Origin: Diadophis punctatus similis | Lineage: Eukaryota; Chordata; Lepidosauria; Squamata; Dipsadidae | Direction: 5' to 3' | Length of the DNA: 64,000 nt | Assembly: GCA_023053685.1 (NCBI GenBank) | Contig: JALIGW010000032.1 | Location: 5,535,288-5,599,287, forward strand | In this document: piece by piece, positions 1-64,000 of the stretch | Position numbering within the stretch: the first letter of the stretch is position 1 | How the letters are laid out: each line of letters starts with the position of its first letter | Translations under genes and position numbers: made by a program | Notes under the pieces: model-generated | Told to the model about the DNA's origin: nothing | Databases searched by the model: none | Seen by the model: the letters and a program-made list of their open reading frames with translations, nothing else

Positions 1-3544
<3,544 letters not shown>

Positions 3545-3545
3545 T

Positions 3546-3668
3546 TTTAGATTTTCAGAAAAAGGTTGGACAGCCATTTGTCCAGGGTGGACTAAGGATT
3601 CCTGCCTTGGGCAGGGGGTTGGACTAGAAGACCTCGAGGGCCCCTTCCAGACCTAGGAGTCTATGTTC
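3546..3668 (+). mobile_element. CR1 LINE 3'-end fragment
   Basis: This stretch matches the 3' end shared by all CR1 copies here: GGTTGGACAGCCATTTGTC, then the GGGGTTGGACTAGAAGACC block and a short A/T terminus. It abuts the GATA array directly. Confidence 0.85.
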
Positions 3669-4289
3669 TGAAGGAGCAGAATTGAATTACCTTCTCCTAT
3701 CCAGTCCATGGGGAGAGGAATCCTAGCTTCGGCTTAAAAGTGTGAGGTGGTTTAGCTCTCCCCTCTCCCCTCTCCCCTCTCCTCCTCCCCGCTGGCAGCC
3801 TAACTCCTCAGCCTCCAGTTCTGGGTCTATTTATAAAACCAAATGTTTGTGCCAAGAAGAAATTTAAGCCTTCTATTCCCGGAGTGGACAATAGAGATAG
3901 CAGAGCTTTCATCCCGAAAAGAAACTCTCTCCTGCTTTCAGCTACAAATATCCTTTTGGATGGAAACCTCGATTCAAGATGTTTTTATAAAACCGCTTCG
4001 TTTTGAATGACGGGAAGGTCAGCGCAGAAAAGAGCCGGCTGAATGGATCAAATGTTCCTCCAAATCACTTCAGAGAGAAAAAATCCTTTGATTTCGCAAT
4101 GAAAAACAAAAGGAACGTGGAGAGCAGGTAGCAGCCTCTGAGCGGCTGGGAGAACTTCCAATTTTTGCAAACATCTATTAACTGAGGAGGAACGAGAACC
4201 GTGCCAAAATCTTTCATTTTCTGAACATTTTTCCCCTAATGAAAGGGATTTTCCATTTGTCTACTTCCTTCAGAAAGTGTGAAAGAATG
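3669..4289. other. Unannotated spacer
   Basis: Single-copy-looking DNA. It holds a short (CCCTCT)n tract near 3757-3787. No coding frame or recognised repeat was seen. Confidence 0.5.
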
Positions 4290-5215
4290 GCAGAATACGA
4301 GAATAACAGAGCTGGAAGGGACCTTGGAGGTCTTTTGTCCAACCTTCTGCTCAAGTGGGAAACCCTGCACCATTTCAGACAAATAGCTGCTTTAAGTTAA
4401 TTGCCTTAACGTTTCATTTAAAAAACAAATCTCTTACCTTGTAGTTGGAAGATGACCAAGTCTTCTGCTCTGTTCTCTACCTCTCTGTTTTTGGGTATAA
4501 GAGAATATACTCAATAGCTGGAAGGGACCATGGAGGTCTTCTAGTCCAATCCCTTGCTGAAGTACAGGTCACTACACCATTGCAGACAAATGGTTGTCCA
4601 ATCTCTTCTTAAAACCCTCCAGTGATGGGGCACCCACAACTTCTGGAGGCAAGTCATTCCAATGGTTAATTAACAGAGAATAACAGAGTTGGAAGGAACC
4701 TTAGAGGTCTTCTAGTCCAACCTTCTGCTCAAGCAGGGGACCTTACACCATTTCAGACAAATAGCTGCTTTAAGTTAAGTGCCTTAACATTTCACTTTTA
4801 AAAGAAATCCCTTACTTTGTAGTTGGAAGATGACCAGGTCTTCTGCTCTGTTCTCTACCTCTTTTTTTGGGGGGGGGGGGTATAAGAGAATAACAGAGTT
4901 ATTCGAAGGGACCTTGGAGGTCTTCTAGTCCAACCCCCTGCTGAGATAGGAAACCCTATACCATTGCAGACAAATGGTTGTCCAATCTCTTCTTAAAAAC
5001 CTCCAGTGATGGAGCATCCACAACTTCTGGAAGCAAGTCATTCCAATGGTAATTGACAGAGTAACAGAGCAACAGAGTTGGAAGGGACCTTGGAGGTCTT
5101 CTAGTCTAACCCTCTGCTCCAGCAGGAGACTCTATGTGCTAGGTTTCTTGTCCTGCCTTCAGGTGCTTTGGAGAATAGGTTGACCCCCCTCTTCTTTGTG
5201 GCAGCCCCTCAAACA
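4290..5215 (-). mobile_element. CR1 3' ends within a 380-bp tandem duplication
   Basis: Minus-strand CR1 3' ends (GTTGGAAGGGACCTTGGAGG and following) recur near 4310, 4520, 4690, 4900 and 5075. They lie in a duplicated block. The non-CR1 stretch TGCTTTAAGTTAAnTGCC occurs at 4388 and 4767, followed each time by TAGTTGGAAGATGACCA and TCTGCTCTGTTCTCTACCTC. This gives two diverged tandem units of about 380 bp (roughly 4296-4674 and 4675-5055). Confidence 0.8.
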
Positions 5216-5656
5216 TTGAAAGAGTAAACGCTCCCCCCCCCATCTCATTGCCTGGCCAGTAAATCACCCTGGTGAGGTTTTGCCTCATTAAGACTTATTT
5301 CAGGATGTAATTAAAGTACAACTGCAAAATGAAGAAGGGATCGCAACACAATAAAGATCAAAGCAGGCATGTATCTCTCCTCCTGCTTCTCCATCCCGGA
5401 GAAACTTCCATTGAGCGCTTCTTTTCCACTGGAAATAAAAAAAAATTGAAAGCAATTTTTGTTCAAAATGACCCTACATGGTCCTGCCCTAGAATTGCCT
5501 AGCTGTGATTTGGGATTGGGATTTACTTCTGGAGCATAAGCAAAAGTTATATTATTAGGACACAGCGTGGCTATTTGTTCTCAGCTTCCTTCTGCCCGAG
5601 TTTCCCCTGTTCTTTTTCTAACAAGAATGATGGAAATGGGAAAGACGCGCAGAAGG
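5216..5656. other. Unannotated spacer
   Basis: No coding frame or recognised repeat was seen apart from a poly-C run near 5231. Confidence 0.45.
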
Positions 5657-6296
5657 GAAAATGCATTCAGTTTTGGTCGCCACGATGTAAAAAGGATGTT
5701 GAGACTCTAGAAAGAGCGCAGAGAAGAGCAACAAAGAGGATTAGGGGACTGGAGGCTAAAACGTATGAAGAACAGTTGCAGGAACTGGGAATGTCTAGTT
5801 TAATGAAAAGAAGGACTAGGGGAGACATGATAGCAGTCTTCCAATATCTCAGGGGTTGCCACAAAGAAAATTTGGGGGTCAAGCTATTCTGCAAAGCACC
5901 TGAGGGTAGAACAAGAAGCAATGGGTGGAAACTAAACAAGGAGAGAAGCAACTTAGAACTAAGGAGGAATTTCCTGACAGTTAGAATAATTAATCCGTGG
6001 AACAGCTTGCCTCCAGAAGTTATGAATGCTCCAACACTGGAAGTTTTTAAGAAGATGTTGGACAACCATTTGTCTGAAGTGGTGTATGGTTTCCTGCCTA
6101 AACAGGGGGTTGGACTAGAAGACCTCCAAGGTCCCATCTGGAGCAGCTTGCATCCAGAAGTTGTGGGTGCTCCATAACTGGAGGTTTTAAAGAACAGACT
6201 GGATGGCCACTTGTCAGAAATGTATAGGGTCTCTTGCTTAAGCAGCGGGTTGGACTAGAAGACCTCCAAGGTCCGTTCCAAACTTGTTATTCTATG
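5657..6296 (+). pseudogene. CR1 ORF2 C-terminal fragment plus 3' UTR
   Basis: The frame 5660-6170 reads the CR1 ORF2 C-terminus: CIQFWSPRCKKDVETLERAQ, then RATKRIRGLEAKTYEEQLQELG, RRTRGDMIAVFQYLRGC and NFLTVRIINPWNSLPPEV. A second partial 3' end follows directly at about 6140-6296 and repeats the AGAAGTTGTGGGTGCTCC to GTTGGACTAGAAGACC interval, so the end is partly duplicated. The 5' part, with the endonuclease and most of the reverse transcriptase, is absent. It is a dead-on-arrival copy and not a host gene. Confidence 0.9.
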
Positions 6297-6782
6297 TTCG
6301 AGATCTGTTGCAGGAGAGTCCCTTTGATGAGGACAGGAGGCAGCTAAGGGCTCTTCTCAGAGGAGTCCAGATAACTATTTGCAGCGTGGGGGAGGGGGAC
6401 TCCAGTTGCTCCTGATTTACAGTCTCATCTCCATAAACGAAATGCCTTTGGTGGGCTCACTTCCCCTCCCCTGTAATTTTGCTCCTGGCAGGGGGAGAGG
6501 GAGGCAGTTTGAATGTTCTTCCTCCTCTTTCCATGACTCCCCCCCCCCCTTCTCTTCTCAGCTTCTGAAGACCCAGTGATATCTCGGCAGGGGGCTGCTT
6601 TCTGTTCTCTACCTCTTTTTTTGGGGGGGGGGGGAAGAAGAAGAAGGGAAACGAAAACAGGTCTGGCTGCTTTTCCTGCATGCCAAACCTTTTAGAGACC
6701 CTGCAGCAAGCCCCCAGCTGGGCTGAAATTGTGGGAGTTGTGAGACCACTGCAAAACAGGAGACGAGGAGAAGAAGGTGAAC
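6297..6782. other. Unannotated spacer
   Basis: No gene seen. TTCTGTTCTCTACCTC, T(n), G(n) at 6601-6634 repeats a string found at 4846-4881, so this stretch may share an unrecognised repeat with the duplicated block upstream. Confidence 0.45.
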
Positions 6783-6965
6783 TTAGACTGACTACAGTCG
6801 ACCTCTCCTCGTTTCTAAGAGGTCTGTAAGGGGCGTGCATAAGCGCACCAGCGTGCCTACCGTCCCTGTCCTACTGTCCGATTGTCCTCTTTTATCGTTA
6901 CTTTTTACTTATGTTTATACAAATTACTACTATACATGTTTGACAAAATAAATAAATAAAATAAA
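6783..6965 (+). mobile_element. LINE 3' end, CTAAGAGGTC family
   Basis: The string CTAAGAGGTCTGTAAGGGGC, then CGTGCCTACCGTCCC, TTTGACAAAATAAATAAA and an A-rich tail matches copies at 40140-40320 (minus) and 55010-55415 (plus). The 55-kb copy retains the C-terminal coding end, so this is the 3' UTR of a non-LTR retrotransposon. The clade was not resolved. Confidence 0.75.
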
Positions 6966-7477
6966 TAAAACAGAATCTTCCTGAAGAGCCTTAGCCAAGC
7001 CTTGCCTACCTGGCTGTTTGGAGAACAGGCTGTCTCCCCAGGTCCATTGCCTGTTGATTACAGGTCTCCATCCCCCATCAGGGCCACTGTCTGTGACCCA
7101 GATCCCCACCTGTGGGCGCACACACCGTGGCAGTCAGTTTAGGGGAAGAAGCTTGATGTGCATTGAAATGCACTTGACATATTTTAATCAGGATAGAGCT
7201 GAAGGTCAACTCTAAAGCGAACCTGGCTGAAGCCATCTTTTCCTGCCTCATAGTTGCCACAAACTTTGAAAGTGGGAAGGGAGGGGGGAGTAGATACACT
7301 GGCTGCCAGTCAAAACAAAAAGGTTTTCTTGTGGGAACCAAGGTCATCCCAACAGGTGGCAAGTGAAGGAGGAGAAAGGTGACCAAACAGCCTCCCAGCT
7401 GCTTTCATTGGACAATGTAACCGGTGACCCCTGGGGAGGGAAATAATTGTGCTTTAAATTAGGGGAAAACCCGCGGG
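6966..7477. other. Unannotated spacer
   Basis: No recognised repeat or supportable gene was seen. Confidence 0.4.
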
Positions 7478-7917
7478 AACTTTTAATTTAATTTAATTTA
7501 ATTTAATGGATTTCTATGCCGCCCAACTCCCTGGGGACTCTGGGCGGCTCACAACATGTTAGATTCCATTACAAATATAAAATGCAATGATTAAAAAATA
7601 CAAAAGTTAAAAAGAATATCTTATATTTACAAGCAAGGGAGGGGAGACCCATATTTAATCTAGTTGGTCTCATTTTCACCCCGCCTGCCGGAAAAGCCAA
7701 GTTTTTATTGCTTTCTGGAAGGCCAGTAGGGTGGGGATGGTCCTGATCTCCGGGGGAAGCTGGTTTCACAGGGAGGGAGCTCCCACAGAGAAGGCCCTCC
7801 CCCTCGGTCCCACCAGCCGACATTGTTTGGTCGACGGGACCTGGAGGAGGCCGACTCTGTGGGCCCTAACCGGTCGTAGGGAGGTATGCGGCAGGATGCA
7901 GTCCCGAAGGTAATCTG
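7478..7917 (-). pseudogene. L2-clade LINE 3' fragment
   Basis: Read on the minus strand, it encodes a broken version of the C-terminus of the L2 frame at 42677-45823 (LRPVR, PSAKQCRLAGPRGRAFSV, WNQLPPE, TLLAFRKA), followed by the shared 3' UTR GCCGCCCAGAGTCCCCAGGG and an (AAATT)n tail at 7478-7508. Confidence 0.85.
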
Positions 7918-8030
7918 GAGCTGGTTTTCGTTAGCTGTGCCGATATGATGTATCCAATAAACATGTTGTTTGAGGAATCTACCTGCCTTGGAGTTCTGCA
8001 TTTGGCGGATGCATTACTCAGAACCCTGAC
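7918..8030. other. Possible LTR-end fragment
   Basis: The sequence holds AATAAACATG and ends CCCTGACA next to a CR1, which looks like the U5 side of an LTR. No matching start or target duplication was found, so this is a weak call. Confidence 0.25.
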
Positions 8031-8250
8031 ATTAGAAGGGACCTTGGAGGTCTTCTAGTCCAGCCCCCTGCTCAAGCAGGAGATTCTATACCATTTCAGA
8101 TAGGTGGGTGTCTAGTCTCTTCTTAAAAACCTCTAGTGAAGGGAAGTTCTTCCACTGATTAATTGTTCCCACTGTCAGGAAATTCCTCCTTAGTTCCAGG
8201 TAGCTTTTCACCTTGATGAGTTTCCATCTGTTGCTTCTTGTCCTGCCTTC
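8031..8250 (-). mobile_element. CR1 3'-end fragment
   Basis: Minus-strand CR1: AGAAGGGACCTTGGAGGTCT at the left, ending in CTTGTCCTGCCTTCAGGTG. It meets the next CR1 head to head. Confidence 0.85.
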
Positions 8251-8999
8251 AGGTGTTCTACATCTAGGCAAGAAAAAAAACAAATGTACAGGTATGGAAT
8301 AGGTAGTACCTGGCTCAACAGCAGTAACTGTGAGAGGGATCTTGGAGTCCTAGGAGACAGTCACTTAAATCTGAGCCAGCAGTGTGCAGCAGCTGCCAGA
8401 AAAGCCAACACAATTCTAGGCAGCATCAACAGAGGGATAGAATCAAGATCACGTAAAGTGTTAATACAACTTTATAATGCCTTAGTAAGGCCACACTTGG
8501 AATACTGCATTCAATTTTGGTCGGCACAATGTAAAAAAAAATGTTGAGACTCTGGAAAGAATGCAGAGAAGAGCAACAAAGATGATTAGGGGACTGGAGG
8601 CTAAAAGATATGAAGAACGGTTGCAGGAACTGGGTATGTCTTGTTTAATGAAAAGAAGGACTAGGGGTAACATGATAGCCAGTGTTCCAATATCTCAGGG
8701 GCTGCCACAAAGAAGAGGGAGTCAAACTATTTTCCAAAGCACCTTAAGGCAGGACAAGAAGCAATGGATGGAAACTAATCAAGGAGAGAAGCAACCTAGA
8801 ATTAAAGAAAAATTTCCTGACAGGTTGAACAATTAATCAATGCAGCAGCTCCCCTCCAGAAGTTGTGGATGCTCTATCAATGATGGTTTTCAAAAAGAGA
8901 CTGGACAGCCATTTGTCTGGGATGGTCTAAGGTCTCCTGCCTTGAGCAGGGGTTGGACTAGAAGACCTCCAAAGTCCCTTCCAGCCCGAGGACTCTATG
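8251..8999 (+). pseudogene. CR1 ORF2 C-terminal fragment
   Basis: It encodes the region after the reverse transcriptase: NCERDLGVLGDSHLN, CAAAARKANTILGSINRGIE, NALVRPHLEYCIQFWSAQCK. A frameshift near 8540 (A run) is followed by RATKMIRGLEAKRYEERLQE and GLPQRRGSQT, and the 3' end closes at about 8999. It has two or more frame breaks. Confidence 0.9.
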
Positions 9000-10065
9000 A
9001 TCTATCTATCCTGGGCATCAGAGGAGCTCTCTACCAGTTGAGGGTTCTCCAGACCCTGACCACAGCTCCCCCCAACTTCTGGTGGGACTGAACCACCAAT
9101 CTTCAGCGGACGAAGCACTGAGTGTGCAACTTGGCAGCTCAAAAGTTGAGCTCATTCTCAACCTGATATCCGTCCAGTGGATTTTCCTCATCTCAAAGTC
9201 AAGCTGCAATTAAGGGATAGATAACCCGAAATTATGCAGCTCAAAGGCGAGGCATAAGGACAGAAAAATAATGACAATAGAAATATCGACTGGGTAAGAA
9301 GAGAGATGCATCCATCCATGAACTGACATGAAATCTGTGGGTCGTGGCATGAGCGAGATCATCACATTAACCCCAACAGATCTTTTAAAATTCATGCCCC
9401 GTAAGAGAGAGGCTATCACGGATGGAGCACCGCGGTGTGAAAATAAATAGAGAAACAGAATCACCCCGTACAACAGTGGAGTCCGTTTCTATCCAAGCTT
9501 CCAGGTCCACATTTTCTCCATCTATTTATTTGCGGTGAGCTATTAGTCATTTTTCAACCGACTCGGAATATAGATTTTGGCAGCTGGAAAACAAATGGAA
9601 GAAAAAACAGCCAGAAACGTCTTTAGCAAAAACAGACAAGGAGACATGCAGTAGAAATTCGGAGCAGGCTCTGATCTCCTAACAGGAACATGTCTTTTCC
9701 GAGACGTTCCTATTGTTCTTGAACAAGAGCAACGGCGGAGCTTTAATAATGAAATGCAGACCAATTTATTTCCTTCTTTCCTCCCCATCTCTTTTTTCTT
9801 AAGTGTCAGGTACATTTGCAGGTAGAATTGCTCTTTTAAAAAGCATCTATGCTTAAGTTGTCCCAGGGATGTTTTTTGGGAAGAAGACTAGGGTTGTTGT
9901 TGTTGTTGTTTTGCAAGGCACTTAATCAACAAATGCAGCTTCTATATTTTTCCCAGGAGTTCATTTTTGCTACAATCCCATTGTGGCCAAGTGGATCGAC
10001 TGGTTTTGCTATTTGGTGTAATAAATAACCACAGGGGGAAATCCGTCTGCTCTGAGTTATTCGCT
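9000..10065. other. Unannotated spacer
   Basis: No coding frame was supported. A short (TTG)n lies at 9894-9912. CR1-like sequence resumes at 10066. Confidence 0.45.
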
Positions 10066-10387
10066 CTTCTCATAGAATCATGGTGGAGCTGGCGAAGACC
10101 TTCATCCAACCTTCTGCAACCACTTAAATCATCACCCAAAGTTGGCTGTCCAGCGTTTTCTTAAACATTTCTAAAGATGGAGAACCCATAATCTCCAAAA
10201 GGAGACTCTCCCATGGTCAGGAATCTCCTCCTTAAATGAAATCTAGGGTCAATGCATCCTGGTTGTTTCTGGAGTTACTTTCTGTAGCCATGGAAGACCA
10301 TTCATGAATATCTTGTCTGCAGCTTCTCTTTAGTTACCTGAAGACCTGTATCCTGCCTTCTTTTCTCAGAGGAAACATCTCATAGGA

Positions 10388-10490
10388 CAAGCTTGGCAAC
10401 TTCAAAATATGTGGACATCGACTCCCAGAACTCCTCAGCCAGCAATTCTGGGAGTTAAAGTCCAGACTCTTAAACTTGCTAAGGTTGAAA
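10388..10490. mobile_element. Palindromic hAT-type MITE (old)
   Basis: Near-palindrome centred on CAGCCAGCAATTCTGGGAG. The arms are GCTTGGCAACTTCAAAAT and TTAAACTTGCTAAGGTTG. Same family as the elements at 16487, 24785 and 55493, which keep 8-bp target duplications; this copy is too diverged to show one. Confidence 0.7.
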
Positions 10491-10687
10491 GACCAAGTCG
10501 TAAGGGTATGTCCTCATGGTTCTTCATCATCTGTGTCCCTCTCTTCTGAACCTTCTCAAGCCCATCAACATTCTTCTAGAAATTTGGTGGCCAAGATCAT
10601 AGAGAGTACTCCAGGTGTGGTCTCACCAGCACAAATAAAGAAGAATAATGACCACATGTATCTTTAATATGGATCCTCTAATGTAAC

Positions 10688-10915
10688 CCAGGAACCGAGT
10701 TGGTGCAGTGGTTAAATGCAGCACTGCAGGCTACTGCTAGTTCAGCAGTTCAGCTGTTCAAATCTCACCGGCTCAAGGTTGACTCAGCCTTCCATCCTTC
10801 CGAGGTGGGTAAAACGAGAACCCAGATTGTTGGGGGCAATATGCTGAACTCTGTAAACCGCTTAGAGAGGGCTGTAAAACACTATGAAGCGGTATATAAG
10901 TCTAAGTGCTATTGC
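10688..10915 (+). mobile_element. tRNA-derived SINE (Sauria-SINE-like)
   Basis: The pol III A box TGGTGCAGTGG (about 10702) and B box GTTCAAATC (about 10757) lie in a tRNA-like head. The body is GGTTGACTCAGCCTTCCATC, CTGTAAACCGCTTAGAGAGG and GAAGCGGTATATAAGTCTAA, with a short (CTATTG)n tail. A second copy lies on the minus strand at 38221-38549. It sits inside the old CR1. Confidence 0.85.
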
Positions 10916-11336
10916 TATTGCATTACCCTTTCTAACTGCTGGCTCGCATGTTGACTGATGTCTTTTGTCAATGACCACATTCAAATTCTTCTCAAATGTA
11001 GCATTTCTCAGCCAGGAATCCCACATATTGTATGTGTGTTCCTACATTTTTCCTTCCTAAATGTGATATGTTCTATTCAAAAAGCTTTTCAAAAAGCTCT
11101 TGATCTTTCCCACTCAGTCTTCCAACCTGCCCAACTTAGACTTTCTTCTCATTGTGTCATCTTGGGTGTTGGCTAGATCTCCCAGTTTTGCGTCATCCAC
11201 AACTATGAGAAGCAACCCATCAACTCCCATTATCTATGTTACTGGTAAACATGTTGAATAATACCGACTTCAGGACAGATTCCTGAAGGACTCTACTGGC
11301 AATCGCCAGCCAATGCAACTGATCTTTCCTTGTGTG

Positions 11337-11425
11337 AAATGGTACAGGATCTCCTGCTTGAGAAGGGGGTTGGACTACAAGACCTCCAAGGTCCCTTCCA
11401 GCTCTATTCTGATTCTGTTTTAATG
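11337..11425 (+). mobile_element. CR1 3'-end fragment
   Basis: GAAATGGTACAGGATCTCC followed by the CR1 terminal block GGGTTGGACTACAAGACC and an A/T-rich end. Confidence 0.8.
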
Positions 11426-11689
11426 GCTCTCCATTATCGTAGAGCGAGCAATGTTGACTCTTAGAGTGCAGTCAACCACTGTGGACCTACCTTCTTGTCA
11501 TGCCATCAAACCACCCTTTACAACTTGTCAATATGAATGTCACAAAAAGTTGCCACTTGTCATTCCTCATTTCACCTTGCTACTTCTCCAGCAGACCAGA
11601 ATTCAATAATCCCAGGCTGATCTATCACATTCTGCTTGAAAATGCAATGTTGTTTGATATCCCAAGAAAACCAAAAACTGACACAGCAG

Positions 11690-12690
11690 CCCCAGAAGAA
11701 GAAAAAAATAGGAGACATTTACAACACATAGTTTAAGAACTGTATCAGTCACTATGTAGGACAGATAGACAGAAGACTAGCAGAGCACATCCATGGACAC
11801 CAACTAACAGGAGACAGGATAGAAAGTCCTTCATTTTGCATCAGCTGGACAGAGCTCACCATAGTTTCAACTGGGAAACTTGTGAGCATCCCAGACCAAA
11901 CTAAATCCTAAAATGCTGGAGAATTCCTGGAAGCCCAGCACTCAGACAAATCAGCAATCAACAGGCACATAGAGATAAACAACATCAACATACCATTCAA
12001 AAGAGACAATCAAGAAAGAAGAAGACACAAAAACACCAGCTCACCGGCAATCAACACTCAGATAAGAAGAGATTAACACCAGGATTGATACTACACCATC
12101 AATCCAACAGTAAACAACAACCCAATCAAGGAACTACCAACTCAGACAAACAGCCTAATCAAGAAACCACCAAGAAGAAAACAGCACTCCTACCAACACT
12201 GACACGGCAAGACACTAGAATATAAATTGAGAGCAAACCCCACTCCCTTTTAGCACTGATAATGTTACCTAGTTGGGTCATGTAATATCTGCAAGAAATC
12301 CAAACTTAGAGATCACCAAAGACCCCACTGTCCTCCCCTTCTCCTTCCCTTCCCTTCTCCATTTCCCTTTCCCTTGTCCTTCCTCTTCCCTTCTTCTCCT
12401 CCTCCTCCTCCTCCTCCCCCCCTTCTCCTTTACTGATGGTGTTACCTAGTTGGGTAATGAAATGTCTGCAAGAAAACAACCACAGAAGGAGAAACCCAGA
12501 TAAGCAGAGATTAACACCAGACAAACAATCAAGCAGAAAACAATATCTTGATCAAGGAGATACCAAGGGGGGGAAAACCACTCCCAACTCCATTGAAAAA
12601 GGGTGCAAACTCCACACTCACTCATACTGATGATATTACATAGTTGAGTCATGAAATGTCTGCAAGAAAACAACCAAACCAAAGACCACC
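11690..12690 (+). pseudogene. Penelope-like element, GIY-YIG end and 3' units
   Basis: The frame from about 11735 reads NCISHYVGQIDRRLAEHIHG, then EFLEAQHSDKSAINRHIEIN. This resembles the GIY-YIG endonuclease end of Penelope-like elements (YVGQT..RL..R..EH; FLEAWHS..SINRHI). Stops interrupt it. After position 12190 comes the 3' unit common to all PLE tails here (CTAGAATATAAA, GAGAGCAAACCCC, CACTGATnATGTTACCTAG, TCTGCAAGAAA, CAGAGAGCACCAAAGACCCC). Three partial units near 12254, 12430 and 12615 are separated by a (CTC)n tract. Confidence 0.7.
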
Positions 12691-13167
12691 CAGTTTGATT
12701 AAACAATGGTGATAAAATGGAGGAAGACAAAAGCTAGTCAGGACTCAAGTAGCATCTAACCGAAAGGTCCTACTTTCCTAAATGCCAGGACCTCTCTGGT
12801 TTGTGTGGTTTTTTCCATCCTGCAAGCTTGAGGGCTGTAGAAAGCCTCTCTTTTTCCACTCTGGTGTTTGCTATTTATTTTGGAAGCCATTGCTCTGTTC
12901 CTCCCCCATGTCCCTCCTGCCTTGCTTTGAACATTTACATTTCAGGACTTTATCAATATTAAATGGTTATGACTTTTTTTTACGTGGAATTTAGTCCATC
13001 AGCGGTTACTTGTGAACCGAATCCTGAGAGCGAACAGCAGGTTTTTGGCTCCGCGACTCTTTCCTATGAAAGCAGACACAGATGGCTGCAAAGGAAAAAG
13101 ACAACCAGCCCTGTCTTTAATTTCGCAAGCATCGTGGTGAGAATAACACAAGCCTCCCACTCCAGCC

Positions 13168-13213
<46 letters not shown>

Positions 13214-13607
13214 ACACACACACACACACACACATCCATCCCACCCCTGCACATGTCGCTAACAGCATTGGAGTCGGGTGAAGAAGAACTGAATGCAAAT
13301 GGTTTCTCGTGAAGGGGAGTCTTGTGGCATCTCAAATCGAATCTCCCCGGAGTCTTTTGTTGGCTGCCTTTAGCTGAACATCTGATGGAGCGGATTGTGG
13401 GCCAAGGAAGGCAGGCCACGACAAATGTGTGAGTTGACGGTGTCTTTTGTGGTGGACCAACACAGTTGGCTGCTTTCTGGAGAGCCACAAAAGGAGACCC
13501 CCCTCTTGCTTCTTTTTGTTTTGCTAAGGCTGTTCTCGGTTGGGCACCCCAGTTTGGAATGCCGATCTCGTCTCAGGAAAGTCCTCTGCTGATAGACAGA
13601 ATAACTG
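12691..13607. other. Unannotated spacer with (CA)n
   Basis: No gene seen. A (CA)n microsatellite lies at about 13171-13232. Confidence 0.5.
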
Positions 13608-14580
13608 AATGACAGAGTTGGAAGGGACCTTGGAGGTCTTCTAGTCCAACCCCCTGCCTAGGCAGGAAACCCTACACCGCTTCAGACAGATGGTTATCCA
13701 ACATCTTCTTTAAAACTTCCAGTGTTGGAGCATTCGCAACTTCTGGAGGCAAGTCGTTCCATGGATTAATTGTTCTCACTGTCAGGAAATTTCTCCTTAG
13801 TTCTAAATTGCTTCTCTCCTTGTTTAGATTAGATTAGATTATTGTTAGAGTTGGAAGGGACCTTGTAGGTCATCTAGTCCAACCCCCTGCTCAAGCAGGA
13901 GTCCCTACACCATTTGAGACAGATGGCAGTCCAGTCTCTCCTTGAAGGTCGCAAGTGTTGGGGCTCTCACAACCTCCGCTGGCAAGCTGTTCCACTGGTT
14001 GATCGTTCTCACCGTCAGAAAGTTTCTCCTCACTTCCAGGCTGAATCTCTCCTTGGTCAGCTTCCATCCATTGTTCCTTGTCTGGCCTTCTGGTGCTTTG
14101 GAAAACAGCCTGCCTCCCTCCTCTCTGTGGCAGCCCCTCAAATACTGGAACACTGCTATCATGTCACCCCTGGTCCTTCTCTTCGCCAGACTGGCCATGC
14201 CCAGTTCCTGCAACCGCTCTTTGTATGTTTTAGTTTCCAGTCCCCTAATCATCTTTGTTGCTCTCTTCTGCACTTTCTCTTCAATGTGTTTTTTGTAGTG
14301 TGGTGACCAGAACTGGATGCAGTACTCTAGGTGTGGTCTGACCAAGGCTTTATAGACCACAACTAGAGTACTGCATCCAGTTTAGTTTCCACCCATTGCT
14401 TCTTGTTCTACCCTCAGGTGCTTTGGAGAATAGCTTCACTCCCTCTTCTTTGTGGCAACCCCTGAGATATTGGAACACTGCAATCATGTCTCCCCTGGTC
14501 CTTCTTTTCATTAAACTAGACATACCCAGTTCCTGCAACCGTTCCTCGTATGTTTTAGCCTCCAGGCCTCCAGGCTCCTA
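13608..14580 (-). mobile_element. Outer CR1 copy (minus), split
   Basis: The 3' half is 13608-13827 and the 5' half 14380-14580. The second half encodes LQELGMSSLMKRRTRGDM and FQYLRGCHKEEGVKLFSKAP. The two halves join exactly where the inner CR1 is inserted. Confidence 0.85.
13828..14379 (-). pseudogene. Inner CR1 copy inserted in a CR1
   Basis: The minus frame to 14360 reads LVRPHLEYCIQFWSPHYKKH, RATKMIRGLETKTYKERLQE, RRTRGDMIAVFQYLRGC and FLTVRTINQWNSLPAEVV. The 3' tail is (AATCT)n. It is flanked by the 6-bp target duplication GTTTAG (13822-13827 and 14380-14385), which supports a separate insertion. Its 5' end carries a snap-back: CTGGATGCAGTACTCTAG near 14312 is repeated inverted at 14363-14380. 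Confidence 0.88.
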
Positions 14581-14839
14581 ATAGTTCAGCAAAGGCTGAA
14601 CCATCCTTCCCAATATATGAATGAAGAGGAGAGCACAGGAGAAGTAACACCGCAGCACCAGAATCAGCGGTAAACCTTCACTTAAAAGGACACTCTTTTG
14701 AGGACCATCTTGGACAGGGAAGATAGATGGTTTGAGAGAGGAGTGAAGAGTTCCAATAAAGCCGAATATTTGAAGTTTGGGGTTGAAATGAGAGTCCTTG
14801 GTGCTCTCTGAGCTTGGCTGTTTCCTTGCAGATGATCCA

Positions 14840-15345
14840 GAACCCAAACTAGGTAACATCATCAGTGCTAGTGAGGTTACTAGCATTGATGATGTTACAG
14901 AGTTTGGGTAATGGAATGTCTGCAAACAACCAAAGTCAGAGAGCACCAAAGACCATGGTGGTCTCCTCTTCCTCTTCCTCCCCCTCCTCTTCCTCCTCCT
15001 CTTCCTCCTCCTCCTCCTCTTACTACTACTCCTCCCCCTCTTCCTCCCCCTCCTCTTCCTCCTCCTCCTCTTACTACTACTACTCCCCCTCTTCCTCCCC
15101 CTCCTCTCCCTCCTCCTCCTCTCCACAAACCCCATTCCCTTCTAGCACTGATGATATCACCTAGTTGGGTAATGAAATGTCTACAAGAAAACAGAGAGCA
15201 CAGGAACCCCACACTTCTCCTCCTCCTCCTCTCCCTTCTAGCACTGATAATGTCACCTAGTTGGGTAGGTGCAAGAAAGCAACCAACCAACCAACCAACC
15301 AACCAACCAACCAACCAACCAACCAACCAACCAACCAAGAGAACA
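14840..15345 (+). mobile_element. PLE 3' units with (CTC)n and (CCAA)n
   Basis: Partial PLE tail units near 14880, 15148 and 15240 (GATGATnTnACCTAGTTGGG, TCTnCAAGAAAAC). They are separated by a CTC/TTCCTC/TACTAC tract (14960-15120) and end in (CCAA)n at about 15277-15338. Confidence 0.75.
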
Positions 15346-15516
15346 CCCTCACTGAAGAAATCCATTTATGCCAAAGTAGAAAGTTCTTCCTCCAACGTTG
15401 GTAGAGTCCGGAGACACAACCTGTCCCTCATTTTTTCGTGCTGCTCTTGCATGAGTTCCCAGGAAGATCAGGACCACTGCAAAGGTTTACCAGGGAGATC
15501 ACACTTATCGGCCCAC

Positions 15517-16440
15517 CTAAGAGAATAGAATAGAATAGAATAGAATTCTTTATTGGCCAAGTGTGATTGGACACACAAGGAATTTGTCTTTGGTGCATAT
15601 GCTCTCAGTGTACATAAAAGAAAAGATACATTTGTCAAGAATGGTTGTCATAGGGTTCAAGTAAGTAATCAGGAAACAATCAATATGAAAATAAATCATA
15701 AGGATACAAGCAACAAGTTACAGTCATACAGTCATAAGTGGGAGGAGATGGGTGATAGGAATGATGAGAAAAGCTAATAGTAATAGTAATGCAGCCTTTG
15801 TGAATAGTTTGACAGTGGTGAGGGAATTATTTGTTTAGCAGAGTGATGGCGTTCTGGGGAAAAAACTGTTCTTGTGTCTAGTTGTCTTGGTGTGCAGTGC
15901 TCTATAGCGACGTTTTGAGGGTAGGAGTTGAGACAATTTGTGTCCAGGATGCGAGGGGTCAGTAAATATTTTCACGGCCCTCTTTTTGACTCGTGCAGTA
16001 TACAGGTCCTCAATGGAAGGCAGGTTGGCAGTAATTGTTTTTTCTGCAGTTCTGATTATCCTCTGAAGTCTGTGTCTGTCTTGTTGGGTTGCAGAACCGA
16101 ACCAGACAGTTATAGAGGTGCAGATGACAGACTCAATAATTCCTCTGTAGAACTGTATCAGCAGCTCCTTGGGAAGTTTGAGTTTCCTGAGTTGGCGCAG
16201 AAAGAACATTCTTTGTTGTGCTTTTTTGATGACGTTTTTGATGTTAGGTGACCATTTTAGATCTTGCGATATGATGGAACCTAGAAATTTGAAGGTCTCT
16301 ACTGTTGATACTGTGTTGTCTAGTATTGTAAGAGGTGGTAGGATGGGAGGGTTTCTTCTAAAGTCTACCACCATTTCTACGGTTTTGAATGTGTTCAATT
16401 TGGGAGTAAGGACCCTTAATGACTCTCTGTGCCTACTCAC
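15517..16440 (-). pseudogene. Rex1-like LINE, RT C-terminal part and 3' UTR
   Basis: The minus frame encodes TVEMVVDFRRNPP, TFKFLGSIISQDLKWSP, KAQQRMFFLRQLRKLKLPKE, FYRGIIESVICTSITVWFG, RLQRIIRTAEKTI and SHPGHKLSQLLPSKRRYRAL, the part after the reverse-transcriptase core in Rex1/CR1-group LINEs. The 3' UTR ends GGCCAATAAAGAATTC and an (ATTCT)n tail at 15521-15545. No complete catalytic core remains. It is of interest as the likely source of (ATTCT)n tracts elsewhere in the window. Confidence 0.85.
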
Positions 16441-16486
16441 CTATGGAGCCTCTCCAGATTAGGGGAGAAATGAAACCATCCTAGAG

Positions 16487-17119
16487 CAGGGATCTCCAAC
16501 CTTGGCAACTTTAAGACTTTTGGACTTCTACTCCCTTTGCTGGCTGAGGAATTCTGGGAGTTGAAGTCCAAAAGTCTTAAAGTTGCTGTTAGGACTATGT
16601 CCAAACGGTTGGGTTGTTAACATATAAACAAGCCACCAATCTATGTTTGTATATATTTAAGTACTACAACTTTAAATGTATTGCAGTATTCTGATTGGCT
16701 GTAGTGTTTCAAGATTGCCATAAGAGGGAGCTAGAGATTGTGGTTTCAGGTTCATTCTCTCTGCTGATTCATTCATGATTGACTTTGTGTCTGATAGTGA
16801 GCTCTGTGTGAAGCTCTGTTACTTTCTGATAGTATTGAAGTGTTTGTAAGCTGTAATGTCTTTGTTTGATGTTTAAGACAAAGACAGGCTGGTAAGAAGA
16901 TTATTGTACTTCTTGATATTGACTGACTGAACGTGTATGACCTGGACTGTTGAATTGGACTGTGCTATTTATAAAAAAGCAAACTATTTTATACACTTTA
17001 ACAAATCTGTTTGTGACTGGATCATTACTCCTATCCACTGGTTACCAAGTTGAAATACCCCGTTTCTTCGTGCATGTCCCTGATAACTCCTTAACAGTTG
17101 CCAAGGTTGGAGACCCCTG
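16487..17119. mobile_element. Palindromic hAT MITE split by a solo LTR
   Basis: The ends are inverted (CAGGGATCTCCAACCTTGGC left, GCCAAGGTTGGAGACCCCTG right). Possible 8-bp flanks TCCTAGAG/TCTAAGAG match at 6 of 8 positions. The right arm is displaced by the LTR at 16587-17096. Confidence 0.85.
16587..17096. mobile_element. Solo LTR, 510 bp
   Basis: Begins TGTTAGGACT and ends CTCCTTAACA (TGTTA/TAACA inverted termini). It is flanked by the 5-bp duplication GTTGC (16582-16586 and 17097-17101), and it splits the MITE exactly at that site. No internal coding part is present, so this is a recombined solo LTR. Orientation and family (ERV or Gypsy) were not resolved. Confidence 0.88.
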
Positions 17120-17660
17120 TCTAAGAGGACACATATGGGATCCCCCCTGACCAACTTGCTCAGATTAAAGAAGCGACTTGGATAAGCAGTGAAACATTTC
17201 AAACCAAGCAGAAAGGAAGTCCAGTTTGCCGTGACTCAACTTCCGGCCATCCCTCCCAATCAATGGGGCATGTGAGGCAGAAGGTCTCATTGTCTTCTCC
17301 AGACCTGAGGAACAAACCCTGAGCCAGCAAAATATTCCCAGCTTTCCTGGAGGAGGTGAAATTAATAGACGGGAGGTTCAGCCCAAGCAAAAGTGCACTT
17401 GGCACAAGGCCTGATTAGTTTGTGCAGCCGAGAGCGCCAGGAGAAAAAGTGATGGTCACGCCGTGCACCTGAAGGACACTCCATCACCCTCCAAGCTGGT
17501 GGTCGGCAGAGGCCATTATTCACTTTCCAGGTTGGACCTAATAACCATCGGACTGAGAGGCAGGATGGGGAGAGGAGATGGGGAAGAGCAAGGGGTCCTG
17601 GGAAGGCTTTGCGTGGGTAAAATGGAAACACATTGCCTGGAAATGACAACTGCTCAACTA
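17120..17660. other. Unannotated spacer
   Basis: No supportable gene or repeat was seen. Confidence 0.4.
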
Positions 17661-17937
17661 ATTATGGGAGGAGGAGGAGGAGGGGAATATGGAGAAGAAA
17701 GAGGAAGAGAAGAAGAAGATGGAGGAGGAAGAGGAGGATGAGGAGAAGATGGAAGAGAAGGAGAAGGAGAAGATGGAGGAGGAAGAGAAGGAGAAGATGG
17801 AGGAGGAAGAGGAGGAGGAAGGGAATATGGAGAAGAAAGAGGAAGAGGAGAAGAAGATGGAGGAGGAAGAGGAGGAGGAGGAGGAGATGGAGGAGGAAGA
17901 AGAGGAGGAGGAGGAGATGGAGGAGGAGGAGGAGAAA
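17661..17937. repeat. GGA/GAA purine tract
   Basis: About 277 bp of almost pure G/A on the plus strand with degenerate GGA, GAA and GATGGA periods. Open frames on both strands are low-complexity artefacts. Confidence 0.9.
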
Positions 17938-18450
17938 TATTTCAAGACCTGTCATTCGTTCACCTCCCTATTTAGGCAACAGGAACTGGACTTGCCGATT
18001 GCTCCTTCCATGACCGGGTGAGAGGAGACGTTGCTGTGGGCACCCTCAGAAGCAGCTTCTCCTGCCCATCATCAGTTGACCGAGGCTGAACGGAGGGCAG
18101 CCCTTCATGAAGACACGGCTGTACTCATGTCAGGGCAGCAGAACATTATGGCCAGAGGGCCCGGTGGTGAGGAGTGGCGCATGGTGCATGAACCTTCACC
18201 CCTGGCCAGCCCATTCCCCTCTGGCTTTGGTGGAGCCTTCCTGGGGAAGAGGGCAGAAGGTCAAGTGCAAAAGCAGCCGACTCTGGCAGGGGAGACAGCT
18301 GGGGACCAGCCTTGGGGGAAGCTCTCTGGTTCGCCTGCCTCCGATGCCAGCATGAATGAGGAGGAAATCGCTCATTATTGCAGGAAAGAGAATAAAATCT
18401 GGACTCTAAAGCCTGCAGTGATGTTCAATCCCCTCCATGCAGATTTCATA
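17938..18450. other. Unannotated spacer
   Basis: An open frame runs from about 18031 into the CTTT tract. It has no recognisable domain and its second half is repeat translation. No gene call is made. Confidence 0.4.
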
Positions 18451-18642
18451 TATATTTTTTTCTTCCCTTCCTACCTTCTATTCTTCCTTTTTTTCTTTTT
18501 TCTTTTCTTCTTTTGTTTCTTTCTTTCTTTTCTTCTCCTTCCCCTCCCTCATATTCTTCCTGCCTGCCTGCCTGCCTCTCTTTTTTCTTTCTTTCTTCCT
18601 TCCTTCCCCTTCCTCATTTTCCTCCCTCCCTCCTTCCCTTCC

Positions 18643-18705
<63 letters not shown>

Positions 18706-18773
18706 CTCTCTCTTTCTTTCTTTCTTCTCCTTCCTCTCCCTCATCATCCTTCCTTCTTTACTCCATCCCTCCT

Positions 18774-18860
<87 letters not shown>

Positions 18861-18985
18861 CATTGTTTCTTTCTTTCTTTTTTTCCTCATTCTTTCTTTT
18901 TTCTTTCTTTTCCTTTCTTTTCCTTCCCCTCCCTCATCTTCCTTCCTCCCTTCCTCCCTTTGTCCCTCCCTCCCTCAACCTTTGT
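18451..18985. repeat. (CTTT)n / CCTT pyrimidine tract
   Basis: About 535 bp of nearly uninterrupted pyrimidines. The purest (TTTC)n runs lie at 18645-18705 and 18773-18862. Confidence 0.92.
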
Positions 18986-19520
18986 GGTCCTTCAATGACC
19001 CCATGCCACAATTTACTTTCTTCATTCATTCCCTTTCTTTCACCACAGCCCTGGGTTCTTATTCTGTCTAGGAGCCTTTCCTCACAGCTTCCTATCCATA
19101 AGAGGAAGGCAGAGTTTCAAAATTTCAGGGAAGAATGGAAGATGTCTTCAGCATTTGATTCCACTTTTCTCGTCCCTCCCCCTCACTTTTCTTTCTCAAA
19201 TTCCAACCCACCCTCCCCCATCTTCCTCCCAGAGTCCAGGTTGGGCATCAGTGGCCAGACTGGCAGTTTTCCAGCTTTGGCCAACACAAACCTTGCCATC
19301 TGGGCAGTCAAGCCCAGGGAAGTGGCCTGTTGGGCTTCCTAAATCTGCTAAATCAACGTTCTCTGTCTGGAATGTTCTTCAAGGCCATTTAGACCAAGGA
19401 CCATCTCTTCTCTTTCGCTTGACCAGGGATCCCAACATTTTGGCACCAGGGACCAGTTTTGTGGAAGACAATATTCTCATGAACTGGGGGGGGAGAGCAC
19501 ACAACCTAGATCCCATGCAT
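18986..19520. other. Unannotated spacer
   Basis: No supportable gene or repeat was seen. Confidence 0.4.
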
Positions 19521-19797
19521 CAGTGGTGGGTTCCTCCCGGTTCGGACCGGTTCTATAGAACCGGTAATAATGTGGCAGCCTGGGTCACTAGAATCACCAG
19601 CGACCCAGGCCTGCCACTCCCCTGAACCAGTTCTCCCAGCAGCGACATAGGCACCGTGATCTTGTTTTTAGCTTCTGCACATGCGCAAAAGCATTTTTTA
19701 AAGTACTGTGCATGCACGAGCAATGCGTAATGTGCGTGCACTCCCGTGGTGCATCCCTGAGCAAACTGGCAGCAAAGAAAACTGGAACCCACCCCTG
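19521..19797. mobile_element. hAT MITE, CAGTGGTGGG family, 277 bp
   Basis: Ends CAGTGGTGGGTTCCTCCCGG and GGAACCCACCCCTG. The exact 8-bp duplication CCATGCAT flanks it (19513-19520 and 19798-19805). It has no coding capacity. Related copies: 32530, 41658, 57356 and 60651. Confidence 0.93.
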
Positions 19798-19805
19798 CCA
19801 TGCAT

Positions 19806-20254
19806 GTGTAGTTTCATTCGCCTGCCACCCATTTCCAGCTGTGAGGCCCAGTTCCTAACATGCCATAGACTGGTACCAATGGGGGTTGGGGACCCCTGTT
19901 TTTGACAAGCTGCTCAGATTTGGAAGGTGATCTCCAGAAGGCATTCCTCTCCCTTCTCCTCTCCTCCCCACCCATCTCCCCCTTCTTCTTCTCCTGCATC
20001 AGGAACCTTTCTTCAATGTAGTTACCAAGACAGGATCTTCTAAGGTCTTCCAGGATCTCCTAGGATCTCCCAGGATCTCCCAGGATCAAGAATTGTCAGT
20101 ACTTTTCTGCACTGGCTTGCTGGAAGCTCTCTGCTAGTCTTCTGCCTGTCTGTCTTACACACAGTAGTAGCTGCAACAGTCCTCACACTATATATTGTAC
20201 ATGACTCCTGTTTTCTTCTTCTTCTGGGACTGCTTGGTCTTTTGGTTGACCACT
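19806..20254. other. Spacer with a short decamer repeat
   Basis: Several copies of an AGGATCTCCC-type decamer lie at about 20048-20085. Otherwise nothing recognised. Confidence 0.5.
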
Positions 20255-20706
20255 CAATCCACTGCAGCTCAACCAACACAAGCTGCGAAAAGGAAAACAT
20301 TGCCACACATCAAAAACATCTCAGAAACCACCAACAGACTATTACAAGCACATGGAGTCACCATAGCACACAAATCAACTAAATCCCTCCACAACCTCTC
20401 AAGTAAACCAAATGAAAAGAAGACAAATCAGCCATCTTCAGGAACATAGAGATAAGCAATATTTACACACCATTCAAAAGAGACAGTAAAAGAGCTAAAA
20501 GGACACAACATCTCATGACTAAGTTTAGCGACTACCAGGGACCCCACTATCCTCTTTTTCCTCCTCCTCCTCCTCCTCCTCCTCCTCCTCCTCTTCCTCC
20601 TCTCCATAAATCACACTCCCTTCCAACCTTGATCACATTGCATAGGTGATGAATCATCTTGAAGAAAACAACCAAGATCAGAGAGCACCCATAATTCTAC
20701 TACTAT

Positions 20707-20765
<59 letters not shown>

Positions 20766-21020
20766 TCCACAAACTGGTCTCCCTTGTAGCACTGATGATG
20801 TTACCTAGTTGGGTAATGAAACATCTGCAAGAAAACCACCAAGCTCAGAGCATCCATAGTTTTCTTCCTCTCCTCCTCCATCCTCTCCTCCTCTTCCTCC
20901 CCCACCTCCTCCTCCCCTTGTTCTCCACTCTACAAACCCCCCTCCCTTCTAGCACTGACGATGTTACCTAGTTGGGTAATGAAACGTCTGCAAGAAAACC
21001 ACCAACCTCAGGGAGCACCA
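20255..21020 (+). pseudogene. PLE remnant and 3' units
   Basis: The frame 20255-20449 reads KRKTLPHIKNISETTNRLLQ, then HGVTIAHKSTKSLHN. This matches the linker after the reverse transcriptase in Penelope-like elements (LPYVKG.SE...L..HG...AHKP). It then jumps to the element's extreme 3' part (HIEISNIYTPFKRDS), so the GIY-YIG core is deleted. Tail units with CACTGAnGATGTTACCTAG lie at about 20788 and 20950. A (CCT)n and a (TAC)n tract separate them. Confidence 0.7.
20947..20996 (+). ncRNA. Hammerhead-like fold in PLE tail
   Basis: Stem I is TTCT-A-GCA (20947-20954) paired with TGC-A-AGAA (20989-20996), 7 bp with one A/A mismatch. The core is CTGACGA (20955-20961), stem II GTTACC/GGTAAT with loop TAGTTG, then GAAA (20981-20984) and CGTC ending at 20988, where cleavage would fall. 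Compared with the canonical motif there is one extra T between CTGANGA and stem II, and stem III is only A-U plus C-G with no loop. Activity is untested. Confidence 0.45.
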
Positions 21021-21840
21021 AGGAGCCCCTCAGTGAGAGAGTCAAGGGCCTGCCCGACAGCTGGAGCTGACTGCTCTTGCCTAGCCTTGCAAGTTCTGCA
21101 TTTCATGGATGTTGGTGAAGGCCGATCCATTAGCGAAGTCCTGATCCAGAGAGCATGCCTCTCGGAGGGTTTTCTCAACAGATCAGCTTCAGATCAGAGC
21201 CGGAAGGAGACTCACAAAAGGGATGGAGTGAGCTCCCTTCTGCTGCCTGCAGCTTTGCTCTTACCCAGCCTTGGAGGCCTCCCCTGGTGACCTCCACTGC
21301 ATTCAGATGGGCTCGGGGGAGATGAAGCGACATAGAGAGTGACCTCCGGTGGAATTAGAGACAAAGAATAATTTTCCCATTGTTCGAGAGATGAAATAGG
21401 AGCCAGGGGGCCAGGGGGAGCAGGAGGGAAGAACGGCTCTCTTCGCCTCCAACCCCAAGGAAAGTTGCTTCGCTCTGACAGCCCCTCCAAGGTGAGAAGA
21501 TATATGGCTCCGAAATTTTCAGTCTCCATAGATTTGTAGCTTTAATGGCAGCGGCACCAGCAGCCAAGGTTAAAGCACGGGGTCCTTCTCTCTGCCCTCG
21601 CCAGGAAAGGGGCTGCTGAATTTTTAAACATGAGTTTTGCTTCGCCTGGAAATGGGGAGAGAAAGGGCTGCTGCACACACTGTCTATGGCTCCGGCAGAC
21701 GTCCATAGAGGCCTAGCGGGTGCATTCACACAATGCGAGCAATCCATGGGGATTTTCTTTTAATGCCTTAGGACCCTGTGTGAACCCAGCCTTGGGGGCT
21801 AAATTATGGCTTTCTCCTTACTAGCCCCACTCTTTACTAG
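21021..21840. other. Unannotated spacer
   Basis: No supportable gene or repeat was seen. Confidence 0.4.
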
Positions 21841-22125
21841 CGATGAGGAGGAGGAGGAGGAGGAGGAGGAGGAAGAGGAGGTTGAGGAAGAGAAGAATAT
21901 GGAGAAGTAAAAGGAAGAGGAGAAGGAGAAGATGGAGGAGGAAGAGGAAGAGGAGGAGGAGGAGATAGAGGAGGAGGAGGAGAATATGGAGGAGGAGGAG
22001 AAGAAAGAGAAAGGGGAGAAGGAGAAGAAAATGAAGGAGGAGGAGATAGTGAAGGAAGAGAAGATAGAGAAAGAAGAGGAGGAGGAGGAGGAGAAAATGG
22101 AGAATATACAGAATGAGGAGGAGGC
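21841..22125. repeat. GGA/GAA purine tract
   Basis: About 285 bp of near-pure purine with GAGGAG, GAAGGAGAA and GAGATAGAG variants. Confidence 0.9.
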
Positions 22126-22589
22126 AGTAGACCCAACAATTAAACTCTGAGTCACAAATATTCCCTTCAATTACTAACTGCTTTGGTCATTCTTGATTTT
22201 TGGGGAGCCTGACATACAGTAGATGCAGCCCCTGTGTCCCACAGATTCACAGCCTAAATGACTAATGGGATCTATTGGGCTTTAAAATGTGCTTCTAGTT
22301 CTCAGCATTTCCAGAAGGATTCGGAGAAATTGAAACTGGTTCAGGGAAAGGCAGGAAGGTGGTTGGAGGACAGGAACTAAGGACTTCCAGGAGGAGCCCT
22401 TAAAGGAGTGCTCTTTAACTTTTTTAACTTTGAGAAAGAAAAGATATGACAACCTTCTCCAAGCACTTGAGAAGAATCACGTGGAAGAAATTCAAGGTTG
22501 GTGAAGGTGGATTCCAACCAAATGTAAGAGGGGGGAAACACCCTTCTGAGAATAAAGACAGTTTTACCAAGACAAGTGCTTGGCTCTTC
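22126..22589. other. Unannotated spacer
   Basis: No supportable gene or repeat was seen. Confidence 0.4.
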
Positions 22590-22870
22590 TTCTTCGACCA
22601 GAAGGCAGGACAAGAAACAAAGGATGGGAACTAATCAAGGAGAGAAGCAACCTGGAATTGAGGAGAAACTTCCTAACGGTGAGGACAATTAACCAGCGGA
22701 ACAGCTCGCCACCAGAAGTTGTGGGTGTTCCATCACTGGAGGTTTTCAAGAAGAGATTAGAGTCACTAGACAGCCACTTGTCTGAAATGGTATAGGGTCA
22801 CCTGCTTGAGCAGGGGGGTTGGACTAGAAGACCTCAAAGGTCCTTTCCAACTTCAACTTACTCTGTTATT
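22590..22870 (+). mobile_element. CR1 3'-end fragment
   Basis: Encodes GRTRNKGWELIKERSNLELR and NFLTVRTINQRNSSPPEVVG, followed by the GGTTGGACTAGAAGACC terminal block. Confidence 0.88.
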
Positions 22871-23007
22871 TTGGATGAGCTCAGGCAAAGGTTGGACACC
22901 CAACTGAGCAAGATGATTTTCTACTGATTCCTGTAGTGAACATGAACTGTACCTGAGGGACCTCAAGTGCCTTTTCTAATTCTAGCCCTCATACATAGAG
23001 GCACATA

Positions 23008-23024
23008 TAAGGAGAGAGAGGGGG

Positions 23025-23110
<86 letters not shown>

Positions 23111-23410
23111 AAAAAGAAAGAGAAAAAGAGAAAAAGAGAAGAAGAGAAAGAAAAAAGAAAAAAGAGAAAAGAGAAAAGAAAAGAAAGAAAAAAGAAAAAA
23201 GAAAAAAGAAAAAAGAAAAAAGGAAAAAGGAAAAAGGAAAAAGGAAAAAGGAAAAAGGAAAAAGGAAAAAGAAAAAGGAAAAAAGAAAAAAGAAAAAAGA
23301 AAAAAGAAAAAAGAAAAAAAGAAAGAAGAAAAAAAGAAAGAGAAACAGAGAGAAAGGGAAAGAAACAAAGGAAGGAAGGAAGGAAGGAAGAAGACAGAGA
23401 GGGGGGGGGA
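23008..23410. repeat. (GA)n / (GAAAAA)n purine tract
   Basis: (GA)n from about 23025 to 23106 passes into GAAAAAG and GGAAAAA hexa/heptamer blocks, then AAGG and poly-G at 23401. About 400 bp are almost free of pyrimidines. Confidence 0.92.
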
Positions 23411-24689
23411 GAAGAATAAAGTTTCACACAGCCCCCTGCTGCTGTGATAGTTTCTGAATCCAGGATTCTCACGGCTGGATGAGGAAGTGGTGCCTGGGAA
23501 GCCCCACGATGGGTGGCTGCATTAAAATAGCCCCCTCCCATCTTTGGAACCACATTTGAAGCAGAGCAAAGAAAAGCAGGCCACCAATTAGCGACAAAAC
23601 CCAATTAGCAAGTTGAGCGCATGACTCCAGACCACAACAGCGGATGCTCCCACAGCCTGCCTGGTCCTTCATGCGCTCCAGGTCCTTCATGTGGGGTTCA
23701 GCAAGCAACGAAGGAGGGAAAACATCCCTCCTCCCACCCTCTTTTGCTGGCCTCAGAGCCTTCGGTCTGGGCTGGGGGGGGTCTTGTGGTCACGCTGGGC
23801 GTGTAAGACACCCCTCAGCCCCCTTGGGCACACTGTTCTCCAAGCAATGGAAAAGCCCCCTGCCCTGCCCTCCCACAGCAGCTGCTGAAACATTGCAGAC
23901 AGCGGATGCTTGGCAAGAAAACCCACACTGGGCAAGCACAACCGGAAGAACACGCTGGAAAAAGTTACCACCACATGCTGAAACACAAAACTGTGTGTTT
24001 GTGTGACAGTGTGTGTGTGTGCGCGCACACGCGCCCATCCTCTAATGATCCTGTCCATATATTTGAAATAACACACGAAGTAGCCAGTTTGGGTGACGTT
24101 TGAAATCTATCTCCAGCCTTGCCGCATATATTTCCAAGACGTCTGCTATAAATTTAGATCAAACGTAGAATGCAAATGGATGTGAAGAGGATCCCCCTTT
24201 CCCCCTTCTTCCCCCCCCCCACATTCTCCCCATCTGGGGCTAATCTCCGGGAGGTGATGGAGACACATGTTAACAATTTCTCCAGGTTTTGGAGCACCCC
24301 GCTCCAGTAACTGACGGGATCTGAAGATGGGAACGCCGGTGAACGAACCCTGGGCCCGGTCCCACCCGCAGGAAAAATGGCCTAGACAAACTGAGTTTTA
24401 ACTTGGTCTTTGGGGAGACAACATTCCTGGGGGTGATTAATCAAAGCTGAGAAAAGAGGGGAATTAGGAGCAACTTGTGATGGGAAACCAAAGAAAATCA
24501 GAAGGGTGGTCTCCATGGATCTTCACTTTCTCAGCAAGATTCTGACAAGAAATATTTATTGTACAAGGGCGAAGTTGTCCGAAGTAAATCTGGGAAAGAG
24601 GTCCACACTTGGACTGAAGTTTACAGCTGTGTTGTGGTTGAAGCATGAGAAGAGAAGGAGACGGAAGGAGCCCACAGTAGGGGACCCGT
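23411..24689. other. Unannotated spacer
   Basis: No recognised gene. An alternating GT/GC/CA stretch (24009-24033) could form Z-DNA. Confidence 0.45.
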
Positions 24690-25640
24690 AAGAGAAAGCA
24701 ATGCGTCCAGTTGTGGATCAGGAGATTTGAGAAGAAGGAGCAGAGAAACTGAGAGTCTTCATTGAAGGGGCTGAGACCCTAGAACAGAGGTCTTCAAACT
24801 TGGCAACTTTAAGACTTGTGGACTTCAACTCTTAGAATTGTCCAGCCAGGCTGGAGAATTCTGGGAGTTGAAGTCCACAAGTCTTAAAGTTGCCAGATTT
24901 GGGGATCCCTGCCCTAGAAAGAGTGCAGAGAAAAGCAATAGAGATGGTCAGGGGTCTGGAGACTGACTCTTATGATGAACAGTTGAGGGAACTAGGTATG
25001 TCTAGAGTCTAGACTAACAAAGAGAAGGATTGGGGGGGGGACATGTCTTCTACTACTTCTGTAGGGGCTGTCACAGAGAAGAGGGGCTTGACTTATTCTC
25101 CAAAGCACCACAGGGCAGGACAAGAAGCAATGGGTGGAAGCTCCTGAGAGGCAGATCTAACCTGGACTAAGGAGGAATTTCCTGACAGTGAGAACGATCA
25201 AGCAATGGAATCATGGGTGCTCCATCGTTGGATGTTTTCAAGAAGACACTGGACAACCATTTCACCAGACTGTTATAAAGTCCCCTGCATTGAGCAGGAT
25301 GTTGGGCTAGAAGGCCTCCAAGGTCCCTTCCAACTCGGTTATTCTGCTATTCTCCAAAGCACCTGAGGGCAAGGCAAGAAGGAACAGGTGGAAGATCATA
25401 AATAAGAGATCCAATCTAGAAGTAAGGAGGAATTTCCTGACAGTGAGAACAATGAATCAGTGGGACAGGTTGCCTCCTGGAGTCGTGGGTGCTCCATCAC
25501 TGGAGGCTTTCAAGAAAAGATTGGACAGTCATTTCTCCAGGATAGTGTGGGGACTCCTGCCTTGAGCAGGGGAAAGAACTAGCATACCTCTAAAGTCCCT
25601 TTCAGGCCTATGATTCTACCATTCTAAGGTTGCTTAGGGC
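24690..25640 (+). mobile_element. Two CR1 3' copies in tandem
   Basis: The first copy (24690-25340) is interrupted by the MITE at 24785. The second starts near 25352 (TTCTCCAAAGCACCTGAGGG) and repeats the 3' interval. Both are heavily broken; CAAAGCACC, AAGGAGGAATTTCCTGACAG and GGGTGCTCCATC are preserved in each. Confidence 0.85.
24785..24911. mobile_element. Palindromic hAT MITE, 127 bp
   Basis: Ends CAGAGGTCTTCAAACTTGGC and GCCAGATTTGGGGATCCCTG. The exact 8-bp duplication CCCTAGAA (24777-24784 and 24912-24919) cuts the CR1 word GAGACCCTAGAAAGAGTG, which proves insertion into CR1. Confidence 0.93.
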
Positions 25641-25857
25641 AGATTTATAGCCAGCACAGCTCTTAAGTAGAATAGTTCTTGGACCTCAAATGTTTGCAAA
25701 ACCCATCATCTAAGTCTGGGGAAAGTGGAAAGGAGAGATGTATGTCCAGATGGTCTAATGGACGACTCCTAGCCTTCCATCCTGGTTCCTCTGTTGCTTG
25801 TTTACCTGCAATATGCCTACTTTGGTATTTACCATGTTTATCTGTTCTCCCTCTTCT

Positions 25858-26680
25858 AGACATCATGACCAGACCTCCTATTAGGAGAATCGGACATCAT
25901 GACCAGACCTCCTATTAGGTTTCTAGACATCATGACCAGACCTCCTATTAGGAGAATGGGACAACTCACCAAGGCAACTCACCATGACCAACTCACCATG
26001 GCCAAATCACCATAGCCAACTCACCATGGCCAACTCACCATGGCCAACTCACCAAGGCCAACTCACCATGGCCAAATCACCATGGCCAACTTACCATGAC
26101 CAACTCGCCATGGCCAACTCACTATGGTCAACTCACCACAGACAATTCGACATGGCCAACTCACCATGGCCAACTCACCACAGACAATTCGACATGGCCA
26201 ACTCACCATAGCCAACTCACCATGGCTAACTCACCATGGCCAACTCACCACGGCCAAATCACCAAGGCAACTCACCATGGCCAACTTACCACGACCAACT
26301 CTCCATGGCCAACTCACCACGGCCAACTCACCATAGCCAACTCACCATGGCCAACTCACCACAGCCAACTCACCATGGCAAACTCACCACGGCCAATTCA
26401 CCATGAGCAACTCGCCACAGAACAATTCAAGAATTCAATGTAAGTATTTAAAGTGGTTTTTAAAAAAATCATTTTTGTCATTCACATTTCATTTTGTCCC
26501 TCCTTCGGCATCTTTTCTTTAATGATTCTATTCCACCATTTCTTCAATATTAGTGAAACTCTTGTCCTGCAGCGAGTTGGCCACAGAAAGTTGACTGTGG
26601 CGAGTTGGAGGTGGTGAGTTGGCCATGGTAAGTTGGCTGCACCAAGTTGTCCTAGGTCCCCTATTAGCTAGATATAAAAA
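25858..26680. mobile_element. Foldback-like element built on a 14-bp minisatellite
   Basis: Three copies of GACATCATGACCAGACCTCC (25859, 25893, 25927) lead into about 30 units of a 14-bp repeat, CAACTCACCATGGC and variants (25974-26420). A 150-bp AT-rich core follows. Then come diverged inverted units (GTGAGTTGGCCATGG) at 26570-26650. The outer edges are inverted relatives too: CTATTAGGAGAATGGGACAA on the left against TTGTCCTAGGTCCCCTATTAG on the right. No transposase is encoded. Open frames reading HHGQLTMANSPW are repeat translation. Confidence 0.65.
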
Positions 26681-27213
26681 TGATCCAGGTTTACTGAACT
26701 TAACTTGTTGGCATTTTATGGTGCTGAACTTCTACAACTTAAAATTAAATTGCACTGTTTTGGATCAAGTCTGATATTAAATCTGAAATCTTGTTTAATT
26801 GTCGCTTACCTAGATGATAGAATTCATAGCTGTATTTTTTCTTCTTCCTGGGATTCCTGTGAAGCACTGAAATATCTTCGTTATTGAGGAACATATTGAA
26901 TAAGAAACAAACGTCTAAACAAATCCTGATAATATTCCATTTCACATGTGTTTCCTCATATGTTCACTTGGCTTCGTTATTACATTCATCTTCCATTTTA
27001 ACAATTCCATATGAAAATGTATTCCGAAGCCCTGTTTAAAAGATGCTTTTTTCCCCCTTGCAAAACACATCATCTGAAGATGCATTTTTGCACTTAAAAA
27101 AACACAAAAAAACCCACCCTACTCTGAAACACTTTGGGAAGGATGAGAGAATAGATAATTGTGTTCCAATTTGCAAATTAACCTGGAAGACCAGACCCAA
27201 GCTGGTGTGCTTT

Positions 27214-27246
<33 letters not shown>

Positions 27247-27864
27247 AACATCCTTGGAAAGGACAATGTTGGTTGCACGGTTTTTAAAAAAGTGTCTGCC
27301 CAGACGATGAGCTGTATCCTGGGTTTTTGAGGTTGTTCTTGTTTTTTGCATAATCTGACTCCCTTTTCACTGTCAAAATGGAAGAAGAGACGATCAAATC
27401 CTCCACTAAACAGGCTCCAGATTTTAACATCGACAGGCTAATTCGGGGAGCTCAGCCAGAAGGGTCAAGAATAAACCCCGACATGACAAAAAGAGCATCT
27501 TAGAACTATTTAATTCCGCATAAATTATATGGTACAGTTTGGACGCATCACATTTCACGCTCAATTAGTGCCACTTTTACAGGGAGGCGATCCTGACTGC
27601 AGGGCGCATGGCAGGAGAAGCCCACCCTGGGGAGGGAGGGAGGGGGGGAAATGGTGGTGCTTCGAGTTAGAGCTGTAACCATGGCAATGGCAGAAACCCT
27701 CGCCAAGCGCTGGAGATGGATATCGACTGTATCTCAAAGTAATAATTAAAAAAACCAGGGTACCTGTAAAGACTTTGTGTGAGAGATGAGTAGAGCAGGA
27801 GTGGGCCAGGGGTGATACAGCTCAAAGGGAGGAGAACAGGAATTGGGCCACGGTGGGCCTCCAC
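26681..27864. other. Spacer with (CA)n
   Basis: A/T-rich single-copy-looking DNA with (CA)n at about 27217-27244. No gene recognised. Confidence 0.45.
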
Positions 27865-27990
27865 CGTGACTTAGAATAACTTTATTGCCACTTTGAATGT
27901 AGACTAATCGGCATACATTAAAATGGAATTACGCTGCTCTCAAAGGGTCTCCACTCCTAATATAAACATAAATACGACAAGATAAGTAAA

Positions 27991-28081
<91 letters not shown>

Positions 28082-28826
28082 ACAAACAAACAAACAAACA
28101 AACAAACATGCAGGTACCCACATATATTATATGATGTGGAGAAACAACACAGTCTAGTTCGGATGTATATATGTACATGGCGAGAGAAACGAATCTTGCA
28201 AGTTTGCCAGATGGATGGCCTAGGGAACAAAGCTGTTACAGAATCTTGAAGTCCTGCTAGAAATATTCAAAACCTTCTCCCAGAGGGGAGCAACAGGAAC
28301 AGACCGTGAAGTGGATGTGTGGGGTCTTTAACAATGCTTGGAGCTCTAAGCACATAGCGCTTCTTATAATCTTCTCTGCTGTCCTCACCACTCTCTGTAG
28401 GGACTTTCTATCTGAGGCGCTTCAGCCACCAAACCAAATAGGGATGGTGTTTGTTAAAATGCTCTCCATGGTGCCTCTGTAAAAAGTGGCCAGGATAGGA
28501 GGAGAAAGATGTGCTCTCCTCATCTGACACAAGAAATGCAGACACTGGTTTGCACGCTTCACTAAGGATGAAGTGTGGAGAGACCAAGTCAGATTGCTAG
28601 TTAGCTGCACCCCCAGATACTTAATACTGTGGATCACCTCTACATCTGCATCCTTGATACTGAGTGCAATATGACCATGCCAGCTCTTTCTAAAATCTGT
28701 GATGATCTCCTTTGTTTTATTAACATTTAGAACCAGGTTACTTTTATTGCACCAGTCCACCAGAGCCTTCACCTCTTCCCTATACGCATCTTCATTGTCA
28801 TCCCAGATAAGACCCACCACTGCCAT
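27865..28826 (-). pseudogene. Rex1-like LINE with internal TAAG/CAAG/CAAA array
   Basis: The minus frame 28422-28826 reads YREEVKALVDWCNKSNLVLN, NKTKEIITDFRK, IKYLGVQLTSNLTWS, LCQMRRAHLSPPILATFYRG and ESILTNTIPIWFGG: the reverse-transcriptase thumb of a Rex1/CR1-group LINE. A 3' UTR follows with (TAAG)n, (CAAG)n and (CAAA)n at 27984-28108. The end contains CATTTTAATGTATGCCGATT (minus), also found at 35540 and 38830. Confidence 0.85.
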
Positions 28827-28849
28827 GTCAGGATCCTTCCAATGAGATG

Positions 28850-29697
28850 CCGTTCATTGTGAGAAAAGTCAGGTCCTGCACTTAGTCAGGAGAAACCAAA
28901 TGCCCAGGTAGAGAAGAAGTGGCACCTGGCTGAACAGAAGGGCCTATGAGAGGGATCTAGGAGCCTTGGTAGACCAGCCCTGGTGAGGCCACACTTGGGA
29001 CACTGTGTCCAGTTCTGGTTCCCACAATACAAAAAAGATGTTGAAGCCCCAGAAAGTGTGCAGGGAAGAGCAACAGAGATTATAAAAGGTCTGGAGAATA
29101 AACCATATGAAGAATGGTTCAAAAACCTAGGTCTTGTCTAACGAAAAAAAGAGAAGAGAAGAGAAGAGAAGAGGGGGTAAATTTACCCCCCAAAGCACCT
29201 GAAGGCAGGACAAGAAGTAATGGGTGGAAGCTTATCAAAGAGAGATTCAACCTAGAATTAAGGAGAAATTTCTGATGGTGAAAACAATTAGCTAACAGTG
29301 CGCGCTCGTCTGGGCCGCAACCCGGAAAATTTGCCTGCGCCTGAAAATGAGCTTCCAGTTTCTGGTGCGCACATGCGTGCCGGCCTGCTAGTCTTCCGGG
29401 TTTCTGGCACGCATGTTCGTGCGATGATCAGCTGGCCGGCACGCAAGCTCACGCAGGAAAACAGTAGACTAGCTCTTCCAGTTTCCGGCACTGCTGCACG
29501 CATGAAGGCCAGCTGATCATCACACGCGCATGCATGCCAGGAACCCGGAAGAGGAACAGGCAACGCCGCACGTGCCAGGTGACATGGCTCCGTGTGCCAC
29601 TTCGGGTATGCGTGCCATAGGTTCACCATCATGGATATAGGGTTTCCTGCTTGGTCCAGAGGTTGGACTACAAGACCTTGAAGGTCCCCTTCCATGT
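28850..29697 (+). mobile_element. CR1 fragment with inserted MITE
   Basis: Degenerate CR1 ORF2 text (GAGGCCACACTTGGGACACT, AAAGCACCTGAAGGCAGGAC) runs to 29290. It resumes at 29635 with GGGTTTCCTGCTTGGTCCAG and GGTTGGACTACAAGACC. Confidence 0.85.
29298..29634. mobile_element. MITE copy, CGTGCCATAGGTTCACC family
   Basis: The right end CGTGCCATAGGTTCACCATC matches the right end of the complete element at 33351-33673. The left end is diverged or lost. GC- and CpG-rich, non-coding. Confidence 0.65.
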
Positions 29698-29714
29698 AAA
29701 TTGGATACTCCAAA

Positions 29715-30035
29715 GCTCATCATCATCATCATCCCTCCCAGCACTGATGATATTGCATAGTTGGGTCATGAAATGTCTGCAGGAAAACAATCAAACTCAG
29801 AGAGCACCAAGGACCCCACAGTTCTCCTCCTCCACCTCCTCCTGCTCTCTGCACACCCCACTCTCTTCTAGCACTGATGATATTACCTAGTTGGGTCATG
29901 AAACGTCTGCAAGAAAATAACCAAGTTCAGAGCACCAAGGACCTCACAGTCCTCCTCCTCCTCGTCCTCCGCCTCCTCCGCCTCCTCCTCCTCCTCGTCC
30001 TCCTCCTCCTCCTCCTCCTCTTTCTTCTCCTTGTC
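29715..30035 (+). mobile_element. PLE 3' units with (CTC)n
   Basis: Two tail units (29735-29820 and 29862-29955), each GCACTGATGATATT, ATGAAA, TCTGCA, CAGAGnGCACCAAGGAC, followed by a CTC-rich tract to about 30022. Confidence 0.8.
29866..29915 (+). ncRNA. Hammerhead-like fold in PLE tail (best copy)
   Basis: Stem I is TTCT-A-GCA (29866-29873) with TGC-A-AGAA (29908-29915). Core CTGATGA (29874-29880); stem II TTACC against GGTCA is imperfect, loop TAGTTG; GAAA at 29900-29903; CGTC at 29904-29907 with predicted cleavage after 29907. The catalytic core letters are intact. The helix II junction is one nucleotide longer than canonical. Confidence 0.45.
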
Positions 30036-30596
30036 CTTTCCTGATTCACAGATGGTAATCTGAATTTTGGCAGCAAATGCGCAGGAAGATCAGTCCAACA
30101 ATGCCTTCAGAGTAACGGTCCTGTTGAGGGAATTAAGTTAATATGATTTCCCATACTTAATTTGAATCCCAATAACAAGTGCACATATACCGTTCAATAA
30201 AAGGAACAACGAAAGGTTTGCTAAAGTCATTATTCCAATCGTTTTCTTCATAAAAGAATCCTCTTGTTTGGTGACTTGTCATTTATCATTGGACGGGATA
30301 GCTAATGCCTTAGAAAACAGAAATAAAATGTAGATATTCCATTTTGATCGCTCGGAGAAATGAGCTGAAAGTAACTGAATGAAATATAACCCAGGGAAAG
30401 GCAGAGTTCTGCAGTTAGCTAACAGAAATGAAATCCTCAGATACAAAAGGGGAATAAGATTTTGCAATAGGAATTCATTGAGAGCTAAATATGAGACAGC
30501 AGGAATAATAATACGCCCGCCAGGAGTGCAAATGGAGTTCTTGGATGCCTCAGCTAGAGTCTAATTTTCAAATCATAAGAACATCTGTGGAGATTC
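30036..30596. other. Unannotated spacer
   Basis: A/T-rich. No supportable gene or repeat was seen. Confidence 0.4.
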
Positions 30597-30790
30597 TCAG
30601 TCATCCAGTTCACAGTTGTCCCAAAGGTGCTTTTTCAAAAGGCAACTGGACTTTGCTTTTCCTTGAAGACGTTTCGCTTCTCATCCAAGAAGCTTCTTCG
30701 GTTCTGCGTGAATGGTGGAGGATGGAAGGATTTATATTCCTTGTAGTCATCTGGTCATTGGAGCTCCCTCTGAGAGTCACTGAGTCCGCT
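30597..30790 (-). mobile_element. Second PLE-like tail family
   Basis: The minus strand carries GAAGAAGCTTCTTGGATGAG, AAGCGAAACGTCTTCAAGG, GTCCAGTTGCC and TGAGAATCTCCACAG, matching 41222-41545. It belongs to a different family from the CACTGATGATG tails but shares the GAAACGTC core and stem-loop geometry. Confidence 0.6.
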
Positions 30791-30813
30791 TGGAGGTTTA
30801 TCTGTGCCCAACC

Positions 30814-31435
30814 CAGTGGTGGGATTCAAATTTTTTAACAACCGGTTCTGTGGGCGTAGCTTATTTGGGGGCATGGCTTGGTAGTCATGTGACTGGGCGG
30901 GTGTGGCCAGCTGGTCATGTGACCGGGTGGGCATGGCCAGCTGGTCATGTGACCGGGTGGGCATGGCTACGTGCATAGGGACTACTCAGAGGGCTGAAAA
31001 AAGTGAATTATGACCAGTCCTCGCACTTACGACCGTCCTCACATGTATGCCTGTTGCAGCATTCTTAACAACCGTGTCACTCATTTCACAACTGCGGTGC
31101 TTCTCTTCACCATGATGACAAGATAGGGCGCAAAACGTAAAATGTGAGGACAGTCATAAGTGGGAGGACCAGTCAAAAATCACTTTTTCAGCCCTCTGAG
31201 TAGTCCCTATGTGCACCCGGTGTGGCAAGGTGGTCATATGACTGGGTGGGCGTGGCCAACTCAACGTTACTCACGTCGAGGGGCGCTTCTCCTCGCCTGG
31301 CCTCTCGTGACCATGGGGATGCTGCAACGGTCGTAAGTGTGAAAAATGGTCATAAGTCACTTTTTTCAGTGCCATTGTAACTTTGAATGGTCACTAAATG
31401 AACTGTTGTAAGTCAAAGATTACCTGTATAAAAAT
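30814..31435. mobile_element. Overlapping MITE fragments
   Basis: The left edge CAGTGGTGGGATTC belongs to the CAGTGGTGGG hAT family. A GGTCATGTGACCGGGTGGGC motif is repeated three times (30889-30965). From about 31000 a second MITE with GACTTACGACC-type ends overlaps, with its other end near 31425 (TTGTAAGTCAAAGATTACCT). Boundaries were not resolved. Confidence 0.5.
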
Positions 31436-31439
31436 ACAA

Positions 31440-32529
31440 AATCTCTAAATGCTCTAAATACCAATCATCAGATTAGAAATACCTGCAAGCCGGAGTTACA
31501 GATCAGGCAGGGTGCCAGAGCACCTCGAGGAATTAAAATAGTTAAAATGCAGTGATAACTATCAGCAGCCGACTCTTTCTCATCAAGTGAAACCCTTTAG
31601 CAGAGAGGTCATTTAAGCTCTCCAGAAAGAGCACACCAATCCTTAGATCCATTTGCGCCACTTAAAGATACCAGCTGGTCTCACTCACCTCATAAAATAT
31701 CCTAAAAAAATCATCCAGGTTTAAAGAAAGAGCACATGCCCCCCCAGAAAGGCAGTAAAAAAACCAGTGCCAAGCTTGCATCCTGCCTCTTGGAAGTACA
31801 CCCCAAAAGGACAGTGCCAAGAACCACTAAGGCAGTGAAGGAAGACCCCCTCCCCAGATAGAAAAAGCTCTTGAGATAAGCCTAACTAGAATGGAGCAAA
31901 GGAGCAAACATAGTAGCTGTTGCTTGTTAAACCAATTATCAGAACAAAGAGACACAGGAACTAGCCAGATTTCTGAAGCTGCTTATTTTCAGGAACAGAG
32001 ATTAACATTTTTTCCTTCCAAACAAAGCTGAATAGGGAAAATTATCCCATCAATAAACACAGGATTAAACATCACCAAGCACAGAATTAATCTTCACCAA
32101 AAACCAGTTTTAGACCAAAAGTCAGAAAGGGTATGTAAACTCACGTTTGAATGTCAATCTTTCTAGCTAGCCAAGAAGCCTTGCTGAATGTCACTCATCT
32201 TGCTTCCTTGTCATTAAAAGCTTCTTTCCGGCAGCTCTGTGCTGGAAGAACTCCAACAGGGCAGTATTTCCTCCCAACAGCAGTGTAAAAAGCTTAAAAC
32301 AACCCTTCTCCTCTAAGAAAATCAAGCAAAGAAAAAAAAAGGTACCAGCAAAGAGAAAAAAAACAAAACCTCCAGAGACAGTAAGTCTAGGCGTACTGCC
32401 GAGAATGTCATAAGGGTTAATGGAGAAGCAGTTTCTGTAAGCAGGGCAATAAAGATTAGGCTATAGAAATAACACCAGAATGTTGTAATTCCTTACTGGA
32501 GTAACCCTGTAAAGTGGGAAAAAACAAAA
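31440..32529. other. Possible degenerate LTR region
   Basis: No coding frame. 32100-32279 has an LTR-like order (GGTATGTAAACTC, CATTAAAAGCTTC, end CTCCCAACA), but no paired start or target duplication was found. Confidence 0.3.
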
Positions 32530-32814
32530 GGAAATTTCTTCTAACAACCGGTTCTACGAACTGTTTAAAAATTTAACAACTGGTTCTAGAGAACCCGTTA
32601 GAGCCAGTAGAATCCCACTCAGCTTCTGCACATGCTCAGAAGAAATTTTTTTTTAAAAAAATTCGAATCTTTTTTAAAAATAAAAAATAAAAAAAGATGG
32701 CAGCGCCCATGGACCGGCACTGACCAATCCGGTTCAGTGACATCATCGTGATGTCACCAGCGGGTTGCTACCAGTTCAGGTGAACCAGTCTGAATCAGGA
32801 GGAACCCACCCCTG
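32530..32814. mobile_element. hAT MITE fragment, CAGTGGTGGG family
   Basis: AACAACCGGTTCTACGAACT at the left and GGAACCCACCCCTG at the right (ends 32814). The left terminus is not intact. Confidence 0.65.
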
Positions 32815-32969
32815 GGTAGTCTCCTACAATCCAATTACCAGCTGCTTCTCTGAAACCCTTGAGGTCCATCCACCTATTTACTGGTATCTCATCTTTAGAT
32901 GCCTGCTAAGAAGCCCCAGCCAGATATGACAGAAAGTAGGTAAGTAAGTAAATAAGAATATCTGAAGCT

Positions 32970-33350
32970 CCGGGCTAAAATGTAGAGTTCTTGGTGCTCT
33001 CTGAGCTTGGTTGTTTGCATGGAGGAGGAGGAGGAGGAGGAGGAGGAGGAGGAGGAGGAGGAGGAGGAGGAGGAGGAGGAGGAGGAGGAGGAGGAGAAGA
33101 AGAAGAAGAAGAAGAAGAAGAAGAAGAAGAAGAAGAAGAAGAAGAAGAAGAAGAAGAAGAAGAAGAAGAAGAAGAAGAAGACGACTATGGGGAGAGAGTG
33201 GGGCTTGTAGAGTGGGGGGGCCAAAAGGACTCTGCGTCCTTGGTGCTCTCTATGCTTAATTTTTTTTCTTGAAGACATTTCATGACCATACTAGGTAATC
33301 TCTTCAATGCTAGAAGGAATTGGGGTTTGCTCCTTGTTTATATTCTAGTG
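32970..33350 (-). mobile_element. PLE 3' units with (GGA)n(GAA)n
   Basis: Two minus-strand tail units flank a pure array of (GGA)n (33020-33095) passing sharply into (GAA)n (33096-33180). The inner edge TGTTTATATTCTAGTG continues across the MITE at 33351 into ACTTCCCTATCAGTGTTG at 33682, as in the PLE text at 12190-12250. Confidence 0.8.
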
Positions 33351-33673
33351 CAGTGATGGCGAACCTTTTTTGGTTCACGTGCCAAAAGGGGGGAGCGGGG
33401 GGTCGCACACGCATGTGCCCACACCCATAGTTCCATGCGGCCTCCCCGCACATGCGCACATGATCCCCCATTCCCGGCATGTGATGGCACGCCTGTTTTT
33501 TGCTCTCCCCAGGCTTCAGAGCCTTTCTAAAAGCCTGGGGAGAGCGAAAAGTGCCTTCCCCCCCCCCGGAGGCCCTCTGGAGGCCAGAAATGGGCCGTTT
33601 CAAGTTTCAGCCTGTTTCTTGACTCCCAGTGGGCCCAGACATGAGCTCGCGTGCCATAGGTTCACCATCATGG
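33351..33673. mobile_element. hAT MITE, CAGTGATGGCGAACC family, 323 bp
   Basis: Ends CAGTGATGGCGAACC and GGTTCACCATCATGG. The exact 8-bp duplication TTCTAGTG flanks it (33343-33350 and 33674-33681). It is inserted in the PLE. Confidence 0.93.
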
Positions 33674-33681
33674 TTCTAGTG

Positions 33682-34347
<666 letters not shown>

Positions 34348-34994
34348 GATCTGTATATGGCCAGATCTGGCCTTTGAAAAAATCTGCCTCCAATTTCCCT
34401 GCAAATTTCACCCCCTGAGCCAAGATTCCTCCCCACTCCTTGTTCTCTCCCCCACCACACAGGAAATCGTGACCCATTGCATCCCTGCAGAGAAACCCTC
34501 AGCTGCCCTGAGAAGCCGGGTGCCCTCCTCTCTCCTTGAGCATCTGGCTCTCCCCGTCATCTCATTAGCCACAGGCCCTCCCGTTCTCCTTGGCATCTCA
34601 TTTCCAGGATCATTAGTGACAGGTCTCTAAATGGCTTGACATTCTCTGCTTTGCAAGCGAGGCTGCCCGCCTTTAATATGCAGCTGGTTTGTTTGGATGC
34701 AGAACGGAATTGTCTCTCTCGCTCTCTCTCTGCTGTGAATGCCAAGCACGAGGCAGGTGGCGTACAGACCCTGGTGACCACAGAGAGCGGCTCTAAGCCT
34801 TGGTCTCTCCAGCTTCCTGGGAGCTCAGGAAGGACCTCAACATGTGGAGCCATGGGGGGCAACAACAGGACACAGCTGGAACCAAAGACCAGATCTGTCA
34901 TTTGACAAATCAGCTGTGTGTTTTCTTCTAGGATTTTCTGCAAGATGCTCAGCATTCAAGAACTGCATTTGGTGATGCCCAGAAAGATGGTTAA
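34348..34994. other. Unannotated spacer
   Basis: No supportable gene or repeat was seen. Confidence 0.4.
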
Positions 34995-35375
34995 CAGATT
35001 AACAGAATTATAAGGGACCTTATAATTCTAGTCCAACCCCCTGCCCAACCAGGAGACCCCACTACACAACTTCTGACAGATGGCAATCCAGTCTCTTCTT
35101 GAAAGCCTCCAGTGATGAAGCTCCCACAACCTCCGAAGGCAACTTCTGTTCCATGGGTTGATTGTTCTCACTGTCAGAAAATTTCTCCTTATTTCCAGGT
35201 TGAATCTCTCCTTGTTCAGTTTCCATCCATTATTCCTTGTCTGTTGTTCGGGTGCTTTGGAAAACAGCTTGACCCTCTCCTCTCTGTGGCAGCCCCTCAA
35301 ATATTGGAAGACTGCTATCCTGTCTCCCCTGGTCCTTCACTTCACTAGACTAGCCATGCCCGGTTCCTGTAATTC
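34995..35375 (-). pseudogene. CR1 ORF2 C-terminal fragment
   Basis: The minus frame reads MRGCHREERVKLFSKAPEQQ, RNFLTVRTINPWNR and so on. The 3' end is at 34995 (AACAGAATTATAAGGGACC). Confidence 0.88.
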
Positions 35376-35384
35376 ACAAGATTC

Positions 35385-35600
35385 GTTTTTCTTGCCATGT
35401 ACAGTATATGTATACATCTGAAGTAGACTGTGTTGTTTCTCGGTGTCATAGAATATATGTTGGTACATGCATAATTTTTTTTGGTCATGTTTATGTAGTG
35501 TATATTGTTGGTGGTGACCCTTTGAGAGCTAGCTGTATGCAACAAAATTTCATTTTAATATATGCCAATTAGTATTATCAAAGTGACAATAACGTTATTG
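35385..35600 (+). mobile_element. Rex1-like LINE 3' end
   Basis: CCTTTGAGAGCTAGCTGTAT, then TTTCATTTTAATATATGCC and AAAGTGACAATAACGTTATT match the 3' end of the 27865 element (reverse) and 38806-38888. Confidence 0.75.
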
Positions 35601-36059
35601 TGAGTGTGGTAGAAGTGAGAGGAGAGGAAGAGATGCTTGGAGAGGAAGAACTGACCTGTAGAGTGGCAACACAACACAACCGGGCATGCCGAAAACCCTA
35701 GAGGAGAAACAGCAGGGCAATGCAGGAGATGGGGTGGCATCAGGACCCTGGACAGAGCCAGAAGCAGCTGAGTGCAGGAGGGAAGCCCACCAGCAGGGAC
35801 CAGGAGAGTTGATGACTAGGGTGGGTTCCTCCTTTGGGTAGGTCTTCTTCTCACAGGGGAGCGGAATGGTGGAGGAGAGGCACAGCTTGAAGTCCAGATG
35901 GTCTCTGAAGCTAAACGAATCAAGTGGGAGAAAGTAGGTGGAGAATGAAGGATGGACAGTGGAGGAGTGGATATGGTCGGTTGGGCCACACCAGCTTTTC
36001 CAGGACCAGCTTCTGCAGTGGGACAGGACCTTCTCCTTTGGATCAGAACTCCTCCTCAG
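35601..36059. other. Unannotated spacer
   Basis: No supportable gene or repeat was seen. Confidence 0.4.
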
Positions 36060-36600
36060 GTTCTGACTGTAACTCTACAACAGTAGAATAAAACACCAAA
36101 CAACAGCCTAATCAAGGAAGCACCAAAAATACTCCCAGCAACACTGACAGGTCAAGTCACTTGTATATAAACAGAGAGCAAACCCTGCACTCTTCCAGCA
36201 CTGATGATGTTCTCTAGTTGGGTCATGAAACATCTGCAAGCAAACAGCTAGGCTCAGAGAGCACAAAGGACTCCACAGCCGCCCTCCTCCTCCTCCTCCT
36301 CCTCCTCCTCCTCCTCCTCCTCCTCCTCCTCCTCCTCCTCCTCCTCCTCCTCCTCCTCCTCCTCCTCCTCCCTTCTAGCACTGATGAAGTTCCCTAGTTG
36401 GGTCACGAAACATCTGCAAGAAAACAACCAAGCTCAGAGAGCACCAAGGACCCCACAATCCTCCTTCTCCTCCCCCTCCCCACAAACCCCCTCCCTTCTA
36501 GCACTGATGAAGTTCCCTAGTTGGGTCATGAAACATCTGCAAGGAAACAAGCAGGCTCAGGGAGCACCCAGGGGCCCCCAATTGAACCCCGAGCTACAGA
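36060..36600 (+). mobile_element. PLE 3' end with (CTC)n and three tail units
   Basis: The part upstream of the tails (AACACTGACAGGTCAAGTCA, TATATAAACAGAGAGCAAAC) matches 12190-12240. Units at about 36193, 36376 and 36496 are separated by a pure (CTC)n tract at 36283-36370. Confidence 0.8.
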
Positions 36601-37180
36601 GGTTCTCTTCTACTGAACCCAACTCTGCAGAGCACAGGCCTCTAATCCCCTGGGTCTTTGGAGTAAGAACAGGCTGAGTCCATGAAAGTCCATCTGGGTT
36701 TCTGGTTATTCAGCTCTTGTGGATGTCTCTCCCAGCTGCATCAGGACGCCCGGTTCTCCTCCCTCCAGTCCAGAGCTATTGAGGAAAAGGTAATGGATTC
36801 ATTAGCAGTCTGGCATGAATCATCGCAGCAGCCGAGGCTTGTATGTTGCTGTGTGTGTCAGGGAGCCCCTCTTGTGTACATTGATCTCTCGGCCTGCTTT
36901 GCAGATGGCTCTGTGTTCCTTTAATAAAGCTTTAGATGTCTCTGCCTTCATCCGCCTTGCCCTCCTATCTCCAGCATCACCTGCTGTCACTACTGATTGA
37001 TTAGGGTAGCCATGGCAACCCAGGAGCCAGTCAATCAGATCACAGTGCTCTGTCTACTGTCCTGACATCTGGGTTGCCCACATGTGGTCTAACACAACAA
37101 ATTGGTTTAATGACAGTGCCACTAACAAAAAATGTAGGCATGCAATAAAAGCAAAAAAGAACAAATAATAAAATAAATCT
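36601..37180. other. Unannotated spacer
   Basis: No supportable gene or repeat was seen. Confidence 0.4.
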
Positions 37181-37535
37181 TCCTTGCTTGCTTGCTTGCT
37201 TCCTTTTCTCCACTCTCCTTCCTGTCTTCCTTCCCTCCACCCATATCTTTCCTTCCTTCCTTCCTTCCTTCCTTCCTTCCTTCCTTCCTTCCTCCCCTCC
37301 CCTCCCCTTCTTTTTCCTTCCTTCCTTCCCTCCATCCCTCCATCCCCTTCTTTTTACTTCCTTCCTTTCTTCCTTCCTTCCTTCCCTCCCTTCCTCACTC
37401 CATCCATCCATCCATGCATCCCTTCCTTTCCCTCCCTCTCATCTTCCTTCCTTCCTTCCTTCCTTCCTTCCTTCCTTCCTTCCTTCCTTCCTTCCTTCCT
37501 TCCTTCCTTCCTTCCCTCCCTCCCTCCCTCCTTTT
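37181..37535. repeat. (TTCC)n pyrimidine tract
   Basis: (TTGC)n start, then long (TTCC)n runs with CCCTCC interruptions. Open frames here are low-complexity. Confidence 0.92.
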
Positions 37536-37930
37536 TTTACCTGGGATATTATGCAATAATTAGAACTCAAGCAGAATCTGATTATCTTTTATTTTTATTC
37601 ATTATAATTGCTCAAGCTTCATACACACCCACATTCATGGTCAACAGGCTGCAACACAATCCTGGCCAGCTGAATCTAGAGTTGTTGGAGATGGCAGATC
37701 TGTCCAGATGATTCTGGGCACAGATGGCATGTTCTGACAAGTGCTTTGCGCTGCCCTTCATTTTCTCCTGGGCCAGCAGCACTCCATTCACATGTCACCA
37801 CAGCTGCCATCATGAGTGTGACTCTTTCTGTGCCTGGATTAAGAGAGAGAGATGCTGCTTTCATTTCAGGTATCATTTGGTCCAGACCAGTTGCAACTGT
37901 TACTGTTCGCTTCTATGCATGTATGTCTCC
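37536..37930. other. Unannotated spacer
   Basis: No supportable gene or repeat was seen between two TTCC tracts. Confidence 0.4.
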
Positions 37931-38172
37931 TTCCTTCCTTCCTCCCTCCCTCCCTTCCTTCCTTCCTTCCTTCCTTCCTTCCTTCCTTCCTTCCTTCCTC
38001 CTCCTTTCTCTTTTCTCTACTCTTCTCTTCTCTTCTCTCCTCTCCCTCCCTCCCATCTCCTTGTTTCCTTTCTCCTCTCTTCTCCTCTCCTCTTCCTTCC
38101 TTCCTTCCTTCCTCCTTTCTCCCTCCTTCCCCTTCCCTTCCCTCCCTTTCCTCTTCTTTCCTCTTCTTTCCC
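37931..38172. repeat. (TTCC)n / TCTTC pyrimidine tract
   Basis: (TTCC)n to 38000, then mixed CTCTTC/CTCCC blocks. Confidence 0.9.
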
Positions 38173-38220
38173 TCCAAATTATGTGTCACCTCTCAGAACG
38201 AGACCATATTTAGCACACAG

Positions 38221-38222
38221 CT

Positions 38223-38314
<92 letters not shown>

Positions 38315-38549
38315 TTTGTGAGATTTATATACCGCCTCACAGTGCAAGCACTCTCTAAGCGGTTTACACCATTAAGCAATGTATATTTATATTGCCCCCA
38401 ACAATCTGGGTCCTCATTTTACCCACCTCGGAAGGATGGAAGGCTGAGTCAACCTTGAGCCGGTGAGATTTGAACAGCTGAACTGCGGATCACAGTCAGC
38501 TAAAGTGGCCTGCAGTACTGCACTCTAACTGCTGCGCCACCTCGGCTCT
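38221..38549 (-). mobile_element. tRNA-derived SINE with long (TAAA)n tail
   Basis: Read on the minus strand: head with CGAGGTGGCGCAGCAGTTAG (A box), GTTCAAATCTCACCGGCTC (B box), the same body as the 10688 copy, and a tail of about 24 TAAA units (38221-38318). Confidence 0.9.
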
Positions 38550-38579
38550 ATTGACTTCAGCTGCATCTGTGGATGACAG

Positions 38580-39115
38580 TCACTTGTCTTGAGATCCTAG
38601 AAAGACTGCAGAGCAGAGCAACAAAGACGATTAAAGGCCTGGAGGCTAAAACATACAAAGAATGGTTGCAGGTATTGGGTATGTCTAGTCTAGTGAGAAG
38701 AAGGAGTAGGAGTGACATGATAGCAGTCTTCCAATATTTGAGGCGCTACTACAAAGAAGGGGTGGGGGCAATCTGTTTTCCAAAGCACCTGAAGGCAGAA
38801 CCTTTGAGAGCTGTATGCAAAGAAATTTCATTTTAATGTATGCCGATTAGTGTACATTCAAAGTGACAATAAAGTTAGTCTAAGTCTAAGAAGCAACAGG
38901 TGGAAACTAATCAACGAGAGAAGCAACCTAGAACTAAGGAGAAATTTCCTGACAGTGAGAACAATTAACCAGTGGAACAGCTTGCCTCCAGAAGTTGTGG
39001 GTGCTCCATCACTGGAGGTTTTAAGAAGAGATTGGATAACCATTTGTTTGAAATGATGTAGGGTCTCCTGCTCGAGCAGGAGGTTGGACTAGATGACCTC
39101 CAAGGTGCCTTCCAA
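38580..39115 (+). pseudogene. CR1 ORF2 C-terminus with a nested LINE tail
   Basis: Encodes LERLQSRATKTIKGLEAKTY, SRSDMIAVFQYLRRY, then after the inserted tail RNFLTVRTINQWNSLPPEVV. It closes with GGTTGGACTAGATGACCTCC. Confidence 0.9.
38806..38888 (+). mobile_element. 83-bp Rex1-like tail inserted in CR1
   Basis: ACCTTTGAGAGCTGTATGCA to AAAGTGACAATAAAGTTAGT, ending (TCTAAG)n. It splits the CR1 word GGCAGAAC/AAGAAGCAAC, so it is a severely 5'-truncated insertion. Confidence 0.8.
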
Positions 39116-39462
39116 GTCTGTTTCTCTGTCCTTCTGCCTTCTGTACCCCAATCCGTTGCTGCAATTGTGACTCCCACTTTCCAGCTTACACAAATGACAC
39201 TTCAGTACTACAGGGGCAAAAGACTGTCTCTCACCCACCCACCCGCCATGAGCTAGTTCTCCATACATAAAAGCCAACTTATCTGATGTCTCTAAACAAA
39301 GTTCTCAAGTTGCCGCCCTTTGTGTTGTGTCTTGAAGAACACCTGTCCAGATCTTATCTTCCGAGTCTAACGGTGTTGTGTTGCTCGGAGTGGCTGTCCA
39401 TCTTTGTCTCTCCCCTCGTTGTTCTGCTTCGGGGCTGAGGTGAAGGAGAGGGTCATATCTAC

Positions 39463-39571
39463 CTTTCCGTCAATGAGGGCAGCCTCTGAGAAGCTGCAGA
39501 AGCTTTGCGTATCCCGTGTCCGATGCCTGAAGCGATCATAAATCCACTTCGGAATCAATAGCAGGTCCTTC
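39463..39571 (-). pseudogene. Candidate host exon, unidentified
   Basis: A 109-bp minus-strand segment with a pyrimidine-rich acceptor (TGTGTTTTTTCCGTGATTAG ends before 39571) and a GTAGAT donor after 39463. The phase-1 frame reads KDLLLIPKWIYDRFRHRTRD and continues TQSFCSFSEAALIDGK. It is not a repeat found elsewhere in the window. The product was not recognised. Real exon, relic or chance frame are all possible; pseudogene is used as the cautious type. Confidence 0.3.
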
Positions 39572-39922
39572 CTAATCACGGAAAAAACACAGAGGATTGG
39601 AAAAGAAATGTGAAGAACACGGAGCCCGTTTTAAAAGAAAAGGGCGAGGAAAAGAGAGAGTCTTGTAAATTCTCTGGAATGGCTTTTACTTATTGAAGAA
39701 TACCAGGGGTGAATTTCCGCAGGGGTGAAATCCAGCAGGTTCTGACAGGTTCTGGAGAACCGGTAGTGGAAAGTTTGAGTAGTTCGGAGAACCGGCAAAT
39801 ACCACCTCTGGCTGGCCCCAGAGTGGGGAGGGAATGGGGATTTTGTTTGTTTGTTTGTTTGTTTGTTTTATTTGTCAAGCATATATGATTAAAGCAAAAT
39901 ATAAACAGTAAAATTATGATTG

Positions 39923-39959
<37 letters not shown>

Positions 39960-39992
39960 CATTTTTTTTGCTGATAAATTAAAATAAAGGGA

Positions 39993-40039
39993 GACTATTA
40001 TAGATCTATTTCGAGCTATTTTGCTCTCATCAGATAGCC
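39993..40039 (-). ncRNA. Hammerhead ribozyme, canonical type I
   Basis: All parts are present, read on the minus strand. Stem I 5' strand GGCTAT (40039-40034); core CTGATGA (40033-40027); stem II GAGC/GCTC with loop AAAATA (40026-40013); GAAA (40012-40009); stem III ATAG/CTAT starting at the last A of GAAA; then H17 = A at 39999 with predicted cleavage between 39999 and 39998; stem I 3' strand ATAGTC (39998-39993). Stem I pairs over 6 bp with one G-U. The invariant CUGANGA, GAA and the A15.1-U16.1 pair are intact. The cleavage triplet is AUA, allowed under the NUH rule though less common than GUC. Confidence 0.8.
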
Positions 40040-40044
40040 ATACT

Positions 40045-40110
40045 CGTAGTGGGATTTGAACCTGGGCAGTCTGCTTATAAGGCAGAAGTGTTAACCTCTA
40101 GGCCAGGTTC
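40045..40110 (-). ncRNA. tRNA-like sequence with pol III boxes
   Basis: A box TGGCCTAGAGG (40105-40095), B box GGTTCAAATCC (40062-40052), 32 nt apart. A perfect anticodon arm TCTGC-CTTATAA-GCAGA (40086-40070) presents TAT, as in an Ile tRNA. The acceptor arms do not pair and the T stem is partly broken, so it is a tRNA-derived promoter rather than a working tRNA gene. Confidence 0.7.
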
Positions 40111-40458
40111 TCTTCCCTATCAGCTCTTCACCAGGAAAGGGTTATATATGTTTTTTCTGTTGAGTATATATATATACAATAGTACAAGCATGAATAAGAG
40201 TATAAGAGGTATGAATATATGGGTAAATTAGGACAGGAATGGTAGGCACAATTGTGCGCTTATGCACGCCCCTTACCGACCTCTTAGGAATGGCGTGAGG
40301 TCGATTGTAGAACATCCTTCCCCCAGGAGTGGGGAGGGAATGGATTTTGCAGTATTCTTCCCCTGCCACGCCCACCAAGCCATGGCCACCAAGCCACACC
40401 ACGCCCACCAAGCCACGCCCACAGAACCGGTAGTAAAATTTTTTGGATTTCACCACTG

Positions 40459-41221
40459 GTGAATGGGCAACGACACCAGCTCTGTTCTACTGCTTTTATT
40501 GACTGGACTTTGGATGCTTGGGAAGGGAACTGGACAGAGTTACGTGTGTGTGTGTGTGTGCATATGTATATCTAGTAGGGGTGCGATGGCTCAGCGGTGA
40601 AAGATGCTGAGCTTGTCAGCTGGAAAGCCTGGCTGCAGCGGTCCTAAGGTAAGCGGGTGCAGGGCGCATGGGGCAGCTCCACCCCACACCCCTGCCCTAG
40701 CTTGATTTTTACGCCTGCACCTCTGTGGACACAGAAGGCTGGATGTCAGAGTGCGCACAGTGTGACTATTTTGAGACAACCCAGGAGCAAAATACAGCAA
40801 ACAGAGGTTTGTCTTTCAAATAGTGGTTTATCTACAAGGAATATATACATACACGTAGTAGGCAAAGTCAGGCAATCAATCATCAACTATAGCACGGAAG
40901 CACACACGGAGAGAGAGATGTCCTTACAGGGCCTCTCTTATATATACACAGCCTCTTAAAGTGATAAGTTACATAACCCTGCTGACTCATTCTCAATGCA
41001 TCATCATTTCAGTATTACAGCATTACAGCAGCTGGTCAGCTATTAAATCATCATTACCCTGACACTGGAATGGACGGCCAGTCCTTTAATCAATATGAGA
41101 GCTGGCTTATCTTCTTCTTAAGGTCTAAGGAGAGCTCTCATTAGTTGGTGACCAACTGTCCCAGTTAGGAGGCGGGATCAAGCGGGGAATTAGCCTAGGT
41201 TCGCTACATAAACACAAGAGC
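40459..41221. other. Spacer with a weak SINE head
   Basis: GGGGTGCGATGGCTCAGCGG and GATGCTGAGCTTGTCAGCTG at 40578-40632 resemble a tRNA-derived SINE head without its B box. (GT)n at about 40543-40560. Otherwise nothing recognised. Confidence 0.4.
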
Positions 41222-41545
41222 AAGTCCCAAAGATGCTTTTTCAGGAGGCAACTGGACTTTTCTTGTTCTTTCTTTGAAGACGTTTCGCTTCACATGCAAG
41301 AAGCTTCTTGGAAGCACCTCCAAGTGGCCTCAACAACTCTCTAAAAAGGATGCAAATGACCAGCTGTTTGCAAGGAGTATAAATCCTTCCATTCCCTACC
41401 ATTCAGTCGGAGCTGAAGAAGCTTCTTGGATGAGAAGCGAAACGTCTTCAAAGAAAAAACAAGAAAAGTCCAGTTGCCTCTTGAAAAAAAGCACCTTTGG
41501 GACAACCATGACCTGGATGACTGAGAATCTCCATAGACAAGGGGG
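41222..41545. mobile_element. Inverted pair of the second PLE-like tail
   Basis: A minus-oriented copy (41222-41315) and a plus-oriented copy (41405-41545) face each other across about 90 bp. The plus copy carries GAAGAAGCTTCTTGGATGAG, GAAGCGAAACGTCTTC, GTCCAGTTGCC and ACTGAGAATCTCCATAGAC. Confidence 0.7.
41413..41449 (+). ncRNA. Hammerhead-like fold, second PLE-like family
   Basis: CTGAAGA (41413-41419), one extra A, stem II GCTTCT/AGAAGC (perfect 6 bp) with loop TGGATG, GAAA (41439-41442), CGTC (41443-41446), then TTC. Stem I is weak in this copy. The geometry is identical to the CACTGATGATG tails although the stem II sequence differs. Confidence 0.4.
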
Positions 41546-41657
41546 CAAGGGCTGACCCTCCCAAATACTCCTGAACCTTATCTGGACTTTCCCAGGTGAA
41601 AGCTGTCGGTCTAGGGGAGATTCCTGTATTATAGGCAGAGAACAATGAAGTAGCTTG

Positions 41658-42210
41658 CAGTGGTGGGTTCCTACCAGTGCGGTCCACTCTATAGCACTGG
41701 TAGCGGCCCGCTGGTGATGTCACAGTACCAGTGCGGTTGGTTGCCAGTGCCTGGGCGCCGCCATTTTTTTTTTAAAAAAATAATTTTTAAAAAAATTTTC
41801 TTCTGTGCATGCCCAGAAGCCGAGCTTCCGGCACTGCGCATGGGCTGCCTTCCTACCCCACAGTGAGTCCAAGCAGGGGAGGATGGCTGAGGGAGCGTGT
41901 GAGACGCTGAAAGAACGGGCGGCAGGAGCTATCTCCATTCCCCTCCCTTCAGCAGTCCGAGAAGCCACGAATGCGCGGTGATGATCCCAGGCATTTTTGC
42001 ACGTTCGAGGCTTCTCGAGCTGCTGAGGGGAGGGGGAACAGGCGGCAGGACCTATCTCAGTTCCCCTCCCTTCAGCAGTCTGAGAAGCCACGCCCACCCG
42101 GTCACATGGCCAGCAAGCCACACCCACCCAGTCACATGGCTGGCAAGCCACACCCACAAAATAAGCCACACCCACAGAGTGGTAGTAAAAAAATTAGGAA
42201 CCCACCCCTG
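41658..42210. mobile_element. hAT MITE, CAGTGGTGGG family, 553 bp
   Basis: Ends CAGTGGTGGGTTCCTACC and AGGAACCCACCCCTG. Flanks AGTAGCTTG/AGTAGCTG are a target duplication with one extra base. Inside, TGGCnAGCCACACCCACC-type motifs repeat near the right end. Confidence 0.85.
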
Positions 42211-42676
42211 AGTAGCTGATTTGCATACGTTTCTCTGGTTGTTTGCGCCTGACACTTCCTTCCTTCTTGAGAATCCAAAACCTTGAGTTTGCTTTTGTTT
42301 TTCTGCCCTCTTCATATAAGTTTTTGAAATCATGCTTCAGTTTCTAAATAGCTATGTCACTCCAAGATTTGAGCTGGTGCAAGTTAAGCCAAAACTTTGC
42401 AACACACCTTAGCCCCCCCCCCTGCAAATTGCTGGTTGTGCAGTTACAGAAGAGCTGAGTTGATTTGATCTTGCAAGCTTAGGCCTTAATAGTTATTAAA
42501 GCTCTCCAGAAACTCACAGCTACTAGATCAAAGTGGCTTACAAGAATACCTCAAGTACTTTGCACATTAATTAAGATAAATGTGACATACCAGCTGCCAA
42601 ATAGCTCAGATCTGAAATTCTTGCAGCACACTTTAGAGGAGACGGCAAGCTCAGAGTTTGCAAGCATAGCAGAATA
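42211..42676. other. Sequence upstream of the L2 frame
   Basis: It could include the 5' UTR of the L2 element, but the second L2 copy is truncated before this point, so the 5' boundary cannot be set from this window. Confidence 0.4.
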
Positions 42677-45600
42677 ATGAAGATTGGGTCTCTACCCCCC
42701 TCTGCTGAGTGTGTAAACAGAAGCGGAGGGGGGTTCCAGTCCTCCCCCAGGCTCAGTATGACTGGGATGCATGGCCTGCTGGGAGAGAGGGGGACCAGTG
42801 GGGGAGAGGAGGGGATCTCTGGTGTGAGGGGGGACGGGAGTATTAAGGTCATAACAGGGAGAGGTAGGTATGGCGGGAGCAGGGGGGTAGGCCGCTCTCG
42901 GGGAACGAGAATTCGCTATCTTCAAGCGATTCCTTGTTCTGGCCCCTCTGGTTTGGTTCCATCTAGCTCAGCCCGAGTACCTGGTAACCAGGGATGTCAG
43001 GGCCCTGGGCTCAAGCTGCTGCTGTTGAATGCCAGGTCGATTACTAACAAGGCCCCCCTTGTACGGGATTTAATCCTGGAAGAGGGGGCGGACCTGGCAT
43101 GTATTACTGAGACCTGGCTAGGCCAGGAGGGGGGGGTTCCCCTCTCCGAGATGTGCCCGGACGGGTTCTCAGTTCAGCATCAGCCGCGACCCCAGGGAAG
43201 GGGTGGAGGAGTGGCAATTATAGCTCGCCAGAACCTAAATCCTCGAAGGAGCCCTGCCCCGGAGATTGTTGGGTGTGAGACGCTCCTTCTGAAGCTGGAC
43301 TTAGGGGTTCAGGTGGGCCTTCTGCTAACGTACTTGCCTCCTAGCTGCGTTGCAAAGGCCCTGCCTGTTCTGCTCGAGGCGGTAGCAGGGCTGGCGATTG
43401 AGTTCCCCAGGTTGATGGTGCTGGGGGACTTCAACCTGCCATCGCCCGGTGAAACCTCAGAGGCAGTCCAGGAGTTCATGGCTTCCATGACAACCATGGA
43501 CCTGACCCAAGTAGTTCAGGGTCCGACTCATGAGGGAGGTCACACGCTTGACCTTGTGTTTCTCTCGGGGCAGTGGAGAGATGATCTGAGGCTGAGGGGT
43601 TTAGTCACAGTACCCTTGTCGTGGTCAGATCATTTCCTTCTGAGGTTGGATTTCATGGCGCCACTCCTCCACCGCAAGGAGGCGGGACCGATTAAGTGGT
43701 TCCGCCCCAGGCGCCTAATGGAATCCGAAGGATTTCAGAGGGAACTTGGGGAAATACCGGACTCCCTGGTACACGATTCATCTGAGGCTCTAGTGACTGC
43801 CTGGAATCAGGCGGCAACAGGGGCTTTAGATCGGATTGCGCCTTTGCGGCCTCTCCGTGGCAGCGGATCCCGGAGGGCTCCTTGGTTTACTGAGGAGCTC
43901 CGGGAGATGAAGCGCCTAAAGAGACGCCTAGAGCGACGATGGAGAGCCAGTAAAGCTGAGTCTGACCGGACACTTTTAAGAACTTGCATTAAGTCTTACT
44001 TAGTGGCGATACGGGCGGCAAAATGTGCGCATTTTTCCGCCCTTATTGCGTCCGCCGACTCCCGCCCAGCCGCCCTGTTTAGGGTGACGCGCTCCCTCCT
44101 CGCAAAGGGGGGGGGCGAAGAACCCTTGCAGGGTAGAGCTGAGGAATTTTCCCAGTTCCTGGCGGATAAAATCACTCAGATTCGGACAGACCTGGACTCC
44201 ATTTGGACAGGGCAGGCCGAGATGACAGGGGCGAGTCTTAGTCCTGTTATTTGGGAGGAGTTTGAGCCTATCACTCCTGAGGATGTGGACAAGGCCATAG
44301 GAGCGATGAGCGCCTCCACTTGTTTATTGGACCCGTGTCCCTCCTGGCTGGTTTCGGCCAGCAGGGAGGTGACACGCGGCTGGCTCCAGGCTGTTGTGAT
44401 CGCATCTTTGAGAGAGGGGTCCGTCCCGCAGCCCTTAAAAGCTGCGGTGGTGAGGCCCCTCCTCAAGAAGCCTTCCCTGGACCCAGCGGATTTAAAGAAC
44501 TTCCGTGCAGTCTCCAACTTACCCTTCTTGGGTAAAGTTGTAGAGAAAGTGGTGTCGCTCCAACTCCTGCGGCTATTGGAGGATACTGATTATCTGGATC
44601 CCTTTCAATCGGGTTTCAGGCGCGGCTACAGTACGGAGACTGCTTTGGTCGCACTGATGGATGATCTCTGGCGAGCACGGGATGGGGGTCATTCCTCCAT
44701 CCTGGTGTTACTTGACCTCTCAGCGGCTTTCGATACCATCGACCATGGTATCCTTCTGCGTCGTCTTGGGGAGGTGGGAGTGGGAGGCACTGTTTTACGG
44801 TGGTTCTCCTCCTACCTCTCTGACAGGACGCAGTCGGTGTTGACAGGAGGGCAGAGGTCGGCCCCTAGGCCCCTGGTTTGCGGGGTTCCACAGGGTTCGG
44901 TCCTCTCGCCCATCCTGTTTAACATTTACATGAAACCGCTGGGTGAGATCATCCGACGACACGGGGTGAGGTATCAGCAGTATGCTGACGATACCCAGTT
45001 GTACATCTCCACCCCGTGTCAGTTCAGTGAAGCAGTTGATGTAATGTGCCGCTGCCTGGACGATGTGAGGGTCTGGATGGGAGTGAACAGACTCAGGCTC
45101 AACCCAGACAAGACTGAGTGGCTCTGGATTTTGCCTCCCAAGGATTATGTCGACTGTCCCTCCCTGGTTCTCGGGGGAGAAAAATTGACTCCCTCGGAAC
45201 AGGTCCGCAATTTGGGTGTCCTCCTAGATCCACAGCTAAAATTGGAGCAACATCTTTCAGCTGTGGCTAGGGGGACCTTTGCACAGATTCGTCTTGTGCA
45301 CCAATTGCGACCTTACTTGGAGAGGGAGGCTTTGCTCACAGTCACTCATGCCCTTGTCACCTCACGGCTAGACTACTGTAACGCGCTCTACATGGGGCTA
45401 CCCTCAAAGAGCATCCGGAGACTCCAACTGGTACAGAATGCAGCTGCGCGAGCTGTAGTGGGTGTACCGAGATACACCCACGTAACACCTATTCTTCGCC
45501 AGCTGCATTGGCTGCCAATTAGTCTCCGGTCGCAATTTAAGGTGTTGGTCGTTACCTTTAAAGCCCTACATGGCTCAGGGCCAGGTTACCTTCGGGACCG

Positions 45601-45823
45601 CATCCTACCACATACCTCCCTACGACCGGTTAGGTCCCATAGAGAGGGCCTCCTCCGGGTCCCATCGGCCAAACAATGTCGGTTGGCGGGGCCACGGGGG
45701 AGGGCCTTCTCTGTGGGAGCCCCGTCCCTCTGGAACCAACTCCCACCAGAGATCCGGACTATCCCCACCCTGCTGGCCTTCCGTAAAGCCATAAAAACTT
45801 GGCTCTTCCGGCAGGCGGGGTGA
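42677..45823 (+). CDS. L2-clade LINE ORF2: AP endonuclease and reverse transcriptase
   Basis: An uninterrupted 1048-codon frame starting at ATG 42677. The endonuclease spans about residues 112-325: LLNARS (N118), ITETWLG (E145), RGGGVAI, VLGDFNLP (D251), GGHTLDLVF and SWSDHFLL (D318, H319). The reverse transcriptase spans about 595-860: LKNFRAVSNLPFLGKVVEKV, DPFQSGFRRGYSTETAL, LLDLSAAFDTIDHG (D680), CGVPQGSVLSPILFN and YADD (769-772), LNPDKTEWLWI. The C-terminal part holds TSRLDYCNALYMGLPSKS and LQLVQNAAARAV, typical of L2/CR1-superfamily elements. The product would nick DNA and reverse-transcribe its own RNA at the nick. All catalytic residues I can check are present. The true start is uncertain: homology to the second copy begins near residue 82, and residues 1-80 are low-complexity. 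No ORF1 partner was seen upstream. Confidence 0.9.
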   Translation: MKIGSLPPSAECVNRSGGGFQSSPRLSMTGMHGLLGERGTSGGEEGISGVRGDGSIKVITGRGRYGGSRGVGRSRGTRIRYLQAIPCSGPSGLVPSSSARVPGNQGCQGPGLKLLLLNARSITNKAPLVRDLILEEGADLACITETWLGQEGGVPLSEMCPDGFSVQHQPRPQGRGGGVAIIARQNLNPRRSPAPEIVGCETLLLKLDLGVQVGLLLTYLPPSCVAKALPVLLEAVAGLAIEFPRLMVLGDFNLPSPGETSEAVQEFMASMTTMDLTQVVQGPTHEGGHTLDLVFLSGQWRDDLRLRGLVTVPLSWSDHFLLRLDFMAPLLHRKEAGPIKWFRPRRLMESEGFQRELGEIPDSLVHDSSEALVTAWNQAATGALDRIAPLRPLRGSGSRRAPWFTEELREMKRLKRRLERRWRASKAESDRTLLRTCIKSYLVAIRAAKCAHFSALIASADSRPAALFRVTRSLLAKGGGEEPLQGRAEEFSQFLADKITQIRTDLDSIWTGQAEMTGASLSPVIWEEFEPITPEDVDKAIGAMSASTCLLDPCPSWLVSASREVTRGWLQAVVIASLREGSVPQPLKAAVVRPLLKKPSLDPADLKNFRAVSNLPFLGKVVEKVVSLQLLRLLEDTDYLDPFQSGFRRGYSTETALVALMDDLWRARDGGHSSILVLLDLSAAFDTIDHGILLRRLGEVGVGGTVLRWFSSYLSDRTQSVLTGGQRSAPRPLVCGVPQGSVLSPILFNIYMKPLGEIIRRHGVRYQQYADDTQLYISTPCQFSEAVDVMCRCLDDVRVWMGVNRLRLNPDKTEWLWILPPKDYVDCPSLVLGGEKLTPSEQVRNLGVLLDPQLKLEQHLSAVARGTFAQIRLVHQLRPYLEREALLTVTHALVTSRLDYCNALYMGLPSKSIRRLQLVQNAAARAVVGVPRYTHVTPILRQLHWLPISLRSQFKVLVVTFKALHGSGPGYLRDRILPHTSLRPVRSHREGLLRVPSAKQCRLAGPRGRAFSVGAPSLWNQLPPEIRTIPTLLAFRKAIKTWLFRQAG

Positions 45824-46015
45824 ATAGGAAGATCAGATTCCCCCCTTGAATGTTGTTTTTATAATTGTTTTAACTATGCCTTTTAATTTTAAATTATGAT
45901 AATTGTTTTTATTGTACGCTTCTTATTCTGTTGTACGCCGCCCTGAGTCCCACGGGATTGGGCGGCCTATAAGAACGTCTATTAAATTAAATTAAATTAA
46001 ATTTAATTCAACTGT
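45824..46015 (+). mobile_element. L2 3' UTR and (ATTAA)n tail
   Basis: CGCCGCCCTGAGTCCCACGG, then GGGCGGCCTATAAGAAC, ending in (ATTAA)n at 45981-46013. The same terminus is seen at 7478 (minus), 47045 and 51890. Confidence 0.9.
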
Positions 46016-46439
46016 TAAGCCTTAAGGCCTCACAATATACATCTACATGTTTTGGTGGTGAGAATATATTTAAGAAATTGATTTGAATGAATTAAGATAT
46101 TAAAATATTTACCCTGAGTTTCATTACCATACTTTAGCTGCGTCAGACGGTGAGCTTCGGAACTCAGGGGACCTGACAGCCGAGTTCCACATTCATCCCA
46201 AAGTCACTTTTTTTTCTTCATGGTATAAAGTATCACTTAATCTAAGGGCTGCTGAAATGCATAGTTTCTTCCCTCATCCATACTCCTTGGAATTCTGGGG
46301 TGGAAATTTTGATGACAAATCTTTTTCAATGGATTCAGATGATGTTTCTTATTCTATATCTACAATTGACATCAGAAGATCTTGAAAATTGATATTGGAC
46401 AGCTGTACAAATGTAGGAGCAGTCACTAAAAGGAAGGAA
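46016..46439. other. Unannotated spacer
   Basis: A/T-rich. No supportable gene or repeat was seen. Confidence 0.4.
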
Positions 46440-46830
46440 AGCCAGCTAAGCAATTTTGGGCCAGTCACCAGGAGATGGGGAATTCTAGTCCCACCTTAGA
46501 CATGAAAGCCGGCTGGGTGACTTTGAGCCAATCACAAGGAGACAGTGAGTTCTAGTCCCGCCTTAGGCATGAAAGCCAGCTGGGTGACTTTGGGCCAATC
46601 ACCTGAGGATGGTGAGTTTTAATTTAATTTAATTTAATAGATTCTAGTTCTGCCTTAGACACAAAAGCCAGCTGGGTGACTTTGGGCCAATCACCTGAGG
46701 ATGGTGAGTTTTAATTTAATTTAATTTAATAGATTCTAGTTCTGCCTTAGACACAAAAGGCAGCTGGGTGACTTTGGGCCAATCTCTCTCAGCCCAACTC
46801 ACCTCACAGGGTTGTTGTTGTTGTTGTGGG
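46440..46830 (+). repeat. Tandemly repeated SINE segment
   Basis: Units begin GCCAGCTGGGTGACTTTGGG and run to CTTAGACACAAAA. Two units of about 67 bp (46442, 46508) are followed by two of 92 bp (46575, 46667) that share the same inserted (TTTAA)n stretch, then a last head at 46759 that continues into TCTCAGCCCAACTCACCTCA and (TTG)n, the usual SINE text. Confidence 0.8.
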
Positions 46831-46879
46831 GAGAAGAGGAGGAGGAAAATGTGTTGGATATATTCGCCTCTTTCATTTA

Positions 46880-46965
46880 ACAGAACAGAAGGGACCTTGG
46901 AGGTCTTCTAGTCCACACTTGGAATACTGCATCCAATTTTGGTCAACTGCCAATTCCTGCATTAT
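46880..46965. mobile_element. Chimeric CR1 scrap
   Basis: A minus-strand 3' end (AGAAGGGACCTTGGAGGTCT) is fused to plus-strand CR1 text (CACACTTGGAATACTGCATC), as expected for a 5'-inverted insertion. Confidence 0.65.
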
Positions 46966-47044
46966 CCTCTCCCGCAGGAGGACTCTTGAACTTTGATCAG
47001 GTCAGTTATTTTAATATGGCTCCTTTTAAAAATTGTTTATTTTT

Positions 47045-47140
47045 ATGTGTTTCTATATCTGCTGTGAGCCGCCCAGAGTCCCCCGGGAGTTGGGCGGCAT
47101 AGAAATTTTAATAAATAAATAAATAAATAAATAAATAAAA
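47045..47140 (+). mobile_element. L2 3'-end fragment with (AAAT)n
   Basis: GTGAGCCGCCCAGAGTCCCC, GTTGGGCGGCATAGAAATTT, then (AAAT)n. Confidence 0.85.
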
Positions 47141-47334
47141 TCAGAATACATTTCAGCCTTTGGAGCTCCTGTCCTGCATGTTTCTTTCTAAGGTTCCCTT
47201 CTTTGCCCGGGATCTCAAAGACAGAATGGATAACACTCCAAGAACCCAGAGGGATCTCTTAAAGACCGACAGGCTGCAAAGAGTCACTTTTTCAAACTCC
47301 ACCAATGACACTATGGGTTTTGCATCCAGAGAAT

Positions 47335-47720
47335 ACAGAAGGGACCTTGGAGGTCTTCTAGTCCAACCCCCTGCTCAGGCAGGAGACCCTATACCATTTC
47401 AAACAAATGGTTGTCCAATCTCTTCTTGAAAACTTCAAGTGTTGGAGCATTCACAACTTCTGGAGGCAAGCTGTCCCACTGGTTAATTGTCCTCACTGTT
47501 ATGAAGTTTCTCTTTAGTTCCAGGTTGCTTCTCTCCTTCATTAATTTCCATCCGTTGCTTCTTGTCCTGCCTTCTGGTGCTTTGGAGAATAGATTGACAC
47601 CCCCCCTTTTCTGTGGCAGCCCCTCAAATATTGGAAGATTGCTATCATGTAGTCCTTCTTTTCCCCAAACTGGACACACCCAATTCCTGCAACCGTTCTT
47701 CATATGTTTTTGGTTTTTTT
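47335..47720 (-). pseudogene. CR1 ORF2 C-terminal fragment
   Basis: The minus frame reads KKRGGVNLFSKAPEGRTRSN, NFITVRTINQWDSLPPEVV and TLEVFKKRLDNHLFEMV. The 3' end is at 47335. Confidence 0.88.
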
Positions 47721-48014
47721 TTAATGTCAGGGTGGAAGTCTGCAGCAGAGCTGCTGCTGGAGTCAGTCAAGTTCATATATTCTGATAAGACTGTAGGGTA
47801 CTCTAAGGTGTTGTGAGTTGTGAGTTCCCTGCCAGTCCACACATTTTTCATAGACTGTGTGTCTTCTGTGAAAAGGTCAAAAGAGTTTGGTTCCACCTCT
47901 GTGGGGAGGAAAGGGTGATATCCTTCCCATCATGGAGACCCCGTTCTTTGCAGCTCATAACTGTGAGCAACAGCATCTCCAAAGCAAAGAACCAGCATCA
48001 TCATAAAGAGACTA
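47721..48014. other. Unannotated spacer
   Basis: No recognised feature. Confidence 0.4.
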
Positions 48015-48617
<603 letters not shown>

Positions 48618-48838
48618 AGAGACTAGGCAGTCACTTATCTGAAATAGTATAGGTTCTCCTGCTTGAGCAGGGGACTGGACTATTTATTTATTTATTTTAG
48701 TGTTCTTATATGCCACCCTACTCCCTGGGGACTCAAGAAGACCCCCAAGGTCCCTTCCAGCTTCTATTCTATTCTATTCTATTCTATTCTATTCTATTCT
48801 ATTCTATTCTATTCTATTCTATTCTATTCTATTCTGTG
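48618..48838 (+). mobile_element. CR1 3' end, nested L2 tail, (ATTCT)n
   Basis: The CR1 block GGGGACTGGACT is cut at about 48680 by a 56-bp L2 3' end in minus orientation ((ATTT)n, TATGCCACCCTACTCCCTGG). CR1 resumes AGAAGACCCCCAAGGTCCC and ends in (ATTCT)n at 48764-48835. Confidence 0.85.
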
Positions 48839-51800
48839 TACAAGCGATCCCTTGTTCCGGCCCCTCCAATGTGGTTCCATCTTTCTCATTCCGGGTACCT
48901 GGTAACCAGGTTGTTCAGGGCCCTGGGCTCAGGATGCTGCTGCTTAATGCCAGGTCAATCACCAACAAAGCCCCCCTGATACGTGATTTAATCACAGAAG
49001 AGGGGGCTGACCTGGTTTGTGTAACTGAGACCTGGCTGGGCCTGGAGGGGGGAGTAGCTCTCTCCGAGATATGCCCAGATGGGTTCTCAGTGCAGCATCA
49101 TCCCCGACCCCAGGGAAGGGGGGGAGGAGTGGCAATAATAACACGCGGAAACCTGCATCCTCGTAGGATCCCTGCCCCGGAGATTGTTGGGTGTGAGACG
49201 CTCCTTCTGAAGTTGGACTTAGGGGTACAGGTGGGCCTTTTCTTAACGTACCTGCCTCCCAGCTACGTAAGTAAGGCCCTGCCTGAGCTGCTCGAGGCAG
49301 TAGCCGGCTTGGCAGTTGAGTTCCCCAGGCTTATGGTGCTGGGGGACTTCAACTTGCCTTCTGCTGGCGAAACCTCTGGGATAGCTCAGGAGTTCATGGA
49401 TTCCATGACAACCATGGACCTGACCCAAGTAATCCAGGGTCTGACTCATGAGGGTGGTCACACGCTCGACCTAGTGTTTCTTTCGGGGCAGTGGAGAGAT
49501 GATCTGAAGATAAGGGACATAGTCATCACCCCTCTGTCATGGTCAGATCATTTCCTACTGAGGTTGGATTTCGCAGCCCCACTCCTCCCCTGCAGGGAGG
49601 CGGGACCGACTAGGTGGTTCCGCCCCAGGCGCCTAATGGAGCCGGAAGGATTCCAGAGGGAACTTGGGGAAATACCTGAAACCCTGGTACACAATTCGGC
49701 TGACTCCCTGGTGGCTGCTTGGAACACCGCAGCATCAGGGGCGTTAGACCGAATTGCGCCTAAGCGACCTCTCCGTGGCAGTGGATCCCGGAAAGCTCCC
49801 TGGTTTACCGAGGAGCTCCGGGAGATGAAACGCCAGAAGAGACGTCTAGAGCGCCGCTGGAGAGCCAGCAAAACCGAGTCTGACCGAACACTATTAAGAA
49901 TTTACATCAGATCTTATTTAGTGGCGATAAGGGCGGCAAAACGATCCTATTTTTCCGCTCTTATTGCGTCCGCAGATTCTCGCCCAGCCGCCTTGTTTAG
50001 GGTGACTCTCTCCCTCCTTGCTAAAGGGGGGAGCGAGGAACACTTACAAGGCAGAGCTGAGGAATTCGCTGAGTTTCTGTCGGATAAAGTCGCTCAGATT
50101 CGGTCGAACCTGGACTCTGGCTGGGCAGAGTCCATAGAGTTGACAGGGGCAAGTCTTAGTCCACCGTTATGGGAAGAGTTTGGGCCTGTTTCTCCCGAAG
50201 ATGTGGACAGAGCTGTGGGGGCGATGGGTACCTCCACCTGTTTATTGGACCCGTGCCCCTCCTGGTTGGTCTCAGCCAGTAGAGTGGTGGCACGCGGCTG
50301 GATCCAGGTGGTGGTCACCGCTTCTTTGAGGGAGGGATCCGTACCGCAGTAGTTAAAAGCTGCGGTAGTGGGACCCCTCCTGAAGAAGCCTTCCCTGGAT
50401 CCAGCTGATTTGAAGAACTATCGTCCGGTCTCCAACTTACCCTTTTGGGGGAAAGTTGCGGAGAAGGTGGTGGTTACTCAGCTTCTGCAGCTTCTGGATG
50501 AAACAGATCATCTAGATCCTTATCAGTCGGGCTTCAGGTGCGGCTACAGTACAGAAACTGCCTTGGTCGCCCTGATGGATGATCTCTGGCGGGCCCGGGA
50601 TGGGGAAAATTCCTCCATCCTGGTGCTACTTGACCTCTCAGCGGCTTTCGATACCATCAACATGGTATCCTTCTGCATCGTCTCGGTGAGTTGGGGGTGG
50701 GAGGCACCGTTTTGCGGTGGTTCTCCTCTTATCTCGCCGATAGGATGCAGTCGGTGTTAGCAGAAGGACAGAGATCGTCCCCTAGGCCCCTATCATGTGG
50801 GGTGCCTCAGGGGTCGGTTCTCTCACCCATCCTGTTTAACATTTACATGAAACCGCTGGGGGAGATCATCCGCAGACATGGGGTGTGTTTCCACCAGTAC
50901 GCTGATGACACCCAGCTGTACATCACCACCCCGTCTGATTTCAGGGAGGCAGTTGATGTAATGTGCCGGTGCCTGGACGACGTTAGGATCTGGATGGGGA
51001 GGAACAGACTCAGACTTAATCCCGACAAGACTGAGTGGCTTTGGATACTGCCTCCTAAGGACTATGTCAACTGCCCCTCCTTGGTGTTCGAGGGAGCAAA
51101 ACTGACTCCCTCGGATCAGGTCCGCAACTTGGGGGTTCTCCTAGATCCACAGCTAAAATTGGATCACCATCTTTCTGCTGTGGCTAGGGGGGCCTTTGCA
51201 CAGGTTTGCCTGGTGCACCAGTTGCGGCCATACTTGGAGAAGGAGGCTCTACTCACGGTCACTCATGCCCTTGTCACCTCGCGCTTGGACTACTGCAACG
51301 CGCTCTACATGGGGCTACCCTTGAAGAGTATCCGGAGACTTCAGCTGGTGCAAAATGCGGCTGCGCGTGCTGTGGTGGGTGTGCCAAGGTACACCCACGT
51401 GACACCGATACTCCGCCAGCTGCATTGGTTGCCCATCGGTCTCCGGGTCCAATTCAAGGTGTTGATCACCATCTTTAAAGCCCTTCATGGCTTAGGACCA
51501 GGTTATCTCCGGGACCGCATTCTGCCTCATACTTCCCTTCGACCTGTTAGGGCCCACAGAGTTGGCCTCCTCCAGGTCCCGTCGGCCAAGCAATGCCGGC
51601 TGGCGGGCCCTAGGGGGAGGGCCTTCTCTGTGGCTGGCCCCGTGCTCTGGAACCAACTCCCCCCAGAGACCCGAACTATCCCCACTCTGCTGGCCTTCCG
51701 AAAAGCTGTCAAGACATGGCTTTTCCTGCAGGCTGGGGGTAGAGCCTAAACCACTCAAGCTCACCCCAAGTATGTATGGTTATTGAATGGGTATTGGATG

Positions 51801-51957
51801 ATTTTAAATATTGTGTTTTTTAATTTTTATATATCTCATTTTAATGTGTTATTTATAAATTGGTGTCCTGTATTTTTTTTCTATTGTACGCCGCCCTGAG
51901 TCCTTCGGGAGTTGGGCGGCATATAAGAACACCATAATAAATAAATAAATAAATAAA
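48839..51957 (+). pseudogene. Second L2 ORF2 copy, broken
   Basis: Colinear with the 42677 frame from its residue about 82 onwards (AIPCSGPSNVVP). The endonuclease motifs LLNARS, VTETWLG, VLGDFNLP and SWSDHFLL and the reverse-transcriptase motifs LLDLSAAFDTI, CGVPQGSVLSPILFN and YADD are kept. Two lesions: a TAG at 50350 where the intact copy has a proline codon (GSVPQ/PLK), and a 1-bp deletion near 50659 (CCATCAACATGG against CCATCGACCATGG) that shifts frame just after the first catalytic Asp. The 3' UTR ends GGGCGGCATATAAGAAC with an (AAAT)n tail. It is 5'-truncated within the (ATTCT)n array. Confidence 0.92.
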
Positions 51958-52265
51958 TATTCTACTCTACTCTACTCTTATTCTATTCTATTCTATTCTA
52001 TTCTATTCTATTCTATTCTATTCTATTCTATTCTATTCTATTCTATTCTATTCTATTCTACCCCACCCCACCCCACCCCACTCCACTCCACTCCACTCCA
52101 TTCCATTCCATATTTTCTGTTCTGTTCTGTTCTATTCTATTCTATTCTATTCTATAATTCTATTCTTATTCGTATTCCTATTCCTATTCCTATTCCACCC
52201 TGCCCTACCCTGCCCTACCCTGTCCTGCCCTACCCTTGCCTTCCCTTGCCTGTCCTACCCTACGC
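51958..52265. repeat. Compound pentanucleotide array
   Basis: Ordered blocks of (TACTC), (ATTCT), (ACCCC), (ACTCC), (ATTCC), (GTTCT), (ATTCT), (ATTCC) and (CCCTG/CCCTA). The 5-bp phase is largely kept, so it is a single array that mutated and re-expanded several times. Confidence 0.92.
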
Positions 52266-52406
52266 TATGTCAGGCCGAAGCCATTTTAGTTGGGGTCTTT
52301 GGCCTCCCACACTTTATACTATTTTAATATGTATTCTTTACTGTGGGAATTTGGGAGGAGGAATTGCAGTGGCTCCATTGCAAGATTATTAATCACTTTT
52401 CTTCTC

Positions 52407-52525
<119 letters not shown>

Positions 52526-52541
52526 CCATAGTGATCGGTAG

Positions 52542-52895
52542 TACATAAAGTCCTCGACTTACGACCACAATTGAGCCTTAAATTTATGTTGCTAAGTGAG
52601 ACAGTTGTTAAGTGTATTTTGTCCCATTTTACAACCTTCCTTGCCGCAGTTGTTAAGGGAACCCGCTGTTGTTCAGTAAGTGACCCAACTGCTAAGCGAA
52701 TCTGGCTTCCCCGTTGTCAGAAAGTCGCAAAAGGGGATCGTGTAACCCTGGGACAATGAAACCGTCATAAATACGAAGCAATTGCCAAGCGCCTGAAGTT
52801 TGACCATGGGATGTTGCAAGGAAAAATTCTTTTCTGTGCCATTGTAATTTTGAACAGTCACAAAATGAATTGTTGTAAGTTGAATATTACCTGTA
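52542..52895. mobile_element. MITE with GACTTACGACC-type ends
   Basis: Left TACATAAAGTCCTCGACTTA, right GTAAGTTGAATATTACCTGTA, imperfect inverted repeats with TA at both edges. Internal ATTGTAATTTTGAACAGTCAC. Related fragments lie at 31000-31435 and 54694-54970. Confidence 0.65.
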
Positions 52896-53287
52896 ACTTG
52901 AAGGAATGCTTCTAATTTTGCTTCTTGAAAAAGTCTGAAGTCCGCTGATTGGCTGTTCTTCTAAAAGGTCTACATTGGGGCGGGGGTGGGGGGGCGGGGG
53001 GGGGATTGCAAGGCTAATCCCCTGAACTCTTCACTGAAATCTGATCCCCCCACCAGTCCTTTGATGATATTGTGCATTTTGCTTGCATCAGCGTTTTCAC
53101 AGTATTTGTTCTCAAAGCATTAAAATAATCGGCGATAAGCACAAAATAATTAAAGCAGTAAACTAATAAAAGGACAATCTTTAAAATGTTAAGCTATTGA
53201 ATTAAACTTAAAGATTGGAAAGCATTATGCTTTTCTAAATAAGCTATAATCTCCAATAGAATAGGAGCTCGGTAGTTCACAGGTTGA
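52896..53287. other. Spacer with G-rich run
   Basis: GGGGCGGGGGTGGGGGGGCG at about 52977-53004 could form a G-quadruplex. No gene seen. Confidence 0.5.
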
Positions 53288-53762
53288 ACTGGGGGGTCCT
53301 TGGTGCTCTCCGAGCTGGGTGGTTTTCTTGCAGACGTTTCATGACCCAACTAGGTAACAGCATCAGTGCTAGAAGGGAGTGGGGTTTGCGAGGAGGAGGA
53401 GGAGGAGGAGGAGGAGGAGGAGGAGGAGGGGGACTATGGGGGCCTTTGGTGCTCTCTGAGCTGGGTGGTTTTCTTGCAGACGTTTCATGACCCAACTAGG
53501 TAACAGCATCAGTGCTAGAAGGGAGTGGGGTTTGCAAGGAGAAGGAGGAGGAGGAGGAGGAGGAGGAGGAGGAGGAGGAGGAGGAGGAGGAGGAGGAGGA
53601 GGAGGAGGAGGAGGAGGAGGAGGAGGAGGAGGGGGACTATGGGGGTCTTTGGTGCTCTCTGAGCTGGGTGGTTTCCTTGCAGACGTTTCATGACCCAACT
53701 AGGTAACAGCATCAGTGCTAGAAGGGAATGGGGTTTGCAAGAAGGAGGAGGAGGAAGAGGAG

Positions 53763-53794
<32 letters not shown>

Positions 53795-54693
53795 GGAGGA
53801 GGAGGAGGAGGAGGAGGGGGGACTATGGGGGTCTTTGGTGCTCTCTGAGCTGGGTGGTTTCCTTGCAGACGTTTCATGACCCAACTAGGTAACAGCATCA
53901 GTGCTAGAAGGGAGTGGGGTTTGCAAGAAGGAGGAGGAGGAGGAGGAGGAGGAGGAGGAGGAGGAGGAGGAGGAGGAGGAGGAGGAGGAGGGGGACTATG
54001 GGGGTCTTTGGTGCTCTCTGAGCTGGGTGGTTTCCTTGCAGACGTTTCATGACCCAACTAGGTAACAGCATCAGTGCTAGAAGGGAGTGGGGTTTGCAAG
54101 GAGAAGGAGGAGGAGGAGGAGGAGGAGGAGGAGGAGGAGGAGGAGGAGGAGGAGGAGGAGGAGGAGGAGGAGGAGGAGGAGGAGGAGGAGGGGGACTATG
54201 GGGGTCTTTGGTGCTCTCTGAGCTGGGTGGTTTCCTTGCAGACGTTTCATGACCCAACTAGGTAACAGCATCAGTGCTAGAAGGGAGTGGGGTTTGCAAG
54301 AAGGAGGAGGAGGAGGAGGAAGAGGAGGAGGAGGAGGAGGAAGAGGAGGAGGAGGAGGAGGAGGAGGAGGAGGAGGACGACGACGACGACTATGGGGGTC
54401 TTTGGTGCTCTCTGAGCTGGGTGTTTTTCTTGCAGATGTTTCATGACCCAACTAGGTAACAGCATCAGTGCTAGAAGGGAGTGGGGTTTGCAAGGAGGAG
54501 GAGGAGGAGGAGGAGGAGGAAGGGGACTATGAGGGTCCTTGGTGATCTCTGAGCTGGGTGGTTTCCTTGCAGACGTTTCATGACTCAACTAGGTAACAGC
54601 ATCAGTCCTAGAACGAAGTAGGATTTGGGAAAAGAGGGAGGGAGGGGAAAAAGAGAGGATGACTGTGGGGTCCTTGGTGCTCTCTGAGCTGGG
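53288..54693 (-). repeat. Tandem array of eight PLE 3' units with (GGA)n
   Basis: Eight copies of TCTGAGCTGGGTGGTTTTCT, GACGTTTCATGACCCAAC and AGGTAACAGCATCAGTGCTA occur, with the GACGTTTC word near 53333, 53480, 53687, 53870, 54044, 54241, 54437 and 54572. The spacing is 135-207 bp; most of the variation is in (GGA)n length, with CGA and GAA variants. The hammerhead-like core is mutated in all eight (CTGATGC in the usual unit). Confidence 0.92.
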
Positions 54694-54970
54694 TGGTTTT
54701 TAAGTGAATCATTGAAGTTGTTAAGTTAGTAACACAGTTGTTAAGTGAATGCGGCTTCCCCGTTGACTTTGCTTGTCGGAAGATCGCAAAAGGGGATCGC
54801 GTGACGCTTCAACCGTCATAAATACGAGTCAGTTGCCAAGTGTCTGAATTTTGATCACGTGACTATGGGGATGCTGCAACGGTCATAAGCGTGAGAAATG
54901 GTCATAAGTCACTTTCTTGAGACCTGTTGTAACTTTGAACGGTCACTAAATGATCTGTTGAGGACTGCAT
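54694..54970. mobile_element. MITE fragment, GACTTACGACC family
   Basis: GTTTTTAAGTGAATCATTGA on the left. CAACGGTCATAAGCGTGAG, GGTCATAAGTCAC and GTAACTTTGAACGGTCACT match 31330-31410. Confidence 0.6.
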
Positions 54971-55009
54971 GCACTGTTCCGCCAACTCCATGGCTTCAGG
55001 CCTTTAAAA

Positions 55010-55415
55010 ATCCATTTCTGCTCTAATTTCAAGACAGCCAGGACTGGGAAAGAACCACAACAATACCCGAGCACACAACAGATACAAACTCAAAGTGAAC
55101 CGCTCCAAACCTGACTGTAGAAAATACGACTTTAGCAACAGAGTGGTCAATGCCTGGAACACACTACCTGACATTGTGGTTTCATCACCAAACCCCCAAA
55201 ACTTTACCCTTAGACTGTCCACTGTTGACCTCACCCGATTCCTAAGAGGTCAGTAAGGGGCGTGCATAAGTGCACCAGCGTGCCTACCGTCCCTGTCCTA
55301 ATGTTCCCGCTTATCAGTACCCATCTTATGTACATAAACAATGTTACATCTATGTATATTACTAAAACGTAATTGACAAAAATAAATAAATAAAATAAAT
55401 AAATAAATAAATATC
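55010..55415 (+). pseudogene. LINE C-terminal coding end and 3' UTR (CTAAGAGGTC family)
   Basis: The frame 55035-55256 reads NRYKLKVNRSKPDCRKYDFS, NRVVNAWNTLPDIVVSSPNP and FTLRLSTVDLTRFLRGQ, then a stop. The pattern RxxFSNRVVxxWNxLP is the C-terminal signature of CR1/Jockey-like LINEs. The 3' UTR GTAAGGGGCGTGCATAAG ends with TTGACAAAAATAAATAAA. It is the most complete copy of this family here. Confidence 0.8.
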
Positions 55416-55492
55416 CAAGCGCTCTTTTGATCACTGGTTTAAAATTAACAAAGCAGAAAATGTAGGTTGCTCAGAGCAAGCTCAGACTAAGG

Positions 55493-55627
55493 CAGTGTTT
55501 CTCAACCTTGGCAGTTTGAAGATGTGTGGACTTCAACTCCCAGAATTCCACAGCCAGCGTTGCTGGCTGTGGAATTCTGGGAGTTGAAGTCCACACATCT
55601 TCAAACTGCCAAGGTTGAGAAACATTG
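55493..55627. mobile_element. Palindromic hAT MITE, 135 bp
   Basis: Nearly perfect palindrome with ends CAGTGTTTCTCAACCTTGGC and GCCAAGGTTGAGAAACATTG and the exact 8-bp duplication GACTAAGG (55485-55492 and 55628-55635). Confidence 0.96.
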
Positions 55628-55635
55628 GACTAAGG

Positions 55636-56249
55636 GCATCATTTTCACCTTTTTATTTATTTTTCCCCAACTTCACAAGAACCAAAATAAACGGCTGGTC
55701 AGGAGGGAGAAGCCATGGCTGCTAGTTCTTTTAGTCCCCCACCCCCCCAAAAAAAATCAGCCAGATGGATCTGTTTTCAACCGAAGGCTGGGTTGAGCAA
55801 ACAAAGCTTTTTACTGCAGGTTGAGGGCAGCGAGCTCTTAAGTTGTGCCCAAGAAAAGTGCTGCTTTACTCCTTATTTATGTGCTATTGACGTATTGTTG
55901 ATGATTAAAAAGCAGCCCAGGGCAGCTCCTGGCCCAAAGGAGATTATAGTCTTCAGTTCAGCTCTTTGAAAGGGAGAGAAAAGAAGAAAGGCAGGAAGGT
56001 TAAGAGGGGAGGAGAACCAGGAAAGAATTCACACTCATTTGGGCTTATAGGCCCTGGGTGGGTGGGAGGGTGGGAGGGAGGTGGGGGATCAAAGCCACCC
56101 ACGGAAACTCACTTCCAGGGCAAGTTCAAACTAGGGAGTCCTCTCATAAAATTGTGGCAAGTTTTCATCCAAAAATTTCGGCTGATGCTTGCAGGCCCAG
56201 AAGAAAGAAGGATGGGCCACAGAAGATGCTTCTAGCTCAGTGGTGAAGT
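55636..56249. other. Unannotated spacer
   Basis: No supportable gene or repeat was seen. Confidence 0.4.
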
Positions 56250-56905
56250 GTGGGGTCTTTGGGGCTGGGTGGTTTTCTTGCAGACGTTTCATGACCTAAC
56301 TAGGTAACATCATCAATGTTAGAAGGGAGAGGAGGAGGAGGAGGAGGAGGAGGAGGAGGAGAAGGAGGAGGAGGAGGAGGAGGAGGAGGAGGAGGAGGAG
56401 GAGGAGGAGGAGGAGGAGGAGGAGGAGGAGGAGGAGGAAAACTGTGGGGTGCTTGGTGCTCTCTGAGCTTGGTGGTTTTCTTGTAGATTACCCAACTAGG
56501 TAACATCATCAATGCTAGAAGGGAGAGGAGGAGGAGGAGGAGGAGGAGGAGGAGGAGGAGGAGGAGGAGGAGGAGGAGGAGGAGGAGGAGGAGGAGGAGG
56601 AGGAGGAGGAGGAGAAGGAGGAGGAGAAGGAGGAGGAGGAGGAGGAGGAGGAGGAGGAGGAAAACTGTGGGGTGCTTGGTGCTCTCTGAGCTTGGTGGTT
56701 TTCTTGCAGACGTTTCATGACCCAACTAGGTAACATCATCAATGCTAGAAGGGAGAGGAGGAGGAGGAGGAAAACTGTGGGGTGCTTGGTGCTCTCTGAG
56801 CTTGGTGGTTTTCTTGCAGACGTTTCATGACCTAACTAGGTAACACCATCAATGCTAGAAGGGAGAGGAGGGTTTGTGGAGAGGAGGAGGAGGAGGAGGA
56901 GGATA
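56250..56905 (-). repeat. Tandem array of four PLE 3' units with (GGA)n
   Basis: Units near 56283, 56490, 56709 and 56819 with GGTAACATCATCAATGnTAG. The second lacks the GACGTTTCAT part. They are separated by long (GGA)n. The core reads TTGATGATG, so the hammerhead-like C is lost. Confidence 0.9.
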
Positions 56906-57064
56906 ATTCTGGAAATTCTCCTAAAGCACTTCGTAAGTTCATGAGACACCCCAATAAATGCAATCAGGTTTGCTTCCCTAAAAACATCTTAAAGAAGTGC
57001 ATTTATAAGGGCTGGCTCTTTTTCAGTTCACCAGAAGCCATGAGGGGTGAGATGTAACTGAATA

Positions 57065-57840
57065 ACAGAATTACAGAGTTGGAAGGGACCTTGGAGGATG
57101 AAAACTAATCAAGGAGAGAAGCAACCGAGATCTAAGGAGAAATTTCCTAGACAATGAGGACAATTAATCAGTGGAACGGCTTCCCTCCAGAAGTTGTGGG
57201 CGCTCGAACACCAGAGGTTTTGAAGAAGAGACCAGACAGCCACTTGTCCAGAATGGTCTAGGCTAGGGTCTCCCGCTTGAGGAGAGGGTTGGACTAGAAG
57301 ACCTCCAAGGTCCCTTCCAACTCAGTTATTCTGTTAATCAGTGGAACGGTTTTCCCAGGGGTGGGTTCTAACTTACCTCGCCGCCGGTTTGCTTCTTCCC
57401 GCGCTGCGTGGCCGCATGGGCAGTGCCAAAAATTCACAAATAATTCCCCCCAAAAAAGCCAAAAACAAGATGGCGGCGTATGTGCAGTGCCGGAAACTCG
57501 GCTTCTGCACATGCACAGAAGAAAAAATCAGCCAAAAAATCCTCTCCAAAAATTGTTTTTTAAAAAAGATTCCCAAAAAAAGATGGCCACGTCCAAGGAC
57601 TGGCACTGACAGAACCAGCTCCATGACGTCACCAGCAGTTTGCTACTGGTTCTATGCGAACCAGGAAGAACCCACCTCTGGGTTTGCCTTCAGAAGTTGT
57701 GGGTGCTCCAACACTGGAAGTTTTTTAGAAGAGATTGGACAGCCATTTGTCTGAAATGGTATAGTCTTCTGCTTGAGCAGGGGGTTGGACTAGAAGACCT
57801 CCAAGGTCCCTTCTATTATTCTGTTACATCCCACTCCTGA
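57065..57840 (+). mobile_element. CR1 3' ends, the second split by a MITE
   Basis: The first CR1 3' end is 57065-57335. A second runs from 57336 (ATCAGTGGAACGG), is cut by the MITE and resumes at 57681 (TTTGCCTTCAGAAGTTGTGG) to about 57835. Confidence 0.85.
57356..57680. mobile_element. hAT MITE, CAGTGGTGGG family, 325 bp
   Basis: Ends CAGGGGTGGGTTCTAAC and GAAGAACCCACCTCTG. Duplication GGTTTTCC (57348-57355) against GGTTTGCC (57681-57688), 7 of 8 matching, inside the CR1 text. Confidence 0.9.
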
Positions 57841-58254
57841 GCCTTAAGGAATAGGTAGCTTTCCCTCCTAGCCCCCTCCCGCTTTTGTCAAATGGAAAGC
57901 GAGATCTGCATGAACAAAGCATTTTTCAACTGTTCCTAACAATAGCACAAAGTAATGAAAAAAGGCCTGGTTCAGACAATAGTCGCTGAATTTTAATATC
58001 CCGCTTAATGTTCCCCATTAAAACAGATCTATATTCATTTTCCAAATTCATTCACATGCAGGTGGGGAGAGAGAGAGAAAGAGAGATCTCAAAAGAGCAG
58101 TCACCCTGAATGTCACCTGTTGATGCGTATTTGGAGAACAGGTAGTTCTGAAGAAGATGTAGCCCCTGAGCACAGGCAGAGTGCCACCTTACCAACAAAT
58201 AGGAAGAAATGAGTTTTCATTCCATGTGTCTTCTAATTTGCCTTAATTAGACTT
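57841..58254. other. Unannotated spacer
   Basis: No supportable gene or repeat was seen. Confidence 0.4.
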
Positions 58255-58509
58255 CTTAATTCTTAGTGAGAATTAAGTCCAATATGGCTGATCCCCTTGT
58301 TCCCTTCTCTACTTTTTTGGGAAACAAAGTTATCTGCTAGGTTTGTTAGGAACCTGTTGGTTCTTCCACTTGGTGCAGAGTTTGTCTCCCAGTTGATGTC
58401 AGGGTAGTAAAAATCCCCCATTACTATTGTGATGTGCTTCCTACATACCTTAGTTAGCTGACTAGCAAAAAGTTCATCTATTTCCTCTGTTTGGTTGGGT
58501 AGCCTATAG

Positions 58510-58655
58510 CAGGGGTGGGCAAACTACAGCTCTTTGAGGAACTGTGGACTTCAACTCCCAGAATTCCTGAGCCAGCCATGCATGCATGGCTGGCTCAGGA
58601 ATTCTGGGAGTTGAAGTCCACAGTTCCTCAAAGAGCTGTAGTTTGCCTACCCCTG
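58510..58655. mobile_element. Palindromic hAT MITE, 146 bp
   Basis: An almost perfect palindrome centred on ATGCATGCAT, ends CAGGGGTGGGCAAACTACAG and CTGTAGTTTGCCTACCCCTG. The exact duplication GCCTATAG (58502-58509 and 58656-58663) lies in the CR1 endonuclease text. Confidence 0.96.
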
Positions 58656-58861
58656 GCCTATAGTATAGACCTATAGCAATGTCTCTCCCCCCACTTTAAT
58701 ATTGATCCAAATGCATTCAATATAATTTTCATCATTGTTGTGCTCTATTTCTGTAGTTATTTCTTATATATAGTGCAACTCCACCTCCTCTTTTATTTGG
58801 TCTATTTCTTTAAATTAATTTAAATCCCCCTAGCTGTATGTTCCATTTGTGGGTTTCATCC

Positions 58862-59605
58862 TGTTCTGACCTAGGCTTCCTGATAAACCCGCACAGCACA
58901 AACAGCGTCTCACAAACCTCTTTTTATTGTTAACAGCTGCTAATTGTTTGCATTAGCAGTCTTCCAAAGTCCAAATAAAATAAAGTAAGTCTTTTCTTTT
59001 CAACAGCTGCTAATTATTGTCGTTAGCAGTCCGTGTAAGTCCAAGCAAAATCAAACAAGTCTGACTAAAAGTCTTTCATGTAAAAGCAGATAACACACAC
59101 ACCTTGCTCTTATTTGGCAAGCTGCCAAGGTACAGTTTGCAGAAATCTTTACCAAGTTCAAACAGGAACAAAGACGGAGGCTTGAGTTTCAAAGACAAGA
59201 TCTGGAAATGAACAGAGTTGCTTCCTGCAACTCACCCCTTCATGTTCTTTACTTAAATAGCCTATGGGAGGGGCCAATTGTTCCCTAGCCTTACTCCCGA
59301 GTAGTCCTTCTCCTCTGGAACCATTCCTGCCTTTTGGCAGCTCTGCGCATGCGTGCATTGAGAACAGGCTCCTCCTGTTCTCTTCCTTGCTCATGTCAGC
59401 CTCTGGAGGTTCTGGAGGACTTGGCTGAATCCCTGCCTCTGGCACCGAGCCTTCTCGTGACTCCAGGCCTGGACCAGGTTCCTCCCCAGCCTCCTCGATG
59501 TCAGATTCTGTTGCCAGCTGCACAGGCCGCTGGCGGACCACAACACCAGCCTCCTCGCTGTCCGACTCAGCTGACAGCTGCACAGGCCGCTGGTGGACCA
59601 CAACA
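58862..59605 (-). mobile_element. Solo LTR, 744 bp
   Basis: Minus orientation: begins TGTTGTGGTC, ends GGTCAGAACA. The 5-bp duplication CATCC lies at 58857-58861 and 59606-59610, inside CR1 between WWD and ETHKW. It contains a TATA-like CTATTTAAGTA, an AACAATAAAAAG polyadenylation site and a 69-bp internal near-duplication (CCGCTGGnGGACCACAAC at 59528 and 59588). No internal retroviral genes remain. Family not resolved. Confidence 0.9.
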
Positions 59606-60669
59606 CATCCCACCAAGTTTCCGTAATGGCAACAATATCATATCGGCCCTCATTTACTTGAATTTCTAATTCACCCTGTTTATTCCTCATACTCTGTGCA
59701 TTGGTGTGTAGACATTTGAGTCCATTTTGATTGACCCTGTGTTTACTGTCTACATAACCTGTGTTGTGCCTGACTGCTCCTACTTTCTTGCCACCTGTTT
59801 GATTAGTGCACATGATATGGCATTCACTATTAAATGCTTGATTTTGCTTGACAGCAAGGTTGATCATCTTACCCACATAAACATCTATGTTACATGCACT
59901 GATAACCCTATTAATTTTAGATTGCTGGGGACAGAAATGTTCTATATCAATTAATTCTCTGTCCCCGCTGTTCAGTTTAAATGTTTATCCAGAAAATCTG
60001 TGAATTTAATGCCAAGTAACTCAGTCCCTTTCTTTGATGGATGCAAACCATCTCTTTTGTACACTTTTTCATTGGACCAGCTGCAGACATCATGACTAAT
60101 AAAACCAAAGCCTTCCCTTTTACACCACTCCTTTAGCCACACATTAAACTCTGCTATACGTTGGCCTTTCCCTTTTTGTCCCTTATATACTAGTAAAACC
60201 TCTGAAAAGATAAGCCTACAACATATACTACTAAGTTCATACCCCAAGCTCTGGAAGTCACAGAAAGTACATCTTTTTGGGACAGATCATTTGTGCCAAG
60301 ATGTATAATAGCATCAACATCACAGTTTTTACTGGCATTCTTGACTATCTTAAGAATACGCCTCTTGTCTCTGCTGGCAGTAGCACCTGGCAGACACCTG
60401 ACCTATTTCAAAACCTCCGTATCCTTTCCTAAATTTACACCCCTTACAATTGAATCACCAACCAGAAGGTGGCTTCTCTTTTTGGATACCTTGCTCTTTT
60501 TGTGTGACTGATGTGTAATACCTGTTTCACACTTTCCCTTTTCCTGTTTATTTGAGTTATCATTATCACAACTACCTTGACTTGTCACTTTAGTGTTCCT
60601 ATTAAGATCAACAAGGGCACTGTATCTGTTATGCTGGGACACAGCAAAAGCAGAGGTGGGTTCCTCCCG

Positions 60670-60833
60670 GTTCGGACCGGTTTGCCTGAACTGGTAGCAA
60701 CCTGTTGGTGACATCACAATGACATCATGAAACCAGTTCGGTCAGTGGGTGCTGCCATCTTTTTTTAAAAAAAATTGGAAACTTTTTTTGGGGGAAATTT
60801 TTTGGGGGGGGATTTTTTCCAGGGTTTTTTCTT
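60670..60833. repeat. Left copy of the long duplication flanking the L1
   Basis: 164 bp identical to 63477-63641 except for one A in an A run (8 against 9). It starts GTTCGGACCGG and ends TTTTTTCTT against the L1 poly-A end. Confidence 0.95.
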
Positions 60834-60857
60834 TTTTTTTTTTTTTTCCCAAAAAGT

Positions 60858-60863
60858 TTTATT
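60858..60863 (-). terminator. L1 polyadenylation signal AATAAA
   Basis: AATAAA on the minus strand, about 10 nt before the poly-A that starts near 60847. Confidence 0.85.
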
Positions 60864-60869
60864 AGTACA

Positions 60870-61433
60870 AAATTACATAGATAATAGCTAAACATTAAAT
60901 AGAAAGTACAAACATTTTTTTTTAATTTTTCTCCCCCCTAACCCACCCCTTTCCCTCCCCCCCTCCCCCCCGGACTTCCCAGGGAGAGTACAGGGCATAA
61001 TATCAATAAAATAAATTTAAATTAAATTAAAAAATTTTGACTTCCACCTTATTTTTTTAAAACTTCAACTCCAAATTGTACACTAATAAAAATTCCTTCC
61101 TCCTCCTTTCAATCATCTACCCTTCACAACATTTCTTCACTGTTAACTAAGAATTAAATGATTATTACATAAATGATGACTAAGTATTAAATACAAAAAC
61201 CTTAAACTTCATCATAAAATCAATCAGTATATAAATAACATACTATTACTATATATCAGATTATAAGCACTAATTCCAAACTTTAAATAACCTTCCTCCC
61301 AAAAAAAAAAATGTTAAATCTAATTGTAATATTTTATAACTGGATAGATAACAATTCCAAATCTTTCTCACAATTAAATAAAACTTAAATTGATATTACA
61401 CAAAAAATAACTAAATAATAATACAAAAACCTT
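60870..61433 (-). repeat. Three diverged repeats in the L1 3' UTR
   Basis: Related stretches at about 60870-60914, 61160-61203 and 61391-61433. The last two share TACAAAAACCTTAAACTTCA and extend for over 100 bp of similarity. Confidence 0.7.
60931..60980 (-). other. G-rich polypurine tract of the L1 3' UTR
   Basis: About 50 nt of G-rich sequence on the minus strand (runs of 4-7 G). L1 3' UTRs characteristically carry such tracts, and it could form a G-quadruplex. Confidence 0.75.
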
Positions 61434-61669
61434 AAACTTCATCATAAATTCTACCACTCTATTTGTAACATAATGTTACTATGTATTAAATTATTAGGTT
61501 CAAAAAAGTTCTAAATCTTTAAAAAGAATTAATAATACTTTGAATAAGCCCCCCAAAAAAAACAAAAGAAAAAAAAAGAATGCAAGAAGTAAAGAAAAGA
61601 AAAAAAAATTAAGGAAAGAAGGGAAAAAGAAAAGTACAGTCATAATGGCAACCATCTGTCCAATAAACT

Positions 61670-62791
61670 TCAACACTGCATCTTGTTGTATCTTGATGAT
61701 GGTTGCATCTTTTTGTAACTTGATAATTTTGTAGTTGTCAGCTCGCCTCCCATCTGACCCCGATCTTCCATCTCCTTTTCCACACTGTAGACATCTGTCT
61801 GGCTCTGCCAATCATTTAAATTTTGTAAATCTGTTTCGATTTGAAGAGGAAGGGATGGCTTTCCCTCCTCCTCCTCTTTTGTTTTCATACATCTTTCCTC
61901 TGGAATCTTGGATATATCAGCCTTTAAGACGTTGACATAAAATTCAGTAGCTTTCTTTATTGTATTAAGCCGATATCTTTTTCCCAGAAATTTCACTGCA
62001 ACTCCTGTTGGTGCTTCCCATTTGTAATGTAAATTTAACCTTTTAAATTCATCAATCAGAAAGGTATAATCTTTTCTGGCTTTGAGCATTTTAGAGGGAA
62101 TTTCTTTCCATATCATCAGTTCCTGGCCATTCACCTGCAGGTTATTCTTAAACGTCGCCTGTATAATCCTATTCCGTAAGGCTCTTGTAGTAAAGTATAT
62201 TACAATATCCCTTGGTAGGTGTTTTTGTTTTGCATACCAGGAGTTGATTCTATATATTTTATCAATTTGCCTGGCTAGTTCTTCTTTAGACAGTCCAGAC
62301 ACCTGCTCCAAAGCTTCCACCATCCTTCCTTTCAAATCTTCATATAATCCTTCTTTCAACCCCCTGACCCTTATGGCAAATTCCATGGATCTGAATTGCG
62401 TCATTAACACCTCTGTTTCAAAATTTGCAATGTCATTTTGTATTTTATCTATGTATTCTACTGAAGTTGTCAAAACTTGTTTGTTTTCTTCAATGCGGTT
62501 TGCCAAAACTTCAATATTTGTTGCTAGACCTTTACATACCTCCAACACATCATTTCTAATTTGTTGGTCAATATTCTTTAAAGCAGCCTGCATTTTATTA
62601 TCTATTTCACTAATTTTTTGGTTAAATTCAACAGTAAGTTCATCTTTCATAATCTTTAAGGTACTTATTAAATTTTCAGGTGTTAAAGACTTTGGGGGTG
62701 TTAACTCAGTGGTAAGTTGCATTTTAGAAATATAACCAGATGAATAATCCATTCTTTTATTCAAAACAATCTTTCCAGATTTTGAAGCCAT
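61670..62791 (-). CDS. L1 ORF1p, RNA-binding nucleic-acid chaperone
   Basis: 373 codons without a break. The start is ATG at 62791 (MASKSGKIVL) with A at -3 and G at +4. The frame stays open 12 codons further upstream but only to a TTG. Domains: a basic N-terminus (1-35), a coiled coil about 40-130 rich in heptad I/L/N (trimerisation in known ORF1p), an RRM about 137-222 (FAIRVRGLKEG, PRDIVIYFTTRALRNRII), a C-terminal domain about 225-285 (WKEIPSKMLKARKDYTFLID, GVAVKFLGKRYRLNTIKKAT), then an acidic tail. In known L1s the protein coats its own RNA in the cytoplasm. With no ORF2 here, movement would need a reverse transcriptase supplied by another L1. Confidence 0.93.
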   Translation of the reverse strand: MASKSGKIVLNKRMDYSSGYISKMQLTTELTPPKSLTPENLISTLKIMKDELTVEFNQKISEIDNKMQAALKNIDQQIRNDVLEVCKGLATNIEVLANRIEENKQVLTTSVEYIDKIQNDIANFETEVLMTQFRSMEFAIRVRGLKEGLYEDLKGRMVEALEQVSGLSKEELARQIDKIYRINSWYAKQKHLPRDIVIYFTTRALRNRIIQATFKNNLQVNGQELMIWKEIPSKMLKARKDYTFLIDEFKRLNLHYKWEAPTGVAVKFLGKRYRLNTIKKATEFYVNVLKADISKIPEERCMKTKEEEEGKPSLPLQIETDLQNLNDWQSQTDVYSVEKEMEDRGQMGGELTTTKLSSYKKMQPSSRYNKMQC

Positions 62792-63384
62792 TTTAGTATT
62801 TCCAGTGGTGAACAAAGAAAAAGCCAAGCCTCTAGTTAAAGTTCTTTTAAATTTCTTTTAAAATTCTTTCAAATTCCAAAGCCAGATAGAATTTTATTTT
62901 TAAAAAATTGTCAGTTATTATTTAATCCAGAATCGGGAGACAGAGAGAGTAAAGCCAACTTTCAAAATCAAAAATTTCCATAAGAAAAAAAGCTGCTAGG
63001 GAAACGAAAGTTACTTTCACTTCTCCTCCCACTTTCTCCGATCGCCATGTTGTAGCCTAATAACTGTTACTTAGTTTCTTCCGAAGTGAAAATCAGCAGT
63101 GGAGTTGAAAGAAAAAAAAAATCTGTACTTGCCCTTTAAAATCCTGTCTCTCTCTGTCTGCTTGTTTAAACAATTAAGTAGTTGTAATCCCATTCACGAA
63201 GCAGCGGGTGGTCACGGCATCTTGCTCCGCAAAAGCGGAGGTTTCCAAGTCCCCGGAGCAAGAGACAGGCTGGCTGGGGAGACCTCACCTTTCGCGCCCC
63301 TGGCTGACACTTGGGGCACTAGGGAGGGCTCTACCCCACCTGTCCGGCTCTCATCTCTCCCCTTTGCCCGGGGCAGAGACTTTC

Positions 63385-63413
63385 AAGCCGCCAGACAGCT
63401 GTTCTGGCGGCTT
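63385..63413. other. Perfect inverted repeat in the L1 5' UTR
   Basis: 11-bp arms AAGCCGCCAGA/TCTGGCGGCTT around a 7-nt loop containing CAGCTG. In RNA it would be a stable hairpin about 65-90 nt from the 5' end. Confidence 0.85.
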
Positions 63414-63476
63414 TAACGGGGAAAAGGAAAGGCGCTCAACGAGGAGCGTCCGCGATGCAGCGATCCGGAACCGGAA

Positions 63477-63641
63477 GTTCGGACCGGTTTGCCTGAACTG
63501 GTAGCAACCTGTTGGTGACATCACAATGACATCATGAAACCAGTTCGGTCAGTGGGTGCTGCCATCTTTTTTTAAAAAAAAATTGGAAACTTTTTTTGGG
63601 GGAAATTTTTTGGGGGGGGATTTTTTCCAGGGTTTTTTCTT
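63477..63641. repeat. Right copy of the long duplication flanking the L1
   Basis: 165 bp matching 60670-60833. Beyond it the MITE continues with CTGCGCATGCGCAG. Confidence 0.95.
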
Positions 63642-64000
63642 CTGCGCATGCGCAGAAGCCAAGTTTCCGGCACTGCGCATGCATTGCCACTTTTTTTGGC
63701 TTTTTTGGCTTTTTAAAAAAAATTCAGCACTGCATATGTGCGCGCGTGCGCAAAGCGCGTGCACCCACGAGGCACAGCCACTGGTGCAGGAGGAAGTGAA
63801 CTGGCAGCGAGGTAAGTTAGAACCCACCCTGAGTGAAAGCTTTGTGTTTATGGTTCACAGCTCTCACCCTGCCAGATCCCACGGTTGTCCATTCTGCCCT
63901 TCTCCTGCAGGATCTTTGTGGTAGAGGGGGCTGATAGCATGGCAACTCAATAGAAGACTTCATCAAAGTCTTCTTGAGTCACCAGCTCACCTGGTGGTTG

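Follow-up and report, generated by a model that had tools for sequence, protein, structure and literature searches.

We identified, on the minus strand of a 64,000-nt stretch of the Diadophis punctatus similis genome (the window, meaning this whole stretch), a copy of a short interspersed element (SINE) with a type I hammerhead motif downstream of a tRNA-like head. The sequences suggest that this copy is a non-autonomous, tRNA-headed hammerhead SINE that was probably mobilized by a Poseidon-type Penelope-like element (PLE) of the same genome.

All parts of the copy named in a preliminary description of this DNA, including the minus-strand A box, the TAT anticodon arm, the B box, and the type I hammerhead, were recovered from the sequence (Table 1), and the predicted cut falls at the position given there, with A 39999 as H17. 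The interval first assigned to the element, 39958-40137, lies within it but is too short, as the copy runs from about 40165 to about 39955. No tRNA was found in the window copy by ARAGORN, nor by Rfam up to E 10 in a search of 351 bases; the head is called tRNA-like because of its A and B boxes and its anticodon arm, and SINE heads are usually missed by tRNA finders. An extended hammerhead, as opposed to a minimal one, is suggested by the AAAATA loop of helix II and by the GGG/CCC pairing on the far side of a UAU/U internal loop. If the TTTT downstream of the hammerhead acts as a pol III terminator, which is possible, productive transcripts would have to pass it.

Table 1. Features of the window copy, numbered from the first base of the window
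Feature	Position	Strand	Basis or remark
Copy of the SINE (retrozyme-like) unit	39955..40165	-	Unit 98 to about 311 of 316, 5'-truncated; mapped to unit
(TA)n at 5' junction, AT-rich target	40166..40176	.	Sequence; like flanks in many copies
A box TGGCCTAGAGG, tRNA-like pol III promoter	40105-40095	-	Sequence; TGGCYTARWGG in 7/7 aligned subfamily rows
Anticodon arm TCTGC-CTTATAA-GCAGA	40086-40070	-	TAT in window copy; TAC in most sister copies displayed
B box GGTTCAAATCC	40062-40052	-	Sequence; GGTTCAAWTCC in 7/7 aligned subfamily rows
Type I hammerhead, predicted cut 39999/39998	39993-40039	-	Sequence, Rfam placement, descriptor, related genomic cores
Hammerhead helix I	GGCTAT 40039-40034 with ATAGTC 39998-39993	-	One G-U pair
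Hammerhead core CTGATGA	40033-40027	-	Sequence
Hammerhead helix II GAGC/GCTC, loop AAAATA	inside 39993-40039	-	Sequence
Hammerhead GAAA	40012-40009	-	Sequence
Palindromic helix III ATAGATCTAT	40009-40000	-	Pairing between two hammerheads conceivable
Extended helix I, outer GGG/CCC across UAU/U internal loop	39989..40045	-	Most copies; window copy has GAG
TTTT, possible pol III terminator	39981-39984	-	Copies continue past TTTT
TGTTACA, start of AC-rich stretch	39955..39961	-	Apparent RT start of most mapped copies
(CA)n at 3' junction	39929..39956	.	Sequence

The window copy has the conserved core and the three helices of a type I hammerhead, and a strict descriptor of core plus helices matched once in the 64-kb window and once in 1,500 simulated windows of 64 kb. 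The best Rfam match was Hammerhead_1 (RF00163) at exactly 39993-40039 (E 7e-4, search of 351 bases), which bears out the earlier type I assignment in its placement, but the 24.7 bits obtained, like the 26.6 bits of the commonest sister form (10 loci), lie below the gathering score of 34, a threshold that is a curator's setting and no structural feature. A search of the whole 64-kb window returned no match at any gathering score. The low score would suit a resemblance arising by chance, a reading that we regard as practically negligible given the simulated windows, the conservation across subfamilies described below, and the 5,641 places in the 1.78-Gb host genome at which the 35-base hammerhead core was matched with up to 3 mismatches (2,782 + 2,859, vs 0 + 0 for the reversed control). 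The occurrence of a hammerhead directly downstream of a tRNA-like head in the window is well beyond chance.

Two other hammerheads, L100 (C217:84431194-84431235) and L101 (C112:200809644-200809686), scored 40.2 and 36.8 bits, above the Rfam gathering score; they come from the best 74 of 208,841 candidates and are possibly conserved intronic hammerheads of amniotes, the introns of which carry such motifs according to a review (PMC6155905). Elsewhere in the window, positions 79-3656 are occupied by an extended tandem stretch rich in tetranucleotides, with long open frames of low complexity as a result, and long open frames resembling LINE (CR1-type) proteins are present at 42605-45823 and 48667-51749. 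Two scans of viral contigs for other carriers of the element returned none.

The genomic cores, the pol III-type head, and the conserved hammerhead together indicate a repeated SINE-like retroposon, as had been proposed. The first genome search gave 3,290 first-look candidates, the best 40 of which were scored, with the longer matches being 91-97% identical. A sample of 39 + 30 loci, with 11 repeats, left 58 unique loci, or 59 with the window copy. The repeating unit, seeded from one copy in L040, is 316 bp long and comprises, in order, a leader with a predicted strong hairpin, the tRNA-like head, the hammerhead (unit 218-274, with the cut after unit 264), TTTT, and the AC-rich stretch; neither this unit nor the connection to a resident PLE had been recognized in the preliminary description. 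The 59 loci resolved into 77 segments, 18 of which exceed 316 bp and cross the unit junction (longest, 548), which points to dimeric or circular RNA. Flanks of (TA)n, (CA)n, or (TG)n were frequent, and inverted copies, arranged head-to-head or tail-to-tail, were found at L020, L021, L042, L037, and L038. The leader hairpin (GCCTGGATGGCCCCAGGAGGGGCCGAAAGGC, about unit 27-58) occurs in longer copies and is missing from the 5'-truncated window copy; this predicted hairpin, followed by GAAA, looks faintly like a broken second hammerhead.

The window copy and the 7 subfamily rows are short and non-coding, with internal pol III promoter boxes that would class them as SINEs, and the family is dispersed, with a common 3' end and scattered 5' truncations. 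As a tandem hammerhead unit without an open reading frame, the 316-bp unit also falls within the 170-400 nt of metazoan retrozymes. It is PLE-like in that RT starts internally, the tails vary, copies occur both in tandem and inverted, and the targets are AT-rich. It encodes no PLE RT, with or without GIY-YIG, and 316 bp is too small for one, so the SINE acts like a PLE but is none.

Across subfamilies, the hammerhead was the best-conserved segment. Mismatches to the unit in four divergent copies (L064, L074, L088, and L081) amounted to 7 of 230 positions in the hammerhead, 145 of 821 in the leader plus head, and 14 of 124 in the tail (hammerhead vs leader plus head, p 5e-10; 9e-8 if L088, of one subfamily with L064, is omitted). 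These copies arrived as neighbors of other matches or with the PLE and were not ranked by hammerhead similarity; L059, whose second copy stops inside the hammerhead, and L072, found by the hammerhead query, were left out. The tRNA head or leader was the most changed part of the divergent copies, with the A and B boxes kept. Conservation of the core among copies, which the preliminary description had asked for, was further seen in 50 aligned hammerheads of young copies, 44 with an intact CTGANGA...GAAA core and 6 with a changed G8 or G12, the latter being as expected of dead copies and equally of a lack of constraint after insertion. The best reading of these patterns is that the hammerhead would be maintained by selection on source copies.

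A conventional tRNA SINE dependent on a LINE (CR1, L2, or Bov-B), with an accidental hammerhead-like body, would likewise have a tRNA head, a non-coding sequence, thousands of copies, and a simple-repeat tail. We consider this origin very improbable, as the most conserved part is the hammerhead itself, as tandem read-through, tail-to-tail pairs, and a PLE chimera were found, and as the tails found named for Squam1-3 in PMC10702118 do not include (CA)n/(TA)n.

Boundaries shared among copies in the host genome, as anticipated for a mobile element, were found on the 3' side. In 69 of 77 segments, the 3' end fell at unit 299-316/1-12, which is 35-64 nt beyond the cut site, in a zone consisting of the AC-rich stretch and then simple repeats; ends recorded as unit 1-12 are imprecise by several bases because simple repeats prolong the AC-rich end. 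The remaining 8 lay at unit 56, 61, 90, 95, 106, 113, 120, and 264; just 1 of the 77 segments (L059, a copy 83% identical) stops at the cut site, which contradicts the earlier suggestion that the ribozyme defines the 3' end. There was no excess of 5' ends at the cut site, with 1 of 69 in unit 259-271; four more lay at unit 254-256, where the (TA)n flank makes the position ambiguous, and L016 could begin exactly at the cut. A second search, with a query that lacked the 5' portion, covered 30 loci and 37 segments whose 3' ends were standard; of these 37, 3 had 5' ends in unit 254-271 vs 2.1 expected, again without excess. The ribozyme was ruled out as the maker of insertion ends by the positions of both the 3' and the 5' ends.

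A tRNA-type pol III start is expected about 15-17 nt upstream of the A box, and 5 of the 37 5' ends in the second search lay at unit 141-143, at this distance from it (0.8 expected in 139-145, p 0.001). A pile-up at unit 94-102 in the first sample (12 of 69) was dismissed because the first query bore the 5' end of the window copy (unit 98), which favors such copies; the second search gave 3 of 37 vs 1.1 expected (p 0.09). Copies with standard 3' ends reach beyond the cut site, so their template RNA would have been uncut or religated at its 3'-most hammerhead, and if it was uncut, cleavage could harm rather than help the SINE.

A template upstream of unit 94 is required by 39 of the 69 segments with standard 3' ends, and 18 of 37 in the second search extend that far, 9 of these 37 segments being longer than 316 bp. 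Such a template could be supplied by a circle in a classical retrozyme cycle, in which multimers would be cut to 316-nt monomers, circularized by tRNA ligase, and copied round by an RT, probably that of the PLE, and the size, the type I hammerhead, the weak palindromic helix III, and the head-to-tail copies match metazoan retrozymes as described in PMC7229834 and PMC7761336. This cycle is possible but on the unlikely side, since the same copies are obtainable from dimeric linear RNA, since 5' ends cluster at the expected pol III start instead of the cut site, and since no segment exceeds 548, for which the chance under a constant drop-off rate is 0.001 (69 segments) or 0.02 (the 37 of the second search). 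The 548-nt ceiling leans toward linear, start-site-limited templates without settling the matter. Circles may possibly form from SINE RNA, with dimeric linear RNA explaining the 18 segments longer than one unit equally well.

We searched the same genome with a PLE-type RT query and obtained 139 matches among the best 139 of 1,210 candidates, many of them in 2,828-bp tandem arrays. The 2,828-bp unit contains a 951-aa open frame with an RVT_1 domain (E 1e-16) and a GIY-YIG trace below the cut-off (E 0.0096). Its two best protein matches were both from squamates, Podarcis muralis (75% over 69% of the query) and Vipera latastei (89% over 50%), and its only PDB match was 8bgj_A, an RNA-directed DNA polymerase. 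The PLE assignment was made because of the RT, the sub-threshold GIY-YIG, and the layout, which is that described for the Anolis Poseidon PLE (PMC11167929). This PLE is young and intact-looking. A GIY-YIG family search (best 150 of 685 candidates) gave two matches, one that reads as an SLX1-like exon and one weak, neither of them the source of the PLE.

A minimal hammerhead-like motif was identified at the start of the PLE open frame in 19 of 20 loci, and PLE 3' ends fell at 108 or 136-141 in 16 of 20, which agrees with the pair of internal initiation sites determined in the Anolis PLE (PMC11167929). Short inverted PLE pairs were present at C90:3922049-3922335 and five similar places, with one arm reaching to unit 141 and the other to 108, as if both strands of one break had used the two start sites. 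The arrays (L097-L099, C112:240786755-240808034, and C68:13507831-13528267) keep the 2,828-bp period, with the frame open across the unit junction, and strand changes were found inside both the C112 and the C68 array. Helix II of the hammerhead-like motif is GACGA/TCGTC or GATGA/TCATC depending on the locus (e.g., L097, L084), a two-sided change that keeps the pairing. Many contigs of about 2.4-3.0 kb, or about one PLE unit, encode PLE-type proteins and may represent collapsed tandem units or circles.

The SINE could also stem from a different PLE family, as a solo pseudo-LTR, or one with an internal deletion, that acquired tRNA-like sequence, given that PLE pseudo-LTRs are reported to bear type I hammerheads and to occur in tandem (PMC11167929, PMC7761336) and that the 316-bp unit has PLE-like ends. 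We think this improbable: the PLE family recognized among the 139 RT matches that were scored carries a minimal hammerhead and a non-coding region unrelated to the SINE, and the A and B boxes were kept in 7 of 7 aligned subfamily rows despite divergence of the head.

Mobilization of the SINE by the resident PLE is suggested by their association. PLE sequence was found in the retrieved flank of 11 of the 58 unique SINE loci, where about 0.1 would be expected from 1,323 first-look PLE 3' ends, or about 1 if that count is tenfold too low; the 64-kb window contained no PLE sequence at E 1e-5. Tail-to-tail SINE-(microsatellite)-PLE pairs, with simple repeats alone in between, were identified at five loci, namely L011 and L023 in the SINE sample and L080, L082, and L088 among the 20 PLE loci. 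At L081, 1.6 SINE units stand between two non-contiguous PLE parts, with a 6-nt overlap at one SINE/PLE joint and (TA)n filler at the other. The overlap junction would fit template switching by one reverse transcriptase, and the locus is duplicated as L082, so the two count as a single event. The SINE and the PLE use the same microsatellite type of target, and common targets alone would suffice to cluster them. By eye, the PLE start site CCTACATACAAACA is like that of the SINE, TTACACATACAGACA, and of an older SINE subfamily, TCCTACACATA. No match of the PLE hammerhead or body to the SINE was found in L097-L099, so they do not have a 3' module in common, as SINE/LINE pairs usually do, but only a similar AC-rich start. 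L032 was rejected as a PLE-SINE fusion, as a (TA)n spacer at the junction makes the two merely neighbors. In a single case, at L076:1375-1440, an inverted SINE adjoins a PLE fragment that ends at unit 46, no more than 2 nt from where the PLE's own hammerhead is predicted to cut (48).

We propose that pol III transcribes the SINE from its internal A and B boxes and that partly dimeric loci, or circles, serve as the RNA source, so that templates may exceed one unit. The PLE protein would act at broken TA/CA/TG microsatellites, where it could extend both strands, and would start reverse transcription inside the RNA, within the AC-rich stretch and some 40-52 nt 3' of the predicted hammerhead cut. 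From there, copying would run upstream across the hammerhead, left uncut, and on over the tRNA head and leader, with early drop-off or a run into a second unit. The hammerhead would most likely trim multi-unit transcripts to unit length, with two hammerheads joining by way of the palindromic helix III, and the trimmed RNA may perhaps feed circles. We hold only tentatively, and with somewhat less confidence than the retrozyme cycle as such, that this vertebrate SINE is at the same time a retrozyme, its pol III RNA being cut by dimeric hammerheads and turned into 316-nt circles that the PLE RT copies round.

If PLE-driven mobilization is true, this SINE family depends on a PLE and not on a LINE, and if the circle-copying reading is true, the machinery that moves animal retrozymes would be named. 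Three kinds of element that are usually separate, tRNA SINEs, retrozymes, and PLEs, are joined here. For the mover of animal retrozymes, a 2020 review (PMC7761336) names PLEs and Terminons merely as likely candidates and describes no motif in metazoan retrozymes that betrays their partner. Here, a hammerhead SINE and a recent, intact-looking PLE occupy one genome, insert into one type of target, end in a similar way, and are found paired tail-to-tail and once as a chimera, which makes the mover question testable with purified protein, as for the Anolis PLE. Thousands of natural hammerhead variants are, in addition, present within one reptile genome.

Among known systems, hammerhead-bearing SINE-like elements occur in Schistosoma, of which Sm-alpha carries pol III boxes. 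Sm-alpha and Sj-alpha are described as SINE-like retroposons with hammerheads (Ferbeyre 1998 and Laha 2000, cited in PMC8490949), and they resemble the snake element in their SINE-like nature, type I hammerhead, and size (335 bp for the Sm-alpha type; PMC8490949). They are from trematodes, the likeness is one of description, and the snake element adds an explicit tRNA-derived head, PLE-type ends, and a chimera.

Metazoan non-LTR retrozymes, reported at 170-400 nt with type I hammerheads and, in amphibians, dimeric action (PMC7229834), are non-coding and tandem like the SINE, and the vertebrate ones have a weak palindromic helix III as well (PMC7229834). The snake element is known from DNA copies alone. 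Plant and metazoan retrozymes seem to lack a promoter according to the 2020 review (PMC7761336), whereas the snake unit has A and B boxes; the plant retrozyme NbRZ1 was later assigned a promoter in its LTR.

Among squamate SINEs, Squam1/Sauria, Squam2, and Squam3 are tRNA-derived, with known tandem derivatives (PMC10702118, PMC7983390), and Squam3 is described with a CORE fragment and an L2-like 3' end; the snake element is set apart from Squam1-3 by description. The main text of PMC10702118 contains no mention of "ribozyme" or "Penelope," and no squamate SINE with a hammerhead was found in the literature searched, in line with the preliminary description, although a repeat catalogue may list the family by a different name. 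Hammerhead SINEs as a kind are known, and the combination of tRNA SINE, hammerhead, and PLE appears new for vertebrates within that literature.

Another close parallel is the Poseidon PLE of Anolis carolinensis, as described in PMC11167929, the open frame of which starts in stem II and in which RT can begin internally at either of two sites of an AC-rich stem-loop; it inserts at AT-rich targets with both strands cut and extended, and its hammerhead was active in vitro only with the protein, unprocessed RNA being the main substrate. Like it, the SINE has its hammerhead a short way before an internal, AC-rich site of RT initiation, ends at either of two 3' positions, goes into AT-rich targets, and shows extension on both strands; it differs in having no open reading frame and an extended rather than minimal hammerhead.
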